Shown here: positions 1-64,000 of the stretch, piece after piece
Numbering within the stretch: position 1 is the first letter of the stretch
How the letters are laid out: every line of letters starts with the position of its first letter
Notes under the pieces: model-generated
What the model was told of the DNA's origin: nothing
Database searches by the model: none
Seen by the model: only the letters and a program-made list of their open reading frames with translations
Program-made: the position numbers and the translations under genes
Source: Aquimarina algicola
GTDB lineage: Bacteria; Bacteroidota; Bacteroidia; Flavobacteriales; Flavobacteriaceae
NCBI RefSeq assembly: GCF_006443095.1
Contig: NZ_VFWZ01000002.1
Span: forward strand, 248,001 to 312,000
Reading direction: 5' to 3'
DNA: 64,000 bases

Positions 1-8
1 TAGTATAA

Positions 9-461
9 ATGAAACAAGTGATTTTCTTTTTTGTATGTCTCTTTTTGAACTTTACATTTGATGCCAGTGCACAAACAAAACAAGACTCATTAGATATTAA
101 ACAAGTAGCCTTAGACTATATTGAATCACAACATAATGTCAAACCCGAACAATTTGCACGTGCAGCGCATCCAAGAATGGTAAAAAGAACTTTTTGGACT
201 GACAAAGCAGCAAAAAAAGAATATCTCAGAGAAACATTTGCTGATGCTATGATCCTATTAGCAGAAACATATAATAAAAATGGAGATAAATTTCCTAGCA
301 ACCCTAAAAAAGAAGTAGTGATACTTGATATTTTTGATAAAACAGCTTCTGTAAAACTTATTGCAGATGAATGGATCGATTATATGCATATCATAAAACT
401 TAATGGAAAATGGCAAATCGTAAACGTACTTTGGCAATTTAATGATTCTAAAGACCATTGA
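9..461 (+). CDS. exported NTF2/lumazine-binding-like protein
   Basis: 150 residues. A signal peptide (about residues 1-21, hydrophobic core then ASAQ) predicts export. The mature part begins with a helix (DIKQVALDYIES) and ends with a strand pair around DEWIDYMHIIKLNGKWQIVNVLW. This is the pattern of the Lumazine_bd_2/SnoaL NTF2-like fold that flavobacteria often export. No catalytic residues can be assigned, so the function is unknown; a ligand-binding role is inference from the fold. It stands alone at the left edge, followed by a 165-bp gap before a Crp-like regulator. Confidence 0.75.
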   Translation: MKQVIFFFVCLFLNFTFDASAQTKQDSLDIKQVALDYIESQHNVKPEQFARAAHPRMVKRTFWTDKAAKKEYLRETFADAMILLAETYNKNGDKFPSNPKKEVVILDIFDKTASVKLIADEWIDYMHIIKLNGKWQIVNVLWQFNDSKDH

Positions 462-627
462 AACTAAATTTATTTAACGGGTTAAAATATCTATTTTATC
501 TCATGGTATCGTTGATATAAATCTCTCTTTATAGTCTTAACTCCTATTTTACATGATGTCATCAGTTTCTGATTCTTCTTATCTGTTATAACCTAATATA
601 AATTACATATATGATCTCTTTATAGCA

Positions 628-1260
628 ATGACCACAAAGACTAAAATATCAAAAGCACTTTCTCACCTCAGTCATGATTTGGCCTCAGAAATCATCAAAA
701 ACTCCATAATCAAAGAAATTCCACAAGACACCGAAATATTAAGAGAAGGACAATATGTAAAAGTCATTCCAATCGTAATAGAAGGGTTAATTAAGGTTTT
801 CACACGTTATGAAGGTAAAGAATTATTACTGTACTACATCAAACCTAGTGAAGGCTGTATTATGTCGTTTACAACAAGTCTGAAAAATGAACCTAGTAAT
901 GTTTTTGCGTTGACCGAAGAGAATACCACTGCTTTACTTCTACCTGTGGATAGAGTTCCTAAATGGATAAAACAATTTCCGGATATCAACACCTTATTTT
1001 TTCAACAATATAACTTGAGGTATAACGAATTACTTGATACCATACATCATGTTTTGTTTAATAAGATGGATAAAAGACTGTATGATTATTTAAAAGAAAA
1101 AGTGAGACTGACAAAGAAAAATCCACTAAAAATATCACATCGCCAAATCGCTAATGAACTTGGGACTGCACGAGAAGTAATTAGTAGGGTAATGAAAAAA
1201 CTTGAAAATGAAAATAAAGTAAAACAATATAATAATACTATAGAAATACTGAAGCGGTGA
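628..1260 (+). CDS. Crp/Fnr-family transcriptional regulator
   Basis: 210 residues. The N-terminal half is a cyclic-nucleotide-binding-like beta barrel (ILREGQYVKVIPIVIEGLIKVF, then GKELLLYYIKPSEGCIMS). A long dimerisation helix follows, then a C-terminal winged helix whose recognition helix is seen at SHRQIANELGTAREVISRVMKKL. No four-cysteine Fnr cluster is present, so it is probably not an oxygen-sensing Fe-S Fnr. It is followed by two small membrane-protein genes, a common flavobacterial arrangement that suggests local regulation of them. The effector ligand is unknown. Confidence 0.88.
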   Translation: MTTKTKISKALSHLSHDLASEIIKNSIIKEIPQDTEILREGQYVKVIPIVIEGLIKVFTRYEGKELLLYYIKPSEGCIMSFTTSLKNEPSNVFALTEENTTALLLPVDRVPKWIKQFPDINTLFFQQYNLRYNELLDTIHHVLFNKMDKRLYDYLKEKVRLTKKNPLKISHRQIANELGTAREVISRVMKKLENENKVKQYNNTIEILKR

Positions 1261-1310
1261 CTGTAGTCACTGCACAGAAACATTGTAGTGAGTATTTTTG
1301 GCAAAAAAGA

Positions 1311-1409
1311 ATGAAAAACAACAAAGCAGTAATGTTACTACTCGTTTGTTTAACCTGTATAGGAATGGTTACTGGAGTAGTTGTATTACTTCAATATTTG
1401 TCAAATTAA
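1311..1409 (+). CDS. small single-pass membrane protein
   Basis: A 32-residue ORF read directly from the sequence. It starts MKNNKAV and continues as one uninterrupted hydrophobic segment (VMLLLVCLTCIGMVTGVVVL) ending in QYLSN. It lies 50 bp after the Crp-like gene and 12 bp before the next small membrane protein, so it is probably co-transcribed. Short membrane ORFs are easily missed; its composition and position support it, but there is no homology evidence. Function unknown. Confidence 0.5.
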   Translation: MKNNKAVMLLLVCLTCIGMVTGVVVLLQYLSN

Positions 1410-1421
1410 AAAAACAGTACA

Positions 1422-1628
1422 ATGAAAAAAAACATGGGAAATACCGACCGGATCTTTAGATTAATAATCGCCGTAGTGATTACAATTCTCTATTTTACGG
1501 ATATTATAACAGGACTTTTAGGAATCGTACTCTTGGTACTGTCTGCAATATTTGTCTTAACAAGTTTAATCCGTTTTTGTCCTCTTTACCTTCCATTTGG
1601 ATTAAAAACATGTGCTCCCAAAAAATAA
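1422..1628 (+). CDS. DUF2892 (YgaP-type) transmembrane protein
   Basis: 68 residues. MGNTDRIFRLIIAVVI followed by GLLGIVLLVLSAIFVLTSL and RFCPLYLPFGLKTC matches the YgaP C-terminal transmembrane domain (DUF2892): two membrane segments ending in a CPLY..FG..TC loop. In Bacteroidota this domain often stands alone downstream of Crp-like regulators. In rhodanese-fused relatives it is linked to sulfur or thiocyanate handling; the role of the stand-alone form is not known. Translation may start at the second Met (MGNT). A rho-independent terminator follows. Confidence 0.8.
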   Translation: MKKNMGNTDRIFRLIIAVVITILYFTDIITGLLGIVLLVLSAIFVLTSLIRFCPLYLPFGLKTCAPKK

Positions 1629-1676
1629 AATAAGAAGACAGGTAGCAAAAAATTGATTTCAAAGAACATATCATGA

Positions 1677-1706
1677 GCGTAAAACTTTACTGTTTTACGC
1701 TTTTTT
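1677..1706 (+). terminator. rho-independent terminator
   Basis: The perfect 8-bp stem GCGTAAAA / TTTTACGC with an 8-nt loop is followed by six T. It closes the Crp-DUF2892 transcription unit. Confidence 0.85.
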
Positions 1707-1853
1707 AATGAAATATTTTTGACCTCTTAAAAAATTTGAAACAATAGACTGAAAAACAATATGTTCATTCTATCATTTCTACCAAAAGTAGTGCACTAAT
1801 ATCCTAAACCAACCTCTATTTTTGTACCCCTGTAGAATTAAAAAAAACAAAAA

Positions 1854-2786
1854 ATGAGAAGATTTATAATGATCATAGCTATTTTTCTATCATTTATCTC
1901 TTGCCAAAAAAATAATGACAGAAAAAAACCTGAAGAGACAAAAAAAGATAGCACTATTGTCGTTGTTCCTACAAAAGGTACGCCTTCTGTTAAGACTGAA
2001 AATTATAAAACAAAAGACTTACTAACTAACTTAGAAGTTCTGAGAAACGAACACCAAGAAACTAACCTAATTATTATTGGCGGCGGAAAAAATAAAAAGG
2101 AGGCAGAAGAAATTAAGAACAAATACTTAGCCAAAGTCTCAATGCATTCTCAAATACGAGGTATCCCTACTATAGCATTATCTGATACTATACAAGGTTT
2201 GAATCCAGGGTTTTATATCACAACCATTGGGTGTGTTAATAATAATTTTAAGACTCAAATGATTCTCAGATATATCAATCAATATCTGAAAGGAGCATAC
2301 TCCAGAAAAATAAAATTGAATAAAAATCAATTCAATTCAATAGGTTCAAAAATAGATTTCAAACCTAATAAAAGAGACGATTTAGACATGAAAGACCTTA
2401 TAGGCAGTCACGAAGAATCAGGAGATTGTAGCTTTGAAAATTATCAAACTTTTTGTTTAAGGGTAGAATCAGGGTACCAAAGTGGTATCAGCGAAATAGA
2501 AGAACAATATTATGAAGGAAATTCAAAAGAAATAAAGTATCCACTAGAGCATTATAGTTTTCATGAAGTTTTAGATTATATAGTATCTCATCAAGAAGCG
2601 TTTGCAGTACTATTAGAATATGACAATCTAGAAGATTTAGAAGAAAAAAAATACTCAGAAAATCATGACTATGATCAAATCAGAATATTTGATGACCTGG
2701 AAATAGAAATCGAAGGAAGTCATTATTCTGAACATCTGTATATTGAAGATAAGTATATTATTTATAGTTACGCCAGTGGTGTATAA
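1854..2786 (+). CDS. lipoprotein of unknown function
   Basis: 310 residues. The signal ends in a lipobox (FISC, Cys at about residue 17), followed by a Lys/Asp/Glu-rich linker. Residues about 60-150 contain ETNLIIIGGGKNKKEAEEIKNKY and GFYITTIGCV, loosely like SPOR-type peptidoglycan-binding repeats, but I cannot assign that fold. The C-terminal part is acidic (DNLEDLEEKKYSENHDYD). A TAnnTTTG-like -7 element (TATTTTTG) lies at 1817-1824. A single-gene unit; function not recognised. Confidence 0.7.
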   Translation: MRRFIMIIAIFLSFISCQKNNDRKKPEETKKDSTIVVVPTKGTPSVKTENYKTKDLLTNLEVLRNEHQETNLIIIGGGKNKKEAEEIKNKYLAKVSMHSQIRGIPTIALSDTIQGLNPGFYITTIGCVNNNFKTQMILRYINQYLKGAYSRKIKLNKNQFNSIGSKIDFKPNKRDDLDMKDLIGSHEESGDCSFENYQTFCLRVESGYQSGISEIEEQYYEGNSKEIKYPLEHYSFHEVLDYIVSHQEAFAVLLEYDNLEDLEEKKYSENHDYDQIRIFDDLEIEIEGSHYSEHLYIEDKYIIYSYASGV

Positions 2787-3114
2787 TAAGATATTAGAGA
2801 AAATTCAATTAATGATGTATATATTTTATTTAATCTATTTATAATTTTTTATCCTACACATGTAAAAACAAATTATGCTTAACCATATGTGTCAAATTGG
2901 TATTTTACTTGATAATACAATTTTTATATAACTATCGCTATTCTTCTTACAAGTTTTATCTTTGAAATGGCTTATATGAGTATGCATAAGAAATAAAATG
3001 ATATTGATAATTAATACATTAAACAAATAGAATTGTTAAAATTTAGCCTCAAAACCTTTTATTTCTCATCAAAACAATTTTTATTTGTGTTAACTTTATG
3101 GAAAACCGTAAATT
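2787..3114. other. intergenic, no gene seen
   Basis: 328 bp of AT-rich sequence without a credible ORF, RNA or terminator. It presumably carries the promoter of the epimerase gene, but no clear TTTG-N19-TAnnTTTG match is visible. Confidence 0.5.
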
Positions 3115-4071
3115 ATGAAGGTCTTAATTACTGGTATAGCAGGTTTTATCGGGTCGCATGTTGCAGAAAAACTAAACAGTTTAGGTCATAATGTTATAGG
3201 TATCGATAACTTTTCAGATTATTATAGCGTTTCTCTTAAAAAGAAAAATGCTGAGACATTATCAAATCAAGGAATTAAGGTAATATCACTCGATTTATGT
3301 ATCGATAATATCGCACAGGCACTACCGTCTGATATTGATTATATATTTCATTTTGCAGCACAACCCGGAATTTCTAAACACTCAACTTTTGAAGATTATT
3401 TGACTAATAACATATATGCTACAAAAAATTTATTAAACTATATCCTTAGATATACTATCCCAAAAATGTTTGTCAATATTGGTACATCTTCTATTTATGG
3501 CTTGCATGCCACCTGCGCTGAGCATGAAGATCCCAAACCAATTTCTAATTATGGAGTCACCAAACTGGCTGCAGAACAATTAGTACTTTCAAAAGCTAGA
3601 TTAGGAGAGTTGAAAGCCTGTTCCTTACGCTTGTATTCTGTATATGGTTCTAGAGAACGCCCGGATAAACTTTTTACAAAGCTTATAGATGCAGGAATGC
3701 ATAATAGAAAATTTCCGCTATATGAAGGTAGTCTAAATCATTTAAGGAGTTTTACGCATATCACAGATATTGTAAATGGTATTATAAGTGTTATGGGTAA
3801 AGAAAAAGTTTGTAACAAAGAAGTGTTCAACATTGGTACAGAGGCAGAATATTCAACAAAAGAAGGTATTGAAACTGTAGAGAAGTTATTAAATACCCAT
3901 ATAGATTTCGACATTTTACCTCCAAGATTAGGTGATCAAAAAAGAACTAATGCCAATATCAATAAAGCTAGAAAACTTTTGGGTTACGATCCAAAAATAT
4001 CTTTGGAAGAAGGGCTAAAAGAGCAAATAGCATGGTACAAAAAATCCATTCTTCTATTTAAAAATAGCTAA
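3115..4071 (+). CDS. NAD-dependent epimerase, UDP-glucuronate 4-epimerase-like
   Basis: 318 residues. An extended SDR enzyme: Rossmann nucleotide-binding motif GIAGFIGSH near the N-terminus, an acidic residue after beta2 (GIDNFSDYY), catalytic Ser (GTSSIYG) and the Tyr-x-x-x-Lys pair in NYGVTK. The NFSDYY segment and the overall length resemble UDP-glucuronate/UDP-glucose 4-epimerases of cell-surface polysaccharide synthesis. No glycosyltransferases or other sugar genes are next to it, so the substrate cannot be fixed. The cytosolic sugar-nucleotide role is inferred from the family. Confidence 0.9.
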   Translation: MKVLITGIAGFIGSHVAEKLNSLGHNVIGIDNFSDYYSVSLKKKNAETLSNQGIKVISLDLCIDNIAQALPSDIDYIFHFAAQPGISKHSTFEDYLTNNIYATKNLLNYILRYTIPKMFVNIGTSSIYGLHATCAEHEDPKPISNYGVTKLAAEQLVLSKARLGELKACSLRLYSVYGSRERPDKLFTKLIDAGMHNRKFPLYEGSLNHLRSFTHITDIVNGIISVMGKEKVCNKEVFNIGTEAEYSTKEGIETVEKLLNTHIDFDILPPRLGDQKRTNANINKARKLLGYDPKISLEEGLKEQIAWYKKSILLFKNS

Positions 4072-4210
4072 GAATATTTCTCAGTTGTATCTGTATCGTT
4101 TTTAGGGCCAAAAAAACATCATTACATTAATAAAAAATAATCAAAGGTTCTCTAAGAAATATGTTTCAAAAAGAACCTTTTGAATTGTTCATCTAAGCTT
4201 TGAGATTATA

Positions 4211-4429
4211 CTAGGCCCAAATATCTATACCGTCACCATCTCCTCCGCATCGAGGTGAATTTCTAATAACTGCTGCGCAGTTTTCATAATTACCATTACT
4301 TAATGTTGCGGTAGTTCCAGAACAGGTATATAAGCAAATTGGTAATAAATCTCTTCCTCCTTGTACAGATTTTTGTTGCTTCTTATCTAGTTTTTGCACC
4401 CCATTGACATTCAAAATGTTTTTTAACAT
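4211..4429 (-). CDS. double-glycine-leader peptide, bacteriocin/RiPP-like precursor
   Basis: 72 residues. The leader MLKNILNVNGVQKLDKKQQ ends in a double-glycine site (SVQGG, residues 21-25), as in the Bacteroidota family of small secreted bacteriocin-like precursors exported by C39-peptidase ABC transporters. The mature part of about 47 residues has four cysteines (CLYTC, C in NYENCAA, C in SPRCGG) and an acidic glycine-rich tail. No transporter, maturase or immunity gene is adjacent, so it is an orphan precursor. A role in competition or signalling is inference. Confidence 0.7.
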   Translation of the reverse strand: MLKNILNVNGVQKLDKKQQKSVQGGRDLLPICLYTCSGTTATLSNGNYENCAAVIRNSPRCGGDGDGIDIWA

Positions 4430-5030
4430 GACTTATTTATTTTAAAAAATTAGTATTCCCTCAGTAGTTTTATGACACCTAAGGTTTGTGTCAATTTTAC
4501 AATGCTTCAATTGATATCAGAAAGAAGTAATAATTGTGTTACTAAGATATATAGAGTAACTATACCTTGATGAAAGTTTTTTTAGTTAGCAATCTGTTTT
4601 CCCGAAAACGGGTTTTCAAAACACTAAAAATCAAAACATTAAATACTTCACTAATTCGTTTAACCAATAGTGAAACGGCTTCTCCTGTAAGTAACAAAAC
4701 CTCATGAAGTTATTATTGTAAATGAATATATGCTTTAGAAAATTCTTTTTCCAGAACAAAGCTATGTAGCAACTCTAATTTTCTATAGTTTACTAATGCT
4801 CACCAAAAATAAAATTGAATTAACCTCTAATATTCAGAAAAAATATGAAAATTTTAACTTTTAAAAAATATAAAAGTAATTGTATCTTATGTTATTGTAA
4901 TGCATTTAAAATAAATCATTTAAATGTTTATGACTAATAGAATTAACTGTACTCAAGTAAAAATATTTTATGAGCGATTTAGTATATTAGTCTTAATCAA
5001 ATCAAAAAACAAATCATATTCGTCAAGTTA
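4430..5030. other. intergenic, no gene seen
   Basis: 601 bp without a convincing ORF on either strand. It contains a short inverted repeat (CCCG-AAAA-CGGG, near 4599-4612) flanked by T-runs, which could be a weak terminator for neither obvious gene. It holds the divergent promoters of the double-glycine peptide and the first of the tandem Crp-like genes. Confidence 0.5.
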
Positions 5031-5600
5031 ATGGAAGACATTGTAGCTGAAAAATTAGAATTACTTAAACAGAAAAATGAAGAGGCTTATGATGAATTCA
5101 CTTCGGCTTTTGAAACCGGAGCAAGTAAAAAAGGAGAAGTATTAATCCCTATGAATCAAGTATGTAAAAGGCTTTACATATTAGAATCTGGTTGCGCAAA
5201 ACAATTTAGATACAAAGAAGATGGTACAGAGCATATCACATGGTTTAATTTTGAAGGTGATGTAATGACTGCTTATGCCAGTTTTGTTACTGCAGAACCT
5301 AGTTATGAGGGGGTTCAAATTCTTGAAGATTGTGAATATATACACATATCTAGAGACACATGTTATGCATTAGCAGAAAAATATCATGCTGTAGATACTT
5401 TTTTCAGAGAATTGTTAGAATTATATTACATAGCAGCAGATGAACGCCTATTTTTTTTACAGGCATATTCTGCAAAACAAAAATATGAGTACATGCTTAA
5501 AAATATGCCGCACTTTTTACAAAGAATACCACAAAAAGAACTCTCTTCTTTTTTGGGTATTACAAGAGAAACACTAAGTAGAATAAGACGTTACTCTTGA
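5031..5600 (+). CDS. Crp/Fnr-family regulator, tandem copy 1
   Basis: 189 residues. A cyclic-nucleotide-binding-type barrel (KKGEVLIPMNQVCKRLYILE, SGCAKQF, WFNFEGDVMTAY) is followed by a C-terminal HTH with recognition helix QKELSSFLGITRETLSRIRR. The protein ends immediately after that helix and lacks the second wing of longer Crp proteins. It is highly similar along its whole length to the next gene, so the two are a tandem duplication. No adjacent target operon is evident. Confidence 0.87.
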   Translation: MEDIVAEKLELLKQKNEEAYDEFTSAFETGASKKGEVLIPMNQVCKRLYILESGCAKQFRYKEDGTEHITWFNFEGDVMTAYASFVTAEPSYEGVQILEDCEYIHISRDTCYALAEKYHAVDTFFRELLELYYIAADERLFFLQAYSAKQKYEYMLKNMPHFLQRIPQKELSSFLGITRETLSRIRRYS

Positions 5601-5758
5601 TTGGAGAATTATTTTTTGATCGTTTATACTTGTTTCTTAAAAATTTTGAGAGCATCTTTAAATAGATGTAAACAATTTTCTTGATAACAAAAATATTTTA
5701 TTTCTTTATGCCGTCTTTATAATAACAGTTCTCTTAAAGACCAAAGCACATAAAATTA

Positions 5759-6331
5759 ATGGAAGATAATATTCTACAACAAAAACTAGAATTGCTTAAA
5801 AAGAAAAACGAAAAAGCTTATTTAGAATTTACGTCATCTTTTGAGGTTGGATCAAGTAAAAAAGGAGAATTATTAATTCCTATAGATAAAATTTGCACAA
5901 AACTTTATATACTAAAGTCTGGAGTTGCCAAACAATTTAGGTATAAAGAAGATGGATCAGAATATATCAGTTGGTTTAATTTTGAAGGTGATATGATGAC
6001 TTCTCATATCAGCTTTGTCTCACAAAAACCTAGTATTGAAGGAATAAAAATCATCGAAGATTCTGAATACACCTTTGTACCTCGTGATGTCTGCTATGAA
6101 TTATCAGAAAAATACCATGCCGTAGAAACATTTTTCAGAGAGATTTTAGAAATGTATTCACAAGCCGCAGAAGAAAGACTATATTTTTTACAGGCATTAA
6201 GTGCTAAACAAAAATATGATTATATATTAAAAAACATGCCTCACCTTCTTCAAAGAGTACCACAAAAAGAATTATCTTCTTTTTTAGGCATCACTCGTGA
6301 GACATTAAGCAGAATTCGAAAACATTCTTAG
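5759..6331 (+). CDS. Crp/Fnr-family regulator, tandem copy 2
   Basis: 190 residues. Paralogue of the preceding gene with the same architecture: N-terminal helix, barrel (LYILKSGVAKQFRYKEDGSE, WFNFEGDMMTSH), and a terminal HTH almost identical to copy 1 (QKELSSFLGITRETLSRIR). The recognition helices are nearly the same, so the two may bind the same sites; differences concentrate in the ligand-binding half. It has its own upstream region (158 bp), so independent transcription is likely. Confidence 0.87.
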   Translation: MEDNILQQKLELLKKKNEKAYLEFTSSFEVGSSKKGELLIPIDKICTKLYILKSGVAKQFRYKEDGSEYISWFNFEGDMMTSHISFVSQKPSIEGIKIIEDSEYTFVPRDVCYELSEKYHAVETFFREILEMYSQAAEERLYFLQALSAKQKYDYILKNMPHLLQRVPQKELSSFLGITRETLSRIRKHS

Positions 6332-6509
6332 TCGATTTCTAAAATAGTAATCATTTTTCAATTCTTATCTTAATCACCTAGCAAGATTAACCTCTGCCTT
6401 TATTGACGTTGGTTTTCTTTTTGTCTAATACTTTTTAGATTAAAAAACCGAAAATAAAACAAAGTACTAAAAATCAAACACTTGCATTAATTGACATTTG
6501 TCACACGTA

Positions 6510-6558
6510 TTCCATTTTGATCCCTATAGATTTGTATCAAAAATAAATCAAAATGGAA
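6510..6558. promoter_or_regulatory. 12-bp inverted repeat around promoter and start codon (operator candidate)
   Basis: TTCCATTTTGAT (6510-6521) is perfectly repeated in inverse orientation as ATCAAAATGGAA (6547-6558). The right arm covers the ATG of the wHTH regulator, and a TAnnTTTG -7 box (TAGATTTG, 6527-6534) lies between the arms. The arrangement suits autorepression of the efflux operon by its first gene product. This is inference. Confidence 0.5.
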
Positions 6559-7011
6559 AACCAGTCATATATTCACTTATTTCCACTTCTTATACGAAGA
6601 GAATTTTACCCTCCTGCCATGGGTAAAATATTAAAAGCTTTTTACTCTTCGAACAAAAAATACTTGTCTCTTGAAGAATTAAAAAGTAAAACTCAGTTAA
6701 ATCAAAATGAAATTGAAGAAGTACTAAATAAACTAAAAGTTGTTGGAGAAGTAAAACATGATGCAACAACAATGGCAGAACAAGACTTGTTTTATTTGGA
6801 TACTGAAGGTTGTATAGAAAGCCTACATACTATCATAGAAGAAAATCGAATCCTCATTGAGTTTTTAGAAGAAATTATAGAAACCCGAGACTCATCTAAT
6901 AAAGCTTTAAATCAATTTATAAAAAGCTCTATCGCTTTTAATAGTGAAGTCCTGGACGTTATCGAACGAACATTTAAAGAATATTTTACAAAAAAAGATC
7001 CTAACTCATGA
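6553..7011 (+). CDS. winged-helix regulator of the efflux operon
   Basis: 152 residues. An N-terminal helical winged-helix domain (residues about 20-85: GKILKAFYSSNKKYLSLEELKSK, then NQNEIEEVLNKLKVVGEVKH) resembles GbsR/MarR-type regulators. It is followed by a long amphipathic dimerisation helix (TIIEENRILIEFLEEIIETR). It overlaps the substrate-binding/TolC fusion gene by 4 bp (ATGA), so it is the first gene of a four-gene RND operon and probably its local repressor. It sits over a 12-bp inverted repeat. Confidence 0.72.
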   Translation: MENQSYIHLFPLLIRREFYPPAMGKILKAFYSSNKKYLSLEELKSKTQLNQNEIEEVLNKLKVVGEVKHDATTMAEQDLFYLDTEGCIESLHTIIEENRILIEFLEEIIETRDSSNKALNQFIKSSIAFNSEVLDVIERTFKEYFTKKDPNS

Positions 7012-9353
7012 AAAAGTTATTTTTATTTTTTGCGCTTTTAAGTCTTTCTCTTACCATATCAGCTCAGAAAAAATCTTATCAAATAGGAGTGTTATTAGAA
7101 ACTCGAAATGAAATGATTAACACTCAATTAAAAAAACTTCAAAATGAAATCAAAACAGTAGTTGGAGAAGATGCAATTATCATTTTTAATGAAAAAGATA
7201 TATTGATTAATGATTATAAAATTGATATCGCTCAAAAACAATATGATCAGCTGATCAATAATGACGTTGATATCATTCTGGCATTTGGAGTCACGTATAC
7301 AAAAATAATAGCTCAACAAAAAGAACATAAAAAACCGACAATCTTGTTTGGAGCGATTAATAAAGATTTTAATACTGTAGACCTGCCAAAAGAAAAATCA
7401 AATATCGATAATTTCACATATCTGGTAGAACCAGAATCTTATAGAAAAGATCTTGAAAGATTAAAATCATTGACGAACTTCAAAAGAGTTGGGATCATTA
7501 TAGAAAAACAGTTTATAGACTTTTTATCAGTCAATAATACCTTTGATACGATTTTAAAGTCTTTGGATGCAGAATATACGCTGATTCCTTTTGAATCAAT
7601 CTCGGATATCGAATCAAATCTGGATGATGTTGATGCTGTTTATCTTGCAGGTGGTTTTTTTATGAGCGACACAGATGTAAAAAAACTTTCAGACATATTT
7701 ATTGAAAAAAAACTCCCTTCTTTTACCATAAATACGACTAAACAAGTAGAAAAAGGGATCATGGCTACCAATAATCCTAATCGTATTTTTGATCAATTTA
7801 TACGTAGAGTATCACTAACAATTGAGAGATATATCAACGGTACTCCTCTATCTGAAATACCTGTTGCTATTGATTACAAACCACAATTAACACTCAATTA
7901 TAATACTGCAGAGGCGATAGGAATTCCTATAAAATATAGTTTGATTAATGACACAAACTTTATTGGTGAATTTGATAATGTGTTATCAGAAGAAAAGTAT
8001 AGCCTTGTAGAAGCTGTAAATAAAGCTTTAAACAAAAATCTAAATTTACAGGCTTCCAAAAAAAATGTTGAACTTAGTAATCAGGATGTCAAGACAGCCA
8101 AAAGTAATTATTTACCCAATCTTACTGCTAGTGCTACTACTAATCATGTAGATCCGGATGTAGCAGCCTTAGGATTTGGGCAAACTCCAGAATTTCAAAC
8201 CTCGGGAAATCTTACACTACAACAAACTATTTTTTCTGAATCTGCAAATGCCAATATAACTATTCAGAAAAATTTATTGAAAGCCCAACAAGAAACACTT
8301 AATGCAGAATCACTTAATACTATTTTCAATGTTTCAAATGCATACTTCAACACTTTGGCATTAAAAGCGAGTGCACAGATTCAAAAAAGTAATCTTGATC
8401 TGACCAAAAAAAACTATCAAATCGCAGAACAAAATTTTGAAGCCGGGCAATCAAGCAAATCAGATATGCTACGCTTTAGAAGCCAAATGGCACAGAATAC
8501 ACAAACAATGATAGAAGCTGTAAATCAGCTTGAGCAAGGGTTTATCACATTAAATCAATTATTAAACAATCCTGTAGAAACCAAAATCGATATCAATGAT
8601 GTAACATTAGATGATGGGATCTTTAGTGAGTATCAATATGAACAACTTGTAGGATTATTAGATGATCCAACTACAAGAGAACCGTTTATCGAATTCTTAA
8701 TTCAAGAAGCCAAAAACAACTCTCCCGAATTGAAAGCAATAGGTTACAACCTAGATGCTACAGAACGTTCTATCAAACTAAATGGTTCTGGGCGGTTCTT
8801 ACCAACAGTACAATTACAGGGACAGTATAACACCATTTTTGACCGAAGCGGAGAAGGTAGTGATCCTCAACCCGGATTTACCCTACCAAATAACAACTAT
8901 AATATTGGGGTAACAATGTCTATCCCTATATTTAATAGAACACAAACAAATATCAATCGTCAAACTTCGATCATACAAAAAGAACAGTTAAGTATTAATA
9001 GAGAAAACACCGAACTAACAATCAATACTAATATAAGAAACGGTATTCTCAACGTTATTAATCAAATAACCAATATCAGGTTATCCAAAGTTTCTGAAGA
9101 GACCGCAAAAGAAGCATTAGAATTAACTCAGGTATCTTATTCAAAAGGTGCTGTAAATGTAGTGCAACTCATAGATGCTCAAAATAATTATCTAAATGCA
9201 CAATTAGCGAGTATGACTGCAGTATACACATATCTAACTAGTGCATTACAAATAGAACGATTTATAGCCCACTACTTTTTGCTTAGTAGTAAAGAAGAAA
9301 ATAACGCACTTACGCAACGATTTCTTCAGTACCTAAATACAAAAACCAAATAA
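7008..9353 (+). CDS. substrate-binding domain fused to TolC-like outer membrane efflux protein
   Basis: 781 residues, nearly twice the usual TolC size. After a signal peptide (ends TISAQ), residues about 22-310 form a periplasmic-binding-like domain of the ABC_sub_bind type (YQIGVLLETRNE, VDIILAFGVTYTKII, DAVYLAGGFF, INTTKQVEKGIMATNN). Residues about 330-770 are an outer membrane efflux domain with the two TolC-type coiled-coil repeats (LVEAVNKALNKNLNLQASKK, later YNIGVTMSIPIFNRTQTN). It presumably forms the outer membrane channel of the tripartite pump encoded downstream. The fused sensor-like domain is unusual and may bind the substrate in the periplasm. Confidence 0.85.
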   Translation: MKKLFLFFALLSLSLTISAQKKSYQIGVLLETRNEMINTQLKKLQNEIKTVVGEDAIIIFNEKDILINDYKIDIAQKQYDQLINNDVDIILAFGVTYTKIIAQQKEHKKPTILFGAINKDFNTVDLPKEKSNIDNFTYLVEPESYRKDLERLKSLTNFKRVGIIIEKQFIDFLSVNNTFDTILKSLDAEYTLIPFESISDIESNLDDVDAVYLAGGFFMSDTDVKKLSDIFIEKKLPSFTINTTKQVEKGIMATNNPNRIFDQFIRRVSLTIERYINGTPLSEIPVAIDYKPQLTLNYNTAEAIGIPIKYSLINDTNFIGEFDNVLSEEKYSLVEAVNKALNKNLNLQASKKNVELSNQDVKTAKSNYLPNLTASATTNHVDPDVAALGFGQTPEFQTSGNLTLQQTIFSESANANITIQKNLLKAQQETLNAESLNTIFNVSNAYFNTLALKASAQIQKSNLDLTKKNYQIAEQNFEAGQSSKSDMLRFRSQMAQNTQTMIEAVNQLEQGFITLNQLLNNPVETKIDINDVTLDDGIFSEYQYEQLVGLLDDPTTREPFIEFLIQEAKNNSPELKAIGYNLDATERSIKLNGSGRFLPTVQLQGQYNTIFDRSGEGSDPQPGFTLPNNNYNIGVTMSIPIFNRTQTNINRQTSIIQKEQLSINRENTELTINTNIRNGILNVINQITNIRLSKVSEETAKEALELTQVSYSKGAVNVVQLIDAQNNYLNAQLASMTAVYTYLTSALQIERFIAHYFLLSSKEENNALTQRFLQYLNTKTK

Positions 9354-9377
9354 ATCACGATTTTAAAATAATTAACA

Positions 9378-10463
9378 ATGAAACATATAGCCAAAATCAT
9401 AAAAATATCTTTTATCATCATCCTACTGGTATCCTGTACCGAAGAGAAGAAAAAAGAAGAAGTATTTCTAAGACCTGTAAAATCTCAAGAAGTTGGATAC
9501 TTAGGAAATAACAAAATAAGAACCTTCAGTGGTTTTGCAGAAACAGACAAGGTTATAGATTTAAGTTTTAGAAACACTGGAATTATCTCTCAATTTGACA
9601 TCAAATTAGGTCAAAAAGTAAGCAAAGGTCAACTGCTTGCAAAACTAGATAATGTTCAGGCAAGGTTATCCTATGAGCAATCTGTTGCACAATTAAATAC
9701 TGCCGAATCTCAATTAAACACTGCCAAATTAAGCTTAGACAGAGTACGTTCATTATATGAAAAAGAAAGTGCTTCTCTTAGTAATTTTGAATCTGCAAAA
9801 AATGCTTTCAAGACTGCACAACAAAATTATGAATCTGCAAAAAGAGGTGTGGCCATACAACAAGATCAGATCAGCTTCGGCCATTTGTACGCCCCAGAAG
9901 ATGGCATCATCTCTGCAGTTTCTTCAGAGATCAACGAGAACGTATCTCCCGGACAGCCTATAGCAACATTAGATGCAGGAAGAGATATGGAAATTAGCTT
10001 AGGAATACCAGAAAGCACTATTAATGAAGTAAAACAAGGTGATACAGCAGATGTAAGTTTTACAGCATTACCTGGTAAACTTTTTAAAGCAACAATAACA
10101 GAAGTAGCTCCATCAATTTCTGCACAAACAGCTACGTATCCAATAAGAATTACTTTACTAGACTCCACCAAAGACGTCAAAAGTGGTATGGCTGCCAATG
10201 TTACTTTCAATTTTGGGAATACTATTTCTAGTGAAAAAGTAGTCATTGTACCCACAAGTGCTGTAGGCGAAGATCATAACGGAAGATTCGTATTGCTCAT
10301 TGTAGAAGAAGGAGACAACGCAGTGATAAAAAAACAAACTGTAACTACAGGAAATTTGACTACAGAAGGGTTTGAAATCACTTCTGGAGTCAGTGCAGGG
10401 CAACGTATCGCAACTGCAGGATTACAAACATTACTCGACGGACAAAGAGTAAAAATTCAATAA
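9378..10463 (+). CDS. RND efflux periplasmic adaptor (HlyD/AcrA family)
   Basis: 361 residues. Lipoprotein signal (LLVSC, Cys at about residue 20) anchors it to the inner membrane. Barrel-sandwich lipoyl motif (FDIKLGQKVSKGQLLAKLDN), a helical hairpin at about 90-150 (QLNTAESQLNTAK), the second lipoyl half (LYAPEDGIISAVSSEINENV), then beta-barrel and membrane-proximal domains. Lies 24 bp after the TolC fusion and 19 bp before the pump. It should connect the two. Confidence 0.93.
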   Translation: MKHIAKIIKISFIIILLVSCTEEKKKEEVFLRPVKSQEVGYLGNNKIRTFSGFAETDKVIDLSFRNTGIISQFDIKLGQKVSKGQLLAKLDNVQARLSYEQSVAQLNTAESQLNTAKLSLDRVRSLYEKESASLSNFESAKNAFKTAQQNYESAKRGVAIQQDQISFGHLYAPEDGIISAVSSEINENVSPGQPIATLDAGRDMEISLGIPESTINEVKQGDTADVSFTALPGKLFKATITEVAPSISAQTATYPIRITLLDSTKDVKSGMAANVTFNFGNTISSEKVVIVPTSAVGEDHNGRFVLLIVEEGDNAVIKKQTVTTGNLTTEGFEITSGVSAGQRIATAGLQTLLDGQRVKIQ

Positions 10464-10482
10464 ACTATACAAATATTGTATT

Positions 10483-13400
10483 ATGAATTTAGCAAAGTTT
10501 TCAATCGAAAAAAATAGAATTACCCTAATGGTATTAGGAACTATAATTCTAATGGGAATCATTATATATTCTAGTTTATCAAGAGATAGTATGCCTCCTT
10601 ATACCGTAAGGGTTGCCAATATTATTTCAGAGTTTCCGGGAGCAAGCCCAGAACGAATAGAATTATTAGTTACAGATAAAGTTGAAAAAATCGCTCAGGA
10701 ATTGCCTGAACTTAAAGAGGTAAGCAGTACTTCTAGATCAGGACTTTCTGTAGTGACAGTAACACTCAAAGAAGATGTAAAACCTCAAAAGATGCAATCG
10801 GTTTGGGATCGATTACGACGTAAATTAAAAACAATCGAAGGGTTACCGGAAGGAGTCGCACCTTTTTTGGATGATGATGGTGTTGGAGAAGTATATGGTA
10901 TCGTAGTAGGTGTTACTTCTGATGGGTATTCTTATGCAGAAATGAAAGACTATGTCGATGATATCAAAGATGATTTGATCAAAATCCCGGATGCCGCCAA
11001 AGTAATATTGGGTGGTGTACAACAAGAACGTGTATTTATAGAGTTTGATAATGCTCGTTTAAAAGAATATGATATTTCATCATCAAAATTGCAACAAATG
11101 ATATCTGCGACCAATATCTTAAGTTCGGGAGGAGAAATTAATGTTGGTGATGAACGCATCATTCTAGAGCCAACCGGAAATTTTAACTCTATAGAAGATA
11201 TCAATAACATGTTGGTTCCTATAGGAGAAAATAATTCTCAACTCGTTAAACTTGGTGATATCACTTCTATAAGAAAAGGATATATCGATCCATCAATACA
11301 AAAAGTACGTATTAATGGTAAAAATGCAATCTCGTTACACGTTAATCTCAAAAAGAATTCTAATATTATAAAGCTTGGAGAAGATGTAGATGAGACGCTT
11401 TTAAAATGGAAAAAGAAACTCCCTGTAGGACTAGAATTAACAAGAGTTTCATCTCTAGATACTTATATTGATAACAAAGTAAGCAACTTTATCAATAACC
11501 TATTACAATCTATAGGAATTGTTCTTGCTGTTATGCTTATCTTCTTAGGTTTTAGAACAGGTATGATTATCGCGAGCTTAATCCCAATTGTTACAATCAT
11601 GACGCTTATGATTATGGGATTACTAGATGTAGGGTTAAATCAGGTTACCCTTGCCGCTTTGATCATGGCATTAGGTATGCTGGTTGATAATGCTATTGTT
11701 GTTGCAGAAACAGTTATGGTCAAAATAGAACAAGGACTACAACCTAAACAGGCGGCGATAGAAGCCTGCTCAGAACTGTTCATGCCTTTATTAATTTCTA
11801 CACTCACTACATCTGCTGCATTTTTAGCTTTTTATATGTCGCCAACCAATATGGGTGATATTGTAGGGCCTATATTTGTTGTCATCTCAATAGCTTTGCT
11901 ATCGTCCTGGATCATTGCATTAACTATAATCACAATGTTTTGCTATTTATTTTTAAAGGTAAAACCAGCATCTGAGAAAAAAATCAGTTTAATAGACAAG
12001 ATCATCAACAAATTAAAGGTTCGCTACAAAAATCTCATTTTAAAAGCCTTACATCATAAGTTAAAAGTTATCATAACTATTCTGGTTGTTTTTATGATAT
12101 CAATATATGGTTTCTCATATATCCCTTTCTTGTTTTTCCCGGATAGTGACAGAAATATGATTACTGTAGATATCAATTTACCTGAAGGGACAAAAGTCGA
12201 AAGAACAACAGAAATTGTAAAACAAATAGAACAGTTTATGACAGATTCTTTACAGACTAATGAGAATAGAACATCTGGTATAGTAGACTGGTCATCATAT
12301 ATAGGCCAAGGTCCCGAATCTTATGACCTTGGATACTCGCAAGACGAAGCAAATTCGAGCTACTCGCATATTCTTGTAAACACTTCTTCTTTTGAAGTAA
12401 ACAAAACTATGATTGCAAAACTTGACAAATTTGGATTTAACAACTTTCCTAATGCAGATATCAAGGTAAAAGCTCTTGCTGCAGGAGGAGGTACAGTACC
12501 TATAGAAATAAAAGTACAGGGAGAAGATCCTGTTGAGTTATCCAAAATTGCAAATGATGTAAAAAGAAAACTTAATGAAATTTCAGGAACCAAAAATGTA
12601 AAAGATGATTGGGGACCAAAAAGTAAAAAGTTTTTAATTGAAATTGATCAAAATAGAGCTTTGGCTGCAGGAATCAGTAGTCAGGATATCGCTATATCTT
12701 TAAAAACAACTTTAGACGGTTTTCAAACAGGAGAATATAGAGAAGACAATAAGTCAATCCCTATCTTAATGCGAAATGACGAAAGCCAGCAACAAACCCT
12801 TGCTTCTTTAGAAACATTAAATATCTATGCGCAATCAACAGGAAAAAGTGTTCCTTTATTACAAGTAGCATCCATAATACCACAGTGGCAATACGGTAAA
12901 ATCAGGAGATTTAATCTTCGTAGGACCGTTGCTGTTACATCAGAGTTAAGAGAAGGTGGTAATGCCGCAACGATTACAAAAGAAATTACTCCCTGGCTCG
13001 AAGAACAAAAAAAGAATTGGCCAGACGAATATACTTACGAGTTTGGTGGAGACGAAAAAGATACCGCAGAAAACATGGGGTCTGTAATCGGATATTTACC
13101 ACTATCTGCATTTATCATTGTACTGTTGTTAGTCATACAATTTAATTCTTTTAGAAAAATGAGTATGGTTGTTCTTACTATCCCATTGGCTATTATAGGT
13201 GTTGTTGTTGGTCTATTGGTTTTTAGAGAACCATTTGGGTTTATGCCTTTTTTAGGTACTATTTCTTTGGCAGGAATTGTAATCAATAATGCAATTGTAC
13301 TCATTGATAGAATGGAGATTGAACAAAGAGAATTGAATCGAAAAATCGAAGATGCCATTATCACAGCTTGTTTACAACGTTTTAGACCAATTCTACTTGC

Positions 13401-13602
13401 AACTTTTACAACCATATTAGGACTTATTCCTTTGTACTTAAGTGGAGGAGAAATGTGGGAAGGTATGGCTGTAAGCATTATGATAGGATTACTTTTTGGA
13501 ACTGTAATCACATTGATTTTTATCCCTTCATTATATAGCGTACTCTTTAAAGTTAATTACAAAGGTTACACGTTTAACGAAGAACTCCTGAAAGACTCTT
13601 AG
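10483..13602 (+). CDS. RND-family efflux pump permease (AcrB-like)
   Basis: 1039 residues, normal length for an RND pump. Twelve membrane segments in two repeats, each with a large periplasmic loop. The proton-relay region is in TM4: ALIMALGMLVDNAIVVAE carries the acidic residues expected there (one D in LVDN, not the DD pair of AcrB). The second repeat has GTISLAGIVINNAIVLIDR. It imports protons to drive export through the adaptor and TolC fusion. Substrate unknown; solvents, dyes or metabolites are possible. Confidence 0.93.
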   Translation: MNLAKFSIEKNRITLMVLGTIILMGIIIYSSLSRDSMPPYTVRVANIISEFPGASPERIELLVTDKVEKIAQELPELKEVSSTSRSGLSVVTVTLKEDVKPQKMQSVWDRLRRKLKTIEGLPEGVAPFLDDDGVGEVYGIVVGVTSDGYSYAEMKDYVDDIKDDLIKIPDAAKVILGGVQQERVFIEFDNARLKEYDISSSKLQQMISATNILSSGGEINVGDERIILEPTGNFNSIEDINNMLVPIGENNSQLVKLGDITSIRKGYIDPSIQKVRINGKNAISLHVNLKKNSNIIKLGEDVDETLLKWKKKLPVGLELTRVSSLDTYIDNKVSNFINNLLQSIGIVLAVMLIFLGFRTGMIIASLIPIVTIMTLMIMGLLDVGLNQVTLAALIMALGMLVDNAIVVAETVMVKIEQGLQPKQAAIEACSELFMPLLISTLTTSAAFLAFYMSPTNMGDIVGPIFVVISIALLSSWIIALTIITMFCYLFLKVKPASEKKISLIDKIINKLKVRYKNLILKALHHKLKVIITILVVFMISIYGFSYIPFLFFPDSDRNMITVDINLPEGTKVERTTEIVKQIEQFMTDSLQTNENRTSGIVDWSSYIGQGPESYDLGYSQDEANSSYSHILVNTSSFEVNKTMIAKLDKFGFNNFPNADIKVKALAAGGGTVPIEIKVQGEDPVELSKIANDVKRKLNEISGTKNVKDDWGPKSKKFLIEIDQNRALAAGISSQDIAISLKTTLDGFQTGEYREDNKSIPILMRNDESQQQTLASLETLNIYAQSTGKSVPLLQVASIIPQWQYGKIRRFNLRRTVAVTSELREGGNAATITKEITPWLEEQKKNWPDEYTYEFGGDEKDTAENMGSVIGYLPLSAFIIVLLLVIQFNSFRKMSMVVLTIPLAIIGVVVGLLVFREPFGFMPFLGTISLAGIVINNAIVLIDRMEIEQRELNRKIEDAIITACLQRFRPILLATFTTILGLIPLYLSGGEMWEGMAVSIMIGLLFGTVITLIFIPSLYSVLFKVNYKGYTFNEELLKDS

Positions 13603-13626
13603 TCGATAAAAACATAGCTCTATTAG

Positions 13627-13649
13627 TCTGATCATTTGATTAGATCAGA
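13627..13649. repeat. inverted repeat after efflux operon
   Basis: TCTGATC and GATCAGA form a 7-bp stem around a 9-nt spacer between the pump and SDR genes. No T-run follows, so it is not a clear terminator. It could be a weak terminator or a binding site. Confidence 0.4.
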
Positions 13650-13702
13650 ATTGAACACCCTAAAAACAAGGGGAATTTCTAATCACAAATAATTAAAATG
13701 TC

Positions 13703-14530
13703 ATGAAAGTAATAAAGGTAGAAAGAAAAAATGCGCTAATTACCGGATCTTCTGGAGGTATTGGTTCTGCTGTCGCAAGAAATCTGGCAAAAAAAGGATA
13801 TCATCTGATTTTGGTAGATATTAATCGAGAAGATAATGAAGTTCTGGCTTCAGAATTACCTAGTGCTAGAGTAATTACACTTGATCTTACTAATAGAATT
13901 GCGCTTCAAGAGTTTTGTAGAAAAATCCCTCAATTTAATCTTGATATCGCTTTTATCAATGCAGGTGTCATACATCCGGGAGATGTCACTAATATATCAG
14001 AAAAGATAATCGATTTACAACTGGATATTAATCTACGTAGTGCCATATTAATCAATAAAGCCTGCGGAAATTATATGAAAAGTAAAAAGAAAGGTAACAT
14101 TATAAATACTGTATCTACAGGAGGTGTTTTTGGTTTAAAATCAAGTGCAACTTATAGTGCTACCAAATTTGGACTCCGAGGTTTTTTAATGGCGTATCAT
14201 TCAGAATTGAAGCCTTATGGAGTACATGTATCCGGTATTTATTCGGGTGCTGTAGATACACCTATGCTTCTTCATGAAACTTTAAATGGCGGTAGCGCAA
14301 TGAATTTTATAGACAAACCGAGTACCGTTGATGATCTGGTGAAAGCCTTTAATAAAGCATTGAATACCGGTAAATTAGAAATTTATGTTCCTAGTATTAA
14401 TAGTTTTTTTCCAAAAATTTTAGGAGGACTCCTGCCCGGATTTATTCCCAAATTATATCCTACCCTAGAACGTATTGGTAAAAAAGGGCAAAGAAAATAT
14501 TTAAATAGTTTAGAAGAACAAATTATTTAA
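13703..14530 (+). CDS. short-chain dehydrogenase/reductase (SDR)
   Basis: 275 residues. Classical SDR: cofactor motif ITGSSGGIGSAVARNLAKKG, Asp after beta2 (LVDINRE, favouring NAD), NAG motif (AFINAGVIHPGD), catalytic Ser (NTVSTGG) and YSATK (Tyr-x-x-x-Lys). The C-terminal extension after the core is Pro-rich and hydrophobic (LGGLLPGFIPKLYP), which hints at membrane association. Substrate unknown. It follows the pump by 100 bp and precedes a membrane cyclase. Confidence 0.9.
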   Translation: MKVIKVERKNALITGSSGGIGSAVARNLAKKGYHLILVDINREDNEVLASELPSARVITLDLTNRIALQEFCRKIPQFNLDIAFINAGVIHPGDVTNISEKIIDLQLDINLRSAILINKACGNYMKSKKKGNIINTVSTGGVFGLKSSATYSATKFGLRGFLMAYHSELKPYGVHVSGIYSGAVDTPMLLHETLNGGSAMNFIDKPSTVDDLVKAFNKALNTGKLEIYVPSINSFFPKILGGLLPGFIPKLYPTLERIGKKGQRKYLNSLEEQII

Positions 14531-14591
14531 ATCTACATCATACCGATCAAATCAAGAGGAAGTCATTTTTTATATATAAGACCTCATAAGA

Positions 14592-15743
14592 ATGGAAATA
14601 GTAAGTAGAAACCTAAACGAATATCTAAAACATCTGTACAGATCTATAATCTTTTGGACAGTAGCAATGATCTTATTCTCAATATTTAGATATTATGCGT
14701 TAGACGAAGAAATTGGTATTACTATAAAATCTGTATACAATAGTTTTTATAGTAATCATAAAACGATCTTCAGTTACGGTTTTGGTGGATTTCTAGTGGG
14801 TATTCTATATGCCACCATAGAATTTTATTTTGATAAGTTTGTTTCAAGAAGAATTATTCCATTAGGAGTTAATATCCTTATTCAAGGTATCCTTATTTTT
14901 ATTTCGATAATAGTGATTTCATATTTGGTAACTAGGCTCACTATTTCTATAAACAATATTCCTTTTAATTTGAGTCCGTATTGGTGGTATCAAGATCAAT
15001 CTTTTTGGCCTTTATTACTGTATGTATTATTTTCTTCTTATATCTTTTCCATGTTCATTATCATTTCAGAAAAATTCGGAAAAGGGGTGTTTTTTAAAAT
15101 GCTTATAGGAAAGTATAAATACCCAAAAGAAGAAGAACGTATATTTTTATTTCTAGATCTAAAAAGCTCCACTACAATAGCCGAAATTCTCGGACATTTT
15201 AAATACAGCCAATTGATACAAGATTGTTTTTATGACCTAAATGAAGTTGCTCCAAAGTATCAGGCAGAAATTTACCAATACATAGGTGATGAAGCTGTTA
15301 TGTGTTGGCCCTATAAACAAGGGATATCTGGTAATAATTGTGTGAATTTATTTTTTGCATTCAAACAGAAAATTCATTCAAAAAAATCCTTTTATATGAA
15401 AAAATATGGTATTGTTCCAGAATTTAAAGCAGGGATTCATGGAGGAGTACTCATGGTTGCAGAAGTAGGTGTTATTAAAAAAGAACTTGCCTATCATGGC
15501 GATGTAATCAACACCGCTGCGCGTATTCAAGAACAATGTAATGTTCATGATGTATCTATTCTTATTTCAGAAAAATTATTAAGTGATCTCAGTATTGCAC
15601 AATATTATACCCCAAAATTTATGGGTACAGTACTATTGAAAGGAAAAGAAAAAGAAATTAATATTCACACACTTTATCCGGAAAAAGAAATACTTGAAAC
15701 CACTAAAACTAATGTATCATCAATAATGTTTTTGTTTATATGA
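14592..15743 (+). CDS. membrane-bound class III adenylate/guanylate cyclase
   Basis: 383 residues. About four transmembrane segments fill residues 15-160, followed by a class III nucleotide cyclase domain (about 175-370). First metal Asp in FLFLDLKSSTTIAE, second in YIGDEAVMCW, and a dimer-interface region GIHGGVLMVAEVGVIKKELAYHGDVINTAARIQ. Fold and metal ligands look intact, so it probably makes cAMP (or cGMP) inside the cell. The Crp-like proteins in this window could in principle bind the product, but no direct link is visible. Confidence 0.88.
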   Translation: MEIVSRNLNEYLKHLYRSIIFWTVAMILFSIFRYYALDEEIGITIKSVYNSFYSNHKTIFSYGFGGFLVGILYATIEFYFDKFVSRRIIPLGVNILIQGILIFISIIVISYLVTRLTISINNIPFNLSPYWWYQDQSFWPLLLYVLFSSYIFSMFIIISEKFGKGVFFKMLIGKYKYPKEEERIFLFLDLKSSTTIAEILGHFKYSQLIQDCFYDLNEVAPKYQAEIYQYIGDEAVMCWPYKQGISGNNCVNLFFAFKQKIHSKKSFYMKKYGIVPEFKAGIHGGVLMVAEVGVIKKELAYHGDVINTAARIQEQCNVHDVSILISEKLLSDLSIAQYYTPKFMGTVLLKGKEKEINIHTLYPEKEILETTKTNVSSIMFLFI

Positions 15744-15796
15744 ATATCATTACTTAACAAATATCACCCTTAATCAATAAATGTATAACCCTCGAA

Positions 15797-15819
15797 GTGA
15801 TGGTAAAAAAAGCCATCAC
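15797..15819. other. hairpin in nhaD leader
   Basis: GTGATGG and CCATCAC form a perfect 7-bp stem 21 nt upstream of the nhaD start. An A-run follows rather than a T-run, so it is not a terminator on the plus strand. A leader structure affecting translation is possible. Confidence 0.35.
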
Positions 15820-15843
15820 AAAAAATAGTAATTAAATTAAATT

Positions 15844-17313
15844 ATGTTAAAATATTTTCTTGGCAATAGCCCAAAATGGTTTAAAACTATAATCATTGGA
15901 TTTCTGGTCTTTAATATCTTTTCTTACTTTATTTTAGGCCCTACAATAACGGCTTGGTTATTTATAGGAGAGTTTATTTTTACCCTTGCAATGGCGCTTA
16001 AATGTTATCCGCTACAATCCGGTGGATTACTAGCCATAGAAGCATTGGCTTTACATCTTACCACTCCAAAAAATGTATACCACGAGGTAGAGCATAACTT
16101 AGAAGTCATCTTACTTCTGGTGTTTATGGTTGCCGGTATTTACTTTATGAAACCCTTATTAATGTATATTTTTAGTAAGGTTTTTACCAAAATCAAATCC
16201 AAAGTATTACTATCTCTATTATTTGTTTTTTTAGCAGCTTTATTATCTGCATTTCTAGATGCGTTAACGGTTACAGCTGTATTAATTAGTGTAGCAGTTG
16301 GATTTTATGGTGTGTATCATAAAATCCATTCAGGATCTGGAGATTATGACCGAAGCGGAGTATTAGACAAAAAAGAATTGAGCGGAAAAACTTTAGAGCA
16401 GTTCAGAAGTTTCTTAAGAAGTCTTGTCATGCATGGAGTGGTTGGTACTGCGCTTGGCGGGGTTTGTACTTTGGTAGGAGAACCTCAAAATCTATTGATT
16501 GGAGAACAAATGGGGTGGGATTTTATAGAATTTTTCTTAAAAACTGCACCAATATCGATACCTGTACTTATTGCAGGGTTACTTACAACAGTACTTTTAG
16601 AAACTACAGGAATATTTGGTTTTGGAGAGAAACTACCAAAAATTGCAAGAGAAATTATTGAAAACTATACATACGAAGAAGATCGTAATAGATCACATCA
16701 GGCAAAAATGGGGCTAATCATACAAGGAGTATCTGCATTACTTCTTATTGCAGGGTTGGCTTTACATATTGCACCGGTAGGATTTATCGGGTTAGCTTTA
16801 ATCATCGTTCAAACAGCATTTATGGGGATTACAGAAGAACATCAATTAGGCAAAGCTTTTGAAGAAGCACTACCATTTACAGCTCTTATTGTAGTTTTCT
16901 TTGTTATTGTAGCTATGATACATGATCAACACCTATTTAAGCCAATTATCGATTGGGCTTTATCATTAGATCCGGGCACACAACCTTCGATGTTTTATGC
17001 AGCTAATGGCGTATTATCAATGATCAGCGATAATGTTTTTGTAGCAACTGTATATATTAATGAATTAAAAGAAGCTTTTGATCATAAAGTAATCTCTAGA
17101 GAACAATTTGAAAAATTAGCTGTTGCCATTAATACCGGAACAAATTTACCAAGTGTTGCTACTCCTAATGGACAAGCTGCCTTTTTATTTTTATTAACCT
17201 CTTCTCTGGCTCCTTTAATTGGACTGTCTTACACCAAAATGGTAAAAATGGCATTTCCATATACAATAGTATTAGGAGGAGTAGGGTTATTAGGCATTAT
17301 ATTCTTCTTATAA
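15844..17313 (+). CDS. nhaD: NhaD-type sodium:proton antiporter
   Basis: 489 residues with about 12 membrane segments. Family-diagnostic stretches of the NhaD/ion-transporter superfamily are visible: [15 protein letters not shown] (acidic residue in membrane), [38 protein letters not shown] and [21 protein letters not shown]. It exchanges Na+ (or Li+) for H+ across the inner membrane, as expected in a marine bacterium. It stands 100 bp after the cyclase gene and ends at a bidirectional terminator. Confidence 0.93.
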
Positions 17314-17377
17314 TCATGAGTAATTAAAGATATTATCTAAGAATATCTTAGATCGATACCCCCATCCCCCCAAAGTT

Positions 17378-17420
17378 AGAAAGCCTGAGTATTTTGATGT
17401 TCGACTCAGGCTTTCTTTTA
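17378..17420. terminator. bidirectional rho-independent terminator
   Basis: A 13-bp stem (AGAAAGCCTGAGT / ACTCAGGCTTTCT) with a loop of about 11 nt is followed by a T-rich tract. It lies between convergent nhaD and the RNA repair operon and can serve both. Confidence 0.85.
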
Positions 17421-17455
17421 GTTTTTATAATTAGAGGATATCAAAATGCAACCTT

Positions 17456-18013
17456 TTACTGTATTGAGTGTTGTTGTAAACACCAATATAAAATTTTGGC
17501 TATATTTTTTGCATCATCTACCCCTCTGTGATGAGTCCCTTCTAGAGGAACTCCCAAAATCCCCAAAGCTCCTTTCATACCCACTTTGCGTCTTAGTCCT
17601 TTAGTCATATAAAAAAGCTCCTTTACATTAATATGATCTGTTGACAAAGGATATTGAACTCCTCTCTCTTTGCATTGTTTTCGCATCATATTCAGATCAT
17701 ATTGCCCGTAACTTGCCCAAGTATATTCATAACCACTATACTCATTGACTAATATCTGACAAGCTTCTTCAAAAGAAACCCCCTCATTATCCAAAAGTTC
17801 TTGTGTAATCGTAGTAAGTTCAGTACAAAAAGGACTTACTTTTGATCGTGTTGGATTGATCAGAATCCCTCTGTTATCTGAGACCGTCCCTGTTTGCGCA
17901 TCAAGAACACAAATGCCTATCTCTATAATTTCATTCTGTTGCCCTTTGGGTATAGGACCATTCCAACACGTGGCTTCTAGATCTATAATGATTATTTTAT
18001 CTGTTGTTTTCAT
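17456..18013 (-). CDS. DEDDh 3'-5' exonuclease (ERI-1/KapD-like), RNA repair operon gene 6
   Basis: 185 residues. Complete DEDDh motif set: IDLEATCW (Exo I, Asp and Glu), ASYGQYDLNMM (Exo II Asp) and HHRGVDDAKNIAKI (Exo III His and Asp). Length and the N-terminal IIIDLEATCWNG resemble ERI-1/3'hExo/KapD-type exoribonucleases that trim structured RNA 3' ends, rather than DNA polymerase proofreading subunits. It overlaps the nucleotidyltransferase gene by 4 bp. Together they could trim and rebuild damaged RNA 3' ends; that role is inference from context. Confidence 0.87.
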   Translation of the reverse strand: MKTTDKIIIIDLEATCWNGPIPKGQQNEIIEIGICVLDAQTGTVSDNRGILINPTRSKVSPFCTELTTITQELLDNEGVSFEEACQILVNEYSGYEYTWASYGQYDLNMMRKQCKERGVQYPLSTDHINVKELFYMTKGLRRKVGMKGALGILGVPLEGTHHRGVDDAKNIAKILYWCLQQHSIQ

Positions 18014-18570
18014 TGTAATTGGTTATTTTGTGCCGGAATCTTAACAAGTTCTTCTCTATCCAGCGGATCTATTTGTTTTTTTAAAAGTGTAAGTGCAGCC
18101 TGAACTGCCCAACATTTATCACTAGAATGAATGTTGTTATACAGCGTTAATAAAAAAGAAGGTTCGATAATATTCCATCCTTTTACTTTTCGATACGGCA
18201 CTTCTCTCACAAAAAAATCGATTGTAATTCTAAATGATTTATGGTCTGAGCGTGTTATTATTTTCTCGTATCGCCTAAAGTTTTCTGTACTTGGCAATGT
18301 ATCGTAGCGTGTCCATACTTTTTTATATCCATTCTGGATCATGATAGACATCACTTCTGCCACATCCCTTGGGTGTACAAACATATCTATATCTTTATGA
18401 TCGTGGGCATGCTTGTACTCTGTATGCCCTTCTGGTGACAAAAAGTGCCATGCCCACCCTCCTGACAATACCACTATATTTTTAAACAGCTCTAATTCTT
18501 TTAACGAATATTCTATTCTGTATTGTGGCCACGTTTCTCCATATCTTTTTATGTTGTGCGGTGCTCCCAT
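18010..18570 (-). CDS. minimal nucleotidyltransferase, RNA repair operon gene 5
   Basis: 186 residues. Pol-beta superfamily signature: glycine motif LSGGWAWHFL, then the Asp-x-Asp pair in HKDIDMFVHP and a third acidic residue in ITIDFFVRE. The rest is a short helical region. This resembles uncharacterised AbiEii-like and aminoglycoside-nucleotidyltransferase-like enzymes. Metal ligands appear intact. In an operon of RNA ligase, ribosome rescue factor and exonuclease, addition of nucleotides to damaged RNA ends is the natural guess, but toxin-like or protein-AMPylating activity is not excluded. Tight spacing: 4-bp overlap downstream, 4-bp gap upstream. Confidence 0.78.
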   Translation of the reverse strand: MGAPHNIKRYGETWPQYRIEYSLKELELFKNIVVLSGGWAWHFLSPEGHTEYKHAHDHKDIDMFVHPRDVAEVMSIMIQNGYKKVWTRYDTLPSTENFRRYEKIITRSDHKSFRITIDFFVREVPYRKVKGWNIIEPSFLLTLYNNIHSSDKCWAVQAALTLLKKQIDPLDREELVKIPAQNNQLQ

Positions 18571-18574
18571 AGTT

Positions 18575-19096
18575 TTATTTTTTGTTTGATTTCTTAGAAG
18601 ATTTAGCTTTCTTTTTCTTCGGCATTTTGCCTTTGATCCTGTCTTTTTCTTCTTTCAAATTATTGATAAAATGATTGTTGTACGCATATTGTTTGGATAG
18701 TTTCAAACACTGTAATGCTTTCTTATATTTCTTTGTATGCTCAAAGAGTATTCCTTTTTTTAAATACAGCACAGCTTTATCTGTACCTTTTACCGTCAAT
18801 GCAAAGTCAATCAGCTTTTTGGCTTCGTTATAATCTTCATTCCACAATAGAACATTGATATATTTTGGGTACACATCTAATGCATACATATCTTCTGCCA
18901 AGGCCTCTTGATAATATTCTTTTGCCGCCTCATAATTTTTTAGACTTTCGGCATATACCTGACCTAATAAACATAAAGCTATAGGTTTTTTTGCATCATA
19001 CGACAAAGCATAGTGTAGTGATTCTATGGTTTCTTCAAGATTATAAGGATATGCATCTAATGCCTGAAATATATATTTATCTAATAGATTGTTCAT
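18575..19096 (-). CDS. TPR protein with strongly basic tail, RNA repair operon gene 4
   Basis: 173 residues. At least three tetratricopeptide-like helix pairs (KPIALCLLGQVYAESLKNYE, VYPKYINVLLWNEDYNEAKK, AVLYLKKGILFEHTKKYKKA). The last ~20 residues are almost entirely Lys/Ser (KMPKKKKAKSSKKSNKK), a likely RNA- or ribosome-binding tail. No enzymatic motif is present. It probably serves as a scaffold for the repair enzymes encoded next to it, separated from prfH by only 2 bp. Function is inference. Confidence 0.75.
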   Translation of the reverse strand: MNNLLDKYIFQALDAYPYNLEETIESLHYALSYDAKKPIALCLLGQVYAESLKNYEAAKEYYQEALAEDMYALDVYPKYINVLLWNEDYNEAKKLIDFALTVKGTDKAVLYLKKGILFEHTKKYKKALQCLKLSKQYAYNNHFINNLKEEKDRIKGKMPKKKKAKSSKKSNKK

Positions 19097-19098
19097 TT

Positions 19099-19794
19099 TT
19101 AACTATTTAGTTGATTACGTAAATTTTGTTTTAACTCGTTACGTTGTTTTTTAAAGGTTTTTACCTTTTTTTCTTTTTTAAAATTAGTCCCCCGAAATAC
19201 TCTTGTCGGATTTCCTCGTTGTACACTCAAGTGATTTTCCCATTGATCAACCAGTGATTTTTTTAATTGCTCAAGTTGTACGTGTTGTACTTTTTCCGTT
19301 AATCGCACAATAGCATTTTTTTTATTTTGGTGTTGTGAGCGACTATCCATTACTACTACATTTGTTTTTGTGGGTTGATGAATGGCTCTTACAGCAGAAC
19401 TCACTTTATTAACATGCTGCCCACCTGGCCCCGAGCTTCTCATGGTCTGAAATACAATGTCTTTTTTTTCTATTGGTTGTATATCGATAGTATCTAAGGC
19501 ATAGCACCCTACAAACCAATTTTTGCGTTTATGATGTTTACGAAAGGTAGAAGTGCCAATCCATTGAATGGTTCCTATCCATGAGTTTAAAACTTTGTCT
19601 ATCTCTTTTCCTTTAAGTTGAATAGTCACAGATTGTACGGTACCATTTTCTATCCCGTTTACTTTGTCGATAACGGTATAAGATATGCTTGCTTGTTTCA
19701 ATTCTTCTAAGAAATATTTGAGTACTTTGGCAGCGACCCAGCAGCATTCTGCTGGGCCTCTACCTGCTGTAATTTGTATAATTTTTTGTTTCAT
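19099..19794 (-). CDS. prfH: PrfH, peptide chain release factor homologue
   Basis: 231 residues. Class I release-factor core with the catalytic GGQ in RSSGPGGQHVNKVSSAVRA (about residues 130-150). It lacks the codon-recognition domain of RF1/RF2 and has a basic C-terminus (FKKEKKVKTFKKQRNELKQNL). PrfH is known to release peptides from ribosomes whose decoding centre has been cut, working with an RtcB-type ligase that rejoins the 16S rRNA. The rtcB gene lies 59 bp upstream in the same operon, matching that pairing. Confidence 0.93.
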   Translation of the reverse strand: MKQKIIQITAGRGPAECCWVAAKVLKYFLEELKQASISYTVIDKVNGIENGTVQSVTIQLKGKEIDKVLNSWIGTIQWIGTSTFRKHHKRKNWFVGCYALDTIDIQPIEKKDIVFQTMRSSGPGGQHVNKVSSAVRAIHQPTKTNVVVMDSRSQHQNKKNAIVRLTEKVQHVQLEQLKKSLVDQWENHLSVQRGNPTRVFRGTNFKKEKKVKTFKKQRNELKQNLRNQLNS

Positions 19795-19853
19795 TTTTCT
19801 TTTTTTACTCGATAATCGAGATTTAAATGCTCCAAGACTTGTCCCGAAGTTCT

Positions 19854-21245
19854 TTATTTGTCCATACGAACAATTTTTGGTATAAATGTTCCTACAACTT
19901 CGACCAACTCTTTTTGATTGCTCATTACTTTATGGATATCCTTGTATGCCATAGGAGCCTCATCTACTCCTCCGCCAATAAGAGTTACCTCGTGAGCTTT
20001 GAGCTGTTTTTTGATCTCGCTTTGGGTAAGGGTTTCTTTACATTTTCTTCTAGATAGTAATCGCCCTGCGCCATGAGAGGCAGACTCCAAACTCTCTGTA
20101 TTTCCGAGTCCTCTCACAATAAATCCGGGTGCAGTCATAGATCCGGGAATGATTCCCAATTCTCCTTTGGCTGCCGGAGTGGCTCCTTTGCGATGTACAA
20201 TACACTCTTCTCCATTTACTTCTTGTTTCCAAGCAAAATTGTGATGGTTCTCTATCTTGGCTACTGCTCTCGCTCCTAATAGTTTTGCGATTCTGGCATG
20301 AATATCGTCGTGACATGCTTGTGCATAATCCCCAGCCAGATTCATCGCCAACCAATATTCCTGACCATCGTGAGTATTGAGATCCAACCATGCCAATTGT
20401 TGTACATGCTTTGGTAACGGGCATTGTTTTGTAGCCAAATACGTATAATGTTTAGTTATATTGGCTCCCAAACCTCTTGATCCGCTATGCGACAACACTC
20501 CCAGATACTCTCCTATTGGTAACCCCCATTCGTTTGCTGTTTCTGTAATGGTTACTATCCCAAACTCTACAAAATGATTACCTCCGCCAGAAGTGCCCAA
20601 TTGTTTATAAGCTTTGTCCTTTAATCGTTTTACTAATGGAATCTCTTTAAATTCAATTCTTTCAAAGATTTCGTGATCGTGCTTCACCTTATGGGTTTCA
20701 TACATTCCGAATTTTGTATGTTCTATTAAAATGTTTTGAAGCTGTTGTTTCTTTCCTTTTAGATAAGAGGTTGCTATAGGATAAATGGTCAAACACATTC
20801 TACATCCTATATCGACTCCCACTCCATAGGGAATCACTGCATTTTTTGTTGCCAACACCCCTCCTATCGGAAGCCCATATCCAGCATGCGCATCTGGCAT
20901 CAAAGCCCCTGCGGTTGCTACTGGTAATTTGAGCGCATCAAACAACTGGTATTTTGCTTGTTCATCAATATCAGTTTCTCCATAAATCTGAAAAGGTGCA
21001 CGAGTTGTTCGTAATGCGTGTTTTTTGACTTGTACGGGATCAAGTAAACTTTCAGCTATTTTACCCCAAACCCCATCACCTTTATACGCCTCGGGATTAA
21101 GCAACACTTTTTTTGCTTCTATTAATATTTGTTCTTTTTTTACTCTTTTTTGATATCTATTAATCTGACCTAAAGTCACGTTAATTGAATTATTTTTTGG
21201 AAAACCCAACTTAATCAGGTCTTTTCCGCTTAGTTTCTTTCCCAT
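19854..21245 (-). CDS. rtcB: RtcB RNA ligase, PrfH-linked
   Basis: 463 residues from the Met at MGKKLSGKDL, the likely start; upstream in-frame codons reach 21347 but overlap the preceding gene. All RtcB hallmarks are visible: VDIGCRMC (Mn-binding Asp/Cys), SGGGNHFVEFG, HSGSRGLG, HRKGATPA, and HGAGRLLSR with the guanylylated His. It joins 2',3'-cyclic phosphate or 3'-phosphate ends to 5'-OH ends using GTP. Its position before prfH indicates repair of nuclease-cut 16S rRNA. It overlaps the upstream unknown gene by 16 bp. Confidence 0.93.
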   Translation of the reverse strand: MGKKLSGKDLIKLGFPKNNSINVTLGQINRYQKRVKKEQILIEAKKVLLNPEAYKGDGVWGKIAESLLDPVQVKKHALRTTRAPFQIYGETDIDEQAKYQLFDALKLPVATAGALMPDAHAGYGLPIGGVLATKNAVIPYGVGVDIGCRMCLTIYPIATSYLKGKKQQLQNILIEHTKFGMYETHKVKHDHEIFERIEFKEIPLVKRLKDKAYKQLGTSGGGNHFVEFGIVTITETANEWGLPIGEYLGVLSHSGSRGLGANITKHYTYLATKQCPLPKHVQQLAWLDLNTHDGQEYWLAMNLAGDYAQACHDDIHARIAKLLGARAVAKIENHHNFAWKQEVNGEECIVHRKGATPAAKGELGIIPGSMTAPGFIVRGLGNTESLESASHGAGRLLSRRKCKETLTQSEIKKQLKAHEVTLIGGGVDEAPMAYKDIHKVMSNQKELVEVVGTFIPKIVRMDK

Positions 21246-21919
21246 GTTATTTCTTCGTTTATAATCGCTCTTGTGGAGTATTTGGTAAGTTCTCTTAGCC
21301 TTGTATTCACTTTCAGTTTCTCTTTTCGGCTCTCGGATATTTGCCAATTATTTTTCCACGTGTCTCCTTTTAAATTTGCTGCGTAGTATTCGTTTTTCAG
21401 AAGTTTTTGTTCTAGCAATGCTTCTTCGCTTTCTAGTGTTGGGTCAATCCTTTTACTATGAGTCACATATGCTCTGGTAAACTTGATTTTATAAGTTCCT
21501 TTGGGAAGATTAACATAAAACCGAAGTTTCAATTTTCTCTTCTCTGTATAGTAATAAAACGGGACGCATAATCGTTTTGCACCATCGCTTAATCGGTTAT
21601 ATTGCCTTCTACTTAGTGTGGGCACCTCTTTATTAATCAAATATTTTGAGGTTTCATTGCTCCATTTTGTTTCTGCTTCTTCTTTGGTTCTACCCCAAAA
21701 ACACTTTGCTAACTTTTTATATACCTCAAGAATATATTCTTGATTCTTATATCTTTCGACATGGGTTGTTATCACAAGTTCTTTGAACCAACCATGACGA
21801 ATAGGTTTTTCTAATGGTATATAGCCAAGTTCTTTTTGTGCTTTCCAGATTTGAGTTCTTCGTTTACGAATACGACGAATTTCTTTTTGTCTTTGGGCTT
21901 TTTTATTTGCCAGTTTCAT
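21230..21919 (-). CDS. unknown basic protein, first gene of RNA repair operon
   Basis: 229 residues, not recognised. The N-terminus is extremely basic (KKAQRQKEIRRIRKRRTQIW), suggesting RNA or ribosome binding. The middle has aromatic-rich strands (CVPFYYYTEKRKLKLRFYVN) and the C-terminus is helical and charged. No signal peptide, membrane segment or catalytic motif is seen. The 16-bp overlap with rtcB implies translational coupling, so it probably functions in the same pathway, perhaps in recognising the damaged RNA. Confidence 0.7.
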   Translation of the reverse strand: MKLANKKAQRQKEIRRIRKRRTQIWKAQKELGYIPLEKPIRHGWFKELVITTHVERYKNQEYILEVYKKLAKCFWGRTKEEAETKWSNETSKYLINKEVPTLSRRQYNRLSDGAKRLCVPFYYYTEKRKLKLRFYVNLPKGTYKIKFTRAYVTHSKRIDPTLESEEALLEQKLLKNEYYAANLKGDTWKNNWQISESRKEKLKVNTRLRELTKYSTRAIINEEITWERN

Positions 21920-22815
21920 GTAGACATTATTTTAATTCGTATTGTCTTTACTTTTGAATCCGGCAATCCTCTTGAAAACCGGAAATTTTAATTACATTGT
22001 GAATAAAATTTCATTAGATTATATTTTAATATTGTACATTATTGCTTGATATTGTTTCGGGCAGGAATACATCCAGAGCGCATCCTATAGTCTTGATATC
22101 AGTTTATTTTCATCTAAAAATACTGATGAATGGTAGTACTGATCTGCTATATACTTTTGGTATTGGAATAACAAAATGGATAGAAACCCGAAACTTGATT
22201 ACCTTCGGACTTCCTGTTCATACAATGATGAATCTTATTTGTGAGTGAAGTCCCGAAGCATGTTTACAAAAGAACCTTGTCTTCCTGTAACACTATTTTT
22301 TATTTTACTAAAGTTCATATCACTTCGGTTTTTAATGGTTTATAATTCTGTTTTGCTCTTTGCTAACTACGGTGCAAATATGAATGCTATTTTTTTAATA
22401 CGCAACAAAAAATCAAAAATAATTTATTGATTATCAGTATTTTAAATAAAAATCAAGCAAAAAAATCCCTGTCCGTTTCTAACGGATATTTTGAAAAATA
22501 CACAAATCACTGTAGGTCTTAGACTTATCTTTCAATTTCTTATATTTTGTGATCGCAAAACATTTTCTATTTTTTTTAATAAAAAAAGCGCCTAATTTCT
22601 TAGACGCTTTCTTTTTTTATGATTTGATAGTTTTTACACCTATAGTTTTGGATTCACAAATCGCATTTTTGCGTCTTTCTTATGTATCATATAAAACATC
22701 ATAGTATAAAACTGGTTTTTCTTGTTTAATTATTGTACAAATATGAGATAATTTCTTAAATATTTTAAATTAAAGCATCATTTTCTCAAAATCATGTTTT
22801 TTATTTTTTAATATC
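21920..22815. other. intergenic, promoter region plus terminator
   Basis: 896 bp. It should hold the promoter of the RNA repair operon. I looked for a sigma-54 site (TGGCAC-N5-TTGC type, as in E. coli rtcBA) and saw none. Two short plus-strand ORFs here have odd composition and are not supported. A terminator is present at 22585-22618. Confidence 0.5.
22585..22618. terminator. rho-independent terminator
   Basis: AAAGCGcCTAA and TTAGaCGCTTT pair across a short T-rich loop, followed by CTTTTTTT on the plus strand and preceded by an A-run that serves as a T-run on the minus strand. It could end the minus-strand transcript of the exported-protein gene at 22816-23310. Confidence 0.75.
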
Positions 22816-23310
22816 TTATTCGGGTATTCCATCTGTTTTTTCGATCTTATCATTAGATCTAAAATCTACCAAAGTCCCTTTGTTTGTTGTGATATCTCCA
22901 TGAATAACCGTTGTTTTTTGATTTCTTTGATTTATGATTTTTATACCACATCTTTGCGAGTTGTCACTGGCATAATATTCACTAAATACAATATATTGGT
23001 AACCCTCATTTATAAATAACAGATAATTCAAGTCAATACCATCATTTTGGATTCCGCCTCCGCGGAAATAAGATGTGAATTTAAATCTACTCCAGCTCTT
23101 TTCTAAATCATTGGGATATTCAAATTCAATCTTTTCTTTTGTTCCAAACCTGTACACCAAATAGTCTTGTATCGTATCGTTAGCGATGACGAGCCTTTTT
23201 CCTTTATGGGTATCAAATGAAAAAACTTCTTTTTCATTTTTTAATAGGTATTCTTGAGCAAACAAAGTACTCATCTGAAATATGCATACTAAAAATAGTA
23301 TCGGTTTCAT
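22816..23310 (-). CDS. exported protein of unknown function
   Basis: 164 residues with a signal peptide (ends TLFAQ). The mature protein is beta-rich (VIANDTIQDYLVYRFG, GYQYIVFSEYYAS) with a single Cys near residue 121. No known family recognised. A monocistronic gene whose T-run terminator lies about 200 bp downstream. Confidence 0.65.
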   Translation of the reverse strand: MKPILFLVCIFQMSTLFAQEYLLKNEKEVFSFDTHKGKRLVIANDTIQDYLVYRFGTKEKIEFEYPNDLEKSWSRFKFTSYFRGGGIQNDGIDLNYLLFINEGYQYIVFSEYYASDNSQRCGIKIINQRNQKTTVIHGDITTNKGTLVDFRSNDKIEKTDGIPE

Positions 23311-23579
23311 ATTTTTTTAAATTACACTTACAAATATGATATAAGAAATTAACTAAGAATACCCTGAAAATAGTGAAATTAGAATTTATTGAATATCGAG
23401 TATACCATCTGATTTCTAAGACAAAACCGATTGTTTTTTAAATAACTATATATTTTGATGTTCACTTTTAAGGTATTATTACTATTAATAAAGGACTTGT
23501 ATTACTATGTTTTCAATACCTTTAGTCTAAACTTCATAAAAGTTATGTTTCATATTTATTAAAGTACAAAAAGTATACT

Positions 23580-24266
23580 ATGCAAATCACCAAGCCAAAA
23601 GTTCTATTCTTTGATGTAAATGAAACATTACTAGACCTTACTACAATGAAAAAAAGTGTAGGGACTGCATTAGGAGGCCGAGAAGAATTACTTCCCCTTT
23701 GGTTTACAACCATGTTACAACACTCTTTGGTCGCTACGGTTAGCAATCATTTTGAAGATTTTGGCGCTATTGGTGTAGCTACACTACAAATGATTGCAGC
23801 TAATCATGGAATTTCTCTTTCTGATACGGAAGCAAAACAAGCGATTATAGATCCGTTACTCTCCCTACCTCCACATCCCGAAGTCAAAACCGCTTTAGAG
23901 CTTCTAAAAAAAGAAGGGTATACATTAGCCGCAATCACAAACTCTTCTCACAAAGGTGTACAAACACAATTTAAAAATGCAGGGTTAACCTCATATTTTG
24001 ATGCTATATTAAGTGTAGAGCATGTAGGCAAATACAAACCGCATCCCGACACGTATAACTGGGGAGTACAACAAATGAAAGTGTTGCCAAGCGAAGCCAT
24101 GTTGATCGCAGCACATGGTTGGGATATTGCAGGTGCATTATGGGCAGGATGGAGAGCAGCTTTTGTAAGTAGGCCGGGAGCACAACTATATCCATTGGCT
24201 CCAAAACCTGAGACAATTGGTAATGATCTCAAAAATATCACGACATACCTTTCACAATTGAAATAA
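23580..24266 (+). CDS. haloacid dehalogenase, type II (HAD superfamily)
   Basis: 228 residues. HAD motif I is FFDVNETLLDL, where the second Asp of classical phosphatases is replaced by Asn, as in L-2-haloacid dehalogenases. Motif II is ITNSSHKG, motif III includes the Lys in EHVGKYKPHPDTY, and motif IV lies around AAHGWDIAGALWAGW. These fit the (S)-2-haloacid dehalogenase group, which hydrolyses short 2-haloacids. Other small substrates are possible. Cytosolic, single gene. Confidence 0.9.
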   Translation: MQITKPKVLFFDVNETLLDLTTMKKSVGTALGGREELLPLWFTTMLQHSLVATVSNHFEDFGAIGVATLQMIAANHGISLSDTEAKQAIIDPLLSLPPHPEVKTALELLKKEGYTLAAITNSSHKGVQTQFKNAGLTSYFDAILSVEHVGKYKPHPDTYNWGVQQMKVLPSEAMLIAAHGWDIAGALWAGWRAAFVSRPGAQLYPLAPKPETIGNDLKNITTYLSQLK

Positions 24267-24339
24267 CAAGAACAACATCCAGATTTTGAAGTAATTCTTT
24301 AGAAATTAAACTTTATAGCATGGATTAAAAATTCATTCT

Positions 24340-24347
24340 TATATTTG
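24340..24347 (+). promoter_or_regulatory. -7 promoter element
   Basis: TATATTTG matches the Bacteroidota -7 consensus TAnnTTTG, 80 bp before the S24/S26-like gene. A clear TTTG -33 box at the standard 19-bp spacing is not visible. Confidence 0.5.
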
Positions 24348-24427
24348 CAGTGTACACACACAACGTTCTTTGTTTTGAACAACATCAGTAGTCTTTGAAT
24401 TTATGTTTAATTTAAATACTAATACTA

Positions 24428-24724
24428 ATGAATTGGAAAATTCAAAAGCTACTCGATGGAGAAACGATTATCTCAAAAGAACCCGGCAACTCAATGTTAC
24501 CTATTCTAAAGTCTAAACAACCTGTTGTTTTGGCTCCTGTAATTTGGGAAGAATGTAAAAAAGGTGATATTGTATATTGCAAGGTTAGAGGAAATTGTTT
24601 TACACATTTAGTAAAAGGAAAGAACGCAAAAAAAGGATTATTAATTGGTAATAATCATGGTCATCTAAACGGATGGACAAAAAATGTGTATGGTAGGGTT
24701 ATTGAAATCTTACCAATGAAGTAG
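24428..24724 (+). CDS. small S24/S26 peptidase-like protein
   Basis: 98 residues. The segment EPGNSMLPIL contains the Ser-Met-x-Pro motif of the S24/S26 (LexA/signal peptidase) fold, and the following strands (GDIVYCKVRGNCFTHLVKG, GLLIGNNHGHLNGW) fit it. The Lys of a Ser-Lys dyad could be K64 in LVKGKN, but this is uncertain. No transmembrane anchor or HTH is present. It may be a self-cleaving or phage-repressor-like domain. It ends within its own terminator. Confidence 0.65.
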   Translation: MNWKIQKLLDGETIISKEPGNSMLPILKSKQPVVLAPVIWEECKKGDIVYCKVRGNCFTHLVKGKNAKKGLLIGNNHGHLNGWTKNVYGRVIEILPMK

Positions 24725-24743
24725 CGCTAGAAGCGCTTTTTTT
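24723..24743 (+). terminator. rho-independent terminator overlapping stop codon
   Basis: AGCGCT-AGA-AGCGCT followed by seven T. The stem begins inside the TAG stop of the preceding gene. Confidence 0.8.
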
Positions 24744-24856
24744 GTATCTGATTGTGTCATTTTTTTATAGTATTGCCTCCAAAACATTTCTACAAAAAAT
24801 AATTTCATATTTATATTGCTAATATATTACCTTACCTCATCAAAATATGAATTGGT

Positions 24857-25570
24857 ATGCCAACTCGAAATCGAGGAAAAGAAGCTAGTGATGATCGACT
24901 TTTTGGAGATCTAATCATGCAAAAAAAGTTGAAAGATGCTACACAAGATATGTGTTATTTATTAAGTAGAGGCTTCGCAGAAAAATCTTCTGTACAACTG
25001 GTTGGCAATCGATATCAATTGAATGCGCGCCAACAAAAAGCATTACAAGGTATGAGTGCCAGTAATCATCAGATTGATCTAAGAAAAAAACGTGCTATTA
25101 CGTCACAAGAACTTGCAGAGAAAACAATTGCCATAGATGGGTTTAACCTTCTTATTATACTAGAAAGTGCATTATCTGGGGCTTATATTTTTAAAGGTTT
25201 AGATGGATATTATCGTGATGTATCCGGGGTACATGGCACATACAAACGTGTACAAAAAACCGAAGAAGCAATTCTATTGGTAGGTACAACGCTTAGCCGA
25301 CTAGGCGTGACTGCTGTACAATGGTATTTTGATGCACCGGTTTCTAATAGTGGACGACTAAAAACCAGATTACGGGAAATAGCCACGCAGCATAATTTCC
25401 CTTGGGAAATCCATTTGGTAAATGATCCAGATAAGCAATTAGCCTTTTCTCATGATATCGTAATCAGTTCTGATGCATGGATATTAGATCGCGCTGTCAA
25501 AAATTATAATCTAGGAGCTTATCTGATTGAAGAGCGACTTGCTATAACTAATATTATTTATGCAGAATGA
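24857..25570 (+). CDS. DUF434/DUF5616-type, PIN-like protein
   Basis: 237 residues. A short helical N-terminal DUF434-like region (DDRLFGDLIMQKKLKDATQD, ending NARQQKALQGMSAS) precedes an alpha/beta domain. That domain has well-spaced acidic residues: IDGFNLLI, YFDAPVSNSG, NDPDKQLAF and SSDAWILDRA. This spacing resembles PIN/NYN ribonucleases, so an RNase activity is plausible; family names are from memory. It lies near the RNA repair operon but is transcribed separately. Confidence 0.7.
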   Translation: MPTRNRGKEASDDRLFGDLIMQKKLKDATQDMCYLLSRGFAEKSSVQLVGNRYQLNARQQKALQGMSASNHQIDLRKKRAITSQELAEKTIAIDGFNLLIILESALSGAYIFKGLDGYYRDVSGVHGTYKRVQKTEEAILLVGTTLSRLGVTAVQWYFDAPVSNSGRLKTRLREIATQHNFPWEIHLVNDPDKQLAFSHDIVISSDAWILDRAVKNYNLGAYLIEERLAITNIIYAE

Positions 25571-25639
25571 ACTATACAAAATTGTGAGAATAATTCTATC
25601 TTTAATAATATCACTTATTTGTAACATCAAATAAGAAGA

Positions 25640-26227
25640 CTATACTACATTTTGCACACGATGCAAAGCAATATCTTCTTTTTGAATATAACTTTGCAGT
25701 AAAGTTACCATCATTTCAGAAAATTGTATATCACTTACAGCTTCTTGATGATTCATTGTCGTATACCTTCTTTTTATTGAAACTCCTATAAAAACAAGAA
25801 TATTCATTAATTTTTCCTTTCGATTTTCAGGAATATTAAGTTCATTGACAATGTGTGTAAAGCTTATCGAGTAGAAATCTCTTTCTGTTTTTATTAATAC
25901 AGCTTCAAAATCATGTAAACTTTTTAGTCCTTGAAATAAATATGAATTAAAAAATAGTTTAGCAATGTGGTTAAGTGCTTTAATTTGAAAAACCAGTTTT
26001 TGCCCTCCTGAACAATCTAGCTCTATAATAGTATTGAGTACCCCTTTTGATTGTTTGATATATAAAACAAAAACCTCATAGAGCAATTCATTTTTAGATT
26101 GAAACAATTTATAAAGACTCTTTTTAGAACATTTTAAATTTTTACTTAAAATATCCATAGTCATTGGATGCTCTTTTTTTTGCATTAGAATGTTATATAT
26201 ATTATATAATATCAACTCTTTATTCAT
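25640..26227 (-). CDS. TetR/AcrR-family regulator
   Basis: 195 residues from ATG at 26227 (a TTG two codons upstream is also possible). N-terminal TetR HTH: ILSKNLKCSKKSLYKLFQSKNELLYEV, with the characteristic tyrosine/lysine recognition helix. The rest is an all-helical ligand-binding domain. It lies downstream of, and in the same direction as, the minus-strand RND efflux operon and probably regulates it, with an effector among the pump substrates. Confidence 0.82.
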   Translation of the reverse strand: MNKELILYNIYNILMQKKEHPMTMDILSKNLKCSKKSLYKLFQSKNELLYEVFVLYIKQSKGVLNTIIELDCSGGQKLVFQIKALNHIAKLFFNSYLFQGLKSLHDFEAVLIKTERDFYSISFTHIVNELNIPENRKEKLMNILVFIGVSIKRRYTTMNHQEAVSDIQFSEMMVTLLQSYIQKEDIALHRVQNVV

Positions 26228-26233
26228 ATTCAA

Positions 26234-26598
26234 TTCTATGATTTAGGATGAAACTCAAGTAGTACTGTATCACTGTGTAGTAAAGATGAATCAAACATAT
26301 GGTTATTGTGTTCTTTTTCTTTTACGGGAGAATAGTTATAGATAAGAAAGTAAAGAAGACATCTTCGTCAAAATTTTGACGAAGATGTCTAAAAAAACAA
26401 ATCAAAAAACTAACTATGAAAAAGTAAGTGATAGATGAAACAAAAATACCTTCAATAAGTAGCAACACTATAATGCTATATTCAATTACGATCTGATATT
26501 CTAATTTCTTTGTTATCATATTTTTAATGATCTAAGCATTGTAATGCCATTAGTCTTTGCCTTGATTTTCAATACTTTTTAGATGCTTTGATAAACTT
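26234..26598. other. intergenic with long palindrome
   Basis: 365 bp between the pump gene and the TetR gene. The only strong feature is a perfect 34-bp palindrome at 26357-26390. A short ORF that spans the palindrome on the minus strand is not supported. Confidence 0.5.
26357..26390. repeat. perfect 34-bp palindrome
   Basis: AGACATCTTCGTCAAAA is followed immediately by its exact reverse complement. As RNA it would form a 15- to 17-bp hairpin. A seven-A run follows on the plus strand, so the T-run on the minus strand precedes rather than follows the stem. It is therefore a poor terminator for the minus-strand pump operon and could instead be an operator near the TetR gene. Confidence 0.75.
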
Positions 26599-29500
26599 TT
26601 ATATTACTGATGCGTTCAATTGTTTTACTTCAGTACTTTCATTTTTAGGCTTTAACCATAAATAATACATTAATGGTATAATGTAAAGCGTCATAAACAT
26701 TGACCACATTAATCCAATACACAGTACACTTGCCAATGGTGCCCATAATGATGACCCACCTATAATCATGGGTACCACACCAATCGCTGCTGCAGATGCT
26801 GTTAAGAAAATGGGGCGCATACGTCTCTGCGCTGCCAGAAGAGATGCTTTTCTTAGATCATACCCATGATCTCTTACCAACTCATCTGCATAATCGACCA
26901 GTATGATCCCATTACGAACCACGATACCGATAAGGCTAATTGTCCCCAAAAATGCGGTGAATCCAAAGGGGTGTCCTAATCCTAAAAGCCCAATTGCCGC
27001 TCCGGGAATCGCCAAAATAAAAGTAGATAGTATAATTAGTGATTTGCGATAGTCTTTGAATTGGAACATGAGTACCAAGAATATCAATAGAATACTAATC
27101 CCTAAAGATTTAACCAATTGAGGAAGATTTTCGTTTTGATCCTCTAGGTCTCCCCCATAATTGATACTGACACCGGCAGGTAGTTGAAGTGCTTCAATTT
27201 TTGGTGTGGCATCTGCTAGTATTTCAGAAGAATATTTTCCCATTTGGGCTTCAGAACGTATGGTTACAGTACGAAGACCGTTTCTATGGGCTATTCGTCC
27301 CGGCATCCATTTTGCTTCTAATTTTGCTACTTGACGCAATGGGATCGATGTACCCATTGGTGTTGGGATATAAATATTTGATAAGTCAGTTACATCCTTA
27401 CGATAGGTTTCATCTAATCTTAAGATTACATTTACAGGCTCGTCTCCTTCCCAGAATGTTGTAATAGGAACCCCATTGAGTAATCCTCCGACAATTTCAG
27501 AAACACCTGCTGTAGAAAGCCCTACTCTATTGGCTTCGGTCTCATCAATATTCACTGCCATTCTGTAATATTTTTCACGCCAGTTTGAGTGTAGCCAGTT
27601 AGCACCTTCAGATTTACTAATAATTTCTTCCACCTGACTTGCTACTTTTTGAATACTATCGATATTTTCTCCAACTACTCTCACTTCTAGAGGCGTTGGT
27701 GCATTTTGATAACTCAATTGCCTTACTCTAACCGTTGCGCCCGGATATTTGTTTGCAAGCTCCGTTTTATATGTGTTGAGTAGTCTAGATGCTGATGCAG
27801 CATCTACTGTCTTGATAAAAAGTTGTGCATAATTTTCTGCTGGCGGCTCAGGAGCATATGTAGCATGAAACCTAGGAGATGATTCTCCTACAAAGCTACT
27901 GATACTCTTTATTCCTTCATCATTTTCAATATCACTTACAATTTCGTTTACGGTTTGCTCAGTTTTTTCTACAGTAGCTCCTTCTGGCAACCATACTTCT
28001 AAATTGAATACATCTCTATCTAATTTAGGGAAAAATTCTTGTGGTACTTTTGAGAAAAGAAACACACCCAAAAGAATCGTTAACGTTCCTACACCAAGAG
28101 ATAATTTACCATTTTTGAATACCCATTCTATTGATTTGTCATAACTATTCTGTACTCTATCCAGTACTGTTGGCTTTTTATCTTTCTTATCTTCTTCTTG
28201 TTTGTGAACTCCTTTTTTGATAAACAAATAACATAAATATGGAGTAAGAAATATCGCCACTACAAACGACATTAATAATGCCAGAGATACTGTTATCGGC
28301 ATTGTGAACACAAAATCTCCACTTACCCCCGTCATCATAAATCCAAGAGGCAAAAAGGCCAAAATTATAGCTGCAGTTGCTGTCATTACAGGAACAAAAA
28401 GTTGTGTTGCACTTTTCCAGGCTGCTTCCCAGCGTCCCATACCTTCGTCTAACTTTTCTACATAATTATCTACAATGATTACCGCATCATCTACCACCAT
28501 ACCAAGACAAATAATCATTCCTGCCAACGTAACACTATGTATCGCCAGACCCAAAAAGTTTAATATCGCAAATGTGATCACAATAGACACAGGACTTGCT
28601 ATAGCTGAAACTGTAGCCATTCTAAAGGGCAATAAAACCATAATCACCAAGATTACCGCTATTACGGCAATAGCAAATTCTACAAAGAAATGGTTTACCG
28701 CTTCTTCTACAATTTCTGGTTGTGAGTGAATCATATCTACCTTTACATCTGCCGGTAGAAGCTCTTTTGCTTGTACAATTGCCTCGTCTAAATCTTTACC
28801 AAAATCAACAATGTTAAACCCTTGTTGCATTTCTACGGATAATGCCAGGACATCTTCATTATTTTTTATGATTTTTTGTTGTAAGTCTGAATATCCTCTT
28901 TCTACAGTTGCTATATCTTTAAGACGGACTGTTTTACCATTAGGTTCATAATATATGATCTGATTTTCTAATTGATCGACCTGATCATAAAGTGCATTTG
29001 TATTAATGGGTACATTAAACGCATTAGAATTTAACTCCCCTGTTCCTTTAATCGTATTCTCTTGTTGTATCGCTTGTGCTACATGATTTAAATTAAGGTC
29101 ATATCGAGCTAGCTTTTCGGTATTTGTAGTTATGGTTATTTGCTCATCCTGAATCCCTAACCTATTAATTTTTGATGCCTTGGGCAGCACCTTTATTTTA
29201 TCTTCTAGCAGTTCTAAAAAATCTTTTTTCTCTGCATACGAATGTCTATCAGAAGAAATCGAAACGATTATGGCTGTTGTTTCTCCAAAGTCACTATTCA
29301 AAATCGGGCCGATAGTACCATTGGGAAGACTCGGTCTAATCACATCTAATTTACCTCGTATTTTGGACCATACAATTTCTAGGTCTTCATTATCTACATA
29401 ATCATGAAGATCTATTGTGATTACAGAACGCCCTTCTCTGGTTACACTATAGGTATCTTCTTTATCAATCTCTTCCATACTGAATAAAAAATCTTCCAGC

Positions 29501-29718
29501 TTGTCTGTAACCTGTTCTTCAACTTGCTCTACATTTGCTCCGGGATAAAGTGTATAAACAACGGCTTGCTTTATATCTATTCGTGGCTCTTCGCTACGTT
29601 GCATCGTCATTAGTGAATATATCCCGAAGGCTAGAAATAGCCCGAAAAGGGCAAATGTAACTTGCCGATATTTCATGGCAAGTTCTATTATATTGGGTTT
29701 CTTTGTTATCTTTTCCAT
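26599..29718 (-). CDS. RND-family efflux pump permease
   Basis: 1039 residues. Two RND repeats with twelve membrane segments. The TM4 motif MIICLGMVVDDAVIIVDNYVE has the double Asp of the proton relay, and the second repeat has GTISLIGIVVRNGIILVDYADE. It is more distant from the pump at 10.5 kb and belongs to the AcrB/MdtB-like efflux group. It overlaps the TolC gene by 13 bp and works with the adaptor and channel encoded upstream in the same operon. Confidence 0.94.
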   Translation of the reverse strand: MEKITKKPNIIELAMKYRQVTFALFGLFLAFGIYSLMTMQRSEEPRIDIKQAVVYTLYPGANVEQVEEQVTDKLEDFLFSMEEIDKEDTYSVTREGRSVITIDLHDYVDNEDLEIVWSKIRGKLDVIRPSLPNGTIGPILNSDFGETTAIIVSISSDRHSYAEKKDFLELLEDKIKVLPKASKINRLGIQDEQITITTNTEKLARYDLNLNHVAQAIQQENTIKGTGELNSNAFNVPINTNALYDQVDQLENQIIYYEPNGKTVRLKDIATVERGYSDLQQKIIKNNEDVLALSVEMQQGFNIVDFGKDLDEAIVQAKELLPADVKVDMIHSQPEIVEEAVNHFFVEFAIAVIAVILVIMVLLPFRMATVSAIASPVSIVITFAILNFLGLAIHSVTLAGMIICLGMVVDDAVIIVDNYVEKLDEGMGRWEAAWKSATQLFVPVMTATAAIILAFLPLGFMMTGVSGDFVFTMPITVSLALLMSFVVAIFLTPYLCYLFIKKGVHKQEEDKKDKKPTVLDRVQNSYDKSIEWVFKNGKLSLGVGTLTILLGVFLFSKVPQEFFPKLDRDVFNLEVWLPEGATVEKTEQTVNEIVSDIENDEGIKSISSFVGESSPRFHATYAPEPPAENYAQLFIKTVDAASASRLLNTYKTELANKYPGATVRVRQLSYQNAPTPLEVRVVGENIDSIQKVASQVEEIISKSEGANWLHSNWREKYYRMAVNIDETEANRVGLSTAGVSEIVGGLLNGVPITTFWEGDEPVNVILRLDETYRKDVTDLSNIYIPTPMGTSIPLRQVAKLEAKWMPGRIAHRNGLRTVTIRSEAQMGKYSSEILADATPKIEALQLPAGVSINYGGDLEDQNENLPQLVKSLGISILLIFLVLMFQFKDYRKSLIILSTFILAIPGAAIGLLGLGHPFGFTAFLGTISLIGIVVRNGIILVDYADELVRDHGYDLRKASLLAAQRRMRPIFLTASAAAIGVVPMIIGGSSLWAPLASVLCIGLMWSMFMTLYIIPLMYYLWLKPKNESTEVKQLNASVI

Positions 29719-31019
29719 GAGTTGTTTTTTGAAAGTTCTCCTTTAGTTTTTAAGTAATTAGAATGACTCAATTGTTGGGCAACACGAGCATTTATATAGT
29801 CAAGTTGTGCTTGTTGATTTAAGGCTTCTGCTTCCAAAACCTCTTCTGAAGTCACAATACCCTGAGTAAAATTGTCATTAAGGATCCTAGCGTTTTCTTC
29901 TGCTTGTAGTTTAGATTTCTGAGACAGTTCGACCTGTATACTGGCTTCGTCTATTTTGTCGATTGCCTGTTGTACTTCTATCGAAATTTGATTCTTTGTT
30001 TTTTCTTGTTCTAGTGCTATTTGCTCTCTTTCTAATGTGTTTCTTTTGAGCTTATGCTTTTTTTCGCCCCATTTAAAGATGGGGATATTTACATTCAAAA
30101 AAGCTGCACCAAAACCTTGATCGGTTTCTAGGGCAAGTGGATTGGTCTCCTCACCGGCATAATAGTACCCTCCTAAATTTAAACCTACTTGTGGTCTATA
30201 GTCTGATTTAATTAAGTTTTCTTCTTCTGTTTTTGCCAAAATTGAATCTTCTAAAATATTCATTTCAGCACGATTGCTATATGCCGTTTCAACATCACCT
30301 AAATAATTATAATCGATAAATTTTTCAGAAAAATTATTCGCAATAGTAAAGCTCTGTTTACCCAAACCAATCGCCAATGATAATTGAAGCTTGGCAACAC
30401 CTGATGCATTTTCTGCAACTTCTACATTATATTCTGCCCTGTTTTTTTCTACTTGAGTCTCCAAGAGATCTGTTTTATTGACGATGCCAGCAGTATAAAA
30501 ATCTGAGATTTTGTTTTCGAGTTCAGTAAGTGTCTTTAAGTAATCTCTTGCTACAACTACTTGTTGATCAATAGCAATTACTTGCCAATACAACTGCTCA
30601 ACATAATAGAGCAACTCTTCGTCACTTAATGTTTTTTGGTGTACCGCAATATCTCTCTGTATTCTTGCCAAATTATTTACAGATTGAATTTTGCCTCCAA
30701 AATAGATGGGTTGTTCTAGTGTTACATCACTTAAAACACTGTATTTTGCAAATGTTGTCAAAACCGGATTATCTGTAAATGCCGAACCCGTTGCAGATGC
30801 TGAAAGAGATGGAAAAAAACGTGTTCTTGCCTCTTTAATTTGAGCTTCACTAATTTTTACTTTTGATGAAGCAATAATAGCATCTTCATTATTCTCAAGT
30901 ATCAATTGTCTGCACGTCTCTAAGGTAATTTCTTGCGATTTTTCTTGTGCGTTAACAACGGAAAAAGTAACCAAAAACAATGTACACAAAGCAATTTTTA
31001 ATATGTTGTCAGACCTCAT
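29706..31019 (-). CDS. TolC-family outer membrane efflux protein
   Basis: 437 residues, normal TolC length. Signal peptide (ends VVNAQ), then two outer-membrane efflux repeats with long coiled coils (ENNEDAIIASSKVKISEAQI, later LEQEKTKNQISIEVQQAIDK). Forms the outer membrane duct of the tripartite pump. Three bp separate it from the adaptor gene, and it overlaps the pump gene by 13 bp, so the three are one transcript. Confidence 0.93.
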   Translation of the reverse strand: MRSDNILKIALCTLFLVTFSVVNAQEKSQEITLETCRQLILENNEDAIIASSKVKISEAQIKEARTRFFPSLSASATGSAFTDNPVLTTFAKYSVLSDVTLEQPIYFGGKIQSVNNLARIQRDIAVHQKTLSDEELLYYVEQLYWQVIAIDQQVVVARDYLKTLTELENKISDFYTAGIVNKTDLLETQVEKNRAEYNVEVAENASGVAKLQLSLAIGLGKQSFTIANNFSEKFIDYNYLGDVETAYSNRAEMNILEDSILAKTEEENLIKSDYRPQVGLNLGGYYYAGEETNPLALETDQGFGAAFLNVNIPIFKWGEKKHKLKRNTLEREQIALEQEKTKNQISIEVQQAIDKIDEASIQVELSQKSKLQAEENARILNDNFTQGIVTSEEVLEAEALNQQAQLDYINARVAQQLSHSNYLKTKGELSKNNSWKR

Positions 31020-31022
31020 TTC

Positions 31023-32084
31023 TTAAAGATTTTGCGCGTTTAGCATTTGTTTTCTTACAACATTTACTTCAAATCCGTCTCGAAGTTGATGTTGCCCTTC
31101 TGTTATTACCATTTCATTTCCCTTGAGACCTTTGACAATGTTTATTTTATCACCGGCAACTTTGCCAATAGAGATTCTGGTTTTCAGTGCTTTTTTAGTT
31201 GCAGCATCATATACATAGATATGAGGAACATTGTTATTGCTCATTACTACGGCATTACCAGGAATACTAATTGAATTTACTTTGTTTTTTGTGCTAACGA
31301 CTACTTCGGTAAGCATACCATCTTTCAACATATTATCATCATTATTTACTTTTGCTTTCACTTGATAAGATCTAGTGGTTGCATCTGCTACATTGATGAT
31401 ACTAGTTATTTCTGCGGTCACCGAATGATTAGGCAATGCACTGATTTTGGTTTGTAGTCTATCTCCAATATTTATTGTATTAATCTCACTCTCCGGCACT
31501 GCAAAATTAACCTCCAGATTATTGGTTGATGCTATCTCATAAATTGGTTGACTTGGATTGATCACAGTTCCTTTTCTAACCGTCTTTTTGAATATTGTAC
31601 CATCAAAAGGAGCATATAATCTGGTATCAGACAATTTTTTACCCGCTATATCAACCAGTGCTTTTGCACTTAGAAAACTTGCTTTAGCTCTTACATAATC
31701 TCTTTCCGGGATACTTTTTTTGTCATACAATGATTTCATACGTTCATAAGTATCTTGAGCTTCGAGTAAACTCGCCTTACGTAACGCCAAATCATTTGAG
31801 TAATCTGTTTGCTCTAATGTAGCTAGTAAAGTTCCTTTTTTAACATGATCACCTTCTGCTACATGAAGTTCTTTAATCATACCACCTACCAAAAACGATA
31901 ATGTTGATTTATCTTCTGAGATTAGCTGACCGCTAAAGGATAATAATAGGTTTTCTTGATTAGGTGAGATTTGTACTGTAGATACATTGATCACCTCTTG
32001 TTCTTTTTGTTCCTTATTGCTAGAACATGATTGCATAATACTAATTATGATTATGCTGCTGAATAGTTTAAATAATTTGTTCAT
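31023..32084 (-). CDS. RND efflux periplasmic adaptor (HlyD family)
   Basis: 353 residues. Lipoprotein signal (IMQSC). Lipoyl half (IKELHVAEGDHVKKGTLLAT), short helical hairpin, second half (RLYAPFDGTIFKKTVRKGTV), beta-barrel with LEVNFAVPESEINTI and a membrane-proximal C-terminus. First gene of the efflux operon; its upstream region carries repeated TACCATT boxes shared with the AraC gene. Confidence 0.93.
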   Translation of the reverse strand: MNKLFKLFSSIIIISIMQSCSSNKEQKEQEVINVSTVQISPNQENLLLSFSGQLISEDKSTLSFLVGGMIKELHVAEGDHVKKGTLLATLEQTDYSNDLALRKASLLEAQDTYERMKSLYDKKSIPERDYVRAKASFLSAKALVDIAGKKLSDTRLYAPFDGTIFKKTVRKGTVINPSQPIYEIASTNNLEVNFAVPESEINTINIGDRLQTKISALPNHSVTAEITSIINVADATTRSYQVKAKVNNDDNMLKDGMLTEVVVSTKNKVNSISIPGNAVVMSNNNVPHIYVYDAATKKALKTRISIGKVAGDKINIVKGLKGNEMVITEGQHQLRDGFEVNVVRKQMLNAQNL

Positions 32085-32095
32085 TTTTTATTTTT

Positions 32096-32159
32096 TTACA
32101 AAATTACCATTGAAAAGGTATTTAAAATTGTTTATATCAACATTTAAATGGTAATTTTG
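32096..32159. promoter_or_regulatory. inverted TACCATT/AATGGTA boxes upstream of efflux operon
   Basis: CAAAATTACCATT (32099-32111) is repeated in inverse orientation as AATGGTAATTTTG (32147-32159). The left arm belongs to a 20-bp sequence, TTACAAAATTACCATTGAAA, found again at 32469-32488. It lies immediately upstream of the adaptor gene. A candidate operator, probably for the nearby AraC protein. Confidence 0.55.
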
Positions 32160-32171
32160 AAACATTTATTA

Positions 32172-32429
32172 TTAATGTGCGATGATCAAGGATTTTTTTA
32201 AGCGTTTATCAATCGTTCGTTTTCTATTTGTAACAGCTTTCATTAATTCCATCAATTCAGGGTTTTTCGTTTTTTTATAGGTTTCATTAATTCCTAACAC
32301 TATACGTTTACCTAGTCTCGAAGCAAAAACCCTATCGCTAGTCGACATATTCTTTCTTTTTAATATTATATATTGGTGCGCTTGATGTATCCACTCTTGA
32401 ATATCTGATGAGTTCGATGATTTTTTCAT
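32172..32429 (-). CDS. small protein of unknown function between operator copies
   Basis: 85 residues, helical and basic (KKTKNPELMELMKAVTNRKR, ending DKRLKKSLIIAH). No known domain. It lies between the two copies of the 20-bp TTACAAAATTACCATTGAAA repeat, so it is likely controlled with the efflux operon 87 bp downstream, in the same orientation. Confidence 0.55.
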   Translation of the reverse strand: MKKSSNSSDIQEWIHQAHQYIILKRKNMSTSDRVFASRLGKRIVLGINETYKKTKNPELMELMKAVTNRKRTIDKRLKKSLIIAH

Positions 32430-32468
32430 ATCATTATTATTTTAAAGTTCATATCAAAATTTATTATG

Positions 32469-32531
32469 TTACAAAATTACCATTGAAATGTTACGTATAG
32501 TGGTATATATCTTATCTTAAATGGTATATAT
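32469..32531. promoter_or_regulatory. AraC-type operator: 20-bp repeat plus two TGGTATATAT boxes
   Basis: A second copy of TTACAAAATTACCATTGAAA (32469-32488) is followed by two direct repeats TGGTATATAT at 32501-32510 and 32522-32531. Their 21-bp start-to-start spacing is two helical turns, typical of AraC-family sites. It lies between the divergent 85-residue gene and the AraC gene. Confidence 0.55.
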
Positions 32532-32598
32532 GAAGCAAAATGAAGTTTACACCCCTCAAACAACAAAAGAACTGGTTATATTTGTATAAAAAGAAGAC

Positions 32599-33486
32599 AT
32601 GACAGATATACCATTACTGAAAATAAATTCGCTCGCAAAAGATATAAGCTCTTCCTCTTTAGAAAATAGTAACTTTTCAATCTTTAGAGCCAAAGAAGCG
32701 CCTCAGCGATTACGCCATGGAGACCCTTTTAGAAATGATTTTTATGCATTAGCTTTTATACTAAAGGGTTCTGTAGATTTTACGGTAGACTTTAAAAACT
32801 ATAAATTATCCGGTAACACTGTTTTATTTATAACACCTGGTCAGGTACTTTCTACAACAGACAATATTGAAGATGGCTTCGGAATCCTTTTTAAAAAAGA
32901 ATTTTTAATGCGCCAAGGTTCTTTTAAATGGTTGCAAAGCCTCCCAATGTATCATCGTTTTCATAGCGAACCCTGGATTGATCTTGATAATACCTTTTCT
33001 GAACAATTATCATACTATTTGCATGCTATGCTTGAAGAAGCTGCTAACAATAAAGATTACAAATACGATGCAATAAAATCATATCTTATTCTCACTTTAA
33101 TCCAGTTAACACGCTTATATAAAGAAACCAAAAAAAATGGTCATACAGAAAGCAATCACATCATTTTGCAATACGAATCCTTTATAGATCAACATTATAA
33201 AGACATCAGATCTGTCAAAGAATATGCAGATATGCTATTTATGACTCCTCAAAACTTAAATAGAATTTGTAAAAAAACTACAGGTAAAAGTGCAAGTGAC
33301 TTAATTAATGAGAAACTTTTAATTGAAATCAAAAGACATTTAATTTTTACAGCAAAATCAATTGAGGAGATAGCTTACATGCATAATTTTTATGACAATT
33401 CATATTTTACAAAGTATTTTAAGAAAGCTGTAGGCAAAACACCAACAGAATTTAGAAAAGAAAATAGTAACAATACAGCTTTTTAA
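32599..33486 (+). CDS. AraC-family transcriptional regulator
   Basis: 295 residues. N-terminal cupin-like sensor domain (AFILKGSVDFTVDFKNYKLS, TVLFITPGQVLST) and a C-terminal double HTH: SVKEYADMLFMTPQNLNRICKKTTGKS, then SIEEIAYMHNFYDNSYFTKYFKKAVGKTP, the conserved AraC second helix. Divergent from the efflux operon and next to repeated operator boxes, so it probably regulates that operon. Effector unknown. Confidence 0.9.
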   Translation: MTDIPLLKINSLAKDISSSSLENSNFSIFRAKEAPQRLRHGDPFRNDFYALAFILKGSVDFTVDFKNYKLSGNTVLFITPGQVLSTTDNIEDGFGILFKKEFLMRQGSFKWLQSLPMYHRFHSEPWIDLDNTFSEQLSYYLHAMLEEAANNKDYKYDAIKSYLILTLIQLTRLYKETKKNGHTESNHIILQYESFIDQHYKDIRSVKEYADMLFMTPQNLNRICKKTTGKSASDLINEKLLIEIKRHLIFTAKSIEEIAYMHNFYDNSYFTKYFKKAVGKTPTEFRKENSNNTAF

Positions 33487-33662
33487 AAGAACTGTACAAA
33501 ATACAATAACACCTTATACTTTATACATCTTGAAACCGTAAAGACAGGAACTCAGTATATAATCCTGATCATTAAATTTTTATAAAAATCCAGATCTGCG
33601 CAAAATCATTGCGTAGTTTAATAAGACATTCGTACCATAGTTACAAGCAAACATATTAGTAA

Positions 33663-35069
<1,407 letters not shown>

Positions 35070-35123
35070 AATGTGTTCAAATTTGGAATTTACATTATAA
35101 ATAACACATATTTGTAACTCAAA

Positions 35124-35234
35124 ATGACAAAAAACAGCATACATATTGCACCGAAATCACTGTTCAGTCAGTGTGATTATCGTTGGATAAATGAAATATC
35201 CAATCGAAACAGGATGTTATGTAGCTATTTTTAA
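35124..35234 (+). CDS. possible 36-residue peptide after rtcB
   Basis: A short ORF (starts MTKNSIHIAPKSLF, ends RMLCSYF) between the rtcB stop and the terminator at 35279, so it would be on the rtcB transcript. No homology known. It may be chance. Confidence 0.25.
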   Translation: MTKNSIHIAPKSLFSQCDYRWINEISNRNRMLCSYF

Positions 35235-35278
35235 ACCGTTTTATGAAGTGATTTAAGATAAAAACTAGATATAACTAC

Positions 35279-35308
35279 AAGCGTCCAAGAAATTGGGCGC
35301 TTTTTTTT
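35279..35308 (+). terminator. rho-independent terminator after rtcB
   Basis: GCGTCCAA-GAAA-TTGGGCGC (one G-U pair), flanked by AA/TT, followed by eight T. It ends the rtcB transcript before the array promoter. Confidence 0.88.
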
Positions 35309-35492
35309 ATAATTTTTTTTAGCAAAATGTATAAAAGTTAATTAGCACATAAAATTTAGTATTTGGAAAGTAAGCATCAGGGAGACAGACGATTGCCTAA
35401 ATATCCAAAATCTGTTGAAAAACGGACAGGAATCCCTATATCCAAATTAAAATATAAATATTTGAAAATCAACAAATTAAATCAAAAAAATA

Positions 35493-35523
35493 TTTGCAGA
35501 TTAAAAAAAAGTTTTCATCTTTG
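35493..35523 (+). promoter_or_regulatory. housekeeping promoter upstream of tRNA array
   Basis: TTTG (35493-35496), then exactly 19 bp, then CATCTTTG (35516-35523). It matches the Bacteroidota consensus TTTG-N19-TAnnTTTG with one mismatch. Transcription would start near 35530. Confidence 0.65.
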
Positions 35524-35579
35524 CATCGCAATCGAATCAAAAATAATGATCAAGATTGCATAACAAAAAAACAGATAAA

Positions 35580-35699
35580 ATGATACCGAATAGTTCACAA
35601 CATATTTTAAACCAACTCTTAAATAAACAAAGAGAATATTGTTCTGATGTGAACATAAAGGGAGTCTATTATATAGAAAAGATGATAATAAGAATATAG
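35580..35699 (+). CDS. possible 39-residue leader ORF
   Basis: ATG-initiated ORF (starts MIPNSSQHILNQLLNKQ) about 50 nt after the predicted promoter start and 26 nt before a strong terminator. It could encode a leader peptide coupling translation to read-through into the array, or it could be fortuitous. Not recognised. Confidence 0.3.
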   Translation: MIPNSSQHILNQLLNKQREYCSDVNIKGVYYIEKMIIRI

Positions 35700-35725
35700 C
35701 TTATACAAACATCAAGATATATGAG

Positions 35726-35753
35726 AAGACGCCCGGACAAGGCGTCTTTTTTT
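35726..35753 (+). terminator. rho-independent terminator before tRNA array
   Basis: AAGACGCC / GGCGTCTT with a 7-nt loop and a seven-T tract. It separates a short leader transcript (about 220 nt) from the array. Either the array has its own promoter, or expression depends on read-through. Confidence 0.85.
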
Positions 35754-35893
35754 ATGCATACAGTTCATTGACATATTGAAAACTAAATACGTTGACATTT
35801 AGGATACTTGGATACATCATTCGGTTACGAATCAGGATAATAATCCTATGCCGAACTTCGATCAGCATTCAAACCCTAATATGACAACCTTAC
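35754..35893 (+). other. structured leader of the array
   Basis: Two TTGACA hexamers (35768-35773 and 35792-35797) 24 bp apart may be promoter -35-like elements. Downstream, TTCGG (near 35820) and CCGAA (near 35852) can close a stem holding an inner perfect hairpin AGGAT-AATA-ATCCT. This may be a structured 5' region or a decayed tRNA. Confidence 0.35.
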
Positions 35894-36027
35894 GGAAGGA
35901 CAAGCCAATAGGTATTGCCGCAATCTTGAAACATGCTTGCGATTCAACAACACCAATTGGCAATAAAAATAAGAGTTAAAACTGTTAGGAGATAGTAACT
36001 CGTCTGGGTTCGCCCCCACTCCTTCCG
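35894..36027 (+). pseudogene. enlarged tRNA-Ser(UGA)-like element
   Basis: A perfect 7-bp acceptor stem GGAAGGA (35894-35900) / TCCTTCC (36020-36026) with discriminator G encloses about 119 nt, far more than a normal tRNA. The Ser(UGA) loop CTTGAAA is present, but inside a 13-nt loop closed by CGCAA/TTGCG. About 45 extra nt lie before a GTTA/TAAC variable-arm stem. The T-arm (GGGTTCGCC) is weak. Either a decayed tRNA or an intentionally altered tRNA-like RNA. Confidence 0.5.
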
Positions 36028-36031
36028 CTAT

Positions 36032-36121
36032 GGAGAGTAGGTAAATATTGGTTGGTTACGCTCGCCTGCTAAGCGAGTTTACATCTAGCATATGATGAAG
36101 GTTCAATTCCTTTGCTCTCCG
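36032..36121 (+). tRNA. tRNA-Ser(GCU)
   Basis: Acceptor GGAGAGT/GCTCTCC (last pair T-G), anticodon arm CTCGC-CTGCTAA-GCGAG with anticodon GCT, long variable arm, and T-loop TTCAATT. Discriminator G; CCA is not encoded. First complete tRNA of the array. Confidence 0.85.
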
Positions 36122-36130
36122 CAAAAAAAA

Positions 36131-36213
36131 GGAGGAAGTCCGGTTGGTCGAGGAAACTGTCTTGAAAACAGTCGAGTGTAATAGCTTCGGGGGTTCGATT
36201 CCCTCTTCCTCCG
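36131..36213 (+). tRNA. tRNA-Ser(UGA)
   Basis: Acceptor GGAGGAA/TTCCTCC, anticodon arm ACTGT-CTTGAAA-ACAGT with anticodon TGA, class II variable arm, T-loop TTCGATT. Discriminator G; no encoded CCA. Ten bp after the previous tRNA. Confidence 0.87.
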
Positions 36214-36219
36214 CAACAA

Positions 36220-36291
36220 GATACTGTAGCTTAATGGTAGCCCTGGGAGCTGTTAACTCTCAAAGTGTAGGTTCGAGTCCTGCCAGTATCG
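36220..36291 (+). tRNA. tRNA-Asn(GUU)
   Basis: Acceptor GATACTG/CAGTATC, anticodon stem GGGAG/CTCTC with loop CTGTTAA (anticodon GTT), T-arm GTAGG-TTCGAGT-CCTGC. The D-stem is short (about 3 bp). No encoded CCA. One of the four queuosine-type (GUN) tRNAs of the array. Confidence 0.85.
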
Positions 36292-36295
36292 CAAA

Positions 36296-36368
36296 GACAA
36301 GATGGCTGAATGGTTAAGGCTACGGTTTGCAAAACCGTTTTTTGCAGGTTCGAATCCTGTTCTTGTCT
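36296..36368 (+). tRNA. tRNA-Cys(GCA)
   Basis: Acceptor GACAAGA/TCTTGTC, anticodon arm ACGGT-TTGCAAA-ACCGT, anticodon GCA, discriminator T as usual for Cys. T-arm GCAGG-TTCGAAT-CCTGT. No encoded CCA. Confidence 0.87.
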
Positions 36369-36373
36369 CTTAT

Positions 36374-36456
36374 GGGAGTTCGCCGGAGTTGGAGAGCCGG
36401 GGCAGACTGTAAATCTGTTGTGTAATACTGAATAGGTTCGAATCCTATATCTCCCA
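36374..36456 (+). tRNA. tRNA-Tyr(GUA)
   Basis: Acceptor GGGAGTT/ATCTCCC with one mismatch (pair 6-67). Anticodon loop CTGTAAA, anticodon GTA, class II variable arm as expected for bacterial Tyr, T-loop TTCGAAT, discriminator A. Confidence 0.85.
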
Positions 36457-36462
36457 CTATTG

Positions 36463-36535
36463 AGTACCGTAGCACAGTGGCTAGTGCACCCGACTGTCTC
36501 TCGGAAGGTCGCGGGTTCGAATCCCGTCGGTACTG
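36463..36535 (+). tRNA. tRNA-Asp(GUC) with U37
   Basis: Acceptor AGTACCG/CGGTACT, discriminator G. The anticodon loop reads CTGTCTC: anticodon GTC followed by T at position 37, where functional tRNAs almost always have a purine. The anticodon stem has 4 clear pairs (CCGA/TCGG). T-arm GCGGG-TTCGAAT-CCCGT. Confidence 0.82.
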
Positions 36536-36545
36536 CAACACTACT

Positions 36546-36617
36546 CTAGAGATATAACAATGGTAGTTTACCCGCCTTGGACGCGGGAGGTTGTAGGTTC
36601 GAGCCCTGCTCTCTAGA
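36546..36617 (+). tRNA. tRNA-Pro(UGG)
   Basis: Acceptor CTAGAGA/TCTCTAG with the C1-G72 pair typical of Pro, discriminator A. Anticodon arm CCCGC-CTTGGAC-GCGGG, anticodon TGG. Position 37 is A instead of the usual m1G-forming G. T-loop TTCGAGC. Confidence 0.83.
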
Positions 36618-36623
36618 CAAATT

Positions 36624-36696
36624 GCTCTGTTCGTATAATGGTTTAGTACACCTGACTTTCTATCAGGAAATGGGGGTTCGATTCCCCCACAGAGTA
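36624..36696 (+). tRNA. tRNA-Glu(UUC) with U37
   Basis: Acceptor GCTCTGT/ACAGAGT with a G-U first pair, discriminator A. Anticodon arm CCTGA-CTTTCTA-TCAGG: anticodon TTC followed by T at position 37, an unusual pyrimidine. T-arm GGGGG-TTCGATT-CCCCC. Confidence 0.82.
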
Positions 36697-36701
36697 CAAA
36701 A

Positions 36702-36776
36702 TGAGTTATAAATCAGTTGGTTAGCCTACATGTGCTGATATCACAGAAGTCTTGGGTTCGAGTCCCAATACCTCAA
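36702..36776 (+). tRNA. tRNA-Ile(GAU), degenerate
   Basis: Acceptor TGAGTTA/TACCTCA with one mismatch (5-68). Anticodon loop CTGATAT (anticodon GAT) on a 4-bp stem TGTG/CACA. T-arm TTGGG-TTCGAGT-CCCAA is intact. The D-arm pairs poorly. A U1-A72 pair is unusual for Ile. Confidence 0.72.
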
Positions 36777-36781
36777 CTAAT

Positions 36782-36856
36782 GCAGGGATGGCGAAACTGG
36801 TAAACGCGCCTGACTTAGAATCAGGTTTTTTGAGAGTTCGAATCTCTCTCCCTGTA
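36782..36856 (+). tRNA. tRNA-Leu(UAG) lacking the long variable arm
   Basis: Acceptor GCAGGGA/TCCCTGT (G-U first pair), Leu-type D-arm (TGGCGAAACTGGTAAACGC), anticodon arm CCTGA-CTTAGAA-TCAGG with anticodon TAG and A37 instead of G37. The variable region is only TTTTTT, where Leu tRNAs normally carry a long class II arm. T-arm GAGAG-TTCGAAT-CTCTC. Confidence 0.78.
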
Positions 36857-36860
36857 CAAC

Positions 36861-36969
36861 GTTCCTTTAGTCTAATTGGAAAATATCATGGACTCAAAAT
36901 CCCAACAATCCCAGTTTGAAATGCATAACATTCATGATTTCTTAATTAGACATGAATCAATGAGGAATT
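36861..36969 (+). pseudogene. decayed tRNA, CAA anticodon-like loop
   Basis: A tRNA-like 5' half (GTTCCTT, then TAGTCTAATTGG and loop CTCAAAA with anticodon CAA, as in Leu) is followed by about 60 nt without a normal T-arm. GAGGAAT (36962-36968) can pair with GTTCCTT using two G-U pairs. Probably a broken tRNA with an insertion. Confidence 0.4.
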
Positions 36970-36973
36970 TGGG

Positions 36974-37004
36974 AGGAAGTACAACTTTTATATCTGTACA
37001 TCCT
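36974..37004 (+). other. hairpin between tRNAs
   Basis: AGGAAGTACA and TGTACATCCT pair over 10 bp with one mismatch around an 11-nt AT-rich loop. No T-run follows. It may be a processing signal or the remains of another tRNA. Confidence 0.35.
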
Positions 37005-37043
37005 TAAAATTATGATTGTGAGCGTATCAAGCAATTTACAAAT

Positions 37044-37114
37044 TGACCTGTGGTGTAATGGCAACACACAAGACTTTGACTCTTGGATTAGAGGTTCGAA
37101 TCCTTTCAGGTCAT
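37044..37114 (+). tRNA. tRNA-Gln(UUG)
   Basis: Acceptor TGACCTG/CAGGTCA with the U1-A72 pair typical of Gln. Anticodon arm CAAGA-CTTTGAC-TCTTG, anticodon TTG. T-loop TTCGAAT. No encoded CCA. Confidence 0.85.
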
Positions 37115-37121
37115 CCAAAAT

Positions 37122-37194
37122 GGTGTCTCTAGCTTATCTGGTAAAGCGCCCCGCTGTGAACGGGAAGAACAGGGTTCGAGTCCCGGAGTACACC
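37122..37194 (+). tRNA. tRNA-His(GUG), degenerate acceptor
   Basis: Anticodon arm CCCG-CTGTGAA-CGGG, anticodon GTG. The extra 5' G (G-1) faces C73, as in His tRNAs. Acceptor pairs 5-68 and 7-66 are mismatched and the T-stem has one mismatch, so it is weaker than a housekeeping copy. Confidence 0.78.
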
Positions 37195-37200
37195 CAAAAA

Positions 37201-37273
37201 AGGAATATAGTTCAATTGGATAGAATATTGGGTTACGACCCCAAAGATGCGAGTTCGAATCTTGCTATTCCTA
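37201..37273 (+). tRNA. tRNA-Arg(ACG)
   Basis: Acceptor AGGAATA/TATTCCT, anticodon arm TTGGG-TTACGAC-CCCAA, anticodon ACG. T-arm GCGAG-TTCGAAT-CTTGC, discriminator A. Last conventional tRNA of the array. Arg(ACG) is the classical target of colicin D-type nucleases. Confidence 0.85.
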
Positions 37274-37288
37274 CGATTTTTTAAAACA

Positions 37289-37630
37289 ATGTCTAACCCA
37301 TTTTTAAGTATTATGAAAAGAGAAGTATTACAACGATTTTTATGTAGAACAGAAGATACCGGAAGATTTATAGTACAATCCAAGGTAACCGGTATCACTT
37401 ATTTTGTAGAGCCAATCGATCATGGAAAACCAGACAAACTCTGGGGAGACCTAGATCCAGCAACCAAAAAACTGACAGGAGACTACGGAAACGTTCGTAG
37501 AGGAGCTGTTACCAAAGAGGAATCACTCATTTTATCCAAAAATGGATTTAAGAACATTTCTACTTTTAAAGGAAGTCCATTAGCCGAAATTGATCGCAGG
37601 GACAGAAATTATATAGCTCAGCGAACATAG
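37289..37630 (+). CDS. small protein embedded in tRNA array (113 aa)
   Basis: 113 residues from ATG at 37289; the frame is open upstream into tRNA-Arg, but that part is not real. A second Met at 37313 (MKREVLQRF) is also possible. The sequence is mixed alpha/beta (TGRFIVQSKVTGITYFVEPI, then LWGDLDPATKKLTGDYG) without membrane segments or known catalytic motif. It starts 15 bp after tRNA-Arg, so it is part of the array transcript. Not recognised; location between an RNA ligase and a slipin suggests a role in the same system. Confidence 0.65.
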   Translation: MSNPFLSIMKREVLQRFLCRTEDTGRFIVQSKVTGITYFVEPIDHGKPDKLWGDLDPATKKLTGDYGNVRRGAVTKEESLILSKNGFKNISTFKGSPLAEIDRRDRNYIAQRT

Positions 37631-37672
37631 TTTTTTGAACACTGAATGTACAACCAAATTAATTTGAATGAT

Positions 37673-37846
37673 ATGAAAACTCACTTTATCATTACCAAGA
37701 AAGAGAAAAGTTTGAAGCTTTTGATTGCTCAGATACTAATAAAGTGGGCTTCAAATTATATAGAAGCAATGAGTAAAGCTTTATATCCTCCTGAAACACG
37801 GGAAGTAAAAAGCAAAAATGACATACATCGTATGTTTCATAAATAA
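37673..37846 (+). CDS. small basic protein in tRNA array (57 aa)
   Basis: 57 residues from the ATG at MKTHFIITKKEK (an upstream ATG at 37646 is possible). Basic and helical (SLKLLIAQILIKWASNYIEA). It lies 42 bp after the 113-residue gene, in the same direction. No known family. Confidence 0.45.
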   Translation: MKTHFIITKKEKSLKLLIAQILIKWASNYIEAMSKALYPPETREVKSKNDIHRMFHK

Positions 37847-37951
37847 CTTTTTATCTACGCAAAAAGGATGCGCACTATAGTTTCATCTTTGTTGTGTTAT
37901 TAAAACAGACTTTCATGTCTAGTGGGGTAAAACAGAAAGTTTGTAGTAGTG

Positions 37952-37979
37952 CCCTGTTACCGAATAGGGAGTAACAGGG
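37952..37979 (+). other. strong hairpin upstream of 64-aa ORF
   Basis: CCCTGTTAC and GTAACAGGG form a perfect 9-bp stem with a 10-nt loop, 19 nt before the ATG of the next small gene. Only one T-triplet follows, so it is more likely a regulatory or processing element than a terminator. Confidence 0.5.
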
Positions 37980-37998
37980 TTTAGATAAAGTTAAAAAC

Positions 37999-38193
37999 AT
38001 GAAAACAAGAAAAGAATTTATAGTAGTTGCAGAGAATAATAATCAAGACATTCTTTATGATTGGATTGATAAAAACAAGCATTTATTTTCATTTATTTCT
38101 AAAGATGAAGGGTGCGGATGTTGCGTAAGTATTTTTACCATTGAAGCAGAAGAAGAAGTATTAGAAACGCTACCAAAGGAAATATTAGTATAG
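37999..38193 (+). CDS. small Cys-containing protein in tRNA array (64 aa)
   Basis: 64 residues: predicted helix (QDILYDWIDKNKHLF), then a strand with a tight cysteine cluster (EGCGCCVSIFTI) and an acidic C-terminus (EEEVLETLPKEI). It looks like a compact, folded alpha/beta domain. The Cys triplet could bind metal or a thiol. Located between the conventional and the permuted tRNAs. Function unknown. Confidence 0.6.
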   Translation: MKTRKEFIVVAENNNQDILYDWIDKNKHLFSFISKDEGCGCCVSIFTIEAEEEVLETLPKEILV

Positions 38194-38346
38194 CAAAAGA
38201 TTCTCACTTTTGAGAACACAAAGATATCAAGCAAGTCTTGTTGTGTGTTTCTGTATGGCACCATTGTATGAGGGGTTACAACGTTTGTATCATCACTTCA
38301 TATACAACTTGACTTGAAGGTTAGTTTATTACCAAAAATAAACGTT

Positions 38347-38414
38347 TCTGTAGTCGTGGGTTCGAATCCCACTCCCGAATACTCGGGATAGTTTAGCGGA
38401 TAGAACGACAGATT
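38347..38414 (+). tRNA. candidate circularly permuted tRNA A (3' half before 5' half)
   Basis: 3' half: TCTGT (38347-38351, anticodon 3' stem), AGTC variable, T-arm GTGGG-TTCGAAT-CCCAC, acceptor TCCCGAA (38373-38379). One or two nt later the 5' half begins: CTCGGGA (38382-38388), U8-A9, D-arm GTTT-AGCGGATA-GAAC, then ACAGA (38408-38412). CTCGGGA pairs with TCCCGAA at 6 of 7 positions, and ACAGA pairs with TCTGT at 5 of 5. Read linearly, no anticodon arm forms. The break lies in the anticodon loop, so the isotype cannot be read. Confidence 0.6.
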
Positions 38415-38421
38415 GTTTCAT

Positions 38422-38511
38422 GTGGGTTCGAGTCCCACTATCCTTATCGGATATGGCGGAATTGGTAAACGCACTAGACTTAGGATCTAGCGAAACGGGC
38501 ACTTTTATGCC
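38422..38511 (+). tRNA. candidate circularly permuted tRNA-Leu(UAG) B
   Basis: 3' half: T-arm GTGGG-TTCGAGT-CCCAC followed by TATCC (38439-38443). After the five-nt loop TTATC comes GGATA (38449-38453), pairing 5 bp with it, then a normal Leu body: TGGCGGAATTGGTAAACGC and anticodon arm CTAGA-CTTAGGA-TCTAG (anticodon TAG at 38481-38483). The break lies in the variable arm. Read linearly, the 5' acceptor (TCGGATA) does not pair at all with the next downstream 3' acceptor (CGAGACC). Confidence 0.55.
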
Positions 38512-38521
38512 TTTTATTTGC

Positions 38522-38604
38522 ACAGGTTCGAATCCTGTCGAGACCACCATTTTAGGTTTCGTAGCTCAGTATGGTTAGAGCACTACACTCATAATGTAGG
38601 ATGT
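38522..38604 (+). tRNA. candidate circularly permuted tRNA-Met(CAU) C
   Basis: 3' half: T-arm ACAGG-TTCGAAT-CCTGT, acceptor CGAGACC (38539-38545), then ACCA. Five nt later the 5' half begins: GGTTTCG (38555-38561), U8-A9, D-arm GCTC/GAGC, anticodon arm CTACA-CTCATAA-TGTAG (anticodon CAT at 38590-38592). GGTTTCG pairs with CGAGACC at all 7 positions (one G-U). No T-arm follows the 5' half downstream. It is the only array member with an encoded CCA. The break is in the variable loop. Confidence 0.65.
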
Positions 38605-38606
38605 TA

Positions 38607-39160
38607 AAGCTGATCACCTTTTAAAACTGATCACCAGCCTGTCACGCTGTTAAACACGACAAAAACTGTGATTGCAGATCGGTTGCTATAGTACTCTTGC
38701 TATATCGACAATCTCGAATATACTTTGAAATATTAGTATTGCTATCACTGAAAATAGTTGCTTTTTTGAGATTATGATTTTAGTATAATCAATTTTTTAT
38801 AATGTTAATTACACTTTGATCTCATTTCTTAAAACCAGTTATAGACAGTATAACAAACTCTTATTTCCGTACAGGAAAGATGATTTGCTTTCACCGTTTT
38901 TATAAAAAGTAATATTGTGTGAGGGATAGTAGTGGTTACCCCGCAGGGTATCGTTTTGAGATATAACACTAAGCTTGCCGAAGTGTTATCGAAGAGCGAT
39001 AACCGAGGAGTAAAAACGGATAGCCCGACCTCGAGTATTCGAGGGCACACCCAAAATATACTTTAAGACAGAGCCATACCCGTAGTTCTGGATTGAAGTA
39101 GACAAAGTCTCTAGTATAGAAATTGTCATCTCATAAATGTTTAATTAAAAAAGAAAAAAA
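38607..39160. other. structured intergenic region before slipin gene
   Basis: 554 bp without a supported ORF. It contains TGATCACC direct repeats just after permuted tRNA C (38613-38635). At 38965-39044 there are three consecutive hairpins: AACACT/AGTGTT, GTTATCG-AAGAG-CGATAAC and CCTCGA-GTAT-TCGAGG. The last, in the context GGATAGCCCG...GGGCAC, resembles a recurrent structured element I remember from flavobacterial intergenic regions. This may be a small RNA or the 5' leader of the slipin mRNA. Confidence 0.5.
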
Positions 39161-40261
39161 ATGAAAAGAGTACGAATTAATGCGGGCAAAGTAGGTTTAG
39201 TTTTCAAAAAAGGAGATTACCAAAGGGTGATCACCAAAGGAAATCACTGGTTGGGATTTAATGAAAAAGCAATACAATACGATCTTACAAAACCTTTTGC
39301 AGCACCTATAGCTCTGGAAATTTTATTACAAGACAAGGAGCTAGAGACCATGTTACATATCATTGAAGTAAAAGACAACGAGCTTGTGCTATTATATGAG
39401 AATGGCAATTTTAAAAACACCTTAGCTGCGGGACGTTATACATACTGGAAAGGATTAATGGATTATGAATTTGTGACTGCAGATTTGAGTAAGGTTTATA
39501 TTACTGAAAAGATCGAGAAATCGTTATTTAATCACTACGCATTAATAAAGCATATCAGAGCTTTTGAAGTCGCTGCATATGAAAAAGCTGTATTGATCGT
39601 AGATGATGTATATGCTAAAATTCTTGAGAGTGGTACGTATCGTTTTTGGAGAAATGATACTTCTATCAAAATTGCTAAAGCCGATTTGCGTCAGCTACAA
39701 TTAGAGATTACCGGTCAAGAACTATTAACTAAGGATAAAGCAGCAGTTCGTATCAATTTCTATACTCAGTATAAGGTTGTTGACATTGAAAAAGCTTTAT
39801 TAGATAACAAAGATTATGAAAAACAATTATATATCGCTATGCAGTTAGCCTTGAGGGCTTTTGTAGGAAACTACACGCTAGATGAGCTTTTAGAACGTAA
39901 AGAAAGTATTGCAGATTCAGTACTGGAAAGCGTAAAAAACCAAGCTACAAAACTAGGTGTACGAGTATTGAATTGTGGTATCAGAGATATTATTTTACCA
40001 GGTGACATGAAGGAAATTATGAATCAGGTACTGGTAGCACAAAAGAAAGCTCAGGCTAACATTATCACTCGTCGTGAGGAGACTGCTTCTACCCGTAGTT
40101 TACTAAATACTGCCAAACTTATGGAAGAAAACGAAATGCTCTACAAGCTAAAAGAAATGGAGTATGTAGAGAAAATCGCCGATAAGATTGGTGAAATCAG
40201 TGTCTCTGGAGACGGTGGTATGGTGAAACAATTAAAAGACATATTCTCTGTGAATAGGTAG
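39161..40261 (+). CDS. slipin / SPFH (band-7) family protein
   Basis: 366 residues. The SPFH domain spans about residues 130-300 (EKAVLIVDDVYAKILESGTYRF, QELLTKDKAAVRINFYTQYKV, YTLDELLERKESIADSVL, VRVLNCGIRDIILPGDMKE), the slipin signature. A helical region with AQKKAQANIITRREE follows. Unlike stomatins it has no N-terminal membrane segment, so it is probably cytosolic and oligomeric. Slipins are reported next to RNA repair genes such as rtcB in several bacteria. It closes the rtcB-tRNA array locus and ends at a terminator. Confidence 0.88.
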   Translation: MKRVRINAGKVGLVFKKGDYQRVITKGNHWLGFNEKAIQYDLTKPFAAPIALEILLQDKELETMLHIIEVKDNELVLLYENGNFKNTLAAGRYTYWKGLMDYEFVTADLSKVYITEKIEKSLFNHYALIKHIRAFEVAAYEKAVLIVDDVYAKILESGTYRFWRNDTSIKIAKADLRQLQLEITGQELLTKDKAAVRINFYTQYKVVDIEKALLDNKDYEKQLYIAMQLALRAFVGNYTLDELLERKESIADSVLESVKNQATKLGVRVLNCGIRDIILPGDMKEIMNQVLVAQKKAQANIITRREETASTRSLLNTAKLMEENEMLYKLKEMEYVEKIADKIGEISVSGDGGMVKQLKDIFSVNR

Positions 40262-40272
40262 GTGTACATTGA

Positions 40273-40308
40273 ATGCATCAGTTTGCGTAAACTGATGCAT
40301 TTTTATTT
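40273..40308 (+). terminator. rho-independent terminator after slipin gene
   Basis: A 12-bp perfect stem ATGCATCAGTTT-GCGT-AAACTGATGCAT is followed by TTTTATTT. It may also serve the convergent fecR gene. Confidence 0.88.
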
Positions 40309-40337
40309 GAAATATAGTTAAGACTTAATCTGACAAA

Positions 40338-41255
40338 TTATTTGTTCACGAGTTTTATTTTTTTACTATTAATGAAAATACAATTTATATTCATAGGTTC
40401 GAAACATGTCTTTATTGCACTATTAAGGTCTTTATTTTCAAAAAATCCGGTAAACATTCTTTCTGTATCGATATCTCCTGATTGTATTGTGATTCCAAAT
40501 TGCCTTTCTAATTCGTTTATAACTTGTTTTAATGGCACTTCTTTAAATGTACTAATACCATTAAGCCAGGTTGGTTCTTGGTCTTGGATCTCAAATTGAA
40601 GCATTTTTTTGGATCGTCCTGATCTTACTGCTTTTCCTCCCTCTATAATTACACTTTCTTTATCATTATCTACTTGAACCCGACCTTCAAAACAATGTAC
40701 TTCTAATCTGTACTCTCTAGCATTTACGTCAAATTGCGTGCCTAATACTGAAATATCTCCGTTTTTTGTTTTGACGATAAAGGTAGAGCCTTTGGCAACT
40801 TTAAAAAACGCCTGACCTTTTAATGTTAGTTTTCGTTTCGTTAAAAAATCTTTAGGAACATATTCAATTGAGGAGCCCGCATTTAATGTTACTTGAGAAT
40901 TATCTGGTAAGGTCAAGGTTTTGATTTGTGAAACTTCGGTACGTATCGTAGTAGATTGAGGGATAAAGATTCTCAAACCAATCAAAATTAATACAACTGC
41001 GGCGGCTGCAGATAAAAAAAGTTTGAGTTGAACTACCTTTGGTTTTTTGGCATTATAAGTTTTGTTAAACTCTTTTTGAGCTGTAAGATTACTTTCTACA
41101 TCAAAAACAGGTCGTTCAAAACGTTCTGTTGCATTCAAAATATCTTTAAAAGCAAGGTAATCTTTAGATGCTTCAAACCGTTTCCTTTCTTCTTCTGAAA
41201 CTTCTCCTTCTAACCAACGCGCCAGGAAATTATTTTTATGTTTAAAATCAGACAT
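40338..41255 (-). CDS. FecR-family anti-sigma factor
   Basis: 305 residues. N-terminal cytoplasmic region (FLARWLEGEVSEEERKRF), one transmembrane segment (LFLSAAAAVVLILIGLRIFI, about 78-98), FecR domain in the periplasm (TLPDNSQVTLNAGSSIEYVP, FKVAKGSTFIVKTKNGDISV, VHCFEGRVQV) and a C-terminal STN-like part. It should hold the ECF sigma factor encoded upstream. No SusC/TonB receptor or other target operon is adjacent, which is unusual for Bacteroidota. Confidence 0.9.
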   Translation of the reverse strand: MSDFKHKNNFLARWLEGEVSEEERKRFEASKDYLAFKDILNATERFERPVFDVESNLTAQKEFNKTYNAKKPKVVQLKLFLSAAAAVVLILIGLRIFIPQSTTIRTEVSQIKTLTLPDNSQVTLNAGSSIEYVPKDFLTKRKLTLKGQAFFKVAKGSTFIVKTKNGDISVLGTQFDVNAREYRLEVHCFEGRVQVDNDKESVIIEGGKAVRSGRSKKMLQFEIQDQEPTWLNGISTFKEVPLKQVINELERQFGITIQSGDIDTERMFTGFFENKDLNSAIKTCFEPMNINCIFINSKKIKLVNK

Positions 41256-41266
41256 TTTTAAATGTT

Positions 41267-41413
41267 TTATACAGTTTTATTTTTTTCTCTAGAATTGACC
41301 AAATTTTTATACAGCTCCGAAGTCATGAAAGATTCTAAATCCTTAATTGAAATGTTTCCTTGTATCCAGTTTGACAAAAACTCATTTTCTTTATATTCTT
41401 GAATTCTTTTCAT
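41267..41413 (-). CDS. 48-residue FecR N-terminus-like peptide
   Basis: Read directly from the minus strand: starts MKRIQEYKENEFLSNWIQ and continues GNISIKDLESFMTSELYKN. This resembles the cytoplasmic sigma-binding start of FecR proteins (compare FLARWLEGEVSEEE of the next gene), but stops before any membrane segment. It lies between the sigma gene (9 bp) and fecR (11 bp), so it is co-transcribed. It may be an extra soluble anti-sigma module or a gene remnant. Confidence 0.6.
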   Translation of the reverse strand: MKRIQEYKENEFLSNWIQGNISIKDLESFMTSELYKNLVNSREKNKTV

Positions 41414-41422
41414 AATAAAAAA

Positions 41423-41935
41423 TTATAGGTTAGGAATTGACTTACGAAGGTTTAACAAAGCCAATTGCATTCGCTTCTCTACTGCTTTGACTGTGATCCC
41501 TGAGATTTCAGCAATTTCTTTATATGTTTTTTTCTCCATTCTACTCATTAAAAACACTTCTCTCTGCCTACTTTTTAAATTCCCTATGGCTATATTTAAT
41601 CGCTCCATGAATTCTTTTTCTTCCATTTGATATTCTGGAGATTCATTTGTAATCGTTTTTTGATTTGTATTTTGATATTTCAAGAAAGATTTCTGTTGTC
41701 TTAATTCGTTAATAGATGAATTATTGGCCACCTTGTACAAGAAACTTTTGGCTGCTTTGATAACTATCTTAGAACAATTGATCCATAATTTTGCAAAACT
41801 ATCCTGGACAATATCTCTTGCTTTTTCGCTGTCTCCAAATTTATAATACAAATAGAAGTATATTTTTTCTGCATGATCTCTATAAAGCTGTTCGTAGACT
41901 TTTTCTTCACATACACTTTTAGTGTTCTCGCTCAT
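41423..41935 (-). CDS. ECF RNA polymerase sigma factor
   Basis: 170 residues. Sigma region 2 (YLYYKFGDSEKARDIVQDSFAKLWIN) and region 4 (LKSRQREVFLMSRMEKKTYKEIAEISGITVKAVEKRMQLALLNLRK) are clear, with no region 3. It belongs to the FecI-like group that pairs with FecR. First gene of the sigma-mini-FecR-FecR unit. Confidence 0.92.
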   Translation of the reverse strand: MSENTKSVCEEKVYEQLYRDHAEKIYFYLYYKFGDSEKARDIVQDSFAKLWINCSKIVIKAAKSFLYKVANNSSINELRQQKSFLKYQNTNQKTITNESPEYQMEEKEFMERLNIAIGNLKSRQREVFLMSRMEKKTYKEIAEISGITVKAVEKRMQLALLNLRKSIPNL

Positions 41936-42678
41936 AAATACATATATTTAAATTGATAATAATAATATTTTACAACCTAAGTGTTTTAAAATCATTGGAA
42001 ATGATACTCTTTAAACACACATCTAAGTAAACACCCTAATTTTTTTAGAAAATAATTAGTAAAATAAATTTGTAATAGTACATCAACTAAATTAGAGAGT
42101 AGTATAAATCAATACTTGCATATTAGAATCTATATTTTTAATTATCATATATTAAAATATAAATTTTTCTCTACAAAAATACTATGAGCATAAAAAAACC
42201 ACTCATAATAGAGTGGTCTTTTAGTACAACCTAATCAGAATTTAAAATGTGATTTTCCCCCTTAATCTTCTTTTAAAATTATGATTTAGGCGCTTAACAA
42301 ATTAGTGATATAACCTTAATCGTTTTTTGTCGAAATCAATGTTTTTGTAATCATTTCTTGGATATGTATTACATACACAAAAAGTATTTTTTTTATCATA
42401 AACAGGTTTGTTATTGATTGCTCTGCAAATCTATTTGTTCTTTTGATTTTTTTGTAAAAAACCACCTCTACAAATACCCCTACAATTTCAAAAACCCAGT
42501 TATAACAAGCATTACAAGGATTTCTCTTATTTAATAAAATGAATATTCTTTTTGTTAAAGAGGACAAAAACGTAAGTATTGAGCTCCTTATTTTTATATA
42601 AAAAATGGTCAAAACAGTATGAATATATTATCTTGAGAATATAAACATTATTAATCTCTATCTTAATTTTACAGTGTT
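41936..42678. other. intergenic, terminator only
   Basis: 743 bp between the sigma gene and the TPR-HTH gene. It holds a bidirectional terminator (42192-42222). A minus-strand ORF of 98 codons at 42316-42612 has poor composition and is not supported. Confidence 0.5.
42192..42222. terminator. bidirectional hairpin terminator
   Basis: CCACTC-ATAATA-GAGTGG with a seven-A run on the left (T-run on the minus strand) and TCTTTT on the right. Confidence 0.7.
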
Positions 42679-44592
42679 TCAGGATGCTTCTAAATATTCG
42701 AGAATTGGAGCTCCCTTTGGCGCACTAATTTTTTTACGCAGACGATATCGATTCATCATTACACTATCCTCTGAAATGACAAGTAAGTTTGCTATTTGTC
42801 CTGTATTAAGGCCCAACTTTTCCATTGCTACCAATCTTTCTTCAGATTTGGTAAGTTTATACCCTTTATTTTCTATTCTACTAAAAAAGTTTGGATGGAC
42901 TAAGACAAATTTTTCTCTAAAAGTATACCAGTCATCTTTTGTAAGAATCTTATTCGTTGTAAGTTCTTGCAGATTTTTGAGTGATTGTTTTTCTCCAAAT
43001 TCTGATTTTAATTCTTCTAATTCTTTGACTAGTTTTTCTTGTGCATCTCCTTTTTCTAGTAATTGTTTTGTAAACTTTGCAAGTTCTTTTTCGTTTTTTT
43101 CAATTTTTGTGGCAAGTCTTTTTCGTTTTTGTTTTCCATATCTCCAGATATAGTAAGTAACTCCAAAAGCTACTACAATGATAATTGCCAAAATGATCAA
43201 CAGCGTATTACGCTTGGTTGTTGCAATTTCTTTCTCGTTTTCGAGTTGTTGTATTGCTGCATTTTGTTTGATGATTTCTTTCTCCCTTTGTACGGTTTCA
43301 AAAATAGATTGATGATATAATAATGAATTTGTATTGTTTGATGTATATATGGAATCTTTTGTGATACTGTTACTTTTTATAAGTTCAAAAGCTTCTTTAT
43401 ACTTCCCATTAGTAACGTATATTTCTGAAAGCATTCTTTGAGCTTCTATATGAAAATCAATATCGCTTATTTTTCCTTTTTTAGCGAGAATTTTTTTCAA
43501 TGCTGTTTGGGCCTTCTGTAAGTCTTCTGTTTTTTGATAATAATTTGCTTTAAGAATCAATACTTTGGCTTCATAATATTGAGGAGATTCTGTTTTTGCC
43601 AACAGTTTTTCGCATGTATCCAGATACTTTTTGGCAATAGCCAACTCATCATTCAACAATAAATAATCGGTATAACTTCCTTTTAATAATAGGTGTAACG
43701 TGCGTTTAAAGCTTCCGTTCGGCACGCTATCAAAGATAGCTTCAAGCCGATCTATTGTTTTTTTATGGCTATCATAGTCTTTAATTTTTAGATAATCATT
43801 GATGTTTGATTGCAGTACTTTTGCTTGAATACGATACTTATCATCATCATTATTACCTTTCTGAATTGATTTTATTAACTTTTCTCTATTAGCAATAGCC
43901 TTTTGTGAAAAGCCATTCTTACTATACAAATCATTAAGTTCGATTGCCGCATAGAGCGCATAATTTGTATCTCCCAAAATTTCATATAATTGATGCGCTT
44001 TTTTATACTTATTGACTGATTTTACAAAATCATTCAAATTAGAATACACCTGTGCAGCAAAATACATACCGTCTGCAGCATAAATAGAATCTTCGGTTTT
44101 TAAAAAAAGTGTCGAAGATCGGTTGTAATCTGATACCGCTTTGTTTAATTGCTCTTGATTATAGTATACAGCTCCGCGCTTTAATAATAAATGTGCTTCG
44201 GATTTTTGTGTTTTGAATTTTTCTTTGTGCGTTAATAGTTCTTCAATAACTTGTAGTGCTTTATCATTTTTTCCACTCCAGATATAATTTTGTATGATAA
44301 ACCTTGATTTTGAAGCCATTAGATCGTAATCATCTAACTTTTTAGCGAGATGTATCGTTTTTTCAAGATATTCAAATTGTTGATCATGATTTGACTCTAT
44401 CATTCTTTTTGTTAAAGAGTCTAAAACGATAAGTCGTTTTAAATTGTCTTGAGTTTGATCAAAGACTTGTAATAAAGAATCAATTTCTGTTTGTGAATAT
44501 ATTATGTTTGAGAAACCACATAATAAAAAAAGAAGTATTGTATAGGTTTTACGATATAAATGACGATATCTATTTACTATTGAAATTTGCAT
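42679..44592 (-). CDS. TPR sensor with transmembrane helix and LuxR-like C-terminal HTH
   Basis: 637 residues from ATG at 44592 (an upstream GTG in frame is less likely). Signal-like N-terminus (TILLFLLCGFSNIIYSQ), TPR repeats through about residue 420 (AVSDYNRSSTLFLKTEDSIY, FVKSVNKYKKAHQLYEILGD), one membrane helix (TLLIILAIIIVVAFGVTYYI), coiled coil, then a HTH (LTKSEERLVAMEKLGLNTGQIANLLVIS). This is a common Bacteroidota one-component regulator: periplasmic TPR, cytoplasmic DNA binding. Target unknown. Confidence 0.85.
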   Translation of the reverse strand: MQISIVNRYRHLYRKTYTILLFLLCGFSNIIYSQTEIDSLLQVFDQTQDNLKRLIVLDSLTKRMIESNHDQQFEYLEKTIHLAKKLDDYDLMASKSRFIIQNYIWSGKNDKALQVIEELLTHKEKFKTQKSEAHLLLKRGAVYYNQEQLNKAVSDYNRSSTLFLKTEDSIYAADGMYFAAQVYSNLNDFVKSVNKYKKAHQLYEILGDTNYALYAAIELNDLYSKNGFSQKAIANREKLIKSIQKGNNDDDKYRIQAKVLQSNINDYLKIKDYDSHKKTIDRLEAIFDSVPNGSFKRTLHLLLKGSYTDYLLLNDELAIAKKYLDTCEKLLAKTESPQYYEAKVLILKANYYQKTEDLQKAQTALKKILAKKGKISDIDFHIEAQRMLSEIYVTNGKYKEAFELIKSNSITKDSIYTSNNTNSLLYHQSIFETVQREKEIIKQNAAIQQLENEKEIATTKRNTLLIILAIIIVVAFGVTYYIWRYGKQKRKRLATKIEKNEKELAKFTKQLLEKGDAQEKLVKELEELKSEFGEKQSLKNLQELTTNKILTKDDWYTFREKFVLVHPNFFSRIENKGYKLTKSEERLVAMEKLGLNTGQIANLLVISEDSVMMNRYRLRKKISAPKGAPILEYLEAS

Positions 44593-44745
44593 GAGAAAAT
44601 CTTTACTTAAGAGGTTCACGAATTATCGGGGGCAAATTTCGAAAAATCAAATAAAGGAAAAATAATTCTTAAAAAAAAGTTAATAACAGTTTTAAAAAAA
44701 TATTACACCTGTCAACAAAAAGTATTTGTATAACGATCTAAAAAA

Positions 44746-45321
44746 TTATTCAATGATTTTATGATCATCGCAATCAATTTGTAACTCCTTATTTGATAAA
44801 CTCTTTTGCAGAAAGTTACAATAACTTGTATTATTATTTTGGGAGTAATGTTGACAAGTAAAACACATTCTCTGAACTGAAATAACAGACTTTTTGCTTA
44901 AGCTATCAATAATCTTTAATAAATTATTAAATAAAAGTTCTTTTTTATCATTTCCTAGTGGATTGATAGCTGTTTCTAAAGCTGAAGTATATCTCAACGT
45001 TTTGTTTGCTATATCTCTACCCTCTTTTGTTAATCTTACCGTATAACTTCTAGCATCATAGGTATCAGGCACCTTTATCAAAAGTTCTTTTTTGAGAAGT
45101 ACTTTTATAGAATCACTAACTGTAGCCTTAGTAAGATCAAATTCTTTTGCAAGTAAGCTTACCTTTAACATATCTTCTGTATGAGTCAAACAGAAGATTA
45201 AAATCTGAATTTGAATTGGACTAATCCCAAATTCTTTACTCTCTTCCCATAACAAGACTCTAAATGTCTTTGAAATTCTTTCTAAAGCTTGGGTTATTTT
45301 ATAGTCAATGTCATTTTTCAT
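44746..45321 (-). CDS. MarR-family regulator with Cys-rich C-terminal tail
   Basis: 191 residues. Winged helix: KVSLLAKEFDLTKATVSDSIKVLLKK, wing around DARSYTVRLTKEG. After the usual MarR length there is a ~40-residue tail with CFTCQHY, CNFL and DCDDH, four Cys plus two His, suited to a zinc or Fe-S site. It may sense redox or metal. The thioredoxin-like gene about 210 bp upstream on the same strand could be a target. Confidence 0.82.
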   Translation of the reverse strand: MKNDIDYKITQALERISKTFRVLLWEESKEFGISPIQIQILIFCLTHTEDMLKVSLLAKEFDLTKATVSDSIKVLLKKELLIKVPDTYDARSYTVRLTKEGRDIANKTLRYTSALETAINPLGNDKKELLFNNLLKIIDSLSKKSVISVQRMCFTCQHYSQNNNTSYCNFLQKSLSNKELQIDCDDHKIIE

Positions 45322-45483
45322 GGTTCATTTTCACTAACATTTATTTCTTGCAAGCTGTAGTTCTCTTGATTTTCAATATTTAAAGTATTTCTTTTTGATA
45401 TCGAATTTATGAAGTACAGCTTCAAAATTTTATGGTAAGATAGTTCATTGATTTGTAAAATTAAATATTCGTAGCAAAGTATC

Positions 45484-45518
45484 AAAAAAGTCAGAATTCT
45501 AATTAGGAATCCTGACTT
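45484..45518 (-). terminator. rho-independent terminator of the thioredoxin-like gene
   Basis: AAGTCAGaATTC pairs with GAATcCTGACTT (one mismatch); on the minus strand six T follow. It lies just past the stop of the thioredoxin-like gene. Confidence 0.75.
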
Positions 45519-45532
45519 TATAAATTAAAAAA

Positions 45533-45766
45533 TCATCCTTTAACATCAGCTATAGATGCACCGAAGTTTAAATGTAAGACATTTCCGTTGGGTGTTAATA
45601 ATGCTGGAACAGATTGAACTCCGGCTGTTTCTGCTTCAGAAATTCTTCCTCTTACTTCTCCGATATTAACAATTTCTACATTCTCACTACCAATTAGGTT
45701 AACGATATCTTGTTCGGCACTTACACATACAGAACATCCGGCATGATAAAAAATTGATTTACTCAT
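45533..45766 (-). CDS. thioredoxin/glutaredoxin-like protein
   Basis: 77 residues starting at MSKSIFYHAGCSVC; the longer frame upstream lacks support. The CxxC motif (CSVC) follows the first strand, and the cis-Pro region is GVQSVPALLTPNG. A minimal thioredoxin fold of the glutaredoxin/arsenate-reductase size class. Probably a cytosolic thiol-disulfide oxidoreductase. Adjacent to a MarR regulator with a Cys tail. Confidence 0.83.
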   Translation of the reverse strand: MSKSIFYHAGCSVCVSAEQDIVNLIGSENVEIVNIGEVRGRISEAETAGVQSVPALLTPNGNVLHLNFGASIADVKG

Positions 45767-45977
45767 AATGTTACGTTTAAATTTTATTGTTAGCATTATT
45801 GCTAGCACAAATATAGTTAGGATACCTAATTATATTTATGCTTGTGCCATTGGATTTACTTATTCGCTTATAATAATTTCTGATTTATAGATTGAATACT
45901 CTTTAAAAAACTAGGAAAATAACATATCCGTAATCCTAAAGATAGAGTGATTTATTAAGTTTTTTTGACAAAACCGG

Positions 45978-46793
45978 CTATTTCTCTTTATTCCTAAACA
46001 TATATTCAAAACCTTTTACAAATGCCGGAGCCATCGTAGACATATGTGTCCCTTCAAAAATATCTGTTTTATGATGCAACCCACTATGATTACTGTTTGT
46101 TAGTTGTTTTATAAACTGGGTATAATTGTTTATATATGCCGGCTTTTCAGAGTTACCCATAGAAGTATATAGGGATATGTCAAGGTTTTTATTTTTGATA
46201 TGGAAATTCTTTTCCATCTGTTTGATATACCCTCCATCTTCATCTACAGAAGGGCTTGTTAAAATATAATTTTTGAACACTAACGGTTCTTTAAACATAC
46301 TATAAAAACCAAATACTCCTGCACTAGAATGCCCGTAGATAATATTCTTATCTTTTTGGGTTCTAAAATTAGTGTTGATTAGCGGTATTAACTCATCTTT
46401 TATAAATGTATGGTATCGGTCAATCTCTTTTGTAGAAGTCGTATTGGGCATTAGGTCACGACCTCTTTTATGAATCCACTCTTGATATGTAGTATAGCTA
46501 ATTCCTACAATAATCACTGCGCTATGTTGTTTTTCAAAGTATAGCAACTTTGCGATATCACTTACCATACCAAAAGATACGTTTCCGTCTAAAGCATATA
46601 ACACTGGGTAACGATTCTTATTACTCTGATACCCAAAGGGAATCTGAACATCGATACGATACGTGTCCTTTGTATGTTTTGAAACGAATTGCATCGTGTA
46701 TATCCCTTCTTTTACCATATTAAATGTATGGTTCTGAGCATAAGAATACTGAAATACTCCTACCAAAGCCAGCATATATATCAATTTTTTCAT
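45978..46793 (-). CDS. exported esterase (Esterase D/IroE-like alpha/beta hydrolase)
   Basis: 271 residues with a signal peptide (FQYSYAQ). Alpha/beta hydrolase of the putative esterase family: QIPFGYQSNKNRYPVLYALDGN near the N-terminus, nucleophile elbow GHSSAGVFG, acidic region LTSPSVDEDGG, and a likely catalytic His in FEGTHMSTM. It may hydrolyse ester substrates such as siderophore or polyester fragments. The substrate is unknown. Confidence 0.87.
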   Translation of the reverse strand: MKKLIYMLALVGVFQYSYAQNHTFNMVKEGIYTMQFVSKHTKDTYRIDVQIPFGYQSNKNRYPVLYALDGNVSFGMVSDIAKLLYFEKQHSAVIIVGISYTTYQEWIHKRGRDLMPNTTSTKEIDRYHTFIKDELIPLINTNFRTQKDKNIIYGHSSAGVFGFYSMFKEPLVFKNYILTSPSVDEDGGYIKQMEKNFHIKNKNLDISLYTSMGNSEKPAYINNYTQFIKQLTNSNHSGLHHKTDIFEGTHMSTMAPAFVKGFEYMFRNKEK

Positions 46794-46830
46794 TCTCTAC
46801 TCTTTTGTATTCCTTTTTGACAATCGGTGC

Positions 46831-47913
46831 TTAAATCTCTTTTTTATTTTCGTCTAAACGGAGGATCCCGGTTTGTTTTCCACTATCATCATATATAAGT
46901 TCTACCTTGTGATAGTGTGTAACAGGATGTAATTTTGGTTGATTTTGCTCATCAAAATATGAAATCGACACTAAATTGTCATGATCATCAAACTCAAATT
47001 TGCTACTGTGTATATTATCATTACTTATTGTAGGCTCATCCAGTGTATCCAAAAATTTCATTGTAAAAGATCGAGATATTCCTAATTTTTGATCTTTCCA
47101 ATCAAAATCATAAACTACTTTGGCATAGCCAAACTCCATATCAGCTACACTTTTTCGATTCACTAATCTTTTATCCAAAGTATGAAAACTCCATCCTCTT
47201 TCATTTCCAAAATCATCAAAATCAAAGATTACAGTAGCATAACCAGCTTGTTTTTGTAGTGATTTGGTCATTGTAATCGTATCTAAATTAGTAATGCTAT
47301 ATAAATGTCCTTTGCTGTCTATAGTAATCTCTGCACTGTAAAAGGGAAAATAGCTCGTTAGCTTACTATAACTACCATCTTGCTTATATTGATGTTGTAT
47401 AAACTTGTTAGCAGTATTTGTTTTCCATATGTATTTATAGGTTCCAAAAGCATTAGACACTCTTTTATTGAGGGTATCATGCATAGTCATCTCTTGTTTA
47501 ATACCTCCTTTATTAAGAGAAAATCGTTCTTTATAAATATCTCCCCCGCCATAATAATGTCTACTCATATATGCTTTTTTATTGTCACTATTATAATATC
47601 TTCTTAAGATACTATCTTGATAATATTGATACACTACTTTATGCGTTCCAAAGTAGCTGTCTTCACTCTTTTTTCCGTTCTTAAAATACCTTATTTCTGC
47701 TATGTCGTCTTGTGTATAATACATAACACTGTAATATGATTTTCCTATAATTTCTATCGAATCTAACTCTCCTCTAGGGGAATATTCCATATAAGGTGAA
47801 ATGATCCCTGTCATTTTAGAAAAATATCGAATAGACGCTTTTTGACCAGCTTGTTTATTTTGTGATGTACAACCTACACACAACACCAATAGTAATACGG
47901 TATATTTATACAT
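46831..47913 (-). CDS. lipoprotein with repeat motifs (YwqK/MORN-like)
   Basis: 360 residues. Lipoprotein signal (LVLCVGC). The body is a run of beta-strand repeats ending in Gly/Asn/Lys turns (AEIRYFKNGKKSEDSYFG, FEFDDHDNLVSISYFDEQNQ), like YwqK/MORN or RHS-type repeats. No enzymatic residues. Function unknown; it is 37 bp from the esterase gene, same strand. Confidence 0.7.
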   Translation of the reverse strand: MYKYTVLLLVLCVGCTSQNKQAGQKASIRYFSKMTGIISPYMEYSPRGELDSIEIIGKSYYSVMYYTQDDIAEIRYFKNGKKSEDSYFGTHKVVYQYYQDSILRRYYNSDNKKAYMSRHYYGGGDIYKERFSLNKGGIKQEMTMHDTLNKRVSNAFGTYKYIWKTNTANKFIQHQYKQDGSYSKLTSYFPFYSAEITIDSKGHLYSITNLDTITMTKSLQKQAGYATVIFDFDDFGNERGWSFHTLDKRLVNRKSVADMEFGYAKVVYDFDWKDQKLGISRSFTMKFLDTLDEPTISNDNIHSSKFEFDDHDNLVSISYFDEQNQPKLHPVTHYHKVELIYDDSGKQTGILRLDENKKEI

Positions 47914-47958
47914 ATTTAAAGCTTTAAAAAAAATTTGAATGTATTTCTAATAATGATT

Positions 47959-48474
47959 TTATTGCTTAGTGTATATATCGGGCAAATCGGGATACGAATT
48001 GGTATCACTAAAAATAACAGAATATATCAACCAACCTTGTTTAGGATCTTTTATCAATTGTATCGTATTTACTCCTCTTACACTGCGCTCTTTATCCTCA
48101 CGCTTAACCCTATATTCATAAGAACTAAAACGCATTGCCACGCCGCCATATACATGGGTAATAGCATTAATTTCTCTTTCTTGAAATAAGGTGATTTTTG
48201 CATTTTTAAATGCTTTTTGGTTTGTTTCTCTAAACTCATCTTCGGTAAACATTCTAATTTTTGTAGTGTCTACCATACCTACCATAGCTTCTCTATAGTG
48301 AATTTGTTTTAAGGCCTCTCGATCCTGCCCCTCTCCTTTATCAAAGGAGATAGCCCGATACAATTTAGAAATGACCTTGTCGATAGCTTTTTTATCTTGA
48401 TCTTGATACTGAGAAAAGGCAGTTGCCGAAATAAGAAACGTACATATCAGTAATGTGATGTATTTAATATTCAT
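47959..48474 (-). CDS. exported NTF2-like protein
   Basis: 171 residues. Signal peptide (SATAFSQ). Typical NTF2/SnoaL pattern: AIDKVISKLYRAISFDKGEG helix, MFTEDEFRETNQKAFKN, terminal strands VRGVNTIQLIKDPKQGWLIYSVIF. Probably a periplasmic ligand-binding or catalytic domain; no function can be assigned. In a same-strand group with the esterase and RidA genes. Confidence 0.75.
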   Translation of the reverse strand: MNIKYITLLICTFLISATAFSQYQDQDKKAIDKVISKLYRAISFDKGEGQDREALKQIHYREAMVGMVDTTKIRMFTEDEFRETNQKAFKNAKITLFQEREINAITHVYGGVAMRFSSYEYRVKREDKERSVRGVNTIQLIKDPKQGWLIYSVIFSDTNSYPDLPDIYTKQ

Positions 48475-48502
48475 GGGTAATGTTTAAAAAGTGAGTATAC
48501 TA

Positions 48503-48940
48503 TTAAATGACTGCAACAAATTCTATTTCTACTTTTAGTTTTGGGATAAATAAACTTTTGACTTCTACCCAGGTAGAAGTAGGAAATTGATTCTCATTAT
48601 AAAACTTTTTACGTAGCGCAATATGTTTTTTAAATTCTTCGAGGTTTGTAGTAAAGACATTTTCTTTAACAATATTTGCCGAAGTTGCATCAAAATTTTT
48701 GAGCGTTTCTTCTACATATTTATAAATAGTTGTGATTTGTGATTCCATATCCTCATGTAATCCATCAACTGTACCGGATATATATAGCGTATTTGCAACT
48801 TTTATCGCCTGATTAAAACCAATCATGTTTTCAACGTTTTCATGCCCAGGAATGTGATAAACCTCTCGGTTTTTATCTTGAGCAAAAGACGGTTGAAACA
48901 TTAAAAAATAAATAAATACAGTTATAAAAAATGTTTTCAT
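48503..48940 (-). CDS. exported RidA/YjgF-family protein
   Basis: 145 residues. Signal peptide (QPSFAQ), then a RidA fold: NMIGFNQAIKVANTLYISGTVDG, ITTIYKYVEETLKNFDATSANIV, FPTSTWVEVKSLFIPKLKVEIEFVAV. The Arg that binds the enamine carboxylate in RidA is not obvious near the C-terminus (VEVKSL instead of R), so imine deaminase activity is doubtful. Export is unusual for the family. Confidence 0.8.
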   Translation of the reverse strand: MKTFFITVFIYFLMFQPSFAQDKNREVYHIPGHENVENMIGFNQAIKVANTLYISGTVDGLHEDMESQITTIYKYVEETLKNFDATSANIVKENVFTTNLEEFKKHIALRKKFYNENQFPTSTWVEVKSLFIPKLKVEIEFVAVI

Positions 48941-49111
48941 ATCAAATGGGTTTTCAATTAAATGTTTTGCCGCAAATATTAGGAATTATGCAGTTTTAGA
49001 AGTTCGAATACACTTATCCGAACGCATTTTAATCCTCATCTTTAAGGTTTTAACATTTTATTAGATAATTACACATGTCGATAGTATTAGCAATATCAGA
49101 TGATATGTTTA

Positions 49112-50176
49112 CTACACATTCTTTTTCTTGTATTGAGAAGGAGTAAAACCTGTATTTTGTTTAAACAAAGTATTAAATGAAGATTTTGAATTAAACCCAA
49201 CTGCATACATAATTTCAGAAATTGTAACTTTTTGATCCTTGGGATCAACTAGCATCTTTTTGGCTAATTCAATGCGAAAAACATTTATATATGCTACAAA
49301 ATTTAATTGATAATGAAAATTAATCAACTCAGACAAATCTCGTTTAGAGATATCAACCTCTTTGGATAACTGTTCTAAAGTTAATGTAGGGTTCAAAAAT
49401 GGTTGATTTGTATTCATATACTCCTCTAGCACTTTTAATTGAGATGTATATACTGCATTCTTTTCTTCTTGTTGATTTCTGTTGAAGATAAAAGGTTTAT
49501 TAATACCAAAAATTATGATTCTAGAGGTTGCATCAAGTATAGTTCTTAGCATATACAACACCAGTATTAGAATACACAAATACACCATTGTCTGAACAAA
49601 CAAAAAGCTATCTCCAATAATCCTGAATCCTAGATAGTATGCTAAATCAAAAATCACTATCAATAAAAATAGAATTGTAATATTTTGAAGCCAACTCACA
49701 ATTCTTGGCAGATTTGATTTTGCATTTTTTAGGGCATTACGTTTTTTAACGGCTCCTTTTCTAAGAATCAAAAAACTATATACAAAAACACCTAGGTATA
49801 CCAAAACTCTATGCCAGGGAGATAAGGTTACATTATTAAGTGCTAATAGCATTGCGACTATGGTAGGCGTAAAATGTAAAAAATCTAAATTTCTAAATTT
49901 TCTTTTAGGTTCATGAAGGTATTGCGCATGCAAAAATAACAGTGGAGCAAACGAAAATGTCAACGCAGAATTGTATTGAAACGCCCTCGCAATCCCCATA
50001 AATAAATACCAAATGACATGACCTGTCATTTGTAAGGTATTCAACAGTAAATATATTCCTAAGAATATATTGGATAATCGTTTTTTTGTATTTGATAATA
50101 GTATTCCTCCTAAAAAAAGGCTTACAAAAATGATTGCAACTAATATCGTATTCAGGAGTATCAAAAAATTCAACAA
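49112..50176 (-). CDS. membrane-anchored AraC-family regulator
   Basis: 354 residues. The frame opens with a TTG start (no ATG before residue 50). Six to seven membrane helices fill residues 1-220 (FLILLNTILVAIIFVSLFLG, TMVYLCILILVLYMLRTIL). A C-terminal double HTH follows: LTLEQLSKEVDISKRDLSELINFH and VTISEIMYAVGFNSKSSFNTLFKQNTG. A typical Bacteroidota membrane AraC sensor. Possibly controls the adjacent RidA/esterase group. Confidence 0.88.
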   Translation of the reverse strand: MLNFLILLNTILVAIIFVSLFLGGILLSNTKKRLSNIFLGIYLLLNTLQMTGHVIWYLFMGIARAFQYNSALTFSFAPLLFLHAQYLHEPKRKFRNLDFLHFTPTIVAMLLALNNVTLSPWHRVLVYLGVFVYSFLILRKGAVKKRNALKNAKSNLPRIVSWLQNITILFLLIVIFDLAYYLGFRIIGDSFLFVQTMVYLCILILVLYMLRTILDATSRIIIFGINKPFIFNRNQQEEKNAVYTSQLKVLEEYMNTNQPFLNPTLTLEQLSKEVDISKRDLSELINFHYQLNFVAYINVFRIELAKKMLVDPKDQKVTISEIMYAVGFNSKSSFNTLFKQNTGFTPSQYKKKNV

Positions 50177-50312
50177 TTTACATTATAAACGTGCTGAAAT
50201 TATAAAATTTAGTGTTTCTAAATCAAAAAAACTCGAATTTTTGTACTACAATGTTATTTAGCGGAATAAAATCATAGCTCACAAGATTAACAAAACGCTG
50301 AAATAAAATAGC

Positions 50313-50906
50313 CTACTCTTGCTCTTTCTTGACTAATTTGATAGTGTATTTTTCTTTATATAAAATAATTAGATTACAAAAAGAGATCATAAATCCCGCA
50401 GAAAACAAATAGCATAAAAACAAGAACACCATAAGTAAAATTCTATTTGACATTATGCTTTGCTTCGTCCATGCTTTTTCGGGATCTCCCAATAGAATCA
50501 TCATCCGTTCTTTTCTTGCCGGTAGAAACCCATGTGAGGCTTCAAAAGCTTCAAAAGGATTGTTTTCTACCATAGTATTACCAATGATAATATCTTTTTC
50601 TACATACGGTAATGTCTTAGCTTCTCTAAAAAAGTGATAGGTTGTGTAGCTACAGATAAAAAGTATGAAAAAAGCAATCGATAATCGCATCCATGTTTTG
50701 GCTACTTTATTTTTTAGTGAAAACAAAATAAGAAACCCAGCGATTACAGTTGCTATAAATACTCCAAATTTGGTTAGAAAAGAAGTGTTTTGATCTGAAG
50801 AATACCATGCTGGTAATGGTATGATAAAGGCTCCCGTTACTGTTGCTATCCAAGTAGTGAGCAGTGTAACCTCTTTCCAAACCTCTTTTAATTTCGATAC
50901 AAGCAT
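50313..50906 (-). CDS. membrane protein of unknown function, amidase cassette gene 3
   Basis: 197 residues with four membrane helices (TTWIATVTGAFIIPLPAW, FGVFIATVIAGFLILFSL, LSIAFFILFICSYTTYHFF, ILLMVFLFLCYLFSAGFM) and one extramembrane loop (DIIIGNTMVENNPFEAFEAS). Seven bp after the lipoprotein gene. No family recognised. Confidence 0.65.
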   Translation of the reverse strand: MLVSKLKEVWKEVTLLTTWIATVTGAFIIPLPAWYSSDQNTSFLTKFGVFIATVIAGFLILFSLKNKVAKTWMRLSIAFFILFICSYTTYHFFREAKTLPYVEKDIIIGNTMVENNPFEAFEASHGFLPARKERMMILLGDPEKAWTKQSIMSNRILLMVFLFLCYLFSAGFMISFCNLIILYKEKYTIKLVKKEQE

Positions 50907-50913
50907 TATCGTA

Positions 50914-51585
50914 TTATTTAGGCGTTTTTAAAACCAGTTTTTTCTCTTCTTTCTCTTTTCCGCTCCCCACAATAAGGTGTAACTCGGGTTCACTTATACG
51001 ATTTTCTTTTTCTAACCAAAACAAATAATATCCCGGCACAAACTCCTGAGAGGCATTTTGGGTAGGTCTATTAAATCGAAAACGCTTAATATTAAGCCCT
51101 TGCTCGAATGATAGTTTCCCAAATACAAAAAAACCTTCGTCTTCACTAGAATCAACCGTTACGATGATCTTAGTTGTTGCTTCATTTCTGGGATTGTTTT
51201 GGATTGATTTTAGCTTGGCATCATAATCTAAATGTATCGCACTCAAAATAGAAATCTTGTCTTCTACGTTATCAAAGTCTTTGTGTAATCGAGTTAATGA
51301 TTTCTCTGCTCCTTCTAGTGTTGCCATATATGGTTTAGTCAACGCATATTTTTCATTACATTTTCTAAGTAGTGGAAAAAGTTCTTTTATTTTTTGTTCT
51401 AGCGTTTGATGTGCGTCCAGAAGGTTTTTGTCTGTTGTTGGTATTTTTACTTTAAGATCTGTCATCGCTTGTTGTGTATTGGATAATACAGCAGAAAGAT
51501 GATTACTTTTTGGTGTATACGTCCCACAAGCACTAACAAAAAACAGCATAAAAACGGTAAGTTTAAATGTATATATCTTTTTCAT
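50914..51585 (-). CDS. lipoprotein with coiled coil, amidase cassette gene 2
   Basis: 223 residues from ATG at 51585, giving a clean lipobox (FFVSAC). Residues about 30-130 are helical and probably coiled coil (NLLDAHQTLEQKIKELFPLL, LTRLHKDFDNVEDKISILSA). The C-terminal part is beta-rich (ATTKIIVTVDSSEDEGFFVF). Function unknown. It lies between an amidase and a membrane protein and may tether them. Confidence 0.65.
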   Translation of the reverse strand: MKKIYTFKLTVFMLFFVSACGTYTPKSNHLSAVLSNTQQAMTDLKVKIPTTDKNLLDAHQTLEQKIKELFPLLRKCNEKYALTKPYMATLEGAEKSLTRLHKDFDNVEDKISILSAIHLDYDAKLKSIQNNPRNEATTKIIVTVDSSEDEGFFVFGKLSFEQGLNIKRFRFNRPTQNASQEFVPGYYLFWLEKENRISEPELHLIVGSGKEKEEKKLVLKTPK

Positions 51586-51703
51586 GTATAACGATTTATA
51601 TTGGCTTTTACTACAGATATTAAACAATAATTAAAGGTACTTATGGAGATAGTACAACTCTGTCAAAAATACGACAAATACGGGTAATTTCCCGACCTGT
51701 TTA

Positions 51704-52474
51704 TTACGATGTTAGGCTTTCTATAACTGTATTCCAGTCAAAGGCCGGCCCTATATCCCATTTGCCTGATACTCTGTAGTTCACATGAGATACAATACCT
51801 TCAAAATTCACCAAGTCATTTGTACCTATTTCATATCGCTGATCTTCTGGCAAAAATGCTTTGGGTATATTGTACTCTGAAGTCAAATACTGTAATAATA
51901 AGATAAGGCTATTATACTGTTGTTTGGTAAATGTAGCATAATATTGTTCTCCTCGATAAGGCGTTGCTAATTTCGTGTAAAATTGTGTTTGATCCATGTT
52001 GCAATACACATCATTATCACTATATACGGTAACCAGTCTATCATTTCGTTTTTTTAGAAACCCAATATTAGACAACTCTATCCCAATGGTTCGTTTACTA
52101 CCACGAGTGTTCCCTCCTACAGCACCAGAACCTAAATGATATGACCAATATGCTGACGACCATAGGTTGAGTATTTTACCATTTCTTGCAATAATAAAAG
52201 GGGTTGATACGCGATAGTTAGGCCTTGATAACGCAGCGATATCTCCTTTTAAATATCCAGCAGTATAGTGCAGTACGATTTGGTTTTTTGTATGTTTCTC
52301 TTGCTCATAAAAAGATGTATCTCCGTTTTTGAGTCTGCATTGCACATAAGGCATTACCTGACTCGTTCCTTTAATAGGAACAGACATTTCTTTAATAATA
52401 AATTCTTTTCCGCTGGCATCTATTCCTTTGTCAAAAAACGTTTTTTCGTGATTAGCAATGCTGGTGGCTTTCAT
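51704..52474 (-). CDS. N-acetylmuramoyl-L-alanine amidase (Amidase_2/PGRP)
   Basis: 256 residues, no signal peptide. Amidase_2 motifs: IVLHYTAGYLKGD (first Zn His), WSYHLGSGAVGGN, TIGIELSNIGFL, then GIVSHVNYR...GKWDIGPAFDW with the second His and terminal Asp. It would cleave the bond between muramic acid and the peptide. Lack of an export signal, together with the adjacent lipoprotein and membrane genes, suggests cassette-specific delivery or cell-wall turnover. Confidence 0.87.
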   Translation of the reverse strand: MKATSIANHEKTFFDKGIDASGKEFIIKEMSVPIKGTSQVMPYVQCRLKNGDTSFYEQEKHTKNQIVLHYTAGYLKGDIAALSRPNYRVSTPFIIARNGKILNLWSSAYWSYHLGSGAVGGNTRGSKRTIGIELSNIGFLKKRNDRLVTVYSDNDVYCNMDQTQFYTKLATPYRGEQYYATFTKQQYNSLILLLQYLTSEYNIPKAFLPEDQRYEIGTNDLVNFEGIVSHVNYRVSGKWDIGPAFDWNTVIESLTS

Positions 52475-52921
52475 GAGTACATATATTGTTATTTAGCATC
52501 TCAAATGTACGTAAACCTACGGTGATATACTATTACAAATACGCCAAAACAATTGTATTTATGCGACATGGTTAGAGCATGAATAGTTGAAGGCGCTAGG
52601 CTGTGAGAGTATCTGGATTTGAGAGGAATTATCAATCTCTATTCATGATGACTTATAAACTGGTATTTTAAATACAAAATGGTATTGTTTTTTTGTTTTT
52701 TCTATCATATTCACTGCTTACTATCATAATATACAAGTGTAATTATATAGTACATCTATAGTGTTTTTTGAAGTTGAATATTTTTTTCAAAAAAATAACG
52801 AGAATACGGAAAGCCGTAAAAAATTTACGGGAAAATTCCCTAGGTTTGAAATGTTAACACAATGAAAATTAAGTATTTACTAGTAAAAATAACAACAAAT
52901 CACTCATTAAAACAAATAAGT
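52475..52921. other. intergenic with one structured element
   Basis: 447 bp divergent region between the amidase and a plus-strand lipoprotein gene. Apart from the stem-closed element at 52560-52650, nothing clear is visible. Confidence 0.5.
52560..52650 (+). other. tRNA-like or other structured RNA element
   Basis: CATGAATAG (52578-52586) and CTATTCATG (52639-52647) form a perfect 9-bp stem enclosing about 52 nt. The sequence around GGTTAGAGC (D-arm-like) and TGGATTTGAGAGG (T-arm-like) recalls a decayed tRNA. It could be a pseudo-tRNA or an sRNA. Confidence 0.3.
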
Positions 52922-53542
52922 ATGAAAATTAATAATGTAATTGTAATTATTTTAATATTAATCACATCTGTTGCTTGTAGTCCGGCTATTAATGTAAGAA
53001 ACACAAATGCAAGATCTGGAATTATGAGAGTAAAACAATTTACGAATAAACCAACTACATTAATGTGGGCTCATCATGACCCAACTCAAAGACAAACTCT
53101 TATGTATGTGGACGAGAATGGTAATATTAAAATTTTAGCAGAACAGTCACCAGATGCAGGTTTATCAAGAAATTTAAATCTAACCACAAAAGCAAAAGTT
53201 GAAGGAACTATTGATGCAGAAGTTGCAATAAAAACCGCTGCTGAACTTGAAAAATTAACTAATAGGACAACAAGTCTAATGATTACAAGAGAATCTTTAT
53301 ATCGACTAGCAGAAATGTATTTTAATGGAGCAATTGATAAAGGCAAATATGAAATCTTATTTAAAGAGGTAATAAATCAAACTAAAGAATTGATAAAAGA
53401 AGAAGCAAAACTCGAGGAACAAAAAGCAAATATAGCAAATACAGAAATGGAAAAACTTAAATTAGATTTAGAAAAATCTAAAAAGAAAGAGAATTTAGAA
53501 AAAGATAAACCAAAAGAAAGTAAAAAGAAAAGTGAGAATTAA
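52922..53542 (+). CDS. lipoprotein with charged coiled-coil tail
   Basis: 206 residues from the ATG at 52922, which gives a good lipobox (TSVAC); the frame is open 20 codons earlier. A small N-terminal domain (RVKQFTNKPTTLMWAHHDPT, GNIKILAEQSPDAGLSRNLN) leads to a helix and a Lys/Glu-rich C-terminus with repeated KKKE-like motifs. Function unknown. Confidence 0.68.
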   Translation: MKINNVIVIILILITSVACSPAINVRNTNARSGIMRVKQFTNKPTTLMWAHHDPTQRQTLMYVDENGNIKILAEQSPDAGLSRNLNLTTKAKVEGTIDAEVAIKTAAELEKLTNRTTSLMITRESLYRLAEMYFNGAIDKGKYEILFKEVINQTKELIKEEAKLEEQKANIANTEMEKLKLDLEKSKKKENLEKDKPKESKKKSEN

Positions 53543-53584
53543 AGTAAAATCACAATTATTATATAAATCTCTAATTTGAAAAAA

Positions 53585-53620
53585 ATAGATATGAGCTTTT
53601 TCAAAGCTCATATCTATTTT
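53585..53620. terminator. rho-independent terminator
   Basis: A 15-bp perfect stem (ATAGATATGAGCTTT / AAAGCTCATATCTAT) with a 3-nt loop, followed by TTTT. Confidence 0.85.
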
Positions 53621-53830
53621 ATAATTTAAAATTCAAATAAGGAAAACCCATAAAAAACTTTGCACATAATTCTAAATGGATTTATAAATTGAATGTTTGA
53701 AAAATATGTATCAAAATTGTATACCTCAATCAAAACTCAAGTTAACTCAACAAAAACAACAATTCACTCATTCATCATGTTATTAATCAATCACTAAACA
53801 TATATTTGAATAATCAAAAATGTATCAACT

Positions 53831-54430
53831 ATGAATGAATATGTATTTATTTTGCTTCTTTTGATGAGTTGCGGACAAATAATTGGTCAGGAAAAATTAC
53901 AAAAAGAATATCCAAAATCCCTTGCGAGTTATGGTGACTTTAAGGATTTGGTAAACGAAGTAGAAGACTACCGAGCACAGAGGTTAATTAACTTGGATGA
54001 ATTTGTAAAGATGAGTAAAGAAAAAAATGTAGTAATTTTAGATACTCGTTCTAATTTTAGATATTCTAGAAAACATATAAAGGGAGCGATTCATTTGGAT
54101 TTCTCAGACTTTACTCAAGAAGATTTATGGAAATTAATCCCTGACACCAATACTAAGATTTTAATTTATTGTAATAATAATTTTGAGGGTGATCAAATTG
54201 ATTTTACTTCTAAAATTACAAACCCGAAAAAGAAAAGGAAAAAGAAAAAACGAAATGCTAAAACACAAACATTGTCTAATAAAAAACCAATAATGTTAGC
54301 ATTAAACATTCCGACATTTATAAATCTTTATGGATATGGGTATAAAAATATTTATGAGTTAGATGAATTAGTAAATGTTAATGATGAAAGAATCGAATTT
54401 GAAGGTACAACTGTCAAAATTAAACTATAA
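53831..54430 (+). CDS. exported rhodanese-like protein with basic insert
   Basis: 199 residues. Signal peptide (IIGQ). Rhodanese fold: NLDEFVKMSKEKNVVILDTR, FRYSRKHIKGAIHLDFSDFT, active-site loop ILIYCNNNFEG with Cys. A Lys/Arg-rich insert (KKKRKKKKRNAK) follows the active-site loop, unusual for an exported sulfurtransferase. The C-terminus continues the fold (IPTFINLYGYGYKNIYELDEL). Overlaps the next gene by 56 bp. Confidence 0.8.
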   Translation: MNEYVFILLLLMSCGQIIGQEKLQKEYPKSLASYGDFKDLVNEVEDYRAQRLINLDEFVKMSKEKNVVILDTRSNFRYSRKHIKGAIHLDFSDFTQEDLWKLIPDTNTKILIYCNNNFEGDQIDFTSKITNPKKKRKKKKRNAKTQTLSNKKPIMLALNIPTFINLYGYGYKNIYELDELVNVNDERIEFEGTTVKIKL

Positions 54431-55484
54431 CCGACTACTAATTGCCTTTCTCTTTATTTTTCAATTTGCATTTACACAACAAAAACATATTGTGATTGAT
54501 TATACGAATGTAGTAGATTCAATTACATTGTACGTCGATCAAAATAACACCGAAAAAAGATCTGCTATAGGGTTTATCCGAAAAACACAAAAGAGGACGA
54601 GTACAGAAAAGAAAACTATAGATACATGCTACTTTCATAATCTTATCAGTAAAAATCCTGATTATCATTTTCAACAAAAAATCAGTGTACAAAAGATCAA
54701 AAAGAATGTTTGGAAACATTATTTGGTATATCACGAAGATTGTCGCGGTTTTAAACTACCAAAAGATTCTATCTCATTAGAAGGGTATTTTAAAATACTA
54801 GACAATACAAAACCAGTAGATGGCGCCCTATATGAACCATCTCTATATAATGAACCTGATCCTTACGATGATAATAAGGTATTAAGACCTGTACCACTCA
54901 CGCCAGCAAGTACTTCAGAAGGTTGGTTCTCAAAGGGGTTAAAAAATGGGCAATGGGTATTTCTTAATTACTCTTTTGCAAAGACCGAAGAATATTATAA
55001 AAATGGTATCAGAGATGGTTTATACACAGTAAATACTGAGAACGATAGTATTTTGTATCAAACTACATTTATCAATGGAACAGGAGTAGAAAAAATATAT
55101 CGTAAGGATGGCAGTCTATATCATATCAAACATTTCAAAAATGGAATCCAAGACTACACAAAACCTTATACGATATATTATGATAGTAATAAAATAGCTG
55201 CTAAAACCGATTATGTAAAAGGTATCGTAACAGAATATTATAGAAATGGAACCATTTTCAAAACACAACAAATAACACTAAAAAATGATATCTTCTATTA
55301 TAATGGTTTGTATAAAGGATATAACAAAGCAGGGCAACTGAAAGAAAAACAATACTACGACCATAATACGATTATATATACCATTACCTACGACACAAAA
55401 GAAAGAATACAAAAGATAGAAACAGGTAATATGATTCAATATTTTGAAAAGGGAAAACTAAAAGAGGTAAAATTTATACCGTAA
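54375..55484 (+). CDS. exported YwqK/MORN-like repeat protein
   Basis: 369 residues. Hydrophobic signal (NRLLIAFLFIFQFAFTQ). From about residue 190 there are repeats such as GLKNGQWVFLNYSFAKTEEY and YYKNGIRDGLYTVN, typical of YwqK-type repeat proteins. The start overlaps the rhodanese gene by 56 bp, and only ATGs at the very beginning precede the signal peptide. Function unknown. Confidence 0.7.
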   Translation: MLMMKESNLKVQLSKLNYNRLLIAFLFIFQFAFTQQKHIVIDYTNVVDSITLYVDQNNTEKRSAIGFIRKTQKRTSTEKKTIDTCYFHNLISKNPDYHFQQKISVQKIKKNVWKHYLVYHEDCRGFKLPKDSISLEGYFKILDNTKPVDGALYEPSLYNEPDPYDDNKVLRPVPLTPASTSEGWFSKGLKNGQWVFLNYSFAKTEEYYKNGIRDGLYTVNTENDSILYQTTFINGTGVEKIYRKDGSLYHIKHFKNGIQDYTKPYTIYYDSNKIAAKTDYVKGIVTEYYRNGTIFKTQQITLKNDIFYYNGLYKGYNKAGQLKEKQYYDHNTIIYTITYDTKERIQKIETGNMIQYFEKGKLKEVKFIP

Positions 55485-55566
55485 CTTCTTTTAAGAGAAC
55501 AAAAACAGCTACTAATACTTCTAATCATTTTCAGATTCTTTATCTTGTTAGGATTAATTTTAAAAA

Positions 55567-56406
55567 ATGCATGTAAAAAAATTATCGAGTATATCCTTTG
55601 AAGAAATTTTAGATTGTTTTTTGTTAGCTTTTGAAAGTTACTACGTAAAAATGCCCACTGATAAGGATTACTACCAAAAAAGGTGGAAAGTCGCAAAGGT
55701 AGATTTTAACCTGTCGTATGGGATGTTTGACAACAAAAAATTAGTAGGTTTTATCATTCATGCGATCGACAAAAGAAATGGAGTATCAATCGCATTTAAC
55801 TCCGGTACCGGGGTCATTCCTCAATATAGAGGAAGAAAAATAGTTAAATCTATCTACGAACATGCACTTAAAGAATTAAAAGAGATAGGGATTGAAAAAA
55901 CTACATTAGAAGTAATTACAAAAAATGATATTGCAGTTCACCTATATCAAAGTATTGGCTTTAATATTGCTAAAAGATATAAATGTTTTGGCGGTGTATT
56001 ACAAATCGATAGCAACCAACAATTTGAGTTGAAAGAAATTGATCTGCTGGATATTCATTGGAAAAAACTACCAAATCAAGAATTGTATTCCTGGGATAAT
56101 CAAAAGGAGTCAATTATAGGAGGTAATTACAAATTTTTTCACGTCATATATCAAAATCAACCTGAATCATTTTTTATTATTAATCCAGATCAAAACTATC
56201 TGGCACAGTTTGATCTTTTATCTATGGATCAAAATAGTTGGAATCGACTTTTTTTAGCGATCAAAAGTATTTCGGATACAGTCAAAATAAATAATGTAGA
56301 TGAGAGATTAAAAGAAAAAGTTGATTATCTAAACCATATCGGGTTACAAAATACAGTAGATCAATTCGAAATGGAATTGAATATAAAAAATAATAGTATT
56401 ACATGA
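55567..56406 (+). CDS. GNAT-family N-acetyltransferase
   Basis: 279 residues. The N-terminal GNAT domain has the acetyl-CoA loop in GVIPQYRGRKIVKSIYEHAL (Q/R-x-x-G-R) and the C-terminal strand motif ALKELKEIGIEKTTLEVITK...HLYQSIGFNIAKRYKCF. A second, degenerate half follows. Acetyl acceptor unknown; cytosolic. Stands alone between exported proteins. Confidence 0.85.
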   Translation: MHVKKLSSISFEEILDCFLLAFESYYVKMPTDKDYYQKRWKVAKVDFNLSYGMFDNKKLVGFIIHAIDKRNGVSIAFNSGTGVIPQYRGRKIVKSIYEHALKELKEIGIEKTTLEVITKNDIAVHLYQSIGFNIAKRYKCFGGVLQIDSNQQFELKEIDLLDIHWKKLPNQELYSWDNQKESIIGGNYKFFHVIYQNQPESFFIINPDQNYLAQFDLLSMDQNSWNRLFLAIKSISDTVKINNVDERLKEKVDYLNHIGLQNTVDQFEMELNIKNNSIT

Positions 56407-56573
56407 CGTATCATCTAAACATAATATGAATCAAAAACAATTCTATCGTGTTACCTTTCTTTCTGTATATTTTGACGATCATGACTAGTTCTTTATTTTC
56501 ACTGAATTCAGTATATTATTCTCAAAAGCTTAGGCATACTTTTACACTACAATAACATAAACAATCATAATTT

Positions 56574-57338
56574 ATGAAACATCTTAACAAACTTGTACTG
56601 ATCATAATTTCAATAACGTTTTTTAGTTGTGAAGTCGTTCAAGAAGTAAATTTTAACGAAGATAAAAGCGGAACACAAAGCCTAAGTTTTAGTTTTTCTG
56701 AAATGATGAATATGGGAATGCCTCCAGAACAGGATACTGCCAACAAACTAACCGACACTGTGATACGTTTTTCTGATTTTCTAGAACAAAAAAAAGATAG
56801 TATCTCAAAATTAAGTAAAGAAAAACAAGAGAAAATCAAACAATTAGAGAACTTCAGTTTATATATAGATTCAGATTCTCTTTCGACTAAACTCGAAATG
56901 AAAATAAACTACGATTTCAAAAATTTAAAAGATTTAGCACTTTTTAGTGAGAAACTAAAGGATCAAGACATCAAAGAATTAGATCAATTTACGACCAAAA
57001 TTGAAAAATCAAAAAAGAATGACGATGCTAACATTTTTGATTTTAACACCTCTTTTAAAACTACATTTAATAACAAAAATTTTTCACTTAAAATTACTCC
57101 CGAAACACTAGAAAAAATAAAAAGTAAGAAAGATTCTACTTTAACAAAAGACAATCCTATGCTTGATCTTATGCGATTTAAAGTGAAGTATACTTTTCCA
57201 TACAGAATCAAAAAAATAAGTAATAAAAATGCTAAAATTCTATATGACTTCAAAGGTTTTGAAATCTCTGCCAATGTTTTTGAAATGGAAAATAATCCTA
57301 AACATTTTGATGTAGAAGTAGAGTTTGAAAAGGATTAA
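56574..57338 (+). CDS. lipoprotein of unknown function
   Basis: 254 residues. Lipobox FFSC at about residue 19. The mature part is charged and mostly helical with strands (NFNEDKSGTQSLSFSFSEMM, MKINYDFKNLKDLALFSEKL, YDFKGFEISANVFEMEN). Similar designs are common among uncharacterised Bacteroidota lipoproteins. Confidence 0.65.
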   Translation: MKHLNKLVLIIISITFFSCEVVQEVNFNEDKSGTQSLSFSFSEMMNMGMPPEQDTANKLTDTVIRFSDFLEQKKDSISKLSKEKQEKIKQLENFSLYIDSDSLSTKLEMKINYDFKNLKDLALFSEKLKDQDIKELDQFTTKIEKSKKNDDANIFDFNTSFKTTFNNKNFSLKITPETLEKIKSKKDSTLTKDNPMLDLMRFKVKYTFPYRIKKISNKNAKILYDFKGFEISANVFEMENNPKHFDVEVEFEKD

Positions 57339-57415
57339 AAACCATCTATCATCTTCACTGAATTTGGGGTATAATTGTGATCGACTAACACTTACTTTTG
57401 TTTTAAAAATATTAA

Positions 57416-57440
57416 GTACTCTAATACACAAAATCTAAAT
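57416..57440 (+). promoter_or_regulatory. conserved leader motif, copy 1
   Basis: CTCTAATACACAAAATC precedes the gene at 57445. The same leader (CTCTAAYACACAAAA) recurs just before both 26-residue peptide genes at 62.2-62.3 kb. Possibly a shared 5' UTR element. Confidence 0.4.
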
Positions 57441-57444
57441 AAAA

Positions 57445-57957
57445 ATGAATCAAAAAAAAGTAATAGTCTTTATTTGTTTTGTATTAATAACAAGCACTCT
57501 AACCTATTGTCTACAAAGCAAGAACAATAACACTCTTAATCGACATTTAGGCTCTAAGAATGCTCACAATATAGAATTAACTTTATCAAGAGGAGCCTTT
57601 CATGGTGATGCCTTTCAATTAATAGGAAATGAGTTAACACATCTTACAAATAAACCAGAAAACATAAAAATTAACTCTGAATACGATAAAAACTCTACTG
57701 TAATTTTAAGCGATAGCATTATTAATTCTTTAGTTCAAGAAATTAATGAAGATCATATTCTAGAATTAGATACTCTTTATAAAAGTAATTTTTCCTGTAA
57801 TAGTATGCTTAGAGTGAACATTAAAATCGACACTATAGAAAAGACAATCTTCTGTGAAGATTATATAAGAGGTTGCCCTGATAAACTTAGTGATTTAGAA
57901 ACAAAATTGATCAGACTACACGGTAAAAATCTAAAACGAATATATCTCCCTGGGTAA
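57445..57957 (+). CDS. lipoprotein/exported protein of unknown function
   Basis: 170 residues. N-terminal hydrophobic signal (VIVFICFVLITSTLTYC, possible lipobox). The rest is beta-rich with four further cysteines (FSCNSML, TIFCEDYIRGCPD), perhaps disulfide-bonded. Function unknown. Confidence 0.6.
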   Translation: MNQKKVIVFICFVLITSTLTYCLQSKNNNTLNRHLGSKNAHNIELTLSRGAFHGDAFQLIGNELTHLTNKPENIKINSEYDKNSTVILSDSIINSLVQEINEDHILELDTLYKSNFSCNSMLRVNIKIDTIEKTIFCEDYIRGCPDKLSDLETKLIRLHGKNLKRIYLPG

Positions 57958-58000
57958 AATCAACTCTTTAATATTTTATAAATAAAAAAAACATAACTAA

Positions 58001-58498
58001 ATGATGAATGAAAAGAGAACATATCAATATTCAGGTAAATGGTTAACACTCCTTTTGGGATTCATAATGTTTACAGGGTGCACCTTACTTTTTCATTACA
58101 AGGCCATAAATAATACTCAGGGTCTTATTATTAATCATAGTATCGAATTAGATGTTAATGATGCGACAATTTTTTTCTGGATATTATTTGTATTATCATT
58201 ATTGATGACATTGATGACTATTTTTGGAATGTATTTTAAGCTAAATTCTAAAAAACAATTGATCATTGATGAACATACGATAACAATACCTCCTGTTGGT
58301 TTTCAGAAGCGTACTACAATAATCCCATTTGCTGAACTTTCAGAAATAAATGAAACCAAAGTAAGTGGTAATCGTATATTGAACTTGTATTCTCAAAATG
58401 AAAAATGTAGCATTATGAGTAGTTTATGTGTAAAAAAAAAGGAATACAATGAAATTAAAGAACTAATTACACAAAAAATTAACGAAGTTAATTCTTAG
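58001..58498 (+). CDS. two-helix membrane protein, PH-like
   Basis: 165 residues. Two membrane helices (LTLLLGFIMFTGCTLLFH; FFWILFVLSLLMTLMTIFG) followed by a cytoplasmic beta domain (LIIDEHTITIPPVGFQKR, IIPFAELSEINETKVSGNRI) resembling bacterial PH/DUF304-type domains. Function unknown. Confidence 0.65.
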   Translation: MMNEKRTYQYSGKWLTLLLGFIMFTGCTLLFHYKAINNTQGLIINHSIELDVNDATIFFWILFVLSLLMTLMTIFGMYFKLNSKKQLIIDEHTITIPPVGFQKRTTIIPFAELSEINETKVSGNRILNLYSQNEKCSIMSSLCVKKKEYNEIKELITQKINEVNS

Positions 58499-58626
58499 GC
58501 ACTTAAAAAGTATTACATCAAAATATGCTTACATAATGTAAGAATACGTTTTCCACTAAAAATAGTGGATACTGCATGAATAGTAGATGATATTTTTGTC
58601 TGAAACAGATAAAAAAACAACCAAAA

Positions 58627-59829
58627 ATGATCAACAACTATTCTCTTAAAATTTTCTTACCACTTATAATTACAGTATTATGTATCAGATGTGGGTCAGA
58701 TGATAACTCCTCACCCCTATCAGAAGGTTCTGAAGAAGAAATTAATCTGGAAGAAGCGAGATTAACTGATTTTCCTTTCCAAGAAATTGAATATCTGGAC
58801 ATAGAAATTACACAACCCACTATTGTTAATAATGAAGAGGTAGAAGAAGGTGAAATTATTATCACATTACCTCATACGGTAACTTCACTATTGCTAACAC
58901 TTGAATCGGTTAATATCGATACCGAAAAATATAATATTTTTCCCTCCGTCGGGTCTCTAGAATTGTATTCTGAAACCGAATTTGTAAATTATCAGATTAC
59001 CTCAACAAGTAATCCTGATATAAACATTCATTATAATGTAAGAGTTATTGTGGCTCCTAACCCTGATCCCAAAGAAGAAAAGCTTTCAATTTCAAGTTTT
59101 AGACTATTGGCAAATGATGGAGTGTCACAAGCAGATCTACGTTTGAAAAAAGAAGCATTATCTATTCAATCTGTAGATTCTCTTTTGTTTACTCTGTTTC
59201 CAAGATCTGTTGATTTTTCTGATTTAACTCCCACAATAGAGTATCAGGGGTCTAGACTCGAATACAGAATTAATGACGAAGAATTTAGAGTGTATTCCTT
59301 TGATACAGAAGAAAAAATAGATTTTAAATATCCAAACACTGTTGATTTTAGAGTAAGCGACGCCACAAATTCAACAGCAATAACATATAGGATCATTGTA
59401 GATACTACAAACCCAATTGTTTTTAATCAACCGGAGTTGAATATCCCTGATTTATTTCCCGGGGATACTTATAATGGCATTGGTATTGGCACATGGACCA
59501 ACCAAGGTAATTATCCTATTACAGATATGAGCCCAAATCAGCTTAGGTTTACATTGGGAGAGTGCAACCGTACAGAGCTTTGTAATATTTTTAATGTTGA
59601 ATTATCATCAAATGAGCCGCTATTTACCAAACCAGATCAAGATGGTGTTATTAATATTGTGGTTACGAATAATGCTCCGGCTTCAGAGCAATATGAAACT
59701 ATAGCTATTTTTAGCAATCTTAAATTTGATGAAAATACATGGAGAATCATTAATGCTCCGGCAGATGAGTATCGCAGTGATATTGGGTACACCCCAGTTC
59801 AATTGACAATGAGGGGAATTGTAAATTAA
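58627..59829 (+). CDS. lipoprotein with DUF5018/Ig-like repeats
   Basis: 400 residues. Signal with possible lipobox (TVLCIRC). Two repeated beta-sandwich units (EYLDIEITQPTIVNNEEVEE, then KLSISSFRLLANDGVSQADL), each ending in a motif like YQITSTSNPDINIHYNVRV / YRIIVDT. This fits the DUF5018-like surface modules of Bacteroidota. Probably cell-surface exposed. Confidence 0.7.
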   Translation: MINNYSLKIFLPLIITVLCIRCGSDDNSSPLSEGSEEEINLEEARLTDFPFQEIEYLDIEITQPTIVNNEEVEEGEIIITLPHTVTSLLLTLESVNIDTEKYNIFPSVGSLELYSETEFVNYQITSTSNPDINIHYNVRVIVAPNPDPKEEKLSISSFRLLANDGVSQADLRLKKEALSIQSVDSLLFTLFPRSVDFSDLTPTIEYQGSRLEYRINDEEFRVYSFDTEEKIDFKYPNTVDFRVSDATNSTAITYRIIVDTTNPIVFNQPELNIPDLFPGDTYNGIGIGTWTNQGNYPITDMSPNQLRFTLGECNRTELCNIFNVELSSNEPLFTKPDQDGVINIVVTNNAPASEQYETIAIFSNLKFDENTWRIINAPADEYRSDIGYTPVQLTMRGIVN

Positions 59830-59877
59830 ATCATTTATAGAAAAACAACATCATTTGCTTTTTTAAAAATCAATCAT

Positions 59878-60369
59878 ATGTTTAATTTTTTTAAGAAAAA
59901 ATCCCCTAAGAAAAAAGTAGAAAACTCTTTTGCAGGTAGAAAGTTTGGTCCATTTGTGATAAGAATTCCACAAGAATGGGATTGTCTTAATGATAATGGA
60001 ACCTTGAGAGTCACCAATAACGAAGACACTGTACGATTAAATATCACTATACGAGATTTTAGTAATATAGAATATTCACTTGATGAGTTTTTTGAAACGC
60101 TCAAAACCGGTTGGTTCAGTTCAGACTATAATTGGTCCACATATTCTGATATAACCCAAAAAGACGATTTGATCTACCAAACATTAGAATATCTGGATGA
60201 TCCAAGATTAATACTAGCTGTTATTAGAAAACAGGTCGGAAACAAAGAGTTTGTTCTCAATATGTCGTTTGCAGGTAATACTAGAAAAGACATCGATACT
60301 CATCTAGATAAATTTCACAATGTTTTATTCAAGATAGATACCTTGAATCATCTGAATAGTAAAGAATAA
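59878..60369 (+). CDS. DcrB/PsbP-fold-like protein of unknown function
   Basis: 163 residues, no signal peptide. KFGPFVIRIPQEWDCLNDNG, RDFSNIEYSLDEFFETLKTG and KEFVLNMSFAGNTRKDIDTH follow the DcrB/PsbP-like alpha-beta pattern (lipid- or membrane-associated, or secretion-related immunity folds). Confidence in the fold is modest. Part of the run of lineage-specific genes. Confidence 0.55.
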   Translation: MFNFFKKKSPKKKVENSFAGRKFGPFVIRIPQEWDCLNDNGTLRVTNNEDTVRLNITIRDFSNIEYSLDEFFETLKTGWFSSDYNWSTYSDITQKDDLIYQTLEYLDDPRLILAVIRKQVGNKEFVLNMSFAGNTRKDIDTHLDKFHNVLFKIDTLNHLNSKE

Positions 60370-60515
60370 TAATACAAAATGGTTTTAAGCTTTTCTATCA
60401 TGTAATTCATACAGATGTTTCCTACAAAATCAACGGTTTCTGAAAATATACTTTAGTACTAAAAGAATTAAATCGATAATACTCTCAAGAAAAACTCAAA
60501 TCAAATTAAAGATAT

Positions 60516-61166
60516 ATGAAAAACAATGGCCATATAAGTAGCCTTACAAAATATCAAAATGAAAAAATAAAATATTTATTGTTGGCTAAAGAGTTTGATG
60601 ATTCTGGAGAAAAAGAAATCGATGATAAAATCAAAAAATATTTACTCGAAATGTTAGATTGGATTGATGCCATCGAAATAAAAGCTAATGCCGATAAGAA
60701 CCTAAATACCTTTTTTAATAAAGTAAAAGAATCATTGACTCCTACAGAGTCTATTCAAGCTATAGTATTCTATTTTAATAGAGATAATGGTAAGCTATTT
60801 TTGAGCGCTTATCGTTCTGTAAAACCAGACGCTTTTGTATATCAAGAATTATCCAATATAAATGCAAATTATAATAATAGAATCATAGGAGAGATTGGCC
60901 CAATTCAGGTCTTGAATTATAATGAGATATATGAAAATGTTTTATCCTGTAAAAAAGATGAAATAGAAGAATATGAGCTCGAATGTGAAAATGATCATAT
61001 ACACGAGTTGATGATATTAAAAGCCTATGCCCTTTTTGAAGAAATTTTCCTGAGTATAGATTTGAATAGCATTTTTTCTGAAACACAGATCAAATACCCC
61101 TTTTATAGTTACATTCAAGAACATGATGGAGGGTATTCTAATTTACTAAGTATTCTTAAAAACTAA
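60516..61166 (+). CDS. cytosolic protein of unknown function
   Basis: 216 residues, no signal or membrane segment. Helical N-terminal half (KYLLLAKEFDDSGEKEIDDK), then alpha/beta (ESIQAIVFYFNRDNGKLFLS, FVYQELSNINANYNNRIIGE) and an acidic C-terminus. It resembles immunity-type proteins in size and acidity, but no toxin gene is present. Confidence 0.6.
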   Translation: MKNNGHISSLTKYQNEKIKYLLLAKEFDDSGEKEIDDKIKKYLLEMLDWIDAIEIKANADKNLNTFFNKVKESLTPTESIQAIVFYFNRDNGKLFLSAYRSVKPDAFVYQELSNINANYNNRIIGEIGPIQVLNYNEIYENVLSCKKDEIEEYELECENDHIHELMILKAYALFEEIFLSIDLNSIFSETQIKYPFYSYIQEHDGGYSNLLSILKN

Positions 61167-61398
61167 TGATCCTATTTACATTAATTTAGAAAGATATAAC
61201 TGTTTTAAATAAATTTTCAATTTACAAATCAAATCCTTTATCATAAAAAAAGAATGATGGACAACTCAATTTGTTTTTTAACTTTTGACAAGTCAGACAT
61301 TGCAATAAACCATTTAATTACCTGCATACAAACTAGTTACAATACAAAAAAATCGACATAACACACAGACATTCTTTGGATGTTTTTACAAAAAAGTA

Positions 61399-61836
61399 AT
61401 GAATCAAAATGCTATGATTCCAAACAAAAAAGACTGGGAAGAAGCTTTAAAAAGCCTAGATGGAGTTTATGCATTCAAGCATTTTAACGGTAAATCTTTA
61501 CAACAAGCAGAAGATATGATTGACAAAGTTGCTGAACTCTATTGTGAGGATTTTAAATGGATGCCCGAACAACCTTTCAAATTCTATTTACTTGCTTATC
61601 TTAAATATCTTAGATCAAATAAAAGTGAGTACAATTTTTACGCATCAATAAGTTTTCTTGGTTTGATTGAATATATAGTTGATTACAGGCCTCATTGGGT
61701 CACAGATAGATGGGGATTTATTACAGAAATATTCGAAAAAATGATTGAAAGAGCCAAAAGGGATGAACATTTTTGGGACTCAGAGAATATTATAGCCTCC
61801 ATAAGAAACATCAAAACAAAGACAAATAGTTTTTAA
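61399..61836 (+). CDS. cytosolic helical protein of unknown function
   Basis: 145 residues, all-helical, aromatic-rich (FKWMPEQPFKFYLLAYLKYL, HWVTDRWGFITEIFEKMIER). It has the size and composition of small immunity-like proteins. No known family recognised. Separate transcription likely (232-bp gap upstream). Confidence 0.6.
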   Translation: MNQNAMIPNKKDWEEALKSLDGVYAFKHFNGKSLQQAEDMIDKVAELYCEDFKWMPEQPFKFYLLAYLKYLRSNKSEYNFYASISFLGLIEYIVDYRPHWVTDRWGFITEIFEKMIERAKRDEHFWDSENIIASIRNIKTKTNSF

Positions 61837-62040
61837 CTTTCAATACATATATCTATTTGTAATCGACTCTTTTATACACTTTCACTGGATTCAGGGTACT
61901 CCTATAGCACTTCAGCATGTACTTTTGTTTATAGATAATACCAACTACAACAAATAGTAAGGTTATCAAAATAGAATATTTGATTAATCTTAAAAAATGT
62001 TGATTGTATACACATAATTACTCTAAACAATATTTAAAAA

Positions 62041-62130
62041 ATGAAAAATCTATCTTATACGTTAATTATTACTATCTGTAGCGGTCTGATCAATGTTATT
62101 TCTTGTACACAAAATCAAAAAATGAATTAA
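62041..62130 (+). CDS. 29-residue lipoprotein-signal peptide ORF
   Basis: MKNLSYTLIITICSGLINVI followed by SCTQNQKMN and a stop: a complete lipoprotein signal with lipobox (VISC) but almost no mature protein. Probably the remnant of a truncated lipoprotein gene, less likely a lytic or signal peptide. Confidence 0.4.
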   Translation: MKNLSYTLIITICSGLINVISCTQNQKMN

Positions 62131-62185
62131 AGATTGACCAGTAAATATTGAAAATAAATTATTAATCACTCTAACACACAAAATC

Positions 62186-62266
62186 ATGAATCTATTTAAT
62201 TTTAACACTATTCTAAAATTCATCCAGCAACTACCAAAGGCATGTAGCTATGCTATTCACAGGTAG
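62186..62266 (+). CDS. 26-residue peptide, tandem copy 1
   Basis: Encodes MNLFNFNTILKFIQQLPKAC followed by SYAIHR. The second copy 147 bp downstream encodes the same peptide with only conservative changes (T-V, L-I, Q-K, Y-F), while many codons differ synonymously. This is strong evidence that the peptide is translated and under selection. An amphipathic N-terminal helix, one Cys and a basic end are visible. Function unknown. Confidence 0.65.
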   Translation: MNLFNFNTILKFIQQLPKACSYAIHR

Positions 62267-62332
62267 TATCTTATAAACTCATATTGGGTAAAGAAAAAAA
62301 CAAATTATTAATCACTCTAATACACAAAAATC

Positions 62333-62413
62333 ATGAATCTATTTAATTTTAACGTTATCATAAAATTTATAAAACAACTTCCTAAAGCTTGTAGTTTTGC
62401 AATTCACAGATAG
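62333..62413 (+). CDS. 26-residue peptide, tandem copy 2
   Basis: Encodes MNLFNFNVIIKFIKQLPKAC followed by SFAIHR. Paralogue of copy 1 with a shared leader (AATCACTCTAAYACACAAAA) and identical spacing from leader to ATG within 1 nt. The duplication includes the upstream region, so expression control is probably shared. Confidence 0.65.
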   Translation: MNLFNFNVIIKFIKQLPKACSFAIHR

Positions 62414-62535
62414 TAGATGTATATTCAGAAGTCTCTTTGATCTAAAAGCTGTATTCACATTTTGAAACGCATCAATCAAAGGATATAACATTACAACCAT
62501 TATTATTATATTTCATTGTACAATACCATACTCTT

Positions 62536-63228
62536 ATGAAAAATATAATTCGCGTACTATTCATTCTATTAATAATTGTTAGTTGTTCAACGCAATCTAA
62601 AAAGGAGACCGATGACCAAACTGTCGAAAATTCTGACATGAACAATGTAGATAGTGAAGAAACTAAGGAAACCACCTCTACTAAAACTATAGATCTTCGT
62701 AAGATCGATTATCCTTTAGACAGCTTATTATCTATTGATTCTGAAAGAGAATTGATAGAAATTTTTGGTCAAGAAAATATTGAAAGAAAAACAATATACG
62801 GCCCTGAAGGAATGGGAGAATTTAAAGTTACCATACTTTTCCCAAAATCAAAAAATACTGTAGAAATCCATTGGAATGATGAAATCAACTTTAATAAATT
62901 ATCAAGGGTAAGAGTTTTCAAACAACGCAGTGATTGGAAAACTAAAGAAGGCATAAGAGTAGGTACTAGTATTGAAGAACTTGAAATCTTTAACAAAAAA
63001 CCTTTTACTTTTTATGGTTTAGAATGGGACTTTTCTGGAGGTATCGATTGGAATGAAGGGTATCTTGATAAACGCAAAATTTATGGGAGTTTAGGATATC
63101 CTGATAAGAATATGCCTGAAGAATTTAACAGTTTGATAGGTGACCATACAATCCAAAGCTCTTCAGAAATAGCACGAAAAGCAAAACTAATCCTTAGTGA
63201 ATTAGTATTGATAAAAAAAGATAATTAA
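62536..63228 (+). CDS. lipoprotein of unknown function
   Basis: 230 residues. Lipobox LIIVSC at about residue 17, then an acidic linker (KKETDDQTVENSDMNNVDSE). The folded part (LIEIFGQENIERKTIYGPEG, VEIHWNDEINFNKLSRVRVF, IRVGTSIEELEIFNKKPFTF) resembles small beta-rich periplasmic modules. The function is not recognised. Confidence 0.68.
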   Translation: MKNIIRVLFILLIIVSCSTQSKKETDDQTVENSDMNNVDSEETKETTSTKTIDLRKIDYPLDSLLSIDSERELIEIFGQENIERKTIYGPEGMGEFKVTILFPKSKNTVEIHWNDEINFNKLSRVRVFKQRSDWKTKEGIRVGTSIEELEIFNKKPFTFYGLEWDFSGGIDWNEGYLDKRKIYGSLGYPDKNMPEEFNSLIGDHTIQSSSEIARKAKLILSELVLIKKDN

Positions 63229-63455
63229 AAATTAAACCACTACGATTGCTATAAGAAGTTATTTCTATCTAGCAAGCAGGAAAAATTTGATAATAGCTTT
63301 ATTAAAAGCCATACAATTTATAAAACATTACTTTGATCAAATATTTTTATACTTTTAAATAAACAATAATCTTAATAAACCCTTTTGATTAGCAAGTTTA
63401 AAAAAAGTTGTATTCAAAAATAGTCACCACAGCTACACTATAGAAAGGATAAAAA

Positions 63456-64000
63456 ATGGAAGAAGCTCCCCAAATTAGAAGATCAATTCATAAACCTTAT
63501 AGGTATGATAATACCATTCATGGTCATGCAGAAAATTTAGAAATGGTATTTTTTATAATGACACCACTTTTAATCGGTGTTATAATAATGCGCTCTGCTA
63601 TTGGTCCATGGTCTTTACTAATTTTTGGAGTATCCGTTATAGTGGGGTCAATACTATTATTTAAGTTATATAACATCTTTTTTCATCGCTATTATCGAAT
63701 CGTAAAAAGAAAAAATGATGACAAATCTGTATACTATATCATTCAATCTTATGTTTCGAGCAAAAAACTAGAGAAAATAGTTCAAAAAAAAAATATAAAA
63801 TGGGTAGATGTAGAATCATATTACTCTTCAAATGGAGAAAATCCTTCTGAGAGAGAGAAAGCCGAACGTTTTTTTGATCAAAAGACAATCAAAAATGATG
63901 TAGATGAAATCGTAATCTCAGAGATTAAAAAATCGATTTATAAACCTAAATTTCTACATAAACTTTTAGAAAATAATAATCTACATATAAAGGAAATAGT
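63456..64000 (+). CDS. membrane protein, cut by window edge
   Basis: An open frame of 181 codons runs off the right edge without a stop. It starts MEEAPQIRRSIHKPYRYDNT, then two membrane helices (LEMVFFIMTPLLIGVIIM; WSLLIFGVSVIVGSILLF) and a long cytoplasmic charged domain (VKRKNDDKSVYYIIQSYVSS, PSEREKAERFFDQKTIKNDV). Function unknown. Confidence 0.65.
   Translation, partial: MEEAPQIRRSIHKPYRYDNTIHGHAENLEMVFFIMTPLLIGVIIMRSAIGPWSLLIFGVSVIVGSILLFKLYNIFFHRYYRIVKRKNDDKSVYYIIQSYVSSKKLEKIVQKKNIKWVDVESYYSSNGENPSEREKAERFFDQKTIKNDVDEIVISEIKKSIYKPKFLHKLLENNNLHIKEI

Follow-up and report, generated by a model that had tools for sequence, protein, structure and literature searches.

Outer-membrane factors of the TolC/OEP type are usually viewed as ducts that adaptors open. 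In TolC, the N-terminal helix leaves the equatorial ring in the direction of the outer membrane, and in TolC-YbjP of E. coli an extra periplasmic domain lies on the TolC surface, between equator and membrane (both as described in PMC13082787). The solved structures of the ABC_sub_bind family of binding proteins considered below hold Phe, Trp or Tyr, according to PMC6816091. Here we describe a single chain that joins these two types of protein, encoded in a 64,000-nucleotide stretch of Aquimarina algicola DNA, hereafter the window. None of the titles and abstract openings listed by our full-text literature searches, which did not extend to bioRxiv preprints or to the bulk of subscription journals, describes such a fusion.

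Domain composition and operon of the fusion

The window fusion consists of a signal peptide, an N-terminal domain (N-domain), a linker of about ten residues, and an outer-membrane channel (Table 1). A pattern search for a lipobox gave no hit in any of 27 fusions, with start codons picked by a simple rule. Judged from sequence and model, the channel part is complete. It contains two OEP stretches (Pfam PF02321, E = 1.4e-58, 198.2 bits against a cut-off of 22) and four β-strands per protomer in an AlphaFold2 model of the full chain, computed as one protomer (pLDDT 82.6, pTM 0.62). Residues 332–755 match TolC structures in phmmer, and Foldseek superimposes the modeled channel onto TolC (7ng8, E = 6.6e-19, TM-score by target 0.81).

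Table 1 Features of the fusion gene and its operon; the linker span overlaps the nominal end of the N-domain (7982)
Feature	Position	Strand	Basis and remarks
Gene of 152 aa, no family assigned	6553..7011	+	Overlaps fusion start by 4 bases (ATGA)
Fusion ORF	7008-9353	+	ATG start, single 781-aa chain
Signal peptide, Sec type, without lipobox cysteine	7008..7064 (res. 1-19)	+	Translation; putative cleavage site
ABC_sub_bind-like two-lobed domain (predicted)	7065..7982 (res. 20-325)	+	Profile against PDB, PF04392 matches of relatives, AlphaFold2 model, structure matches, hhalign
Short linker, N-domain to channel	7968..8000 (about res. 321-331)	+	Alignment A2 and domain limits; limits approximate
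Complete TolC-type outer-membrane factor	8001..9272 (res. 332-755)	+	Pfam OEP, phmmer to TolC structures, Foldseek
Periplasmic adaptor (membrane fusion protein)	9378..10463	+	TIGR01730 RND_mfp, 232.7 bits against cut-off 94.9
RND permease	10483..13602	+	ACR_tran, E = 6.3e-167; nearest solved structure by sequence MexK (9xwg, E = 7.7e-174)

Searched as a whole, the window's own N-domain matches no Pfam family even at E ≤ 10, and its second half alone yields two sub-threshold DUF matches under the same limit. Single-sequence searches of the PDB gave no match with this domain and nothing useful with those of its relatives, and the PF04392 model, searched in the window's own genome, did not pick the domain up. 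The label ABC_sub_bind, which a preliminary description had given it, therefore cannot be shown from the window sequence alone.

The assignment comes instead through the relatives and through predicted structure. Alignment A1 comprises 27 N-domains, that of the window and 26 relatives with 25–59% identity to it. Its profile matches 3lkv (E = 3.3e-4) and 6hni (E = 2.7e-3) in the PDB and, weakly, 3lft (0.17), which is ranked above unrelated entries that begin at 0.53. PF04392 matches 4 of the 27 domains at E ≤ 0.001 (best 2.8e-10, with no match for the window) and 8 of the 27 at E ≤ 10; the fusion from Sulfuricurvum scores 38.6 bits against a cut-off of 25.9. An AlphaFold2 model of the N-domain has high confidence (pLDDT 89.4, pTM 0.85). 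When it is searched with Foldseek, three proteins supply the five best-ranked chains, with E-values from 1.2e-14 to 2.2e-13: CD0873 (6hnj, 6hni), 3lft (two chains), and 3lkv. The sixth match follows at 9.3e-7. We take 3lkv, 6hni, and 3lft to be PF04392 members. VIA-align superimposes the model on these structures with Z-scores of 22.7 (3lkv), 22.1 (6hni), and 22.1 (3lft), over 281–284 aligned residues and with an rmsd of 4.2–4.6. Aligned by hhalign with 16 stand-alone proteins found by PF04392, the fusion N-domains give a probability of 98 and an E-value of 1.7e-13. The stand-alone set was made of frames of 310–400 aa chosen from 30 loci, with L119 left out as an unrelated ORF. The N-domain is thus predicted to adopt a type I two-lobed binding-protein fold, nearest to ABC_sub_bind structures, and its homology to this family is settled by the PF04392 matches of the relatives together with the predicted-structure matches. 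The preliminary description had also read the ORF as one chain with a complete TolC-like channel in an exporter context and had proposed structure prediction as a check. The translation, the OEP stretches, the TolC structure matches, the downstream genes, and the two models bear it out.

These downstream genes lie on the same strand as the fusion and, from their sequences, complete an operon of outer-membrane channel, adaptor, and energized pump. The scan of nine genes within 5031–17313 revealed no importer permease or ATPase. Upstream, relatives of the 152-aa gene occur at 2 of 39 fetched loci, so this gene is not a conserved partner, and no conserved upstream partner was found at the fetched fusion loci. 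Two tandem Crp-like proteins (5031-5600 and 5759-6331) precede the window operon and may regulate it; their cNMP-binding matches lie over the cut-off and their HTH matches below it.

Among the 39 loci first examined, 34 carry the fusion, and 32 of these have an adaptor and an RND permease downstream on the same strand. The two exceptions are L061, where the contig ends after the adaptor, and L084, whose fusion (L084:5576-8440) has no adaptor or RND match within the 12.7 kb fetched. All three fusion loci fetched later have both genes. The fusion of Sulfuricurvum kujiense is followed by genes annotated as an HlyD adaptor, an RbbA-type ATPase, and an ABC permease, not by RND. These ABC-type exporter genes indicate that the N-domain is tied to the channel and not to the RND pump.

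Recurrence and co-inheritance of domain and channel

The N-domain profile matches 28 of 149 sampled family genomes at E ≤ 0.001, the window's own counted. Full-length fusion frames of 778–832 aa are present in 25 copies in 24 of the 149, again including that of the window, and in G015 a contig boundary truncates one further copy. In the three remaining genomes, the match is to a broken N-domain remnant (G122) or is weak and lies outside a fusion (G118, G042). The remnant (L088, G122 C86:56851-57270) has several stops, and no channel match was found in the 11.8 kb fetched around it. Within the genus, 21 matches in frames of 776–811 aa were found in 20 of 37 genomes. These counts rule out an assembly artefact or chance as the origin of the fusion, and with the adaptor and RND genes at nearly all fusion loci they substantiate the presence in other flavobacterial RND operons that had been proposed as a check. 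In the window's own genome, the A1 profile matches the window copy only; another OEP channel of this genome lies inside a 1454-aa frame (C12:677723-678829) and is perhaps part of a different fusion. A scan of genome contigs confirmed one relative, L009.

Across the phylum, the A1 profile matches at least 13 of 296 genomes, a lower bound, since G290, G337, and G341 were missed though they carry the N-domain. The channel lies in the same frame in 11 of the 13 (the window and ten others), and the remaining two are importer-permease fusions. The latter (L086:2730-5561 and L087:6959-10771) are BPD_transp_2 importer permeases with two and three PF04392 stretches in the chain, respectively, and were rejected as channel fusions. 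Two further candidates picked by length, L110 and L115, turned out to be sensor kinases.

The arrangement extends beyond this phylum. In tblastn searches against plasmids, Sulfuricurvum kujiense, from a second phylum, carries a full fusion with 24% identity over residues 25–772. Plasmids of Cetobacterium somerae, from a third phylum, encode channels of the same subfamily with an adaptor and RND. Their N-regions are shorter, and the profile match is weak (L122, E = 3e-4) or absent (L123, E = 0.74). Automatic annotation names the relatives either 'TolC family protein' or 'ABC transporter substrate binding protein', which hides the fusion.

Searches with the channel alone reveal how closely the two parts travel together. 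Among the 149 family genomes, 26 channel matches were found at E ≤ 1e-30, 25 of them in frames of 778–832 aa and the remaining one cut by a contig; a stop was reported inside one of the 25 (G066). A wider channel profile run over the 296 phylum genomes gave 14 matches of at least 355.9 bits in frames of 782–955 aa, followed by a drop to 145.2 bits for the next match, a 474-aa frame. All 14 best matches carry the N-domain, including the three weakest (G290, G337, and G341), which, tested directly, gave N-domain E-values of 4.3e-22 to 6.7e-25. Because these genome searches score a limited number of first-look candidates (6 per genome in the phylum channel search, for instance), channels with lower scores could have escaped them. 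With a 26-sequence channel profile, channels without an N-domain at the fetched loci score at most 79.9 bits and distant fusions at least 187. Since the N-domain accompanies all 14 best matches and the score then falls, the channels form, by sequence, a distinct subfamily that bears this domain in the genomes sampled.

A chance or recent gene fusion devoid of function, for which one could cite the broken remnant in G122 and the lack of conserved upstream genes, is hardly credible. Full-length copies recur in the family and genus and in a second phylum, no close channel relative lacks the N-domain in our samples, and the co-inheritance counts of the channel searches at family and phylum level contradict it. 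From sequence and models together, the window protein is almost certainly an ABC_sub_bind-family binding-protein domain placed N-terminally on a TolC-type channel, and it belongs with other outer-membrane factors of this build to a subfamily of their own.

Possible ligand site and roles of the N-terminal domain

Comparison with the 16 stand-alone proteins revealed that residues invariant among them are replaced in the fusions. The Asp of an Asp-Asn motif, present in 16/16 stand-alone members, is Gly in 24/27 fusions. An equally invariant Thr (16/16) is Val in 14/27 fusions and Thr in only 4/27, and an Asn found in 14/16 stand-alone members is Glu or Asp in 24/27. The Asp and Thr expected of a functional importer binding protein are largely lost in the fusions. 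Judging from the fold, the replaced positions would contact the ligand directly. Five A1 positions (91, 190, 218, 231, and 278) are common to both groups. The fusions carry an invariant set of their own, some of it close to the ends of strands in the model, as well as a strongly conserved helix motif, F-F-R-R-x-x-L-x-x-E (A1 positions 245–254).

In a cleft test, the five positions that follow each strand (ten strands in the model) were compared in conservation with the rest, using 306 circular shifts. The strand ends are not more conserved (mean 2.43 versus 2.67 bits), and 266 of the 306 shifts reach at least that score, or 287 of the 306 when the hinge strand is left out; the opposite strand ends average 2.61 bits. 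With crude windows placed without model coordinates, the test speaks only weakly against conservation of a ligand site. Taken together, the rewritten residues and the negative cleft test make it unlikely that the domain binds amino acids as its known relatives do; it may bind a different ligand or a protein partner. The preliminary description had named a degenerate, non-binding fold as the finding that would speak against it. The domain looks partly degenerate with regard to amino-acid binding of the known kind; the fold itself does not, and both lobes are kept. The N-domain also evolves faster than the channel, with a mean pairwise identity of 44% versus 55% and the lower value in 323 of 325 pairs.

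The course of the TolC helix and the short linker would place three N-domains around the channel waist, where they may ring the trimeric channel in the mid-periplasm. We tentatively favor a repurposed, ligand-responsive domain, a reading to which we give a little less than an even chance. In its least certain step, the N-domain would have changed from capturing amino acids to serving as a ligand-responsive clamp tethered to the channel. Opening and closing of this clamp on a periplasmic small molecule would then alter channel opening or adaptor engagement. This preference rests on the retention of the whole two-lobe fold and on the position of PF04392 at the head of the PAS/histidine kinases at L110 and L115. 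Counted against it are the loss of the positions invariant in stand-alone proteins, the cleft test, the faster evolution of the N-domain, and the short N-regions of Cetobacterium; nor did a ligand, regulator or phenotype come to light. The periplasmic substrate sensing or gating put forward in the preliminary description is likewise a hypothesis.

The same retained lobes with rewritten residues, together with the precedent set by YbjP, mean that a purely structural role is nearly as likely and a serious possibility. The N-domain would then be a docking module whose surface braces the channel waist, contacts peptidoglycan or the adaptor, or aids outer-membrane assembly, with no small ligand. 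Such a role agrees with the rewritten positions, the lack of extra conservation at strand ends, the conserved helix motif, the shortened N-region in Cetobacterium, and the position of the lipoprotein YbjP, which occupies the corresponding part of TolC in E. coli (PMC13082787). LpoA, whose entry names it as a regulator of PBP1A, is also among the Foldseek matches to the N-domain model. Against a structural role, both lobes persist in 26 relatives at 25–59% identity, which a simple spacer would not need, and some of the invariant residues lie near model strand ends.

The N-domain might instead capture export substrates in the periplasm and pass them to the pump, raising their local concentration. 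Substrate capture is the normal role of substrate-binding proteins, and the window operon includes an RND pump related to MexK. Yet a domain attached to the channel would sit beyond the substrate-entry sites of RND pumps, and residues of the stand-alone type are lost. The occurrence of the same N-domain with ABC-type exporter genes makes this hand-over less likely still, and we regard it as improbable.

The repurposed ligand-responsive domain that we favor has a more far-reaching form, in which three clamps around the channel waist would, on binding a molecule in the periplasm, act directly on the opening of the channel or the docking of the adaptor, in RND and ABC-type exporters alike. We consider such a ligand-gated efflux duct rather unlikely; if true, it would define tripartite exporters whose outer-membrane component is under ligand control as a class.

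Comparison with known systems

Each half of the fusion is already known; their stable combination, their co-inheritance, and their occurrence with two pump types have no counterpart among the papers listed by our literature searches. The fusion represents an import-type module recruited into export machinery, and a widespread subfamily with a two-lobed domain makes sensing or regulation at the duct a testable question. With the TolC/OEP outer-membrane factors, it shares the two OEP stretches, the four-strand contribution of each protomer to the barrel, the long helices, and an operon with adaptor and RND. It differs from them by ~305 extra residues, the binding-protein domain, ahead of the channel, by the absence of a lipobox, and by scores that set it apart as a separate subfamily. 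With ABC_sub_bind proteins (3lkv, 3lft, and CD0873/6hni), the N-domain has in common the predicted fold and a distant sequence homology over ~280 residues. In contrast to them, it is fused to a channel, stands apart from importer genes in the region scanned, and has lost the residues conserved in stand-alone members. The sensor kinases at L110 and L115 also carry PF04392 near the N-terminus ahead of another output, in their case a PAS-histidine kinase rather than a channel. The nearest arrangement on TolC itself is that of YbjP, which is a separate lipoprotein, placed in DUF3828 by PMC13082787, whereas the window N-domain is part of the channel chain.
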